The translations under genes were made by a program, and so were the position numbers. The notes beneath the pieces were generated by a model. It had not been told where the DNA came from and made no database searches. It worked only from the letters and a program-made list of their open reading frames with translations. From Arsukibacterium tuosuense (GTDB lineage Bacteria > Pseudomonadota > Gammaproteobacteria > Steroidobacterales > GCA-2729495), in NCBI GenBank assembly GCA_945872065.1, contig CAMBYH010000014.1, positions 1 to 38,273 on the forward strand: a DNA stretch of 38,273 bases. The letters run 5' to 3'. Shown one piece after another: positions 1-38,273 of this stretch. Numbering within the stretch: position 1 is the first letter of the stretch; each line of letters begins with the position of its first letter.

Positions 1-588
1 GTGCTCACCGCCGAACAGATCGCAGCCTTGCCGAAGTTCAACCGGTACATGGACACGGATGGCGACGGCATCGCCGCCCGGACCCTCCCGGGCACCCACC
101 CGAAGGGGGCTTTCTTTACGCGGGGCTCCGGCCACAACATGTATGGCGCCTATACCGAGGATGCTGCGGAGTATCAGGCTGTGGTGGACCGCCTGCGCCG
201 CAAGTTCGACACCGCGAAGGAGCTGATGCCGCCCGCTGAGGCTGACGTTGATCCCAGGTGCCGCAGCGGGTTCCTCACCATCGGCTCCTGTGACAATGCC
301 GTCAAGGAAGCCCGGGCCCAGCTGGCGGAGTCGGGGCTGCGTCTCAACTACCTTCGCGTCAAGGGCTTTCCCTTCGGCAAGGATGTGCAGGACTACCTGG
401 ACAGCCACGATCGCATCTACGTCGTCGAGCAGAACCGGGACGCGCAGCTGCGCAGCCTGCTGATGCTGGAAACCCGGGTTGATCCCAACAAGCTCGTGCC
501 CGTGCTCCACTACGACGGGCTGCCAATCCTCGCCAGGTCCGTCGTGGACGGCGTCAATCAGGATCTCGCGCGAGGCAAAGCCGCATGA
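1..588 (+). CDS. korA: 2-oxoacid:ferredoxin oxidoreductase alpha subunit, C-terminal part
   Basis: This is the last 195 residues of a KorA-type alpha subunit, which with KorB oxidatively decarboxylates a 2-oxoacid (probably 2-oxoglutarate) to the acyl-CoA and reduces ferredoxin in the cytoplasm. The stretch TRGSGHNMYGAYTED and the C-terminal YVVEQNRDAQLRSLL region are typical of the family. The frame is open at the window edge and these subunits are usually about 600 residues, so the GTG at base 1 is probably not the real start. The stop overlaps the korB start as ATGA, which indicates translational coupling. Substrate preference cannot be read from this fragment. Confidence 0.9.
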   Translation: MLTAEQIAALPKFNRYMDTDGDGIAARTLPGTHPKGAFFTRGSGHNMYGAYTEDAAEYQAVVDRLRRKFDTAKELMPPAEADVDPRCRSGFLTIGSCDNAVKEARAQLAESGLRLNYLRVKGFPFGKDVQDYLDSHDRIYVVEQNRDAQLRSLLMLETRVDPNKLVPVLHYDGLPILARSVVDGVNQDLARGKAA

Positions 589-1640
589 GCTTCATCACCA
601 AGCCAAAAGTTGCCCATCCGCAGCTCCCCCGCAACGAGCTGAATCTGACCGTGCGGGACTACGAGGGGGCCATGTCCACCCTCTGCGCCGGCTGCGGCCA
701 CGACTCCATTACGGGCGCCATCATGCAGGCTGCCTTTGAGCTCGCGATTCCCCCGTACCGCATGGCCAAGCTGTCCGGTATCGGGTGTTCGTCAAAGACG
801 CCCGCCTACTTTGCCAGCGCTTCCCACGGCTTCAACACGGTCCACGGCCGCATGCCGTCGGTGGCAACCGGCGCCAATGCCGCGAACCCGGACCTGTATT
901 ACATTGGCGTGTCCGGCGACGGGGACACGCTCTCCATCGGCCTGGGTCAGTTCCTCCACGCCGTCCGGCGTAATCTCAACATGCTCTACCTGATCGAGAA
1001 CAACGGCGTGTATGGCCTCACGAAGGGCCAGTTCTCGGCCTCGGCAGACGTGGGCTCCCGGGCAAAGAAGGGTGAAACCAACCAGCAGCCCCCTATTGAT
1101 CCGGCACTCACGTTGCTGGCGACGGGCGCGACCTTCATCGCGCGCAGCTTTTCCGGCGACCGGGAGCAGCTGGTCCCGCTGATCAAGGCAGGGCTGACGC
1201 ACCGGGGCTTCGCGGTGATTGACGTGATTTCCCCCTGCGTGACCTTCAACGATCATGAGGGCTCGACCAAGAGTTATGAATTCACCCGCAAGCACTCCAT
1301 GACGGCCATCTACGCGGACTTCGTGCCCCCCGCGAAGGAGATTCGCGCCCAGTACGCGGCCGGCGAGGCCATGCCCGTGCAGATGCATGACGGCAGCCAG
1401 ATCGTGCTGCGCAAGGCGGACGGCGCCTACGACCCCACCGACCGGGTCGCGGCCTTCGAGTACATCCAGACGCATCAGAAGGCCGGTGAGATCGTTACGG
1501 GCCTGCTGTACATCGACGAGACCAAGCCGGATATGCACGAACTCGCGAATACGCCCCCTGGCCCCCTCGCCAGCCTGCCCTTTGCCAAGGTCTGTCCCGG
1601 TAACAAGACCCTGGCGTCGATCCAGAGCCGCTTTCGCTGA
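585..1640 (+). CDS. korB: 2-oxoacid:ferredoxin oxidoreductase beta subunit
   Basis: This 351-residue protein is the thiamine-diphosphate-binding half of the oxidoreductase. CAGCGH near residue 30 supplies cysteines expected to hold the iron-sulfur cluster. GDGD followed by LSIG, and then ENNGVYGLTKGQ, form the ThDP/metal site. The length matches KorB proteins of aerobic and microaerobic proteobacteria. The ATG overlaps the korA stop (ATGA), so the two are one operon. No separate gamma or delta subunit gene follows; downstream are a lipoprotein and a small membrane protein. That the enzyme belongs to 2-oxoglutarate metabolism is inference from family. Confidence 0.92.
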   Translation: MSFITKPKVAHPQLPRNELNLTVRDYEGAMSTLCAGCGHDSITGAIMQAAFELAIPPYRMAKLSGIGCSSKTPAYFASASHGFNTVHGRMPSVATGANAANPDLYYIGVSGDGDTLSIGLGQFLHAVRRNLNMLYLIENNGVYGLTKGQFSASADVGSRAKKGETNQQPPIDPALTLLATGATFIARSFSGDREQLVPLIKAGLTHRGFAVIDVISPCVTFNDHEGSTKSYEFTRKHSMTAIYADFVPPAKEIRAQYAAGEAMPVQMHDGSQIVLRKADGAYDPTDRVAAFEYIQTHQKAGEIVTGLLYIDETKPDMHELANTPPGPLASLPFAKVCPGNKTLASIQSRFR

Positions 1641-1686
1641 TTTGTCGATGGCGCCGGTCGGCGCTCCTGCGGGCAAGGAGACTTTT

Positions 1687-2547
1687 GTGCTGTTGCGCGG
1701 TCTGATTCTCATCGTCTTTCTGGCCGGCTGCTCGAGCCAGTCGGACTCCCCGGTCAGCGCCTCCGACCGGGAGACCCTGCAGCGCACCGCCGAGGCCCAT
1801 GCTCACGACGTGCCAGTGGCGACTCCAGCGGCCACGACGCCCCCCGTGGCGGAAGTCACCGGCAAAACGGTCAGCTATGGCACTGTTGGTGGCGCGCCCG
1901 TCGAGGGCTGGCTCGTGCGGCCAAAGCAGGCGCGCGGCCGCTTGCCCGGCCTCATCGTCATCCACGAGTGGTGGGGCCTGAACGACAACGTCCGTGACGA
2001 AGCGGGGCGGCTTGCGGCAGAGGGCTACGTGGTGCTTGCGGTAGACCTGTATGGCGGCAAACTGGCCACGCAGCCCCCGGCGGCGATGAAGCTCAGTCAG
2101 GAACTCACGGCGAACCCCGGCCCCGCCGAAGAGAACCTGCGGGCGGCCTACCGGTATCTGGACAAGGTCGAGAAGGCTCCGCGCATCGGCACCATCGGCT
2201 GGTGCCTCGGCGGCCGCTGGTCGCTGCGGGCGGCCCTGCTGTTCCCCGACCAGATCGATGCAACGGTTATCTACTACGGTTCAGTCAAGGTCACGGACGC
2301 GGAACTGGCGACCCTCAGGATGCCGATCCTTGGCCTCTTCGGTTCAAAGGACCGGGTGGTGCCGCTGCCCACGGTGACGGCCTTCGAGGCGGCTCTGCAG
2401 CGGCTCGGCAAGAACGCTGATATCCGGGTCTACGAAGGGGCTGACCACGCCTTTGCGAATCCGTCCGGGACCGCTTACGACGCGCCCGCCGCCGAGGATG
2501 CGTGGCGCCGGACCACCGCATTCCTGAAGGACAATCTCGACCAGTGA
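1687..2547 (+). CDS. dienelactone-hydrolase family lipoprotein
   Basis: This is a 286-residue alpha/beta hydrolase of the dienelactone hydrolase family carried on a lipoprotein signal (lipobox LAGC, lipidated Cys15). The DLH triad is visible: Cys173 in GWCLGG, Asp222 in GSKDRVV and His254 in EGADHAF; the family HEWWG segment is also present. I chose the GTG at 1687 because AAGGAG lies just upstream and it gives a clean signal peptide. The reading frame is open much further upstream, but that part is shadow inside korB. Exported lipid-anchored DLH proteins have no settled substrate. It follows korB by 46 bp and overlaps the next gene by four bases. Confidence 0.85.
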   Translation: MLLRGLILIVFLAGCSSQSDSPVSASDRETLQRTAEAHAHDVPVATPAATTPPVAEVTGKTVSYGTVGGAPVEGWLVRPKQARGRLPGLIVIHEWWGLNDNVRDEAGRLAAEGYVVLAVDLYGGKLATQPPAAMKLSQELTANPGPAEENLRAAYRYLDKVEKAPRIGTIGWCLGGRWSLRAALLFPDQIDATVIYYGSVKVTDAELATLRMPILGLFGSKDRVVPLPTVTAFEAALQRLGKNADIRVYEGADHAFANPSGTAYDAPAAEDAWRRTTAFLKDNLDQ

Positions 2548-2846
2548 TCCGCCGGCTTGGCGAAGTCAGTTACAAGATTGCCCGCCGCATCGTCATCGCG
2601 GTCATCGGTGGCACCATTCTGCTGGGTGGAATCATCATGCTGGCCACGCCGGGCCCCGGCCTGGCGGTCATTCTGCTGGGCCTTGCCATTCTCGCCATCG
2701 AGTTCGCCTGGGCAAAGCTCTGCCTGGCCAAGGTCAGGCACAGCGTCACACCGGAGGGCCGTGAGGCCCTGCGCGGCCACTACGTAAGCCTGCGGGAGCG
2801 CTGGGTCGGCAAGAAGACAGACGGGAAGCCCGCGGAAAAACCCTAG
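2544..2846 (+). CDS. PGPGW-type small membrane protein
   Basis: This small membrane protein (100 residues from GTG 2544) carries the ATPGPGLAVILLGLAILAIEFAWAK type of segment that defines the PGPGW family, with two hydrophobic helices and a basic C-terminus. The GTG overlaps the previous stop as GTGA, with AAGGAC about 12 bases upstream, so translation is probably coupled. An ATG further upstream at 2502 is possible but would overlap the lipoprotein by 46 bases. The family has no assigned function. Its stop codon overlaps the stop of the convergent thioredoxin gene. Confidence 0.75.
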   Translation: MIRRLGEVSYKIARRIVIAVIGGTILLGGIIMLATPGPGLAVILLGLAILAIEFAWAKLCLAKVRHSVTPEGREALRGHYVSLRERWVGKKTDGKPAEKP

Positions 2847-3595
2847 TGCAGCAGGTGTCCCAGCCGGCGCCGGTAGTCATGAACTACGGGATCCGTGCTG
2901 CCGAGCCACTCAAACAGGCGTAACAGTGCCAGGCGTCCGGCATCGTCCCGATAGGCGCGACTCCGCGTGGTCAGGGTCAGGAAGGCTTCGGCGGCCCTGC
3001 CGTGGGCGCCGGCCCCCGCCGCCTTCAGTCCCTCGCGATACAGCGCATCGAGATCAGCGGTTCCCGCGCTGATCTCCCTGAGTTCCTCTGCGAAATATAC
3101 CTGCACGCGCAGGCCACGCACTCGCTCGGTTTCCTGGCGATCCGCCGGCAGCTCATCAAGGAGCCTGCGGGTCGTGGCCGGATCCCTAGCTCGCAAAGCC
3201 TCTTCCGCCAGGTCTTCTCCCGACTTCTCCGTCGGTGCGGCGGCGGGCGCTGCCTCGTCGGGCGCCAGGAACGGCGCCACCCACTCCTGGATGGCGTGGG
3301 CCGGCTGCAGACCCACAAACTGGCTGGCGAGCTTGCCGTCCCTGAAGAGCATGACAGTGGGGATGCTGCGAATCTGGAACTGGCGCGCCAGCTGCTGCTC
3401 GGCATCGGTATCGACCTTGAGTACCTTCGCGCGCCCGGCGAGGGACTCCGCCACGGTCTCAAGAATCGGCCCGAGCGTCTTGCAGGGTCCGCACCAGGTC
3501 GCCCAGAAATCCACAATCACGGGCAGGTGGTGGGAAGCCTCAAGCACGTCCTTCTCGAAAGTGGCGAGACCGGTAGCTTGAACGGTGTTCGACAT
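2843..3595 (-). CDS. cnoX: thioredoxin/TPR protein of the YbbN/CnoX type
   Basis: This is a 250-residue protein with an N-terminal thioredoxin fold (residues 1-110) and an alpha-helical TPR-like C-terminal half, the layout of YbbN/CnoX chaperedoxins that protect proteins and hand them to GroEL. The active site is a canonical WCGPC (Cys35, Cys38), so it should be redox-active, unlike E. coli YbbN, which has a changed motif. The cis-Pro region SIPTVMLFRDGK is intact. The start is ATG 3595, with GGAG about ten bases upstream. The frame stays open to 3892, but that extension runs through a terminator and promoter and is not coding. Its own promoter must lie in the 80 bases after the upstream terminator unless readthrough occurs. 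Confidence 0.85.
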   Translation of the reverse strand: MSNTVQATGLATFEKDVLEASHHLPVIVDFWATWCGPCKTLGPILETVAESLAGRAKVLKVDTDAEQQLARQFQIRSIPTVMLFRDGKLASQFVGLQPAHAIQEWVAPFLAPDEAAPAAAPTEKSGEDLAEEALRARDPATTRRLLDELPADRQETERVRGLRVQVYFAEELREISAGTADLDALYREGLKAAGAGAHGRAAEAFLTLTTRSRAYRDDAGRLALLRLFEWLGSTDPVVHDYRRRLGHLLH

Positions 3596-3677
3596 GGGCT
3601 GGTACTCCGCTGCAGCAGGCCACAAGGCTGCCTGAAGTATCGCTGTGGTTGCGCGGGTCCGCGCTTTCAAGCGCCAG

Positions 3678-3727
3678 AAAAAAAAGGAGCCCGCAGGCTG
3701 ACGCAGATAGCGCCAGCCAGGGGCTCC
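3678..3727 (-). terminator. intrinsic terminator with nested hairpin
   Basis: Reading on the minus strand, GGAGCCC (3727-3721) pairs with GGGCTCC (3692-3686). Inside, CTGGC-side bases 3718-3714 pair with 3700-3696, and GCG 3712-3710 pairs with CGC 3704-3702. Eight T follow immediately (3685-3678). This is a textbook Rho-independent terminator for minus-strand transcription. It lies about 80 bases before the thioredoxin start, so it ends the upstream transcript rather than that gene. Confidence 0.85.
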
Positions 3728-3840
3728 AAGGGCAGGACTTCGAGGGGGGTCAAAGTCGTGCCGCGTTTCAAGGCTTTCCGGGGGGACGGACCTGCCGGCG
3801 GCCACTTGGAGGGCCGTGGACGCCAGCAAAGCACTTGATG
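3678..3840 (-). ncRNA. putative sigma-54-dependent small RNA
   Basis: Seen directly: a -24/-12 element at 3866-3851 predicts a transcript start near 3840. No gene begins in the next 160 bases, and a strong intrinsic terminator ends in eight U at 3685-3678. The predicted RNA is about 160 nt. It contains a hairpin at 3816-3799 (CGGCC/GGCCG) whose loop side carries CCUCC, a second at 3757-3736 (GACTT/AAGTC) with a run of six C in the loop, and the terminator hairpin. Such C-rich loops resemble anti-Shine-Dalgarno seeds of trans-acting sRNAs. That it is a stable regulator is inference; the alternative is an attenuated leader of the thioredoxin gene. I do not recognise a known RNA family. Confidence 0.6.
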
Positions 3841-3850
3841 GAAGACTCGT

Positions 3851-3866
3851 TGCAGGAGTCGTGCCA
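3851..3866 (-). promoter_or_regulatory. sigma-54 (-24/-12) promoter
   Basis: On the minus strand the sequence is TGGCAC, five bases (GACTC), then CTGCA. This matches the TGGCAC-N5-TTGCA consensus at all but one position, with the invariant GG and GC correctly spaced. The C of -12 is base 3852, giving a start near 3840. Upstream are an IHF consensus and two palindromes, and the divergent gene encodes a sigma-54 activator, which strengthens the call. Confidence 0.75.
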
Positions 3867-3882
3867 AAGTTGGCGTCTATAA

Positions 3883-3895
3883 AATCAATCACTTA
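3883..3895. promoter_or_regulatory. IHF binding site
   Basis: AATCAATCACTTA fits the IHF consensus WATCAANNNNTTR at every defined position. It lies about 43-55 bases upstream of the predicted sigma-54 transcript start, between the promoter and the palindromes, where IHF normally bends DNA to bring the activator to the polymerase. Confidence 0.55.
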
Positions 3896-3903
3896 GCGGC
3901 TCG

Positions 3904-3958
3904 GTAAGCACGAGAAACCGTGACTTACGAAAAAGCGTTTTCCAGAGGCGCGGAAAAC
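3904..3958. promoter_or_regulatory. two palindromic candidate enhancer sites (UAS)
   Basis: Site 1: GTAAG-CACG (3904-3912) faces CGTG-A-CTTAC (3919-3928), an inverted repeat with one bulged base. Site 2: GTTTTCC (3937-3943) and GGAAAAC (3952-3958) form a perfect 7-bp inverted repeat with an 8-bp spacer. Both contain GAAA(A)CCGTG in the same orientation, about 40 bp apart, close to four helical turns. They sit about 65-118 bases upstream of the predicted start, the usual range for activator enhancers. Site 2 abuts the GTG start of the activator, so autoregulation is possible. Confidence 0.5.
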
Positions 3959-3959
3959 C

Positions 3960-5780
3960 GTGTACCTTCCCGGAGTGGCCACCCTGGATTCCTATCTCGC
4001 GCTGTTCCACCGGATCCCGGTCATGGCAGCTCTGCTGGACCGGGAAGGCTGTTTCATCGAGGTCAGCGACAACTGGGTGAGCAGGACCGGCTTTACAGCG
4101 GAAGCGCTGCGGGGTCGCCGACCCGAGGACGTCGCCACGGCAGACAGCGCCAGACGGATCCGGGAGGAGCACCGCCCCTGCTTCCGCCGCACCGGTCGGC
4201 TCGACAACGTCCCGGTGGAGTTCCACACGGCCGACGGTACGACGCTGGAACTGTTGGTCACGAGTACCGCCGAGTACGACGCCTCGGGACTCTTCCTGCA
4301 TTCCCTGTCGGTATTCACTGAGTTGTCCGACCGGGCCCGCCTGGAGCGCCGCTACCGGGATCTTTACCAGGCCACCCCGGCGATGCTGCACACCGTCGAC
4401 CCGGAGGGCAGGCTGACCGATGTCAGTGACCACTGGCTCGACAAACTGGGTTACACCCGCGACGAGGTTCTCGGCCGCTCAATTCTGGACTTCATGACTG
4501 ATGCCTCCCGCGCGCCCCTGGTGGGGCGTGTGCGGGAGATCATCAACGCCGGCGACATCCGGAACGTGCCGCGCCAGATGGTGACCCGGAGCGGGGAGGT
4601 GCGCGAGGTCCTGCTGTCGTCCCACACGGAGAGGGATGCCCGGCAGGCCGTGGTTCGCACCCTGGTAGCCAGCAAGGATGTGACGGAACGCAACCGGGCG
4701 GAAGCTCGCCTGAAGGAGGCGTACGGCGAGATCGCGCGGCTCAAGGAGGAACTCGAGCGGGAGCGGGACTACCTGCGGGAAGAGGTCCGGGTGTCCATGA
4801 ACTTCGGCCGGATCGTGGGGGGCAGCCCGGCACTGCTGGCTATGCTGGCCCGGATCGAGGCGGTCGCCGACACGCCAGCCAGTGTCCTGATCCTGGGTGA
4901 AACTGGCACGGGCAAGGAGCTGGTAGCCCACGCTATCCATACGCGGAGCAGCCGTTCCAATGCGCCCCTGGTGAAGGTCAACTGTGCGTCGATTTCCGAC
5001 GAGCTGTTTGAGAGCGAATTCTTTGGACACGTGCGGGGCGCCTTTACGGGCGCACACCGGGATCGGGTCGGGCGCTTCCAGCTGGCTGATGGCGGGACCA
5101 TTTTCCTGGACGAGGTGGGCGAGATCCCGCTGGCACTGCAGGGCAAACTGCTGCGGGTACTCCAGGAGAAGGAGTTCGAGCGGGTCGGCGATGAATTGAC
5201 GCGGATGGTGGATGTGCGGGTGATCGCGGCCAGCAACAAGGACCTGGAGAGAGCTGTTGAGGCTGGCGAGTTCCGGGAGGACCTCTATTACCGCCTGAGC
5301 GTCTTCCCCGTGCAGGTGCCTCCGCTCCGGCGGCGCGGCGATGACGTCGTCCAGCTCGCGGTGCACTTTCTCCAGCAGGTTTGCCGGGAATTCGGCCGAT
5401 CCTGCCCAACCATTACCCAGGCCCAGGCGGACGCCCTGCGGCGTTATCCCTGGCCGGGCAATGTCCGTGAACTCAAGAACGTGATCGAGCGGGCGCTCAT
5501 TCTCTCGACCGGGGACAACCTGCGCCTCGACCTGTCCCTGCCTGAGGCGCAGGTCGGGGTCAGTGTTGCCCCTGCAGCTGCTCCGCCTGCAGGAGCGACG
5601 GGGGAGACCCACCCGTTTCTGACGGAGATCCAGATGCGGGACCAGCAGCGCAACAACCTCCTCGCTGCCCTGGAGGCTGCCGGGTGGCGGGTGGCGGGCA
5701 AGGGCGGCGCTGCCGATCTGCTGGGCATTCGGCCCTCCACACTGGCGGACCGCATCAGGAGCTTTCAGATCCAACGCTGA
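3960..5780 (+). CDS. sigma-54-dependent transcriptional activator (PAS-PAS-AAA+-Fis)
   Basis: This is a 606-residue enhancer-binding protein. Two PAS-like sensory domains occupy about residues 10-115 and 128-240, then a charged coiled coil (243-275). The AAA+ domain has Walker A GETGTGKE (313-320), the sigma-54-contacting GAFTGA loop (360-365), Walker B FLDE (382-385) and the SNKD sensor. A proline/alanine linker leads to a Fis-type helix-turn-helix (about 560-604). There is no receiver domain, so it probably senses a ligand or redox signal through PAS rather than phosphorylation. The GTG start has AGAGG about 11 bases upstream; ATG 4023 is an alternative that would clip PAS1. It is divergent from a sigma-54 promoter, its likely target. 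Confidence 0.92.
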   Translation: MYLPGVATLDSYLALFHRIPVMAALLDREGCFIEVSDNWVSRTGFTAEALRGRRPEDVATADSARRIREEHRPCFRRTGRLDNVPVEFHTADGTTLELLVTSTAEYDASGLFLHSLSVFTELSDRARLERRYRDLYQATPAMLHTVDPEGRLTDVSDHWLDKLGYTRDEVLGRSILDFMTDASRAPLVGRVREIINAGDIRNVPRQMVTRSGEVREVLLSSHTERDARQAVVRTLVASKDVTERNRAEARLKEAYGEIARLKEELERERDYLREEVRVSMNFGRIVGGSPALLAMLARIEAVADTPASVLILGETGTGKELVAHAIHTRSSRSNAPLVKVNCASISDELFESEFFGHVRGAFTGAHRDRVGRFQLADGGTIFLDEVGEIPLALQGKLLRVLQEKEFERVGDELTRMVDVRVIAASNKDLERAVEAGEFREDLYYRLSVFPVQVPPLRRRGDDVVQLAVHFLQQVCREFGRSCPTITQAQADALRRYPWPGNVRELKNVIERALILSTGDNLRLDLSLPEAQVGVSVAPAAAPPAGATGETHPFLTEIQMRDQQRNNLLAALEAAGWRVAGKGGAADLLGIRPSTLADRIRSFQIQR

Positions 5781-5860
5781 CGCCGGGCCCCAAGTTCCGG
5801 CACAATCACGCGCGCCGGGGGAAATGGTCCCCACGGCCTCACCCGGGAGTCCGCCCACGC

Positions 5861-7726
<1,866 letters not shown>

Positions 7727-7759
7727 GGGGCGCCAAGCAGACAGGGGAGGGGATTCAGG

Positions 7760-8986
7760 ATGATCAACAGCGGCGATACCGCGTGGCTGCTTGTCGCCAC
7801 CGCACTGGTTCTCTTCATGACCCTGCCAGGGCTGGCCCTGTTCTATGGCGGGCTGGTCCGCAGCCGCAACGTACTGTCGGTCCTCATGCAGTGTTTCGCC
7901 ATTGCAGCGGTCGTGTCCCTGCTCTGGATGGTGGTGGGCTACAGCCTGGTGTTCACCGACGGGGGCGCCGCCCAGGCCTGGACGGGTGGACTGAGCAAGG
8001 CGTTCCTTGCGGGCATCACGGTGGAGTCCATTACGGGCACGGTCCCGGAGTCCGTGTTCGCGATGTTTCAGCTGACCTTCGCCATCATCACGCCCGCTCT
8101 CATTGTTGGCGCGTTTGCGGAGCGCATGCGGTTTGCGGCGATGCTGCTCTTCTCTACGCTCTGGCTCCTGCTGGTCTACGTGCCGGTGGCCCACTGGGTG
8201 TGGGGCGGCGGCTGGCTTGCCCAGATGAAGTTCCTGGATTTCGCTGGCGGGTCAGTGGTTCACATCAACGCCGGGGTCGCTGCCCTCGTGGCAGCCCTCG
8301 TTATCGGCAAGCGGCGGGGCTTTCCGAGTCAGGCGATGACGCCCCACAACCTGCCCGCAGCCGTGACCGGTGCCGGGATGCTCTGGGTCGGCTGGTTCGG
8401 CTTCAACGCTGGTAGTGCCCTGGCTGCCAATGGCTCTGCCGGCATGGCCATGCTGGTGACCCACGTTGCGGCGGCAGCAGGCTGCGTGGCCTGGATGGCC
8501 CAGGAGTGGCTGCGTTTCGGCAAGCCCAGCGTGCTGGGCATCGTCACGGGTATGGTGGCCGGGCTTGGCACCATTACACCCGCTTCCGGCTTCGTAGGCC
8601 CCGGCGGCGCACTCGCCATTGGGCTCCTCGCAGGCACCGTGTGCTTCTGGGCTACCCAGTTCATCAAGCGGCGTCTCGCCATTGATGACTCCCTGGACGT
8701 TTTCCCCGTCCATGGCGTCGGCGGGATCATGGGCACACTACTGACCGGCGTGTTTGGCGCAGCAGCCCTCGGGGGCATCGGGCACCCGGATGGCCGGACC
8801 ATCGCGGCCCAGCTGGGTGTGCAACTGATCGGCACGGTCGCGACGATCGTCTGGGCGGGGGGCATGACCTGGCTCTTGCTGAAAGTGACCGCCCTGGTCT
8901 GCGATCTGAGGGTGACTGCCGAAGAAGAAAACGAAGGCCTGGACCTCGTGCTCCACGAGGAGCGCGGCTACAACATCACGTCGTAG
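7760..8986 (+). CDS. amtB: ammonium transporter AmtB
   Basis: This is a 408-residue integral membrane channel with about 11 helices that conducts ammonia/ammonium across the inner membrane. The twin pore histidines are His168 (VVHINAG) and His318 (VHGVGG), matching E. coli mature numbering. The N-terminal GDTAWLLVATALVLFM and FYGGLVRSRN segments are typical. There is no cleavable signal peptide before the first helix, unlike E. coli AmtB. The ATG has a strong GGGGAGGGG upstream. It follows glnK by 83 bases containing the REP-like palindrome. Its 3' end overlaps the convergent msrQ by 11 bases. Confidence 0.95.
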   Translation: MINSGDTAWLLVATALVLFMTLPGLALFYGGLVRSRNVLSVLMQCFAIAAVVSLLWMVVGYSLVFTDGGAAQAWTGGLSKAFLAGITVESITGTVPESVFAMFQLTFAIITPALIVGAFAERMRFAAMLLFSTLWLLLVYVPVAHWVWGGGWLAQMKFLDFAGGSVVHINAGVAALVAALVIGKRRGFPSQAMTPHNLPAAVTGAGMLWVGWFGFNAGSALAANGSAGMAMLVTHVAAAAGCVAWMAQEWLRFGKPSVLGIVTGMVAGLGTITPASGFVGPGGALAIGLLAGTVCFWATQFIKRRLAIDDSLDVFPVHGVGGIMGTLLTGVFGAAALGGIGHPDGRTIAAQLGVQLIGTVATIVWAGGMTWLLLKVTALVCDLRVTAEEENEGLDLVLHEERGYNITS

Positions 8987-9587
8987 CAGCACGCCGGCGG
9001 GTCTGCCACACGCGGAACCCCAGCAGTACCGCCAGGATCCCGCAATAGATCAGCGGCTCGCGCACGTCCTTCTTCACCAGCCAGTAGAAGTGCCAGCAGC
9101 CGAGGATGGCGATCGGGTACACCAGCTTGTGCAGCGTCAGCCAGCGCGCACCCAGCCGCCGGCGCCAGCCAGCGGTGGACGTCACGGCCAGGGGGCTCAT
9201 CAGCACGATGGCCAGGAAGCCGATCGTGATGAAGGGCCGCTTCACGATGTCTTCAATGATCACGGGCAGGTCCAGGGACCTGTCCAGGAGAAAATACGTT
9301 ACGAAGTGCAGGCCCAGATAGGCAAAGCTCCACAGGCCGAGCAGGCGGCGGAACTGCAATGGCCAGGGCTTGCCCGTGATCCAGCGCAGCGGGGTCATCG
9401 CCAGGGTCAGGAGCAGCAGGCGCAGGCCCCACTCGCCGAGGAAATCCCGGATCTCCAGTTGCGGGTTGGGCCCCAGGCGCAAGCCGCCCACTTCCGCCAG
9501 CTGAAGCATGAGATAAATCAGCGGCAACGCGCAGGCCAGGTGGGCCAGTGGCCGCCAGAACAGACGAACCTGGTGCTGGGTAACCAT
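8976..9587 (-). CDS. msrQ: heme-binding membrane subunit MsrQ
   Basis: This is a 203-residue ferric-reductase-like membrane protein (YedZ/MsrQ) that passes electrons from the quinone pool to periplasmic MsrP. Six hydrophobic helices can be traced, with histidines suited to heme ligation in LGLHFVTYF, LHKLVYP and GCWHFYW. The length agrees with the family. It starts 26 bp after the msrP stop, so msrPQ is one operon in the usual order. No regulatory genes such as hprSR are next to it. Confidence 0.92.
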   Translation of the reverse strand: MVTQHQVRLFWRPLAHLACALPLIYLMLQLAEVGGLRLGPNPQLEIRDFLGEWGLRLLLLTLAMTPLRWITGKPWPLQFRRLLGLWSFAYLGLHFVTYFLLDRSLDLPVIIEDIVKRPFITIGFLAIVLMSPLAVTSTAGWRRRLGARWLTLHKLVYPIAILGCWHFYWLVKKDVREPLIYCGILAVLLGFRVWQTRRRAATT

Positions 9588-9613
9588 GCAGGGCGCCTTT
9601 CGGCCAGACTGGC

Positions 9614-10585
9614 CTAGAAGTTCCTGGCCAGATCGAGGCCTTTGTACAGCGAGGCGACCTGGGCTGCGTAGCCGTTGAAAGGCAGCGTGGGCTGACGCGA
9701 GGCAAACAGGCTCCCGACGCCGGACGCCACGCGCCGCTCCGACGCCTGGCTCCAGCGGGGATGATCCACGGCCGGATTCACGTTGGCATAAAACCCGTAC
9801 TCATCCGGTGCGGAAATATTCCAGGTGGTCGGGGGCTGCTTCTCCGTGAAGCTGATGCGTACGATCGACTTGATGCTCTTGAAGCCGTACTTCCAGGGCA
9901 CTATCAGGCGTATTGGAGCCCCATTCTGATTAGGCAGTTCCACGCCGTAGACGCCCACCACCAGCAGCGTCAGCGGGTGCATTGCTTCTGCCATCGTCAG
10001 GCCTTCCACATAGGGCCAGTCGAGGATGGGGTACTTCTGACCGGGCATTTCCGACGGCCGGACGATGGTTTCAAAGGCAACGTACCTGGCCTTCGAGGTC
10101 GGGTTGTAGCGCTTGAGGACTTCGCCCAGCGGAATTCCCACCCAGGGGATAACCATTGACCAGGCTTCCACGCAGCGGAACCGGTAGATCCGCTCCTCAA
10201 GAGTGTGGGGTTTTACGATGCTGTCGTAGTCAAAGGTGCCGGTGATGCCGGCCTCGCCATCGATCTTTACCTTCCAGGGCTGGGGACGAAACTTGCCCGA
10301 TTTCTCGGCGGGATCGGACTTGTCGGTGCCGAACTCGTAGAAGTTGTTGTAACCGGTGATCTCGTCGAAGGTGTTCGGCGCATCCTTCGTGCTCAGGGAA
10401 CTGGGCCGCACACCGGTCAGGCGCTTGTACTTCGCCGGAATCTCTTCATCGGCCGCTTGAGCCTGGGACAGCAGGGTGCTGGCCCCCAGAAAACCTGCAG
10501 AGCGCAGCAGGGTGCGCCGGTTCAGGAAGACGCTTTCCGGTGTGATCTCGGAGGGCTTTATGTCCGTCGGCTTCCTGATGAGCAT
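9614..10585 (-). CDS. msrP: periplasmic methionine sulfoxide reductase, molybdopterin subunit MsrP
   Basis: This is a 323-residue sulfite-oxidase-fold enzyme that reduces methionine sulfoxide in periplasmic proteins using a molybdenum cofactor. The N-terminus has a twin-arginine signal (NRRTLLRS followed by a hydrophobic stretch and AQA), and the Mo ligand is Cys138 in [17 protein letters not shown] and the C-terminal [14 protein letters not shown] region resemble E. coli MsrP. I prefer ATG 10585, with GAGG about 9 bases before it; GTG 10591 and TTG 10600 are in frame upstream. It is the first gene of the msrPQ operon. Confidence 0.93.
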
Positions 10586-10657
10586 AGCCACGCCTCGCAA
10601 TGGGTGAATAGGGCAGTTAGTTGGGTTTGGACGGGGTAGCTGTCCGCTTCCTTACAG

Positions 10658-11404
10658 TCAGTCCGGCTTTCCCCGGTAGACGCCATTCAGGTCCCAGTCG
10701 TAGTCCACGAACCGGACCCTGAACCCGTCCCGGGCCAGGAGGTCCCTGACCACCGGGTCGCTGACATAACGAGCCAGGTACTTCTGGGTCGAGCCTGCTG
10801 CCGCGACGAAGTCCGCCTCGTACCAGTCGAAGATCCGGGAAAGAAACGCGATCTGGCGTGCTGTGTCGTAGCGGTTCCGCGTGCCGTCATTGGCAAAGGC
10901 CCGGGCGGCTGCCTCGAGCTGGGTATCGAGAGCCGCCGGCGCGAAAGCCTGACTGGCGAGTCGGGGGCAGGAGATGGACGCACAGACGATGGCGAAGTGC
11001 ACCCGCGGCTCGCCGAGCGACAGCAGCCGGTCGTGTTCCAGGTCTTCAAGAGTCGTCCTGGTGCCGAGGAGACTGTATTCCCGACGCTTGAAAAAGGTGT
11101 AGCGGCCGAGCTTCGAGGCGGGGGAGTAACCGTCGAGAATCCCCTGTATGGCGAAGGTGTTGTAGGCGTTGATCAGCAGGGCGAGGCGGGCGCTGCGGTC
11201 GTCGAGGCTGGCGTCCTCCGCAGTGGCCAGCCCGGCAACGTAGCGGCTGAAGGCCGGGTCGGCCCTGATGCCGTCGTAGTCGACAAAGCCATTGCTCACG
11301 TTGCGGAGCAGGACCGCGTCGAGATCATCCCGACCGGGCAGTGCCGCTGTGGCCGACAGGCCAAGCAGGCAAAGGACAAGGAGACTGAGTGCGGGTCTGA
11401 GCAT
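10658..11404 (-). CDS. DUF547 exported protein
   Basis: This is a 248-residue protein with a signal peptide (cleavage near SATAA, residue 20) and a full DUF547 domain: LLINAYNTFAIQGIL, VHFAIVCASISCPRL and the C-terminal YDWDLN. The conserved Cys and His suggest a thiol-active fold, but the family has no established reaction. I see no Shine-Dalgarno before the ATG. A TAGAAT box ends only five bases upstream of it, so the mRNA may be leaderless. It lies between msrP and a TPR/TonB_C gene on the same strand, with gaps of 72 and 64 bases. Confidence 0.85.
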   Translation of the reverse strand: MLRPALSLLVLCLLGLSATAALPGRDDLDAVLLRNVSNGFVDYDGIRADPAFSRYVAGLATAEDASLDDRSARLALLINAYNTFAIQGILDGYSPASKLGRYTFFKRREYSLLGTRTTLEDLEHDRLLSLGEPRVHFAIVCASISCPRLASQAFAPAALDTQLEAAARAFANDGTRNRYDTARQIAFLSRIFDWYEADFVAAAGSTQKYLARYVSDPVVRDLLARDGFRVRFVDYDWDLNGVYRGKPD

Positions 11405-11468
11405 GGTCTATTCTAAGCACAGGTTGTGCCGGCCTGACGAAAGTAGTGTAGTCGTCCGCTAAACCGTC

Positions 11469-12854
11469 TCAGGTGCCTTCGCCTGACGTCGGTTGCTCCA
11501 GGGGCTTGTTGTCGTCTGCGGCTGGTTTGGCCTCCGTGGATTCAAGCTTCTTCGGCGCAAAGCGAAACTCGTGGCGCAGGATCAGCCCCGAAGTGTCCAC
11601 GGGTGCTCCAGCCACATAGCGCGGCCTGAACAGCGTGAGATTTGCCGCCCGGGTCACGCCTTGCTCCAGAAGATTGGCCGGATCTGCCTCGATAACGGTG
11701 GCGTCAGTGACCCGACCGAGCTGATTCACGCCGTAGCGGACCACGACGAAGCCGGGTTGGAGGTCTTTGGTCTGAACAGGAGCCGCATTCCGCTTTGGCG
11801 GCGGGTAGATCGCTGGCAGTCCCGGACCCATGATCCGCACGGGCTGGGAGAAATACTCATCCCGCTGCATTTCCAGCCCCGGATCTGTCGACAGCGCCTG
11901 CCACGCCTCCTGATAGCGGGCAGACGCAGTGTTTCGCTTGTCCCACATCATGTAGAGGTCGCCAAGCTTCACGAGGACGCGGGCGCGCTGGGACTGATCC
12001 TGCGGCTCCTGCTGCTGCACGATAGCGAGGGCCATCCGGAGCATCATGCTGCTCATCGGCAGCAGCGTCTCGGCCGACTGGGTGGAGTCCGGCTCCGGGG
12101 GCAGCAGTGCCTGCTGACGGTAGGTCTCGGCAATGGCGAGCAGGGGATCGACGAGTTCCGGCGAGTCCTCGCCCTTGGCTTTCTCGACCACCCGCGCCGC
12201 ATTCTGATAAGCCAGGCGGGCAGCCTCGGACTGGTTCGTCCGGTCATACCAGCGGCCGAGCTTTTCGAGAGCTGCCACGAACTCCAGGGTTTCCTTACCC
12301 AGCTTGCGCTGCTGAATGTAGGCCTCAGCTTCCTGGTGAAAGTTGGCCTTCTCCAGGTTCTTCTGGCCCAGATAGCCCTCAGACAAGCCATCCCGGATCG
12401 GCATCTGTTCCAGGTTGTAGAAGCCCTCATTCACGTGGTTGACGCGCAGGGCCCGTTCGTAGGCTGCCGTCGCCAGGGCGTACTGCTCGCTCCGCATCAG
12501 GGTTTCGCCCAGTCCCACCAGCGGGTTGGCCAGGCGCGGCGACAGGTACCCCTCGCGCAGCTCCAGCAGGCTGATGGCGGCCTGGTAGTTCGCTTCCGCG
12601 TCCTGAAGGTCCCCGTTGCGGACTTGGGCGGTGGCCAGGTTGATCAGGGGAGCCGCGAGCTCGACGCTGCTATCGCCGAACTCCTGTTGAGTCAGGGTCA
12701 GCACTTCCCGGGCGGCGGTAATGGCCTCGGCGTTGCGCCCTTCGGTCATCAGACGCAGGAAGCGCTCGTTGGCAGCGGAACTGTCATCGGCCGCAACGAC
12801 CCCAACTCCCGGGGCGAGGAGAAGCAGTGCAGCGACGACGGCCAGGATGCGCAT
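11469..12854 (-). CDS. TPR protein with C-terminal TonB-like domain
   Basis: This is a 461-residue exported protein. A signal peptide covers residues 1-22, followed by several tetratricopeptide repeats (about 40-300). A C-terminal TonB_C-like domain follows (about 345-435), with [21 protein letters not shown] and the basic LFRPRYVAG region. No proline-rich spanning linker or membrane anchor is present, so it is unlikely to be a classical TonB; a periplasmic scaffold or outer-membrane-associated role is more likely. ATG 12854 is preferred over TTG 12899 because the signal peptide starts there. Tandem 13-bp repeats lie just upstream, in the intergenic space shared with msrA. Confidence 0.75.
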
Positions 12855-12866
12855 GGTCTGCAAAGT

Positions 12867-12896
12867 TAACAGAGGTACCGTAACAGAGGTACCTCT
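12867..12896. repeat. tandem 13-bp repeat and palindrome in divergent promoter region
   Basis: TAACAGAGGTACC occurs twice (12867-12879 and 12881-12893), separated by one G. The second copy continues into AGAGGTACCTCT (12885-12896), a perfect 12-bp palindrome. The array lies in the 94-bp gap between the divergent TPR/TonB_C gene and msrA. It could be a repressor or activator operator with a 14-bp repeat period, or chance. No known regulator consensus comes to mind. Confidence 0.6.
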
Positions 12897-12948
12897 CAAC
12901 GCCCCGCTTATGGCAATCTCAGTTCAACCGAACTTCGAGGTCTGTCCG

Positions 12949-13584
<636 letters not shown>

Positions 13585-13604
13585 CGGTCACAAAAGTGTG
13601 ACCG
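13585..13604. other. hairpin after msrA
   Basis: CGGTCACA (13585-13592) and TGTGACCG (13597-13604) form a perfect 8-bp stem with an AAAG loop, starting right after the msrA stop codon. No T-tract follows on either strand, so it is not a clear intrinsic terminator. It may protect the 3' end of the mRNA or help Rho-dependent ending. Confidence 0.5.
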
Positions 13605-13683
13605 CCGCCCGACGGTTGCGGGGATCGACCCCTAGTATGGCGAGGGTGCCTGCCGGCCGGGTGCCGGCCGCAAGGGTCTGCCT

Positions 13684-15012
13684 GTGCTTCTCAAACGGCT
13701 CAAGATCGAAACCTCCAACCTCGAGTGCGGCATGTATGTGGCGCAGCTCGATCGCCCGTGGCTGGAAACACCGTTTCTCTTCAAGGGTTTCGAGATCCGG
13801 GACGACAAGGAGCTGCGGCTGCTGCGGAATTTCTGCAAGCACGTCTATGTGGACGCAACCCAGGGCTCCGTGCCGCAGAAAAAGGTGATGGAGGCGCGCA
13901 GCAGGGCGGAGAAATACACCCAGTCCCTGGCCGCCCCGGCCACCCGCCTGGAACATGCCATGCGGCCCAGTCTCACGCGCCGCCTCGTCGATGCCCTGGC
14001 CCGGCTCGACCGGACGGGCACCCTCGCCACCTTTTTCCAGACGAAGCACTACCGGAATGCCGTTCCCACCCGCCTTGAAGTGCCGAAGGCGGCGGTGGCC
14101 TACGACACGGCTGCCGCGGTTCTGCAGGATGTCCTCGAGCAGTTTCAGCAGGGCCGGGGGCTCGACACGCCGCGCTTGAAGGTCGCGGCCGGCCCACTCA
14201 TCGACAGCATTCTGCGCAACCAGGACACCATGGCCTGGCTGGTCTGTCTCCGTAAACGGGACACGTCCGGTTCCCAACGCTCCATCGGCAGTGCGGTGTG
14301 GGCAGTGATCCTGGGGCGCCATCTGGGCTTTGAACGACCAGGCCTCGAGACGCTGGCCTTGGGCGGCATGCTGCTGGACCTCGGCAACGCGAAACTGCCG
14401 CCGGACGTTCTCGCCAAACCGGGCCCGCTGGATGACGTCGAGCGCGTCATCGTCAAGAAACACGTGGCTGTCGGCCTCGACCTGGTCAAGAACGCCCTCG
14501 GTCTGAATGCGGACGTGCTCGCCATGATCCAGCATCATCACGAGCGGCATGACGGCTCGGGCTACCCGAAGGGCTTCCAGGGCGCCGACGTGCCGGTGTT
14601 CGGGCGCATTGCCGGGCTGATCGACTGCTTCGACGCCATGACGACCAAGCGGCCCTACGCGCCCGCCAAATCCGCCTACGATGCCGTGCGTGAACTGAAC
14701 GCCCTGTCCGGCTCCGGCTTTCAGCGGGAGCTGGTGGAGCAGTTCGTGCAGGCGGTGGGTATGTTTCCGACCGGCTCGCTGGTGGAGCTGAACACCGGCG
14801 AGGTGGCCGTCGTCGTGGAACAGAACCGGGTACAGCGGCTGCGACCGAAGCTGATGCTGTTGCGCACCGCCGCCAAGACGCCCGTGAGCCGGCACGCACT
14901 GCTGGATCTCAAGGCCAGGCCCGCGGGTGGCGATAGCGACGATGCCCGCTGGATTATCCGGGGCCTGGAACCCGGGGCCTTTGGCCTCGATCCGAAGGAT
15001 TACTTCGGGTAA
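13684..15012 (+). CDS. DUF3391/HD-GYP domain protein (degenerate HD)
   Basis: This is a 442-residue protein with an N-terminal DUF3391 domain (about 1-130: ECGMYVAQLDRPW) and an HD-GYP domain (about 190-370) of the class that hydrolyses cyclic di-GMP. HHHERHDGSGYPKG (284-297) is intact. The HD dyad is changed: LLDLGNAK, with Leu231 in place of the metal-binding His and Asp232 kept. It also has Asn where the usual Lys of DIGK stands. Metal binding and activity may therefore differ. The GTG start is the first in a region without a clear ribosome site. It is paralogous to the gene at 28356-29570. A YceI-like lipoprotein follows after 33 bases. Confidence 0.85.
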   Translation: MLLKRLKIETSNLECGMYVAQLDRPWLETPFLFKGFEIRDDKELRLLRNFCKHVYVDATQGSVPQKKVMEARSRAEKYTQSLAAPATRLEHAMRPSLTRRLVDALARLDRTGTLATFFQTKHYRNAVPTRLEVPKAAVAYDTAAAVLQDVLEQFQQGRGLDTPRLKVAAGPLIDSILRNQDTMAWLVCLRKRDTSGSQRSIGSAVWAVILGRHLGFERPGLETLALGGMLLDLGNAKLPPDVLAKPGPLDDVERVIVKKHVAVGLDLVKNALGLNADVLAMIQHHHERHDGSGYPKGFQGADVPVFGRIAGLIDCFDAMTTKRPYAPAKSAYDAVRELNALSGSGFQRELVEQFVQAVGMFPTGSLVELNTGEVAVVVEQNRVQRLRPKLMLLRTAAKTPVSRHALLDLKARPAGGDSDDARWIIRGLEPGAFGLDPKDYFG

Positions 15013-15045
15013 TACTGGCCGCCCCTTCTGCCAGGTTGCGAGCCT

Positions 15046-15780
15046 ATGCCGCTGTTGCCAGCCCAATCCTCCGGCCGCTCTGCCACCCTGCTGCTCCTTT
15101 CGGCCCTGATCCTGCTCCAGTCGGGCTGTCGTCCCGTACGGGAGCCCGCGCCCATCCCACCGGGTGAACAGGGAGCCATGCCGGCGGCCAGTCTGGAAGT
15201 CCCGGCCGGCTACACCCGCTACCGCGTCATATCCGCCGAATCGGAAGTCCGGGTGCTGGTGTATCGGGACGGACCCATGGCGCGGCTTGGCCACAATCAC
15301 GTGTTGAGCAGCCGGTCCCTACAGGGCGATGTTCTCCTCGGCAACAAGGGTCAAGAGCCGCAGGTCAGCCTGGTGCTGCCCGTCGCGAGTTTCTCCGTGG
15401 ACCAGACGGCGCTGCGTGCGGAAGAGGGCGAGGACTTTCCCGGCGCGGTGGATGCAGACGCGATCAGCGGCACCAGCAAAAACCTGCTGAGTGAACCACT
15501 ACTGGATGCCGCCCGTTTTCCCGAGATCCGGCTGAAGAGCCAGAAGGTTACGGGCAGCGGACCTGACTACATCATGGCCGTCGCGATTGAGGTGAAGGGC
15601 CAGAGCCATGACCTGCAGGTGCCGGTGCGGGTTGAACAGAGCACGAACCAACTGCGGGCGACCGGTGCGTTCACCGTGACCCACGAGCAACTCGGCCTGA
15701 TACCGTTCACGGTGATGGGCGGGCTGCTGTCCGTCAGGGATGAGATGCGGGTGCGATTCCGGATCGTGGCGCGGCCTTGA
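15046..15780 (+). CDS. YceI-like lipoprotein
   Basis: This is a 244-residue lipoprotein with signal peptide and lipobox QSGC (Cys28). The body is a YceI-like beta-barrel fold that in relatives binds isoprenoid quinones or amphiphilic molecules: ARLGHNHVLSSRSLQGDV, ISGTSKNLLSEPLLDAARFP and VKGQSHDLQVPVRVE follow the family pattern. It probably sits in the periplasm on a membrane leaflet. It follows the HD-GYP gene closely and may be cotranscribed. The ligand cannot be inferred. Confidence 0.75.
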   Translation: MPLLPAQSSGRSATLLLLSALILLQSGCRPVREPAPIPPGEQGAMPAASLEVPAGYTRYRVISAESEVRVLVYRDGPMARLGHNHVLSSRSLQGDVLLGNKGQEPQVSLVLPVASFSVDQTALRAEEGEDFPGAVDADAISGTSKNLLSEPLLDAARFPEIRLKSQKVTGSGPDYIMAVAIEVKGQSHDLQVPVRVEQSTNQLRATGAFTVTHEQLGLIPFTVMGGLLSVRDEMRVRFRIVARP

Positions 15781-15828
15781 CACTGCTGTTCCGTAGCTGA
15801 GCCCGCGGCTCTACAACCCCACCAGGCC

Positions 15829-17112
15829 TCAAACCCGCACGTGCTCCCCGCCTATCCGGCGCACGTCCTGCTCCGCAAGCCCTGCCATCCGGGCAAAGTC
15901 TGGCCAGGCAGCCACAGCCTCCTGAACGGACCTGAGGATGCGCGGAGCCCGGCCGATGCCGAACCGGTCTGCAACGGTCAGCAGATCGTCCCGCGTGATG
16001 CCGGCAAACCTGCCGTTCACGGACTTCAGGTGCTGGTAGGTCCATTCGCCCTTCGGGTTGTAGGCAAAGGTCACGTCGTAGGCGGGCGCGAGTTGCCAGC
16101 GGCCACCCTCAGGAAGAAGAAAGGCGAAGTTCTTCGTGTGATCGTCGCAGTTTCTCGCCAGCACATTGAAAGCGATCCTGCGGAAGGCCTCCTCCAGTGC
16201 GTCTGGCCCAAGACCCAGTTCCACCAGCGTCTGAAGGTACTGGTTGTAGTCGTGGGTCGCCTTCTGCCTGAAGTCCAGGTGGCGGAGCGCGCACAGGCTT
16301 TGCAGGTGAAGCTTCTGGTTGCCGTCCCGGTCGAAGCGCCGCGTCATGAAGTGCGCCCGGCCGTTCTCTTCCAGCAGCCGGCAGGGCGCCATCTGGATCC
16401 CCGCCGCCTGGGCCATCAGGGCGTAGGCGTACTCGATGCGGCCGTAGCTTTGTGTTGAACCCAGTTCCCGGTCACTGCCGATACCATCGAATTTCAGCAG
16501 CCAATGCTCAAAGCCCGGCTCCGTTTCGAAGAGTCCGGCGCGCATCTCGAGGGTGACCGGATTCCAGGCGACGGTCGCCTTGGCCCGGGCGCCGCCCGCG
16601 GAAGTGCCCACCTGGATGATCTGCTTCAGGGCTGCGCTCGCGTTCCGGTCGCTGTTCAGTTCGCCATGAATCGCCTGACGGGCACTTTCCACCAGCCGGG
16701 ACAGTTGCACGGCCGTGCTGCTCTTCGCTGTAGGCCCCCGCACCGGGCGGAACTCCAGGGCACCCAGGCCCCGTTTGCCCATGTAGGCGAGGCGATCGAG
16801 CGGGGTGATGGCGTCCTTGCTGATGCCCCGGGTGGCCATCCAGGCATCGATCAGGCCGTTGCCGAAATCGTCCGGCAGCGCGTCCGCCAGCATGGCGGGC
16901 AGGCGCTGGAAGGTGGCGGTTGGCAGGTCGGTGAAGATGAAGGCGTTGCCTGCCGCCGACAAGGGCATGGTCAGCGGCGCCAGTTCAATTCCGGAGGCGA
17001 TGAATTCCGGCGCGTACTCGAAGGCGTAGTAGTCAAGCTGCGGGTCCCGGGCGAGGGCGCCGACGAGGCGCCCCCAGATTCTGACCTCGACGACGCTGAC
17101 CTTCCGGTACAT
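15829..17112 (-). CDS. hipA: HipA-family serine/threonine kinase toxin
   Basis: This is a 427-residue HipA-like kinase. The N-terminal subdomain and glycine-rich loop GTSAGGARAK (169-178) lead to the kinase core. The catalytic NCDDHTKN (Asn321, Asp323, Asn328) and the metal-binding PAYDVTF are intact, so it should be active. Relatives phosphorylate aminoacyl-tRNA synthetases and cause dormancy. It follows the HTH antitoxin gene by 16 bp, the usual hipBA order. The length and single-chain form resemble E. coli HipA rather than split HipST systems. The target is unknown. Confidence 0.92.
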   Translation of the reverse strand: MYRKVSVVEVRIWGRLVGALARDPQLDYYAFEYAPEFIASGIELAPLTMPLSAAGNAFIFTDLPTATFQRLPAMLADALPDDFGNGLIDAWMATRGISKDAITPLDRLAYMGKRGLGALEFRPVRGPTAKSSTAVQLSRLVESARQAIHGELNSDRNASAALKQIIQVGTSAGGARAKATVAWNPVTLEMRAGLFETEPGFEHWLLKFDGIGSDRELGSTQSYGRIEYAYALMAQAAGIQMAPCRLLEENGRAHFMTRRFDRDGNQKLHLQSLCALRHLDFRQKATHDYNQYLQTLVELGLGPDALEEAFRRIAFNVLARNCDDHTKNFAFLLPEGGRWQLAPAYDVTFAYNPKGEWTYQHLKSVNGRFAGITRDDLLTVADRFGIGRAPRILRSVQEAVAAWPDFARMAGLAEQDVRRIGGEHVRV

Positions 17113-17128
17113 GGAACGGGAGTTGTCG

Positions 17129-17446
17129 TCAGCGCCCGGCGGTCGAGGTGGTCCGGCGGGAAGACGCGCGTTGACGCGGGGCTTTCTGCTTCAGCATCTG
17201 CAGCGGACTGATGGAGATCGTGGGTGAGAGGCTCGCGATCCAGTCCAGGCGGTCCAGTGCGCGAAGTACCTTGAGCAGGGTTTTGAGCGTTGACCCTTTG
17301 CCGGATTCCACGTTTTTCAGGGCACTGAGGGCCACGCCGGCCTGCTCCGCAAGGGCCTGCTGGTCCACATTCCGGCGCAGGCGCAGCGCCCGGATCTGCA
17401 GGCCCAACTGGGCTTCCAGTTCTTCTGTCGTATTTGAGGATGGCAT
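17129..17446 (-). CDS. hipB: HipB-like XRE-family antitoxin
   Basis: This is a 105-residue DNA-binding protein with an XRE-type helix-turn-helix (about 14-70: LGLQIRALRLRRNVDQQALAEQAGVA in outline, then SALKNVESGKGSTLKTLL). It should repress its own operon and neutralise HipA. The C-terminal tail is basic and serine-rich and longer than in E. coli HipB. ATG 17446 is the first start after the AT-rich promoter region. Confidence 0.88.
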   Translation of the reverse strand: MPSSNTTEELEAQLGLQIRALRLRRNVDQQALAEQAGVALSALKNVESGKGSTLKTLLKVLRALDRLDWIASLSPTISISPLQMLKQKAPRQRASSRRTTSTAGR

Positions 17447-17597
17447 TTGTAGATCTAAGAACAGCTATTGAATCTGAAAGGCTACACTAAGGCTGTTAAA
17501 ACATCCATAGAGTATTTCTAATTAATAGTTCGAAATAAGGCTATAAATTATCTAAATGAATCTATTAGCTCTATAAAGAGCCATTATGCTCCGTTCG
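17447..17597 (-). promoter_or_regulatory. AT-rich hipBA promoter and operator region
   Basis: This 151-bp gap is strikingly AT-rich compared with its surroundings. It contains AACAGC (17460-17465) facing GCTGTT (17492-17497) across 26 bp, three copies of AAGGCT, and GCTCT-ATAA-AGAGC near the left end of the radical SAM gene. These are candidate HipB operators. The -10/-35 boxes cannot be fixed because many TATA-like sequences occur. Confidence 0.55.
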
Positions 17598-18671
17598 TCA
17601 GTCCAGCAAATCCAGCTGGGTCCCCGGCCCCGCCGGCACCCGAAACCGCGTCGTATCCAACGCCGCCTCCGACTCCCGCGTAAACCCGTGCCGGCGACAG
17701 GCGGCGGCAAACCGCTGGGCCAGCAGGGCTGCTAACGGTCCAGAGCCCCGCATGCGGCTGCCAAACTGCGCATCGTTGAGGGCGCCACCCCGCACCTGGC
17801 GGATCAGGCTCAGCACCTTCGCCGCCTTCAGCGGGTACTGCGTCTGCAGCCACTCGCCGAAGATCGGCTCAACCTCGTGGGGCAGCCGGAGCAACACGTA
17901 GCCTGCAAATCGGGCGCCAGCGTCCGCCGACGCCGCCAGAATGTTCTCCAGCTCATGATCGTTGAGTCCTGGAATCATCGGCGCGGCCAGCACTCCGCAG
18001 GGAATGCCCGCAGCACTCAATATTCTGATCGTCTCGATGCGCCGCCGTGGGCCGGCAGTGCGGGGTTCCATGCGCCGCTTCAGCTCGTCGTCCAGTGTGG
18101 TCACGCTCACCAGCACGTGCACCAGATTGTCCCGCGCCAGATCCTGCAGCAGGTCCAGGTCCCGCTCCACGAGGGCCGACTTGGTGATGATGCTCACCGG
18201 GTGCCGGAACTCCGCGAGCACTTCCAGGATCTGGCGGGTGATGCGCAGTTCCCGCTCGACGGGCTGCCAGGCATCCGTATTAGCGCCCAGCGTGATGGGC
18301 GAGCAGCGGTAGCCGCGCTTTGACAGCTCCTGGCGCAGCACGGCGGCCGCCTCGGGCTTGGTGTAAATCTTCTGCTCGAAATCCAGCCCCGGCGACAGGT
18401 CCAGGTAGGCGTGGGAAGGCCGCGCGTAGCAGTAGACGCAGCCGTGCTCGCAGCCCCGGTAGGGATTGACCGACTGTTCGAAGGGGATATCCGGCGACTG
18501 GTTCCGGGAGATGATGCTGCGGATCTGCTCGGGAATCAGTTCGGTCTCAGGTGCGACAACCGGCGTGTCGTCGTCGGCCGGTTCCGGGCGGGTTTCCTCC
18601 CGCGCAAAGCGCCCGGCGGGGCGGGCGGCAACGCCGCGACCGCGAATGACGGAACCCGGTGGCAGGGACAA
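17598..18671 (-). CDS. PA0069-family radical SAM protein
   Basis: This is a 357-residue radical SAM enzyme. The iron-sulfur motif is CEHGCVYC (Cys74, Cys78, Cys81), preceded by NPYRG and followed by YARPSHAYLDLSPGLDFE, the signature of the PA0069/Rv2578c group classed with SplB-type DNA repair photolyases (COG1533). The actual substrate of this group is not established. The start appears to be TTG 18671, with GAGG nine bases upstream; no ATG or GTG is better placed. A LexA-like palindrome sits 28 bases upstream, which fits a DNA-damage role but does not prove it. Confidence 0.88.
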   Translation of the reverse strand: MSLPPGSVIRGRGVAARPAGRFAREETRPEPADDDTPVVAPETELIPEQIRSIISRNQSPDIPFEQSVNPYRGCEHGCVYCYARPSHAYLDLSPGLDFEQKIYTKPEAAAVLRQELSKRGYRCSPITLGANTDAWQPVERELRITRQILEVLAEFRHPVSIITKSALVERDLDLLQDLARDNLVHVLVSVTTLDDELKRRMEPRTAGPRRRIETIRILSAAGIPCGVLAAPMIPGLNDHELENILAASADAGARFAGYVLLRLPHEVEPIFGEWLQTQYPLKAAKVLSLIRQVRGGALNDAQFGSRMRGSGPLAALLAQRFAAACRRHGFTRESEAALDTTRFRVPAGPGTQLDLLD

Positions 18672-18698
18672 GGGCCGGAGCCTCGCGAAGATCAGTAG

Positions 18699-18714
18699 CT
18701 GTACGGATGAACAG
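18699..18714. promoter_or_regulatory. LexA-like box (CTGT-N8-ACAG)
   Basis: CTGTACGGATGAACAG matches the gammaproteobacterial LexA half-sites exactly, with the correct 8-bp spacing and a following TA, although the centre is less AT-rich than strong boxes. It lies in the 99-bp divergent region between the radical SAM gene (28 bp from its start) and the ABC export operon, just upstream of TATACT at 18730-18735, a possible -10 for the latter. Confidence 0.4.
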
Positions 18715-18770
18715 TAGCACGCCGGCCCTTATACTTTGCCCGACACTTTTTCCCGGGGAGTAGGGCTGAC

Positions 18771-19910
18771 GTGAGTAGTCGCGGCGTGCGCATTTCCGGC
18801 TTGCTGGCCCTGGTCGTGGCCGCCGCCCTGGTGGCCTGGTACCTCTCCCGGCCTAAGCCCGTTCAGGTCACCCTCGCCGAGGTCAAGGTGGGCGCGGTAC
18901 TCGCGACGGTGGCCAACACCCGGGCCGGCACCGTGGATGCCTGCGACCGGGCCCGGCTGGCGCCGCCGATGGGCGGCCAGATTGCCCGGCTCCCGTTCAA
19001 GGAAGGCAACAAGGTGCAGCAGGGCGACATCCTGCTGGAGCTCTGGAATCTGGATCAGCGCGCCCAGGTGTCCCAGGCGGAGCGGGAAGCTGTCGCCTCC
19101 CGCAGCCGCACCCGGGAAGCCTGTGCCACGGCCAGCGTGGCGGCGAAGAACGCCACCCGCATTCGCCAGCTGCGAACCCAGAATCTGGTGTCGGAAGGCG
19201 AGACGGAACGGGCCGTGGGCGACGCTGATGCCCGGGCCGCGGGTTGCGACGCTACCCGGGACCAGGAGAAGGTGAGCCAGGCCCGCATTGATGTGGCCAA
19301 GGCCGAGCTGGAGCGGACGATCCTGCGGGCGCCCTTCGCGGGAGTCGTCGCGGAAATCAACGGCGAGGTCGGTGAGTTCGTCACGCCGTCGCCCGTGGGC
19401 GTGCCCACGCCGCCCACCGTTGATCTGGTTGACGGCAGCTGCCTGTACATCTCCGCACCCATCGATGAAGTGGACGCGCCTGCGGTGAAGGCCGGCCAGC
19501 GTGCGTCCATCTCCCTGGACGCCTTTCCCAATCAGCGCTTCCCCGGCTTCGTCCGTCGCGTGGCGCCCTATGTGCTCGATACGGAGAAGCAGGCCCGGAC
19601 CGTCGAGGTCGAAGCCGAGATCGAGAATCCCGAGAAGTACAACCTGCTGCCGGGCTACAGCGCTGATGTGGAGGTGATTCTGGAGAACCGGGAAAACGTG
19701 CTGCGCATTCCCAGCCAGGCGCTCCTGGAAGGGAAGCGGGTGCTCGTCCTGAATCCCGGCACGGGAATTCTGGAGTCGAAGACCATCGAGAAGGGCGTCG
19801 CCAACTGGGAATACACCGAGGTCCGCTCGGGCCTCAAGGCCGGGGAACTCGTGGTGACGTCGGTGGATCGCGAGGGTGTGGCCGATGGCGTCGCTGCCGT
19901 CCGCGAGTGA
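18771..19910 (+). CDS. periplasmic adaptor subunit of MacAB-like exporter
   Basis: This is a 379-residue HlyD/MacA-type adaptor with one N-terminal membrane helix (about 8-25), lipoyl halves, an alpha-helical hairpin (about 90-180, turn near QNLVS 137-141) and a beta-barrel with C-terminal domain. It links the inner-membrane ABC pump to an outer-membrane channel or delivers substrate across the periplasm. It has four cysteines, unusual for the family: 58, 118, 159 and 224. Cys118 and Cys159 lie at equal distance from the hairpin turn and could form a disulfide. The start is GTG 18771, with GGGGAG about 14 bases upstream. It is followed by overlapping ATPase and permease genes; no TolC-like gene is present. 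Confidence 0.88.
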   Translation: MSSRGVRISGLLALVVAAALVAWYLSRPKPVQVTLAEVKVGAVLATVANTRAGTVDACDRARLAPPMGGQIARLPFKEGNKVQQGDILLELWNLDQRAQVSQAEREAVASRSRTREACATASVAAKNATRIRQLRTQNLVSEGETERAVGDADARAAGCDATRDQEKVSQARIDVAKAELERTILRAPFAGVVAEINGEVGEFVTPSPVGVPTPPTVDLVDGSCLYISAPIDEVDAPAVKAGQRASISLDAFPNQRFPGFVRRVAPYVLDTEKQARTVEVEAEIENPEKYNLLPGYSADVEVILENRENVLRIPSQALLEGKRVLVLNPGTGILESKTIEKGVANWEYTEVRSGLKAGELVVTSVDREGVADGVAAVRE

Positions 19911-20625
19911 CCCTGGCCCCGATCCTGGGCCCGGACCGGCAGCCGGTCCGCTGATCCGCCTGACGGGTCTCAGCCGCACCTTTGAAGTCGGCGATCAGCT
20001 GGTGCGGGCGCTGGACGGCGTGAACCTGAGCATTGCCCCGGGGGATTACCTCTCACTGATGGGGCCGTCGGGCTCCGGCAAGTCCACCCTGCTGAACATC
20101 CTGGGCTTGCTCGACCGGCCCACGGCTGGTGAGTACTGGCTGGGGGACGTGCAGACCTCCACCATGCCAGACGATCGCCTGGCCGACACCCGCCAGAAAG
20201 AGATCGGCTTCGTCTTCCAGATCTTTCACCTGATTGCCCGGATGAGCGCCCTCGAGAACGTCGAGCTGCCGATGATGCTGGCGGGCATGCCCCGGGCAGA
20301 CCGCCGGGACCGGGCCCGGGCCGCTCTGGAGCGCATGGGGCTGGGCCCGCGGATCGATCACCGGCCTAATCAGCTCTCCGGGGGTGAGCGTCAGCGCGTG
20401 GCCATTGCCCGGGCCGTCGTCATGCAGCCCCGGATTCTTCTCGCGGATGAACCGACGGGCAACCTGGACAGCGCTGCCGGCGGCGAGGTGGTGAAGATCA
20501 TGGAAGCGCTGCACGCCCAGGGCCTGACCCTGATCGTGGTCACCCACGATCCTGCCATCGGTGAACGGGCTAACCGCCGGCTGCTGATGCGGGACGGGAA
20601 GATCGTCCGGGACTCCTCGGCATGA
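19885..20625 (+). CDS. ABC transporter ATP-binding protein (MacB/LolD type)
   Basis: This is a 246-residue ATPase that drives the two permeases downstream. Walker A is GPSGSGKST (60-68), the signature is LSGGERQR (164 on), and Walker B is LLADEP with Asp188 and Glu189. A proline/glycine-rich N-terminal tail (DPGPDPGPGPAAGP) precedes the domain and is not conserved in the family. I chose ATG 19885 because GAGGG lies eight bases upstream; GTG 19876 is possible. Either start overlaps the adaptor gene, and the stop overlaps the next ATG, so the operon is tightly coupled. Confidence 0.92.
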   Translation: MASLPSASDPGPDPGPGPAAGPLIRLTGLSRTFEVGDQLVRALDGVNLSIAPGDYLSLMGPSGSGKSTLLNILGLLDRPTAGEYWLGDVQTSTMPDDRLADTRQKEIGFVFQIFHLIARMSALENVELPMMLAGMPRADRRDRARAALERMGLGPRIDHRPNQLSGGERQRVAIARAVVMQPRILLADEPTGNLDSAAGGEVVKIMEALHAQGLTLIVVTHDPAIGERANRRLLMRDGKIVRDSSA

Positions 20626-21830
20626 GGTTTACCGACCAGAATCGGGTGGCCCTTGGTGCCCTGTTCCGCTATCCGCTGCGCACGGCGATGATGCTGCTCG
20701 CGACGGCCATCGGCGTTGCTGCCGTCGTGGTACTGACGGGCCTCGGCGAAGCAGTCCGTCTGTACGTCACGGATGAGTTCCGCTCGCTCGGTACCAACCT
20801 GCTGATCGTCCTGCCCGGGCGGACCGAAACCACCGGTGCCGGAGCGGCCATGCTCGGCGGTGCCACACCCCGGGACCTGACGCTGGGGGATGCCCGCGCC
20901 CTGGAGCGGAGCGCGGCCATCGACATCCTCGCGCCGGTCATCGTGGGTGAGGCAGCGGCGTCCTCCGGTTCGCTGGAGCGGGATGTGACGATCATGGGCA
21001 CCACGGCTGCATTCCGGGAGATTCGTGGCTGGCAGATGGCGAGCGGCGAATTTCTGCCCGCCGGCGACATGGACCGGGAGGCCGCCGTCTGCGTCGTCGG
21101 CAGCACCATTGGCCGGGAACTCTTTCGCGGCGAACCCCCGGTGGGGCGGTGGCTGCGCGTCAGCGACCGGCGCTGCCGCATTTCCGGCGTGCTGGCCCCC
21201 CAGGGCATGTCCGTCATGGTGGATGCCGACCAGCTGGTGCTGATGCCGGTGGCGATGGCTCAGAGCATCTTCAACTCGCCAGCCCTCTTTCGCATCATCG
21301 TTCAGGCCCGGAGCCGGGACGCGATGCCTGCGGCCAGACGTTACATCGTCGAGACCCTGAAGGAGCGCCACCGGGGCGACGAAGACGTGACCGTCGTGAC
21401 CCAGGATGCCGTCCTGCAGACCTTCGATGGCATCCTCGGCACGCTGACCCGGGCGTTGGGGGGCATTGCGGCGGTGAGCCTGCTGGTCGCCGGTGTGCTG
21501 ATCATGAACGTCATGCTGGTGGCCGTCAGCCAGCGCACCCAGGAGATCGGCCTGCTCAAGGCCCTGGGCGCCCGGCGTCGCCAGATTCTCGGGCTGTTTC
21601 TGGCGGAGGCGACTTATCTCGCGCTGCTGGGCGCCGTCGTTGGCGTGGTCGCGGGGTACGGTATCCTCCTCGTGCTGGCTCAGTTCTACACCGAATTCAC
21701 CTTCCGGCCACCGGTCTGGGCCGTTGGGGGTGCCGTGCTGCTGGCCATGGGCTGCGGCATGCTCTTCGGCATCCTGCCCGCGCGCCGCGCGGCCGGGCTC
21801 GATCCTGTCGCAGCGCTTGGTCGCCGGTGA
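20622..21830 (+). CDS. ABC transporter permease (FtsX/MacB type), first of two
   Basis: This is a 402-residue permease with an N-terminal helix (about 18-40), a large periplasmic MacB-like core domain, and three C-terminal helices in an FtsX domain (about 285-395), including QRTQEIGLLKALGARRRQI, the cytoplasmic coupling segment. It probably forms a heterodimer with the next protein, a mechanotransmission pump that pushes substrates already in the periplasm or membrane. The ATG overlaps the ATPase stop (ATGA). Confidence 0.92.
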   Translation: MRFTDQNRVALGALFRYPLRTAMMLLATAIGVAAVVVLTGLGEAVRLYVTDEFRSLGTNLLIVLPGRTETTGAGAAMLGGATPRDLTLGDARALERSAAIDILAPVIVGEAAASSGSLERDVTIMGTTAAFREIRGWQMASGEFLPAGDMDREAAVCVVGSTIGRELFRGEPPVGRWLRVSDRRCRISGVLAPQGMSVMVDADQLVLMPVAMAQSIFNSPALFRIIVQARSRDAMPAARRYIVETLKERHRGDEDVTVVTQDAVLQTFDGILGTLTRALGGIAAVSLLVAGVLIMNVMLVAVSQRTQEIGLLKALGARRRQILGLFLAEATYLALLGAVVGVVAGYGILLVLAQFYTEFTFRPPVWAVGGAVLLAMGCGMLFGILPARRAAGLDPVAALGRR

Positions 21831-21836
21831 TGGGCA

Positions 21837-21864
21837 GCCAATGAACGCCAGCCAATGAATGCCA
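21837..21864. repeat. imperfect 14-bp tandem duplication at a start codon
   Basis: GCCAATGAACGCCA (21837-21850) is followed directly by GCCAATGAATGCCA (21851-21864), 13 of 14 bases identical. The duplication copies the start region of the second permease. The first copy makes a five-codon mini-reading frame (MNASQ) whose TGA (21856-21858) overlaps the real ATG (21855). Confidence 0.8.
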
Positions 21865-23054
21865 GAGAGATCGTCGGCTTCACCGCGACCTCAGCGGTGT
21901 CCCACAAGCTCCGCAGCGGCCTGACCGCGCTGGGGATCGCCATCGGGGTGGCGGCCGTGGTCCTGCTGACCTCGATGGGCCAGGGCCTGCGCAATTACAT
22001 GGTGGCCCAGTTCACCCAGTTCGGCACCAACATCATCGCGGTCAATCCGGGCAAGGCGCAGACCTTCGGCATGCCGACGGGCGTGCTGAATTCAGCGCGG
22101 CCGCTGAGTCTGGCGGACGCCGAGGCCCTCAAGCGGCTGCCCTACGTCAGGTCGACGCTGCCCCTGGTGCAGGGCAGTGGCTCGGTGGAAGGTGGCGGCC
22201 GCGAACGCAAGACCATCGTCAGCGGGACCGGCGATGAGCTGACCGAGGCGCTGTCCTTCCGGGTAGCCCTCGGCAAATTCCTGCCGCCGGATGATCCCAA
22301 TACGCCCCGGTCTTTCGCCGTGCTGGGCAGCAAGCTGCGCAACGAGCTGTTCGGCTCGCGCAATCCGCTCGGCGAGCGCATCCGGGTGGGGGGGCAGCGC
22401 TACACCGTGATTGGCGTGATGGAGTCGAAGGGCACCATGTTCGGTTTCGACCTGGACGACGCGGTCTACATCCCGGTGGCCAAGAGCCTGGAGCTCTTCA
22501 ACCGCGAAGGTCTCTTCGAGATCGACGTGATGTACGAGAAGGGCGCCCCGGTCGACGAAGTCGTCGAGTCGATCCGCCGGGTGCTGATTGCACGTCATGG
22601 GGGTGAGGACTTCACGATTACCACCCAGCAGCAGATGCTGGACGTGCTGGGTTCAGTGCTGAACGTAGTGACCTTCGCAGTGGGAGCGCTGGGTGGCATC
22701 TCCCTGCTGGTTGGCGGCGTCGGTATCTTCACCATCATGACCATCGCAGTCCGGGAGCGGACGGCGGAGATTGGCCTGCTCCAGGCTATCGGCGCCCGGC
22801 GTCGCCAGATTCGCGACGTGTTTCTTGGCGAGTCGCTGCTCCTGGCGGGCATCGGCGGCATCGGCGGCGTTCTGCTGGGGCTGGCGTGCATCGCCCTGCT
22901 GGGGGTGCTGGTTCCGGCGTTGCCGGTCAGTCCGGCCTGGCCCTACATGGGGCTGGCTGTCATCGTGGCGCTGCTCATTGGCCTGATTGCGGGGGTATTG
23001 CCAGCGGTCCGGGCGGCCCGGCTGGATCCCGTTGACTCACTCCGGGCCGAGTGA
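21855..23054 (+). CDS. ABC transporter permease (FtsX/MacB type), second of two
   Basis: This is a 399-residue paralogue of the preceding permease with the same plan: N-terminal helix, periplasmic core domain, and three C-terminal helices with RERTAEIGLLQAIGARRRQI. Tandem non-identical permeases suggest an asymmetric dimer. The start is ATG 21855, 24 bases after the previous stop, inside a tandem duplication and overlapping a short upstream reading frame. The exported substrate is unknown; the set (adaptor, ATPase, two permeases) is common in proteobacteria and is often called MacAB-like. Confidence 0.92.
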   Translation: MNAREIVGFTATSAVSHKLRSGLTALGIAIGVAAVVLLTSMGQGLRNYMVAQFTQFGTNIIAVNPGKAQTFGMPTGVLNSARPLSLADAEALKRLPYVRSTLPLVQGSGSVEGGGRERKTIVSGTGDELTEALSFRVALGKFLPPDDPNTPRSFAVLGSKLRNELFGSRNPLGERIRVGGQRYTVIGVMESKGTMFGFDLDDAVYIPVAKSLELFNREGLFEIDVMYEKGAPVDEVVESIRRVLIARHGGEDFTITTQQQMLDVLGSVLNVVTFAVGALGGISLLVGGVGIFTIMTIAVRERTAEIGLLQAIGARRRQIRDVFLGESLLLAGIGGIGGVLLGLACIALLGVLVPALPVSPAWPYMGLAVIVALLIGLIAGVLPAVRAARLDPVDSLRAE

Positions 23055-23064
23055 GCAACCCCTG

Positions 23065-23490
23065 ATGACGCAGCCGGTGACCGAACCCCGGGGCGAACCT
23101 CTGCCGCCACTGCTCCGGGCCAGGCTGTTGCACTACTTTCCCGGGCTGGATCTGGCGGCTATTCGTCTCCACAACGGCGTGCCCCGTTACGTGCGCGGCC
23201 GGCCCCGGGGCTACGCGGATCGTTACCGCGTTTATCTGGCCTCCGGCTGGCAGGACGAGGCTGATCCGGAGCTGCTCGCGTTGCTCGCCCACGAACTCGT
23301 GCATGTCCAGCAGTACCGGGAGCTGGGCACCTGGACGTTTCGCTGGGCCTACCTGCAGGAATACCTGGCGGGACGACTGCGCGGGCTTGGCCATGATGCG
23401 GCGTACCGCAACATTTCCTTCGAGCGCGCAGCCCGGGTCATGGAAGAGCGGGTGCGCCGCGACTTCACCCGCCGCCGTTCGGCCGCCTGA
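23065..23490 (+). CDS. small HExxH protein with DUF4157/eCIS-core-like domain
   Basis: This is a 141-residue soluble protein with the zinc-peptidase-like motif HELVHVQQY (residues about 76-84) preceded by DPELLALLA, as in the DUF4157 (eCIS core) domain. No signal peptide is seen. In larger proteins this domain is linked to contractile injection systems, but no such genes are here, and short stand-alone copies are common. It starts 10 bases after the permease stop and may belong to the export operon. Whether it is proteolytic is unknown; no obvious third zinc ligand could be fixed. Confidence 0.65.
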   Translation: MTQPVTEPRGEPLPPLLRARLLHYFPGLDLAAIRLHNGVPRYVRGRPRGYADRYRVYLASGWQDEADPELLALLAHELVHVQQYRELGTWTFRWAYLQEYLAGRLRGLGHDAAYRNISFERAARVMEERVRRDFTRRRSAA

Positions 23491-23865
23491 TCAGCTCCGC
23501 CGGAGATTCACTTCAATACGGCTCCTGGGGCCAAAGAACCAGGAACCGAGGCCACTGACCAGGCTCACGACTATCGCGCCCCAGAACGCAGGCCAGAAAC
23601 CTGCGACGTGAAAGCCCGGCAGCAGCCAGCTTGCCAGTCCGAGCATGCCGGCGTTCAGCACCAGGATGAAGAGCCCCAGCGTCACCAGTGTGATGGGCAG
23701 CGTCAGGATCAGGGCCAGTGGTCGGACGATCGCGTTGATCACGCCCAGCACCACTGCCGAAGTCAGCAGCCACGCGGCGCTGTCAAAGCTGATGCCACTG
23801 ATGAGAGTGTCTGCCAGCCAGAGGCCGAGGGCAGCCATGAGCGCTCTGACGAGAAACCGGTCCAT
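23491..23865 (-). CDS. phage-holin-family-4-like membrane protein
   Basis: This is a 124-residue protein with four hydrophobic helices and the pattern of the mycobacterial-type holin superfamily IV: GVINAIVRPLALILTLPITLVTLGLFILVLNAGML. Despite the family name these are ordinary chromosomal membrane proteins of unknown function, and nothing else here is phage-like. The stop abuts the stop of the convergent HExxH gene. It lies 33 bases downstream of the histidine kinase on the same strand. Confidence 0.85.
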   Translation of the reverse strand: MDRFLVRALMAALGLWLADTLISGISFDSAAWLLTSAVVLGVINAIVRPLALILTLPITLVTLGLFILVLNAGMLGLASWLLPGFHVAGFWPAFWGAIVVSLVSGLGSWFFGPRSRIEVNLRRS

Positions 23866-23898
23866 AGAATATTCCTCAGGTTAAGGACGCACGGAAGC

Positions 23899-25314
23899 CT
23901 ACGGAATTGCTCCAGCGAAGGCCAGTTCAGCAAGGGGAGCGGCCTCCGCGGGCGGGAGTGCTGGCAGATGCAGTGTCGCCCGGAGCCCGGGGTTATTGTC
24001 GGTAAGCACGAGACGCCCGCCGTGATGCTGCGCGATAGCGCTGACCAGTGACAGGCCAAGGCCGCTGCCGGGAATACCGGTCACGCTGGCAGACCGATAA
24101 AACCGGCTTAGCACCTTGTCGCGCTCCGCCGCAGGAACTCCTGGTCCCCGGTCAGCCACAGTGATGTCGAGCGTAGCCCCGCTGGCAGTCGTAGCGAGCA
24201 CCACCTCAGACCCGGCCCCGCTGTACTTGATCGCGTTGTCCAGCAGGTTGCAGAGCGCCTGAAAAAGCAGATCCCGGTCGCCCTGCAGGCGGCCCGTCGC
24301 CGTGCCGAGGTGGACCACGATGTCCTTCTCTTCGCCCACGGCCTGATAGAGCTCCCACGCATCCTGCAGCAGCGGGTGCAGGTCCACGTCAGACCATTCC
24401 CGCTCAGTGGTGTCCGATTCGATACGGGCGATGCGCAGCAGGGCCCGGAAGGTGGCCAGGAGATGGTCGGCCTCCGTCATGGCGGACGTCAGTTCGCTGC
24501 GGAGCTCTTCATCCAGTCCGGACCTCTCCGTCAGGTTCTCCAGCCGGCCGCGCAACCGGGTCAGTGGTGTCCGCAGGTCGTGGGCAATGTTGTCGGCAAC
24601 GGACTTCACGCCCTCGATCAGGGAGTCGATCCTGTCCAGCATGGCATTCAGATTTTCGGACAGCTGGTCGAACTCGTCGTTGATCCCCCGGACCGGCATG
24701 CGGCTTTGCAGTCTGCCCGTCATGATTTCCCGGCTGGCCCGGTTGATGGCCTCAATGCGGCGCATCACGCTGTAGCTCATGAGGAAGCCACCGGCGAGGG
24801 CCAGCAGCAGACCGCCCCCCAGGGCCCAGAGAAAGGCCTCATTGATCAGGGAGCGGGTGGCTTCGAGCCGGCTCTGGTCCTGCGCCACGAGCAGGTGCCG
24901 GCCGTCACTCAGCACAAAGACCTGGCCCCGCACGCTGATGCGCCGGCCGTCTTCACCCAGGCGGCTGAAGTTGTACCAGCCCTCGGCATCCGCCTCACCC
25001 GCGGGCCAGGCATCGAGATTGCCCGCCAGGGGCTTCAGGTCCCGGTCGGCAAACAGGTAGACCGTAGGCACGCCGGTGCTGACGGCGACGCGCTCCCGGA
25101 TCAGGGCCTCAAGGCCGCGTTTGCCCCGCTGGCGATACTGCTCGACGAGACCGGTGACCTCCGCCTCGATCGTGGCATTGGTCTGCTGTTCCAGGTAGCC
25201 GACGGTGGTCCACCACACGACGCCGATCAGCACCAGCGCGGAGGCGCCGAAGACCCCCATGTACCACCAGGCGAGCTGGAACGTGGAAGTCCGGATCAGT
25301 CTAAGCGGATTCAC
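23899..25314 (-). CDS. two-component sensor histidine kinase
   Basis: This is a 471-residue inner-membrane kinase. Helices at about 15-38 and 162-182 flank a periplasmic sensor of about 120 residues; a HAMP domain follows (about 183-235). The H-box is IAHDLRTPLTRL with phospho-acceptor His245, and the ATP-binding domain has NLLDNAIKYS, DRGPGVP and GSGLGLSLV. The start overlaps the response regulator stop by 14 bases. The sensor shows no cysteine- or histidine-rich metal site, so the signal is not readable. The first genes on either side give no clear target. Confidence 0.93.
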   Translation of the reverse strand: MNPLRLIRTSTFQLAWWYMGVFGASALVLIGVVWWTTVGYLEQQTNATIEAEVTGLVEQYRQRGKRGLEALIRERVAVSTGVPTVYLFADRDLKPLAGNLDAWPAGEADAEGWYNFSRLGEDGRRISVRGQVFVLSDGRHLLVAQDQSRLEATRSLINEAFLWALGGGLLLALAGGFLMSYSVMRRIEAINRASREIMTGRLQSRMPVRGINDEFDQLSENLNAMLDRIDSLIEGVKSVADNIAHDLRTPLTRLRGRLENLTERSGLDEELRSELTSAMTEADHLLATFRALLRIARIESDTTEREWSDVDLHPLLQDAWELYQAVGEEKDIVVHLGTATGRLQGDRDLLFQALCNLLDNAIKYSGAGSEVVLATTASGATLDITVADRGPGVPAAERDKVLSRFYRSASVTGIPGSGLGLSLVSAIAQHHGGRLVLTDNNPGLRATLHLPALPPAEAAPLAELAFAGAIP

Positions 25315-25996
25315 TCAGCCGGTACCCCGCCCCACGGACGGTGTGAATCAGGGGGGGCTCGAAGTCCTTGTCGATTTTCCGGCGCAGGCGGCTGATGTGC
25401 ACGTCGATGACGTTGGTCTGGGGATCGAAGTGGTAGTCCCAGACGTTCTCCAGCAGCATCGTGCGGGTCACCACCTGGTCCTTGTTGCGCATCAGGTACT
25501 CGAGGAGGCGGAATTCCCGGGGTTGCAGGTCAATGCTCTGGCCCGCCCGCCGCACTTCCCGGCTGAGCAGGTTGACGTGCAGGTCACCGACCTGGATCTC
25601 GGTGATCTCGTCGCTGCCCTCCCGGGCCGGCCGGCGGGTGATGGCCTCGAGCCGGGCCATGAGTTCTGCGAAGGCGAAGGGTTTGCCGATGTAGTCATCG
25701 GCCCCGGCCCGCAGCCCCTTGACCTTGTCATCCACCTCGCCGAGGGCGCTGAGGATCAGGGCAGGCGTCGTGATGTCGGAGGCCCGCAGCGTCCTGACTA
25801 CCGTCAGCCCGTCCACGTTGGGCAGCATCCGGTCCACGATGAGGGCGTCGTAGTTGCCCGTAGTGGCCAGGATCAGGCCCTCCTTGCCGTCGGCCGAGTG
25901 GTCGACCGTGTGCCCGGCTTCCTTCAGGCCGCCTGTGATGAAGCTGGCCACCCCGGCGTCGTCTTCGATAACGAGTATGCGCATGGGCGCGATCAT
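25301..25996 (-). CDS. OmpR-family response regulator
   Basis: This is a regulator of about 230 residues: receiver domain with acidic pocket EDD and phospho-acceptor Asp in LIVDRMLP (Asp51 counted from MRILV), then a winged-helix DNA-binding domain (LQPREFRLLEYLMRN, VIDVHISRLRRKID). It is the partner of the overlapping kinase. Two starts are possible: ATG 25984, giving the family-typical MRILV, or ATG 25996, which has AAGGGG ten bases upstream and is annotated here. Confidence 0.93.
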   Translation of the reverse strand: MIAPMRILVIEDDAGVASFITGGLKEAGHTVDHSADGKEGLILATTGNYDALIVDRMLPNVDGLTVVRTLRASDITTPALILSALGEVDDKVKGLRAGADDYIGKPFAFAELMARLEAITRRPAREGSDEITEIQVGDLHVNLLSREVRRAGQSIDLQPREFRLLEYLMRNKDQVVTRTMLLENVWDYHFDPQTNVIDVHISRLRRKIDKDFEPPLIHTVRGAGYRLSESA

Positions 25997-26033
25997 AGTG
26001 CAGGAGCCCCTTGAGTCGCGACAGTCAGGCCCC

Positions 26034-26074
26034 CAAAAGAAAACGGGCCGGGGAAGCTGGCGCTACCGGCCCGT
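26034..26074 (-). terminator. intrinsic terminator of the LuxR-type gene
   Basis: On the minus strand ACGGGCCGG (26074-26066) pairs with CCGGCCCGT (26051-26043), a perfect 9-bp stem with a 14-base loop, followed by TTTTCTTTT (26042-26034). It lies about 115 bases after the stop of the LuxR-type gene and about 40 bases before the response regulator, so it separates the two transcripts. Confidence 0.85.
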
Positions 26075-26187
26075 AGGTCTGCACGTCGTCGCCTGCTGAG
26101 ACGGGTCCAGACCGGGGGGACGGTGGGACTCATCGATCAGTGGGAGAACAATAGCTGCCTCCGCCTGACCCGCCGATGGACGGGCCT

Positions 26188-27357
26188 TTAAGGATTGTTA
26201 ACCTGGTTCCGGGCGCCAAAGGCCAGCAGCCGGAGCAGCGCCGCCTGGGAGCGTACCCCCGTCTTGTCGAAGATCCGGGTCAGGTGCGTCTTGGCCGTGT
26301 TGCGGCTGATGTCCAGCGCGGTCGCGGCTTCCAGCAGGGACTTGCCCTCCAGCAGGGCCCCACAGAGGGTGACCTCCGCCCGGGAAAGCCCGTAGGTGGC
26401 CCTGAGTTCGGGCGGTAGTGCCGGTGCATTGCCGTGGCGCCCGGCGTGAATGACGGCCAGCACCGCCGACCCGGAGGGCAGGCCTGACCGGTCGCCCCGC
26501 AGGCGGAGCGGGGAGAACGTCACCTGGTAGGGACTGGGACTCCCGCGCCGCCCGACCAGCACCGGTGCGGGGGGTGCGACGGACCAGCCCAGAGCTGACT
26601 GCTGGGCAGCTTCCAGCCCGCTGTCCAGGCGGGTCTGGGTGGCCCCGTCGGTGGTTTGCAGGTTGCCGTTCCGGAGCGCCAGCCCGTCGCCGGTGTCCAG
26701 CAGTGCATTAGCTGCCCGGTTGCGGAGGATCGGCCGGCCCCGCTGGTCAAACAGGACGATTCCGTAGCGGGCCAGGTCCAGAACCCCGGAGAGAAGGGCA
26801 TTCCCACCCCGTGCCGCGTCAAGGCTCCGGTGCAGGGCCACGCTGCGCTGCAGATGCCTCAGCAGGAGGTGGCTGATCAGCGCCTTGTCACCAGGTAAGA
26901 AGGGGTCCTCCTGGGCAGTCCGGCACAGGGAGAAAAACGCGTTGACTCCCGGGGCTGACTCGATGGCGCCGAAGAGGAAGTGTTCCAGGTCCCAGGGCCT
27001 GGCCAGCTGCGTGTAGGCGCGGCTCTTGCGCATGGCCTCGGGCGGCACCACCTCGCTGCCCAGGCGAACCGTGCCGGCGGGCTGCCCGCGGATGGCCAGC
27101 AGGTAGTTGTCGTCACTGCTACTGGAACGGTGTGCAGCGAAGATTTCCTCAAAACCGTTCAGGCCGCCCGTGGCCAGAAATGAGCGCCGGGCATCGTGCT
27201 CGTCCTGATACTCGACCATAGCCAGCTGGGCATCGCAGGCATGGGCCGCTTCCTCCGCGAAGTGGCGCCAGGCGGAAGGGTTGAGGCCGGCGTCATAGGC
27301 ATCGCCGAGCAGGCCGGAGAGGCTTTTGCTATCGAGCCTGATGGTAGTTGAAGGCAT
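26188..27357 (-). CDS. LuxR-type transcriptional regulator
   Basis: This is a 389-residue protein with a C-terminal LuxR/FixJ helix-turn-helix (about 325-380: LSRAEVTLCGALLEGKSLLEAATALDIS in outline, then RNTAKTHLTRIFDKTG). The middle part (about 190-260: GIVLFDQRGRPILRNRAANALL) looks PAS-like, and the N-terminal 180 residues are a sensory region of unknown type. No receiver or autoinducer-binding domain is recognisable. ATG 27357 is chosen, with GGGGGA about 11 bases upstream. A sigma-70-like promoter lies at 27415-27443 and a terminator follows, so it is a single-gene unit. Confidence 0.82.
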   Translation of the reverse strand: MPSTTIRLDSKSLSGLLGDAYDAGLNPSAWRHFAEEAAHACDAQLAMVEYQDEHDARRSFLATGGLNGFEEIFAAHRSSSSDDNYLLAIRGQPAGTVRLGSEVVPPEAMRKSRAYTQLARPWDLEHFLFGAIESAPGVNAFFSLCRTAQEDPFLPGDKALISHLLLRHLQRSVALHRSLDAARGGNALLSGVLDLARYGIVLFDQRGRPILRNRAANALLDTGDGLALRNGNLQTTDGATQTRLDSGLEAAQQSALGWSVAPPAPVLVGRRGSPSPYQVTFSPLRLRGDRSGLPSGSAVLAVIHAGRHGNAPALPPELRATYGLSRAEVTLCGALLEGKSLLEAATALDISRNTAKTHLTRIFDKTGVRSQAALLRLLAFGARNQVNNP

Positions 27358-27414
27358 GACGGCTGTGTCCCCCGGCACGCAACCCGGTACCACAGGGCGC
27401 GGGTAGCTTCCCAG

Positions 27415-27443
27415 TGTTTACCGGGGCCGCCAGTGGGCGTCAA
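27415..27443 (-). promoter_or_regulatory. sigma-70 promoter for the LuxR-type gene
   Basis: On the minus strand TTGACG (27443-27438) is followed after exactly 17 bases by TAAACA (27420-27415). It is about 58 bases upstream of the ATG at 27357 and just after the sirtuin gene stop. Confidence 0.5.
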
Positions 27444-27455
27444 TGGGGGCTACCG

Positions 27456-28310
27456 TCAGGGAGCGAGTATGTCCAGGACCGCCCGCAGCGTGCGCCCACA
27501 GTCTGTCCGCCAGTGGAAGGCGAGCAGGTCGTCGGCCCGGGTGCGGCCCAGATTAACGGCTACGACGGGTTTGCCTGCTGCCACTGCCGCCCGCACCAGC
27601 CGGAATCCGGAGTAGACCATCAGGGACGAGCCCACCACGAGCAGGGCATCCGCTGCCGCCAGCTTGCTCTCGGCGCTGCCCGTCACGTCGGCTGGGACGG
27701 CCTCCCCGTAGAAGACCACGTCCGGCTTGAGGATTCCGCCGCACAGCCGGCAGTCCGGAACCCGGAAGCTCGCGTCGTCCCCGGCGGCGGGCACGGCGTC
27801 GCCATCGGGTGCCGGTTCAGCCAAAGTGGCGCTCCAGCCGGGATTCTCCCGGTCCAGTTCTGCCTGCCAGCCGGTGCGGGGCAGGCGAGCGTTGCAGCCG
27901 AGACAACGCACGATGTCCAGGCGGCCATGCAGATCGATGACCGCCTGGCTCCCCGCAAGTTGATGGAGGCGGTCCACGTTCTGCGTGATGATCCCGGCCA
28001 GCAGTCCCTGCCGCTCCAGTTCTGCCAGAGCCTGGTGGGCTGGATTTGGCCGGGCAGTCGCGAACCGGGGCCAGCCGAGGGCACTGCGGGCCCAGTAGCG
28101 ACGCCGGACTTCCAGTCTGCTGATGAAGTCGGGGTAGAGAACCGGGCGGGCGTGCTTCCAGCTCCCGTCGACGTCCCGGTAGTCCGGGATGCCAGAGCCC
28201 GTGCTGCAGCCCGCTCCGGTCAGGGCGAGGACGTTGGGGTGTTGCCGGAGGAAGGTCGCCAGCGCTGCGGACGCACCGTTGATGCCAGTCTCTGGAGGGG
28301 ATTCCTGCAT
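27456..28310 (-). CDS. Sir2-family NAD-dependent protein deacylase
   Basis: This is a 284-residue sirtuin. NAD-binding motifs [14 protein letters not shown] and TQNVDRLH are present; the catalytic base is His128 in DLHGRL; two zinc-binding Cys pairs follow (CLGC and CRLC). Length and the SGIPDYRD pattern suggest a class II (SIRT4-like) member rather than classical CobB. The start is taken as ATG 28310; a GTG at 28313 is adjacent. It lies 45 bases downstream of the second HD-GYP gene with a GGCCGGATCCGGCC palindrome between, so cotranscription is possible. Confidence 0.92.
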
Positions 28311-28355
28311 CACGCCTGACTTTCGCGGCCGGATCCGGCCCGGATTCGACCCGTC

Positions 28356-29570
28356 TCAGGCGGCGAGGTTGGCAGCGGCGCCCAGCGCCTCATCGAGCTG
28401 GCCCTGGAGAATGCGGATCGTGCCGGATTCCAGGACCCGCACGATGTCGCCCTGACGGATGGGTTGCCAGAGGACCGGCCCGGCGGGCAGGCGCCGGCCT
28501 GCGCTGTCACTCACGAGTGCGATGTGGGGCCGGGTGGGTTCGTCGTCGCCCTGCCGGCGCACGATACCCAGCCGGCCATCAGCAATCTGCAGCCAGGAAC
28601 CTGTGGGAAAAAGGCCGAGTGCCCGCATGAAGCTGCGGACGATGGCCGCGTCGAACTTCCGGCCGCGCAGGCCGTTGACCAGACGCATGGCATCGTGGGC
28701 TGCCATGGCGTGGGCGTACTTCCGGTCCTGCAGCAGGGCATCGTAGGTGTCCACCAGGCCTGCGAGCCGGGCAGCAATCGGAACCTGTGTACCCCGGAGC
28801 CCGCGGGGATAGCCGCTGCCATCCAGGCGCTCGTGGTGACCGAGAACTGCATCCTCCACCGTTTCAGAGATCGTCGAGGCCGAGCGGACCATGTACAGAC
28901 CCCGGCGCACGTGGCGCTCAACAAAGCCACGCTCATGGGTGCTCAAGGGCGTGGTCTTCGCCAGAATCATGATGGGCACTGAAACCTTGCCGATGTCCAG
29001 GAGCAGTCCGGCCAGCGCCAGCTCCCGGACAAAGGCACCCTCAAAGCCGATCTGCCTGCCTGCCAGAGCCATGAGCACTGCGGAACCAAGCGCGCGCCGA
29101 TAGAGAAATCCCACCCGCAGTTCGGTGGCGAGCAGCCAGGGGATCGTGTCCGCATCCTCCATGAGACTGGTGACCACGGGATCGAGGGCCCGGCGCAACG
29201 GCGTCAGTACCAGGTCCTCGGAGCGGCGCATACCCTGCACGGCCTGGGCAAACGCATGACTCAGGGCGCGCAGTTCCATCCGCTGCCGGGCGAGAGCTGT
29301 CGGCGGGTGGCAGGCAGACAGGGCCTCTACCTTGGCGGTAAGCCCTGTGTAGAACATCTCGCTGTCCCGGTACTCGGAAAGGACCGGATCCACGTAGACG
29401 TAGCTGCAGATGCGCCGCAGTTCCTCGATCTGCTCGCTCTGGCTGAGCAGGAACCCGTGGGCGTGGAAGGACGTCTGCAGCCACGACCGGTCAAGCTCGG
29501 CCACGTACATGCCGAACTGCAGCTGGGCGCAATTCACCGGAACCAGGCGCGGGGGAAGCACGATGGCCAT
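28356..29570 (-). CDS. DUF3391/HD-GYP domain protein (degenerate HD), second copy
   Basis: This 404-residue paralogue of the 13684-15012 protein has DUF3391 at the N-terminus (about 1-130: LQFGMYVAELDRSW) and HD-GYP at about 150-330. GHHERLDGSGYPRG (244-257) is intact. The HD dyad reads LLDIGK, with Leu191 in place of His and Asp192 kept; the Lys is retained, unlike in the first copy. The later DxxTxxRPY segment is also loose (YDALLQDRKYAH). It may be a weak cyclic-di-GMP phosphodiesterase or only a sensor. ATG 29570 has AAGGTGAG directly before it. A CRP-like palindrome lies 73 bases upstream. Confidence 0.87.
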   Translation of the reverse strand: MAIVLPPRLVPVNCAQLQFGMYVAELDRSWLQTSFHAHGFLLSQSEQIEELRRICSYVYVDPVLSEYRDSEMFYTGLTAKVEALSACHPPTALARQRMELRALSHAFAQAVQGMRRSEDLVLTPLRRALDPVVTSLMEDADTIPWLLATELRVGFLYRRALGSAVLMALAGRQIGFEGAFVRELALAGLLLDIGKVSVPIMILAKTTPLSTHERGFVERHVRRGLYMVRSASTISETVEDAVLGHHERLDGSGYPRGLRGTQVPIAARLAGLVDTYDALLQDRKYAHAMAAHDAMRLVNGLRGRKFDAAIVRSFMRALGLFPTGSWLQIADGRLGIVRRQGDDEPTRPHIALVSDSAGRRLPAGPVLWQPIRQGDIVRVLESGTIRILQGQLDEALGAAANLAA

Positions 29571-29617
29571 CTCACCTTTGTGATTGTTCTTTTTATTTAT
29601 TGGTCTGGCCGGGTCAA

Positions 29618-29658
29618 TGTAGCAGTGGCTACACCCGGGAAACGTGACGCAGGTCACG
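29618..29658 (-). promoter_or_regulatory. CRP/FNR-family-like operator and second palindrome upstream of HD-GYP gene
   Basis: CGTGACGCAGGTCACG (29643-29658) is a palindrome of the form GTGA-N6-TCAC, matching the core of CRP-family sites. TGTAGC and GCTACA (29618-29633, 4-bp spacer) form a second inverted repeat closer to the gene, containing TACATT on the minus strand as a possible -10. Both lie between the cytochrome gene end and the HD-GYP start. Confidence 0.45.
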
Positions 29659-29674
29659 AAGCAGCGGTCGCTGA

Positions 29675-30571
29675 TTATGGCGAGCGGGGACTGAGCGCCT
29701 TGAGATAGATCGCGATGGCCTGGCGGTCCCCGGGCGTCAGTCTGGCCGTGTTGTCCTCAATAACCGCGCTCATCGAGGAACCAGCAAAGTTCCCGTCGGG
29801 CAGGAGGCCAGTCTCGAGGAGGAATGCGAGGTCATCCGCGGACCACTGGCCGATGCCGGTGGTCCGGTCCTGGGTGATGTCCGGAATCTTCTCGCCATCC
29901 GGCCCGGCGGGATTGCCAGCCAGGTCGCGGCTGTGGTCGAGGCCACCCAGCAGGTTGCGCGGCGTATGGCACTCGCCGCAGTGGCCCAGGTGCCGGACGA
30001 GGTAGGCCCCCCGGTTCCAGGTTGTATCCCGGGAGGGATCGGGGGCAAAACGCCCCGGGCTGAAGTTGAAGAAGTTCCAGCCCATCATCACCAGGCGGGA
30101 GGAGAGGTACCAGGGCAGATCGTGTTGCCTGGCCTGCTGGCGTACCGGTTTCAGGCTGCGGAGATAGGCCCCCAGGGCGGCGACGTCCGCATCCTCGATG
30201 CCGGTGTAGGCGGGGTAGGGAAAGACGGGGTAGTAGTTGCTGCCGTCCGGAGCCACCCCTTCCCGCAGAGCACGGCCGAGATCAGCATCCGTCCAGCCGC
30301 CGATGCCGGTGACCGGATCGGAGGTGATGTTCGGTGCATAAAAGGTGCCGAAAGGGGTCAGCAAGGCACGGCCGCCTGCCAGGGGAATGGCGTCCGGCCG
30401 GTCCGCCGTGTGGCACGTCAGGCAGCCACCGGCCTGGACCAGGTAGCGGCCCCGCTCGATCTGCGCCGCCAGGTCCGCGTGCACCTCCAGACTGGTCAGG
30501 AGCAGCACGAATGCTGCTAACCAGTGCCGGTTCCCGGGCCAGTGGCGGCGCCCCGGTGCCGGGGCTGTCAA
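29675..30571 (-). CDS. diheme cytochrome c
   Basis: This is a 298-residue periplasmic diheme cytochrome. A signal peptide ends near VHA (residue 32). Heme motifs are CLTCH (50-54) and CGECH (198-202), each in its own cytochrome c domain, with TPFGTFYAPNITSDPVTGIGGW and IPDITQDRTTGIGQW typical of the diheme subunits related to alcohol dehydrogenase cytochromes. The start is TTG 30571, immediately after the stop of the upstream gene; AGAAGG eight bases before it supports this, and no ATG is available. It forms an operon with the cytochrome c' gene. The partner dehydrogenase is not in the window. Confidence 0.88.
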   Translation of the reverse strand: MTAPAPGRRHWPGNRHWLAAFVLLLTSLEVHADLAAQIERGRYLVQAGGCLTCHTADRPDAIPLAGGRALLTPFGTFYAPNITSDPVTGIGGWTDADLGRALREGVAPDGSNYYPVFPYPAYTGIEDADVAALGAYLRSLKPVRQQARQHDLPWYLSSRLVMMGWNFFNFSPGRFAPDPSRDTTWNRGAYLVRHLGHCGECHTPRNLLGGLDHSRDLAGNPAGPDGEKIPDITQDRTTGIGQWSADDLAFLLETGLLPDGNFAGSSMSAVIEDNTARLTPGDRQAIAIYLKALSPRSP

Positions 30572-31027
30572 TCAGTCATCCTTCTTCTGATAGCGATCGT
30601 GACAACCCTTGCAGGACTCGCCCAGGGTCTTGAAGGCAGCCGCTGTTCCGGGCTTGTCATTGGCGGCCACGGCGTCCCGCAGTTTGGCGGACGACGTCTC
30701 CAGCTGGGCCATCAGCTTGTTGAACTGCTCCTGTTCCTTCCAGATCAGCGGCAGCGCGTTGGTGTCGCCGGTATCCGTCCCCGCCGGAAACAACACCTTG
30801 CCCTGCGCGCCGAGATCGGCGAGCGCATTCGCATGGGACTTCAGGTATTCCTGCTGGTCGACCTTGCCGAAGTTGATCAGCACAAACGCGCTGACGTGGG
30901 CCGCCATGGCATCCATAACTGCTTTCCGGTACTTGATGGCATCCGCAGGTGCGGTGGCGGCGGACGCTCCAGCGGAAAACGCGGCGACCAGACCGGCGAC
31001 GAGGACAGTACGGACAAGACGATGCAT
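30572..31027 (-). CDS. cytochrome c' (class II c-type cytochrome)
   Basis: This is a 151-residue exported protein with a signal peptide (cleavage near ASAA, residue 24) and a four-helix-bundle cytochrome c' body carrying a single C-terminal CKGCH (139-143). Such proteins bind NO and help in nitrosative stress or electron transfer. ATG 31027 has GGAGG six bases upstream. A possible extended -10 (TGCTATGCT) lies just before it at about 31081-31089. It is directly followed by the diheme cytochrome. Confidence 0.88.
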   Translation of the reverse strand: MHRLVRTVLVAGLVAAFSAGASAATAPADAIKYRKAVMDAMAAHVSAFVLINFGKVDQQEYLKSHANALADLGAQGKVLFPAGTDTGDTNALPLIWKEQEQFNKLMAQLETSSAKLRDAVAANDKPGTAAAFKTLGESCKGCHDRYQKKDD

Positions 31028-31123
31028 GGGAGGCCTCCTGATTGTGGCAACGATTCTTATGTGGGGACGGATCTGCGGCCAGCATAGCAAGCCGTGACAC
31101 CCGCCAGCGACCAGCGCTGGGCG

Positions 31124-31600
31124 TCAGTTGGCGGGTGGCGCCTCACTGGTTTTGCAGTTCCAGCGCTTTGCATCGCAGCTTGGCGGAGCCGTAGCGGGCG
31201 TGCTTGCACTGCCCGACCGGCAGCGGTTGTCCAGCGGGGTGAGCTGGCCGCCGATGACCAGCGCCGTGATCACCAGACTGCCGTCCTCGCAACGGGTCAT
31301 GACGGCGCTGACGTCCACCGCGTAGCCCTCGTCTCCCCGCCAGGGCTGAGCGGCTGGCGGGAGTCTGTCCTGCGCGGACCCGTACACCCGAAGCGAGAGT
31401 GAGCCATCGGCAGTCGGCGGCCGGAGAGGGGCCGGAATCGTGCTGCTGTCCCACGGTGAGGACGCTTTCGCCGGAGGCGTTGCCGGTTGTGGCTTCGGCT
31501 GCTCTGGGGTGACCTGGGCGGGCAGCGGCCCACTCGTCAGCGCCACCAGCAGAGTCAGCAACAGGGGCAGTAGCGGAGGAGAGGGTTGGGAGGGCCGCAC
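31124..31600 (-). CDS. exported protein of unknown function
   Basis: I do not recognise this 158-residue protein. A signal peptide (cleavage near LPAQ, residue 29) leads into a proline-rich stretch (EQPKPQPATPPAKASS) and then a small domain with DVSAVMTRCEDGSLVITALVIGG in outline. Four cysteines in the last 56 residues could form two disulfides. The GTG start lies six bases after the hydrolase stop, so the two are an operon. Reading-frame codon use is normal for the region. Confidence 0.6.
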   Translation of the reverse strand: MRPSQPSPPLLPLLLTLLVALTSGPLPAQVTPEQPKPQPATPPAKASSPWDSSTIPAPLRPPTADGSLSLRVYGSAQDRLPPAAQPWRGDEGYAVDVSAVMTRCEDGSLVITALVIGGQLTPLDNRCRSGSASTPATAPPSCDAKRWNCKTSEAPPAN

Positions 31601-31606
31601 GTCTGC

Positions 31607-32551
31607 CTAGCTCCCGCTGTCCAGGAAGATGCGGACGTCCCCGGCGATAACCGGGCCGGCCTCATCGGCGGCCATGTGCCCGACGCCCGGATAGGTAATG
31701 ACCTGGACGCTAGCGGCATTAACCAGCATCTTGCGCAACTCCTCTGCCTGCCCGACCGGTGCCTGGGGGTTATTCTCCCCCCAGAGTATCAGTGTGGGCA
31801 CCCGGACCGCGGCCGTAACTGTCTCGAGATCGGCGCTCGAATAGGTGCGCAGGCGGGCAAGAATTGCGGCGCGCTGGCCCTCGCGGAGCCACATCTCGTA
31901 CCACTGGTCGATGAGCCTGTCGTCCACCTTGGCCGGATCACCGAAGCGGCTCTTCAGCATGTAGGCGGCCAGGGCACGGGGCGTGATGTACTTGAGGATG
32001 GTGGCAATGGGCGGGACGCTGCGGCCGGCCTTCTGCTGGCTACGCCCTTCGAGTGCGCCGGGACTTAGCAGTATCAGGCGCTCAACCCGCTCCGGATGGG
32101 CTGCCGCATAGTGCATCGCGACGGTGCCGCCGAGGGAGGTGCCGCCGATGGCGAAACGGTTCAGGCCGAGTGCGTCAACAAAGCGCTCGGTGAGCTGCAC
32201 GGTGCGTTCCAGGCTGTAATCACCCGACGGATCCGGACCCGTGAGACCGTGGCCCGTCAGGTCGAAGCGCAGAACCCGGTGCTGGTCCTTTAGGGAAGCC
32301 ACCCAGGAGTCCCAGCTGAGCAGGCTGCCGAAGTTGGCATGGATCAGGACGAGCGGCGGCCCGCTGCCTTCGTCCCGGTAATGGATGCGCACGCCATCCA
32401 CATTGAGGAAGCGGGAGGCGGAGGTGGTGTACCTGGCTTCAAGTTCTTCTGCCGGAATGTCGCGGTAGACCCAGGCCGCCACCAGAAACGCGACGCTGAC
32501 GAATGCCAGCATGCCACCCAGGCCAAAGGCGAGGTACCGCAGCCACTTCAT
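31607..32551 (-). CDS. membrane-anchored alpha/beta hydrolase
   Basis: This is a 314-residue hydrolase with an N-terminal membrane helix (about 6-28), so the enzyme part is probably periplasmic. The nucleophile is Ser139 in GGTSLGG and a histidine is present in GVGHMA. The usual acid position in the W-G-x-x-D segment is Asn261 (WGENNPQAPV), so the classical Asp is missing and another acid must serve or activity is altered. The oxyanion region HANFGS is also unusual (normally HG). It starts at ATG 32551. An exported protein of unknown function follows. Confidence 0.82.
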   Translation of the reverse strand: MKWLRYLAFGLGGMLAFVSVAFLVAAWVYRDIPAEELEARYTTSASRFLNVDGVRIHYRDEGSGPPLVLIHANFGSLLSWDSWVASLKDQHRVLRFDLTGHGLTGPDPSGDYSLERTVQLTERFVDALGLNRFAIGGTSLGGTVAMHYAAAHPERVERLILLSPGALEGRSQQKAGRSVPPIATILKYITPRALAAYMLKSRFGDPAKVDDRLIDQWYEMWLREGQRAAILARLRTYSSADLETVTAAVRVPTLILWGENNPQAPVGQAEELRKMLVNAASVQVITYPGVGHMAADEAGPVIAGDVRIFLDSGS

Positions 32552-32602
32552 CGCCAAACCATATCAGGGATAAAGAAGGCAGGGCCCAAAAAATCAGTGC
32601 CC

Positions 32603-32633
32603 AAAAAAACAGGGGCCGCATAAGCGGCCCCTG
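32603..32633 (-). terminator. intrinsic terminator of the alanine-rich lipoprotein gene
   Basis: On the minus strand a perfect 10-bp stem CAGGGGCCGC/GCGGCCCCTG (32633-32624 with 32619-32610) has a 4-base loop and is followed by seven T (32609-32603). A second run, GGGC...TTTTTT at about 32593-32588, repeats the tail 15 bases later. The strength suits a highly expressed small gene. Confidence 0.9.
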
Positions 32634-32662
32634 TCCTGGTCGATTGACTGAGAAACAGTCAA

Positions 32663-33025
32663 TTAGTTCTTCTGCATCGCCTCGCCAGCGTCCTGCACGG
32701 CCTCGCCAGCGCTCTCGACAGCGGCGCCGGCAGCGTCGGTCGCGTCAGCAGCAGCGCCGGCAGCCACGTCGGCGGCACCAGCAGCAGCAGCGGCAGCGGC
32801 ATCAGCAGTGCCTTCAGCAGCCGTTCCGGCAGCGTCAGCAGCAGCGCCGGCAGCTTCACCGGCCATAGCAGCAGCATCACCGGCAGCGTCAGCAGCCTGG
32901 GAAGCGCTGTCCATGGCCGAATCAGCGGCTTCGATAGCCTTGTCGGCGGGCTTGCCACCGCAGCCAGCGATCATTACCAGCGCCATTGGCAGGACAAGCC
33001 ATGCCTGACGAATTGTAGTGCTCAT
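32663..33025 (-). CDS. alanine-rich helical lipoprotein
   Basis: This is a 120-residue lipoprotein with lipobox IAGC (Cys22). The mature part is about half alanine with regularly placed Gly, Asp and Glu and no aromatic residue, predicting one long helix. Spacing of charged residues fits roughly 11-residue units (for example AADAAGDAA, AGEAAGAAADA, DAAGAAVESAG), recalling LEA-type or apolipoprotein-like surfaces. ATG 33025 has AGGAG eight bases before it, and a strong terminator follows, so it is a single, probably abundant product. Function unknown; an envelope spacer or stress role would be inference. Confidence 0.75.
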   Translation of the reverse strand: MSTTIRQAWLVLPMALVMIAGCGGKPADKAIEAADSAMDSASQAADAAGDAAAMAGEAAGAAADAAGTAAEGTADAAAAAAAGAADVAAGAAADATDAAGAAVESAGEAVQDAGEAMQKN

Positions 33026-33350
33026 CGTTCGTTCTCCTGTGTAAACAATTTTCTAAATGGCCAGACTCGATAGTCCTGAAAAACGGCCAGCCAGTGTTCA
33101 GCAAGCACCCTTTCGAAACACCCCGTCCGAAAGAAGTGGCCCACTGCCACCGGATCCCATCCCTCTGTAAAGCCTGCTTCCGGCCGGCAGGCGCGGAGAG
33201 GATACACCAAATGTTAAGCCGTCAGTCTGTTTCGGCGGACCATCCCGCAGGTGATACCCCTACCCGGGAACCCGATAGTTGGCGACAAAAATTGACTAAG
33301 CGTCGCTAAGATGCCTACTATACGGACACCTAGTCGGCAAAAGCAGACTC
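33026..33350. other. 325-bp divergent intergenic region
   Basis: This space lies between the alanine-rich lipoprotein (minus) and the permease remnant (plus). On the plus strand a sigma-70 promoter is visible near the right end, with CTAAG repeats around it. The left 60 bases are AT-richer and should hold the lipoprotein promoter, but I cannot fix its boxes. The middle (33090-33240) shows no convincing gene, RNA or repeat. Confidence 0.5.
33292..33321 (+). promoter_or_regulatory. sigma-70 promoter of the 33-37.7 kb operon
   Basis: TTGACT (33292-33297), 18 bases, then TACTAT (33316-33321). CTAAG occurs twice with a 10-bp period inside the promoter (33296-33300 and 33306-33310), and ACTA-N10-TAGT spans the -10, so a TetR-type operator could lie here. 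It is 30 bases upstream of the permease ATG. Confidence 0.55.
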
Positions 33351-33998
33351 ATGTTTATAGCACTCAGGGATCTTGCCTACGCCAAAGGCCGTTTCCTCCT
33401 CATGGGTCTGGTTGTTGCGCTGGTGGCCTACCTCATGACGTTCCTCTCCGGTCTCTCCGGGGGGCTTATCTCCAACAACGTGTCAGGCCTGATCGCTGCG
33501 CCCGTTACCCATTTTTCCTTCCAGTACGACGACCGCCCCACCTTTCGCTCGAGTCTGGTGGACAGGGCAATGTGGGAAGGCTGGCAGTCCCGGCCTGGCG
33601 TCCGCCGCGCGGAACCTCTGGGGCACACAAGTTTCAACGGCCGGAATCAGCGTGACGAACCCCTGGAGTTCGTGCTCTGGGGGGTCCAGCCCGGCGCCTT
33701 TCTGGATGTACCCGTTGCGAGTGGGGACAGGCTGGGCGCCGGGGAGAACGGGGTCGTGATCTCCCGCCTGCTGGCGGACCGTGGGGTAAAGATCGGCGAC
33801 ACCATCACCCTGGATCGCGTGCTCACGGAACTCAAGGTCATCGGGGTGACTGCCGACGAGCGAAATTACGAACACGCGCCCATCGTCTTCGCGACCTTGC
33901 CGAAGTGGCAGGAGGCCACTTATGGCCCGCCGGGTGGTGCGCCACCCGGAGAGAAGCTGCCGGACTCATTGGTGGTGCGGTGTCGATTCGCCGGATAA
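33351..33998 (+). pseudogene. ABC permease (DevC/FtsX type), C-terminally truncated
   Basis: This has 215 codons with the N-terminal membrane helix (about 15-45) and the periplasmic part of a DevC-like permease (GAGENGVVISRLLADRGVKIGDTITLD in outline). It stops at a TAA before the three C-terminal helices of the FtsX domain; intact family members are about 380 residues. The next frame starts inside an ATPase domain, so a deletion probably removed the permease end and the ATPase beginning. The promoter and start region look intact, so a truncated protein may still be made. Confidence 0.75.
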
Positions 33999-34035
33999 CA
34001 GCCGTGGAGCCGCTGATCGCCCTGGGACGAGACCG

Positions 34036-34596
34036 ATGAGCCTGCTGGCGGTCTGTGGTGGGCTGCGCAGCCCGATGTCCGGACGTATGCACGTCGGTGA
34101 CACTGAAGTTACCGCCCTGGATAGCGAGGGGCTTACCCGTGTCCGGCGGGAGAACATCGGCTTCGTCTTCCAGCAGTCAAATCTCCTGCCCTCCCTGACC
34201 GTCCTGGATCAGCTGCTGCTCACCGTGCATCTGCGGGGCATGACCCCGGGGGCTGCCGATCGCGACCGGGCCATGGTTCTCCTGCAGCAGGTTGGTATGG
34301 AATCCCGCAGCCGGCGCCTGCCTGCGGAGCTGTCCGGGGGCGAGCGGCAACGGGTGGGCATTGCCCGGGTGCTGATGTCGTCGCCGCGCCTGCTGCTGGT
34401 AGACGAACCGACGTCCATGCTCGACCAGTCCCGGGGTCAGCAGATCGTGAGCCTGCTCAGGGGTCAGTGCCACGAGCATCGGGTTGCAGCGCTCATGGTG
34501 ACTCACGACCCGGACATGCTGATGTATGTCGACCGGGCCGTGCACATTGCGGATGGCCGCCTCAGGGAGGTTGAGGTTTCCCATGCCCCGCATTGA
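34036..34596 (+). pseudogene. ABC ATPase (DevA type) lacking Walker A
   Basis: This has 186 codons from ATG 34036. It begins MSLLAVCGGL, which corresponds to the residues right after the Walker A lysine in intact DevA proteins; about 45 N-terminal residues including the P-loop are missing. The Q-loop (FVFQQSNLLP), signature LSGGERQR, Walker B LLLVDEP and switch His (THD) are preserved. Without a P-loop it cannot bind ATP normally. It overlaps the tetR gene by 14 bases. The retained good coding sequence suggests the loss is recent, or that the stub is kept for translational coupling. Confidence 0.78.
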
Positions 34597-35170
34597 AGCC
34601 GCCAGCATCGAAGAGCACGTGAAAGCGCAGACTGCACGAATACTCGATGCAGCAACCGAACTGTTCCGGACCAACGGCTACCGAAAAACCGACATGGATG
34701 ACATTGCCCGCGCGGTAGGCCTGGCGCGCAACTCGCTCTATCGCTACTACCGCAACAAGGACTTCATCCTGCTGGCCTGTGTCGAGCGCGACATGGGCGC
34801 GTATGTGGAACAGATGCGGAGTCTGGCTACCCTTCATCCCGATCCGGTCGAACGGATCGGCGCATGGCTGGATATGCAGATCGACGTCGCGACCAGTCCC
34901 GCCCACGCTACGCTGGAGCACATCGCCGAGATCCGTAGTGACGCGCCTGAACTGCGGGCCAAACTGATGGAACTGCACGAGGTTCCGGCGGCTGTCCTGC
35001 AAGGCTCGATAGGGGAGATCCTGCGGGGCAAGCGCAGGGATGCGGGTCTGGTTGCGGCCCTGATCAGGGGGATGGTCGAAGCCGCGGCGGGGCAGGCCAT
35101 GCGCCTCGAGAGTTCCACCGCGGTCAAGCGGGAGTTGCGCCGTTCTGTCGAGCGGGTCCTGGAATGCTGA
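34583..35170 (+). CDS. TetR-family transcriptional regulator
   Basis: This is a 195-residue regulator with an N-terminal helix-turn-helix (about 12-60: ILDAATELFRTNGYRKT, then DIARAVGLARNSLYRYYRNKD) and a helical ligand domain. ATG 34583 has GAGG six bases upstream and overlaps the ATPase stub. The gene is followed at 10 bases by the CbiX-like gene and then the MFS exporter, so it probably controls the operon, including itself, through the promoter at 33292. The inducer is unknown. Confidence 0.92.
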   Translation: MPRIEAASIEEHVKAQTARILDAATELFRTNGYRKTDMDDIARAVGLARNSLYRYYRNKDFILLACVERDMGAYVEQMRSLATLHPDPVERIGAWLDMQIDVATSPAHATLEHIAEIRSDAPELRAKLMELHEVPAAVLQGSIGEILRGKRRDAGLVAALIRGMVEAAAGQAMRLESSTAVKRELRRSVERVLEC

Positions 35171-35180
35171 GGAGTTACTC

Positions 35181-36296
35181 ATGATTGTCCCTCGTCTTGT
35201 CCGAGGCACCCTTTCCCTGGGATTGCTTGGGCTGGTTCTGGCGGCCGCCAGTGTTTCCGCAGCGGATGAACATGCGCACCACCATGGCGGCGCGGTGCCG
35301 GCTATGGACGCAGAGGGCAAGCGCCTCGAGTCGTATAACAAGCAACACGAGATGACGCCGGAGATGCGCGAGGCCCTGCGCGCGAAGGTTGCCCTCTACC
35401 GTGGCTTCACGGATCGCGAACTTGACATGAACATGCACGCGATGGGCCCCGACTACGAGTGGTATGTGAGCGATGCGAAGGTTAAGGGCAAGACGGGTAT
35501 CCTCGTCCTGACCCACGGTGTGGGCGAGAACAGCGACCGTCTCATCCGGGATGCCTACCTGGCCATGTCCAGGCAGACCCCGACGGCAATTGGCTTCGGT
35601 ATGTCCATGATGAGTTCGTCCCACCTCCAGTCCGCCGTGGATGACCTGCGCGCGAGCGGGGTGCGGCGGATAATCCTCGTCGACGAGGGAACCACCACCA
35701 AGTACAACTCGCTCACCCGGCACTGGCAGTACATCTTCGGCATGTACCCCGAGTCCAGCTATATGGATGTGCCCAAGGTGGAGGCTCCGGGCGTCGAGTT
35801 CGTCTGGGCCGGTCATTTCAATGATCACCCGCTGATCACCGAGATGCTCTACGACAGCCCCAAGTCCATCAGCACTGATCCTGCCAACGAGGTGCTGATC
35901 ATCGTCGGGAACGGGCCCGAAGACTCGGCTGATAACGGTCCTGACCTCAAGATCCTGCAGGCCCATGTGGACCGGCTGAAGGCCAAAAAGCAGTTTGCCG
36001 ACGTGCGCATCATCAACCTGCAGGATGACGCTATTGTCCCGGTGCGCGAGTCCAACGTGCGCAAACTGCGCAGCTGGATCCAGCAGGCCACGAAGAGCGG
36101 CCGTAAGGTGCTCGTCGTGCCGATTGCGGCTGCCAGTTTCGGCGTCCAGCAGCACATCAAGACGGACCTGCGCGGGTTGGAGTACACCTTTGCCGAGAAG
36201 GGTCTGATTGAGAATCCGAGGTTTACGCAATGGGTGGATAGCGTCATAAAGACGGCGCAAAATGCCAACGTACCCAAAGCCAATAAGCCCATGTGA
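35181..36296 (+). CDS. exported CbiX/sirohydrochlorin-chelatase-like protein
   Basis: This is a 371-residue protein with a signal peptide (cleavage near VSAAD, residue 28) and then a histidine cluster (HAHHHGG). Two related alpha/beta halves follow. The first has ILVLTHGVGEN (His112), SSHLQSAVDDLRASGVRRIILV in outline and GHFNDHPLITEML (His212, His216); the second starts VLIIVGNGPED. This pattern resembles class II chelatases such as CbiX, which insert cobalt, nickel or iron into tetrapyrroles, but those are cytoplasmic. Export and the His-rich tail suggest metal or tetrapyrrole handling in the periplasm; this is inference. GAGGAG precedes the ATG, and the stop overlaps the MFS start. Confidence 0.68.
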   Translation: MIVPRLVRGTLSLGLLGLVLAAASVSAADEHAHHHGGAVPAMDAEGKRLESYNKQHEMTPEMREALRAKVALYRGFTDRELDMNMHAMGPDYEWYVSDAKVKGKTGILVLTHGVGENSDRLIRDAYLAMSRQTPTAIGFGMSMMSSSHLQSAVDDLRASGVRRIILVDEGTTTKYNSLTRHWQYIFGMYPESSYMDVPKVEAPGVEFVWAGHFNDHPLITEMLYDSPKSISTDPANEVLIIVGNGPEDSADNGPDLKILQAHVDRLKAKKQFADVRIINLQDDAIVPVRESNVRKLRSWIQQATKSGRKVLVVPIAAASFGVQQHIKTDLRGLEYTFAEKGLIENPRFTQWVDSVIKTAQNANVPKANKPM

Positions 36297-37660
36297 GCGA
36301 GCCTAATCTCAGACCACTACTTCTGATCCTCTTCGTCGGCGTGCTCATGGGCGCGCTCGACCTGGCCATCATTGGTCCGGCCCTTCCGGCGATTCAGGCC
36401 GATCTGGGCATCGACACCCGGGCTCTGGCCTGGATCTTCAACATCTACGTACTCTTCCAGTTGGTGGGTACGCCCCTGATGGCCAAGCTTTCGGACCGGT
36501 ATGGGCGCCGTGCGATCTACGTGCTCAACCTGTCCCTGTTCGGCCTGGGCTCCCTCATTCTGGCGACCGCTTCTTCTTTTGAAGTCCTGCTCGTAGGCCG
36601 CGCGATCCAGGGGCTGGGTGCCGGCGGCATATTTCCGGTAGCCAGCGCCGTCATCGGCGACACCTTTCCCCCCGAGAAGCGGGGTTCCACGCTGGGGCTG
36701 CTGGGGGCCGTCTTTGGTATCGCGTTCCTGATAGGTCCTATCCTGGGTGGTGTCCTGCTGCGCTTCTCCTGGCACTGGCTGTTCCTGATTAACCTGCCCA
36801 TCGTCGCGCTGCTCATCTGGCAGGCACTGCGCCTGTTGCCAGGATCCGGGACCGCGATGCCGAAGCCCTTCGATGCAACCGGGGCGCTGCTGCTTTCAGC
36901 CCTGCTGGGCAGCGTGGCCATCGTCTTCACGGAGATTGACAGCAGCCATCTCCTGACGAGCCTGACATCTCTGCCTGTGGCGCCCTTCGCCGTGCTGGCT
37001 GTGGTGCTGGCCCCGGTTTTCTGGCGCGTCGAGCGGGGCGCTCCTGACCCGATCGTGCCGCCACGCCTGCTGGGATCGTTGCAGATGCGTCTGACGGGGG
37101 CCATTGCAGTCGGCACAGGAACTCTGGAGGCCGGATCCGCGTTTTTTCCTGCACTGGCAGTGGCAGCCCTGGGCGTCACCGACTACAACGCCAGTCTGCT
37201 GATGCTCCCCTCGGTGCTGGCCACCACGATCGGTGCCCCCCTCATGGGCCGGTTGCTGAATGTGCTCGGGTCCCGGGTCATCGTCCAGATGGGCCTGGCG
37301 CTGGTGGCCGTTGGCGCGCTCATGTATGCACTGACGGAACTCACCGTCACCCTGTTCGTGGCCGGCGGCATCATCGGCGGTTTTGGCTTCGCCGCTCTGC
37401 TTGGCGCGCCCCTGCGCTACATCGTGCTGAATGAGGCGTTACCTGCTGATCGCGGCACCGCCCAGGGTCTGCTCACTGTGTTCCTTGCAGTGGGCCAGCT
37501 GTCCGGTGCGGCCCTGATCGGCGGGGTCGCGGCTTCCCAGGGTGGCGGCACTCCGGGCTACCAGCTGGCCCTGCTGATTCTCGGCGGCCTGACCGCCTTA
37601 CTGGCAGTCGCCGGCTTCGGCCTGAAGTCCCGCGCTATCGAGCGGGCTAAAGCGACTTAG
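36293..37660 (+). CDS. MFS drug/metabolite exporter (DHA2-like)
   Basis: This is a 455-residue transporter of the major facilitator superfamily with about 14 hydrophobic helices. Motif A LSDRYGRR lies between helices 2 and 3, and the antiporter motif C region is GIAFLIGPILGG; DLAIIGPALPAIQADL at the start is typical of EmrB/QacA-type proton-driven exporters. The GTG start overlaps the chelatase-like gene stop (GTGA), so it is in the TetR operon. No EmrA adaptor is present. Its stop overlaps the stop of the convergent membrane-protein gene. Confidence 0.92.
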   Translation: MSEPNLRPLLLILFVGVLMGALDLAIIGPALPAIQADLGIDTRALAWIFNIYVLFQLVGTPLMAKLSDRYGRRAIYVLNLSLFGLGSLILATASSFEVLLVGRAIQGLGAGGIFPVASAVIGDTFPPEKRGSTLGLLGAVFGIAFLIGPILGGVLLRFSWHWLFLINLPIVALLIWQALRLLPGSGTAMPKPFDATGALLLSALLGSVAIVFTEIDSSHLLTSLTSLPVAPFAVLAVVLAPVFWRVERGAPDPIVPPRLLGSLQMRLTGAIAVGTGTLEAGSAFFPALAVAALGVTDYNASLLMLPSVLATTIGAPLMGRLLNVLGSRVIVQMGLALVAVGALMYALTELTVTLFVAGGIIGGFGFAALLGAPLRYIVLNEALPADRGTAQGLLTVFLAVGQLSGAALIGGVAASQGGGTPGYQLALLILGGLTALLAVAGFGLKSRAIERAKAT

Positions 37661-38262
37661 CGGCGGAGCCGCTGCACCAGCCAGTGGCCAGCGGCAAAGA
37701 GCACGGCGGCGAACATCGTGCCATTGCTGCCCAGCAGGGTGGCCAGCTTGCACTTCTTTGCGACCACCAGCAGCGTCGGCAGCCAGCTGACCTCCGCCGG
37801 GTACAGGACGATGGTCGTCAGCGCCGTCACGTTCTCCAGCCAGTCAAAAGCGGTAGCCAGCATCAGTACCAGCAGCAGCCTGCGAGCCAGCAGAGCGGCA
37901 TAGAGCCGGGGCAGACTGGCTCGCAGGGCGAAAGCGACGGTGGCTGCGATGAAGAGTCCGGCGAAGAACGGGAAAGCGTAATCGATCAGCGTGAAGGCGT
38001 AATACAGCTCCCGGGCCTGATCTGTGTAACCCGCCAGCTGCGGGTAGACCTCACCGGCAACAAGATCATTCTGCAGGTCGAAGGGAGCTGCGCCCCCCGC
38101 GTAGGCAGGGAAGAGCTTCCCTAGCCGCGTCAGCGCCTGGAGTGAACCAACAAAGAGAAAGAGGACGGCGGCATAGAGCCACCAGGTCCCCGAGATCCGG
38201 ATTATCAGGTCCTGCAGACGGCCGAGCATCTGACTCTTCCCAGCATTGCCTTGCGGCATCAT
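37657..38262 (-). CDS. membrane protein of unknown function
   Basis: This is a 201-residue protein with about four to five hydrophobic helices (near residues 27-45, 88-112, 122-140, 143-165 and 180-195) and a short N-terminal cytoplasmic tail. I do not recognise the family. The FDWLENVTAL segment and YYAFTLIDYAFPFFAG resemble small eukaryote-like and bacterial 'DUF' membrane proteins, but I will not assign one. ATG 38262 (followed by a second ATG) is close to the window edge; an upstream start outside the window cannot be excluded. Confidence 0.7.
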   Translation of the reverse strand: MMPQGNAGKSQMLGRLQDLIIRISGTWWLYAAVLFLFVGSLQALTRLGKLFPAYAGGAAPFDLQNDLVAGEVYPQLAGYTDQARELYYAFTLIDYAFPFFAGLFIAATVAFALRASLPRLYAALLARRLLLVLMLATAFDWLENVTALTTIVLYPAEVSWLPTLLVVAKKCKLATLLGSNGTMFAAVLFAAGHWLVQRLRR

Positions 38263-38273
38263 GACCCGTGTGG

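Follow-up and report, generated by a model that had tools for sequence, protein, structure and literature searches.

The described RNAs that most resemble the one analyzed here do so in form or in control. In the accessible parts of the published reports, NfeR1, a member of the ar14 family, has three hairpins that carry one anti-Shine-Dalgarno (anti-SD) motif on very different stems (PMC10746234), and the CcsR RNAs are cotranscribed downstream of a small-protein gene from an RpoHI/RpoHII promoter (PMC10253847). SisA to SisD of Caulobacter (ar8) are described there as sharing an anti-SD 10-mer, with TonB-receptor mRNAs among the targets of SisA (PMC12559287). NrsZ of Pseudomonas aeruginosa is, in the portion of the report available, a sigma-54-dependent small RNA (sRNA) of about 226 nt encoded between ntrC and PA5126, adjacent to the gene of an enhancer-binding protein; it is driven by NtrB/C and activates rhlA (PMC8395346). 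The enterobacterial GlnZ is likewise presented as an RpoN-dependent sRNA derived from an mRNA 3'UTR, being released from the glnA mRNA (PMC9731577).

We analyzed a 38,273-nt stretch of DNA (contig CAMBYH010000014.1), referred to here as the window, in which a compact minus-strand transcription unit lies between a ybbN-like thioredoxin gene (positions 2846 to 3595, minus strand) and a divergently oriented regulator gene. Read 5' to 3' on the minus strand, the unit consists of ACG-N6-CGT palindromes (one degenerate and two good), an IHF-like site, a sigma-54 element, a start at ~3840, three hairpins with C-rich loops (C-loops), and a terminator (Table 1). On sequence grounds, it is likely that this stretch encodes, and that the cell expresses, a small regulatory RNA. 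The explanation that we favor, and that we consider probable, is a dedicated sigma-54-dependent regulatory RNA whose C-rich loops pair with the Shine-Dalgarno (SD) regions of trans-encoded mRNAs. The original prediction of a discrete sRNA with C-rich loops holds in that the RNA has a predicted promoter and terminator of its own and in that its loops are multiple, predicted to be exposed, and conserved on changing stems, a combination also seen in anti-SD sRNAs already described; it was incomplete in that it lacked the sigma-54 promoter and the divergently encoded activator and did not recognize that the transcript derives from one with a small open reading frame (ORF). Its further suggestion, that the loops pair with ribosome binding sites and repress several targets, is still a hypothesis.

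Table 1. Features of the C-loop RNA locus in the window
Feature	Position	Strand	Detail
C-loop sRNA	3678..3840	minus	Predicted, 163 nt; from promoter and terminator positions in the sequence
Predicted +1	about 3840	minus	12 nt past the GC of the -12 element
Sigma-54 -24/-12 element, TGGCACGACTCCTGCA	3851..3866	minus	GG-N10-GC
IHF-like site, TAAGTGATTGATT	3883..3895	minus	0 mismatches to YAANNNNTTGATW
Activator-like site 3, ACGGTTTCTCGT	3910..3921	minus	ACG-N6-CGT
Activator-like site 2, ACGCTTTTTCGT	3927..3938	minus	Spaced 17 nt from site 3, as is most common
Degenerate activator-like site 1, ACGGTTTTCCGC	3950..3961	minus	From sequence; intact counterpart in relatives such as G002
Hairpin 1	3793..3828	minus	10-nt loop 3815-3806 = GGCCCUCCAA, holding CCUCC at 3812-3808
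Hairpin 2	3777..3790	minus	Loop 3786-3781 = UCCCCC; stem UCCG/CGGA
Hairpin 3	3731..3762	minus	Loop 3749-3744 = CCCCCC
Intrinsic terminator	3678..3727	minus	GGAGCCC/GGGCTCC stem, then T8 at 3685-3678; inner part also found by terminator scan
PAS-PAS-AAA+-HTH bacterial enhancer-binding protein	3960..5780	plus	606 aa; true start possibly GTG 3975

The region from 3878 to 3672 folds with a z score of -6.4, and none of 200 shuffles was equally stable. Judged from its sequence, the U8 tail of the terminator is the only Hfq-relevant feature that we saw in the window RNA. A promoter scan detected no sigma-70 promoter between 3400 and 4200. No Rfam family matched the whole window at the gathering score, and a permissive Rfam search of 3640 to 3960 returned two chance-level matches, both on the plus strand. 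In a DNA search of 60 genomes, the sRNA region had matches in 4 others, one of which (in G032) is just 30 nt long; no homologue was detected by DNA search in G004, a seventh relative within the genus whose genome is 70% complete.

In the modeled fold of the window RNA, all three C runs of the original prediction are expected to be unpaired rather than buried, with mean unpaired probabilities of 0.86 for CCUCC, 0.84 for the C6 run at 3785 to 3780, and 1.00 for that in hairpin 3. A fourth C run (3723 to 3720) is buried in the terminator stem, with an unpaired probability of 0.03. Three or more C-loops occur in only 2 of 200 dinucleotide shuffles of the RNA, which is rarer than chance would explain for the three seen here. 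The details of the hairpins required some revision. CCUCC had been assigned to the loop of a CGGCC/GGCCG hairpin; its position is correct, but the hairpin is longer than the one named, and the first C of the motif, which falls inside the stem as originally drawn, is nevertheless left unpaired by the fold of minimum energy. The GACTT/AAGTC hairpin was confirmed (3757 to 3753 with 3740 to 3736), but its stem continues (GACUUUGA/UCGAAGUC), and its loop, which was thought to hold six C plus UCG, is exactly six C, the UCG being paired. The third C run, described as five C, is present as six C and lies inside a small hairpin of its own.

The proposed loops are conserved among close relatives, with 2 or 3 C-loops in each of the 6 same-genus homologues examined. 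We aligned these with the window genome (alignment A3, 7 rows: G000, G001, G002, G003, G005, G006, and G007). The consensus fold has a closed 5' domain (AUCAAG with CUUGA) around the first C-loop hairpin, followed by the CCCCCC hairpin and the terminator. In this structure, which was derived from the same alignment that it was scored on, a procedure that favors structure, 88.4% of cells are paired and 14 of 36 pairs have changed on both sides; neither value was reached by any of 500 shuffles. Another of the five measures, further pair types, was equalled by 17 of 500 shuffles. When the partners were shifted by one to three columns, pairing fell to 33 to 52%. The helix of hairpin 1 has changed on both sides in 7 of 11 pairs while 78.9% of its cells are paired, the inner stem of hairpin 3 has both-side changes in 3 of 8 pairs, and a loop of C5 to C7 is found in hairpin 3 in all 7 rows. 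Hairpin 2 is kept in G007 and G002 and is absent from G003, G005, G001, and G006, so only the first and third C-loops are common to the whole alignment. The G006 row alone proves little because 15 of 200 shuffles match its C-loop count. For the wider, Woeseiaceae-type alignment (A2, 16 rows), the row-picking pattern dropped 14 of 32 candidates, and A2 omits two of the 18 that remained. RNAalifold recovered only two hairpins from it (11 pairs, one changed on both sides), and we therefore claim covariation for A3 alone. We think that the stem of the first C-loop is too diverged for MAFFT in A2.

A sigma-54 element pointing away from the regulator is present in 42 of 42 upstream regions and in 46 of 46 further orthologous loci, 16 of which repeat genomes of the 42; with G001 added, these amount to 73 distinct transcripts. 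The strict form, TGGCAYRN5YGCW, stands at the same place in 73 of the 73, and none of 6 weak PAS-only matches has a sigma-54 element. The loose -24/-12 pattern was found in 33 of 1,460 shuffled 700-nt stretches. The opposite end of the regulator gene served as a further control, and 6 of 30 loci have the pattern there, at scattered places. Genome-wide occurrence of the bare pattern was rejected as evidence, since the window's own genome has 23 matches versus 27 for the reversed control. Because the bare pattern is not enriched and the loose form also occurs in controls, it is the constant place and context of the -24/-12 element that count. The 200-nt regions upstream of the 73 transcripts contain 177 ACG-N6-CGT sites, compared with a shuffle mean of 2.7 (highest, 8); 64 of the 73 regions have two or more and 41 have three, with spacings of mostly 17 and 22 to 23 nt. 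With up to 1 mismatch to YAANNNNTTGATW, which we take to be the IHF consensus, an IHF-like site is found in 53 of 73 upstream regions versus 6.7 in shuffles, mostly 29 to 31 nt before the promoter element. The sigma-54 unit features present are the -24/-12 element, upstream activator-like sites, an IHF-like site, and a linked activator gene. This promoter layout is of the classical enhancer-dependent type, and sigma-54 dependence is predicted.

The regulator has Pfam matches to two PAS stretches, Sigma54_activat, and HTH_8 (a Fis-type HTH). Among the 25 of 35 NCBIfam matches shown, it scores under the cutoff of every equivalog model (NifA, 368.7 of 528.85; NorR, 362.3 of 476; NtrC, 301.2 versus a cutoff of 558.6), which indicates that it is not one of those named activators. 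At an E value of 1e-100, it has matches in 44 of 63 genomes, its own included, and a profile of its PAS part matched 3 of 369 genomes sampled across the class, again including its own and all from the same order. The true-orthologue loci (L057 to L102) come from MAGs titled Gammaproteobacteria, Proteobacteria, Woeseiaceae, and similar. From linkage and coconservation, we infer that the divergent regulator binds the ACG-N6-CGT sites and acts on the promoter, and this PAS-PAS-AAA+ protein probably switches the RNA on by way of sigma-54. A paralogue of the regulator (49% identical; G056 contig C8, L056) is likewise accompanied by a divergent sigma-54 element and by an ORF of 53 aa, but C-loops are absent. 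The window also has, at 7335 to 8986, genes that by eye are glnK and amtB like, 3 to 5 kb from the locus.

The layout is conserved in Woeseiaceae and related Gammaproteobacteria. At least one C-loop is found in 68 of the 73 transcripts and at least two in 45, counts that include C4 runs in C/T-rich stretches, and the motif recurs on varying stems. By the fold test, no C-loop was found in 5 rows (G026, G033, G008, the paralogue G056b, and L082, which has a truncated sequence). In the transcripts, 111 of 166 runs of C5 or longer lie within hairpin loops, compared with 41 of 184 elsewhere in 63 loci, and 98 of 162 have flanking stems of 6 pairs or more, compared with 41 of 186 control runs. In many Woeseiaceae-type rows, the first hairpin contains UCUCUCCCCC and a CGGCA/UGCCG hairpin contains CCCCCC. 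In Woeseiaceae-type L rows (e.g., L096 and L100), two short hairpins between the C-loops often have GGA-type loops (e.g., GGACCAGGAUGGUCC), which could be CsrA/RsmA sites. In L071, L081, L085, L100, and others, the terminator hairpin after the second C-loop holds a long conserved insert (variants of GGAGACCGCUCCGUGUCGGAUCGGCCCGCUG) that is far longer than a terminator requires.

In 59 of the 73 rows, an automatic SD-and-length test detected a small ORF with an SD-like sequence ahead of the last C run; this test misses likely cases, such as G011, with a plausible 105-aa ORF, and L082, which is cut by its contig. The ORFs are 32 to 115 aa long (median, 90), and the C-loops lie downstream, in the 3'UTR. 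The small proteins have a hydrophobic N-terminal segment and diverge strongly between groups, and 8 that were tested gave no Pfam or NCBIfam model above the cutoff. In the small ORFs of G012, G037, G052, G019, and G029, segments similar to EEIVVTAPR are reminiscent of the TonB box of TonB-dependent receptors; the small proteins may derive from such receptors or interfere with them. In the window's genus, the test for an ORF of suitable length, SD sequence, and position was negative for each of the 7 rows. A tree of 60 regulators places these ORF-less rows in a single group (support, 92/97) amid lineages that have the ORF. The ORF label as assigned implies 6 changes over the whole tree, some of which probably reflect errors of the ORF test. 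Most economically, the ORF was lost in the window's genus, and the promoter, C-loops, and terminator were retained as a stand-alone sRNA.

If the C-loops pair with SD regions, target genes would have G-rich starts. The window's own genome has 74 matches to GGGGGG-N3-9-ATG versus 52 for the control, a mild excess. The lead to TonB-dependent receptors came from viewing GGGGGG-ATG matches, of which 30 of the 74 were fetched, and the own-genome TonB count below is for that reason partly selected. Taking as the start the farthest-upstream candidate, we found a run of 5 or more G in the start regions of 19 of 75 TonB-receptor genes versus 0 of 63 ABC-transporter genes, pooled (p = 5e-6). In the window's own genome, the counts are 4 of 8 TonB starts versus 0 of 22 ABC starts, after genes without a usable ATG (5 of 13 TonB and 8 of the 30 ABC genes fetched out of 42) were dropped. 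Seven other genomes have 180 TonB and 270 ABC matches, of which 70 and 50, best scoring first, were used over two samples. The first gave 7 of 27 versus 0 of 25 (p = 0.010; 3 of 30 TonB and 5 of 30 ABC genes dropped). The second, a fresh sample in which some fused exporters were passed over in the ABC set, gave 8 of 40 versus 0 of 16 (p = 0.089, alone not significant; 0 of 40 and 4 of 20 dropped) and, at 4 or more G, 16 of 40 versus 3 of 16 (p = 0.21). If any candidate start is accepted instead, the TonB counts become 11 of 27 and 14 of 40. As a control, 22 plasmid-borne TonB genes of unrelated bacteria with annotated starts were chosen among 60 rows listed of 265 records (17 of the 22 are from sphingomonads); 4 of the 22, all four from sphingomonads, have G-run starts, and the comparison with 19 of 75 gives p = 0.58. 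We therefore rejected the idea that G-run TonB starts are specific to bacteria with this RNA, and the statistic does not show coevolution. TonB receptors with G-run starts could still be targets. Specificity is a real difficulty, because C6 loops offer short seeds.

Several other explanations of the locus were weighed against SD pairing. One loop motif repeated on unrelated stems has the look of a titration RNA, and the C-rich loops might dock an RNA-binding protein for which the RNA is a decoy, by the logic of RsmY/CsrB rather than by base pairing. A GGA of the CsrA/RsmA-like type does lie in a hairpin loop in 21 of 29 named-MAG L rows (fold around the first C run past position 200; a raw count without a shuffle baseline). 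However, none of the predicted loops of the window's own RNA is a GGA loop, and we know of no bacterial protein that reads C-only hairpin loops; we consider the decoy explanation unlikely. The small ORF that precedes the last C run in those 59 rows would also suit hairpins that serve merely as a stability or processing element in the 3'UTR of an mRNA for a small protein, without any trans activity. Such an element requires stems rather than conserved C-only loops, and the window's genus, which has no ORF, nevertheless keeps the promoter, C-loops, and terminator; this makes the 3'UTR explanation quite improbable.

Two explanations center on neighboring or overlapping coding sequence. The RNA is on the same strand as ybbN, with an intrinsic terminator between them in the window, and ybbN is also next in G007, G002, and G006, as would be expected if the RNA were a 5' leader (attenuator or riboswitch) of that gene. 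In G003, G005, and G001, however, a convergent PGPGW gene takes this place and no ybbN follows, and ybbN is found in just 4 of 40 family genomes at an E value of 1e-30, far fewer than have the promoter and C-loops. The leader explanation, now very improbable, was rejected on synteny, and the difference in downstream genes within the genus indicates that the RNA is a unit of its own. The PGPGW membrane-protein gene (PF09656; 2502 to 2846 in the window) is near the RNA also where ybbN is not adjacent. Finally, the window transcript might encode a small protein too, as those of relatives do, and there is a 66-aa frame at 3667 to 3867 on the minus strand. This frame begins upstream of the predicted transcription start, and with the failure of every ORF in the genus rows to pass the test, a coding role in the window is extremely improbable.

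Based on form and on analogy with ar14/ar8, anti-SD pairing is the best reading, and mRNA pairing, repression, and targets would follow from it. It is consistent with what sequence and comparison reveal, namely, the predicted promoter architecture and its conservation, the hairpins, the persistence of C-loops on changing stems, and the absence of the ORF in the genus. In the anti-SD explanation, the PAS-PAS-AAA+ protein would sense a signal and bind the tandem ACG-N6-CGT sites, IHF would bend the promoter DNA, and sigma-54 RNA polymerase would start at ~3840 and stop at the terminator at 3678. The hairpin loops would hold short C-only or C-rich segments open, and these would pair with the G-rich SD regions of mRNAs encoded in trans, whose translation would thereby be blocked. 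A small protein with a hydrophobic N terminus is encoded first in most relatives, with the C-loops as its 3'UTR; in the window's genus, the ORF is absent and the RNA part alone is left.

Marine sediments harbor abundant Woeseia-type Gammaproteobacteria, few of which have been cultured. A broader proposal, which we offer tentatively and regard as rather doubtful, is that these bacteria have an independently evolved anti-SD system in which a PAS-gated sigma-54 switch drives a dual transcript; its small protein, which evolves fast and is probably exported, and its C-loop RNA would jointly remodel the outer membrane through silencing of those TonB-dependent receptors whose starts have G runs, and one genus would have dropped the protein and kept the RNA. 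The locus has a predicted C-loop RNA that is of the same anti-SD type as regulatory RNAs of alphaproteobacteria and that apparently arose separately under a sigma-54 switch. It appears to record how an mRNA for a small protein, with a regulatory 3'UTR, turned into an sRNA that stands alone. Regulator and RNA form a clear pair for testing, and the alignment is ready for use in defining a new RNA family. Our literature search found no paper that describes the locus in its title or the start of its abstract.

As far as the accessible parts of the reports describe them, the ar14/cuckoo RNAs of alphaproteobacteria (NfeR1 and CcsR1 to CcsR4) are like the window RNA in having one anti-SD-type motif in several hairpins with diverged stems, and the relatives' C-loop RNA is, like CcsR, downstream of a small-protein gene in one transcript. 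In contrast to ar14/cuckoo, the motif here is C5 to C8 or UCUCUCCCCC, and CCUCCUCCC occurs anywhere in only 1 of 73 transcripts. The promoter is of the sigma-54 type rather than the RpoHI/RpoHII type described for CcsR, the bacteria belong to a different class, and DUF1127, the small protein of the CcsR/CIN1 locus, had no match in the 8 representative small proteins tested. The anti-SD signature is a likeness to ar8/MmgR (Rfam suhB) and SisA to SisD; in the part of the Caulobacter report available, however, the motif lies unpaired, in a stretch that follows a weak hairpin (PMC12559287), whereas here it is a C-only loop. There is no suhB (RF00519) match in the window; L050 has a weak one (26.5 bits; gathering score, 41), and none is listed in 7 other loci searched. 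The locus shares with NrsZ, as partially reported, (predicted) sigma-54 control and an adjoining enhancer-binding-protein gene, but the neighbor here is not NtrC. With GlnZ it shares predicted RpoN control and 3'UTR origin, while the accessible text does not describe the GlnZ seed as a C-rich loop (PMC9731577). Since CCUCCUCCC is confined to that single transcript, DUF1127 and Rfam matches at the gathering score are lacking in the searches above, and the activator is not NtrC, we place the RNA outside these known families. In form it resembles the ar14/ar8 anti-SD RNAs, and in its predicted control it resembles NrsZ or GlnZ.
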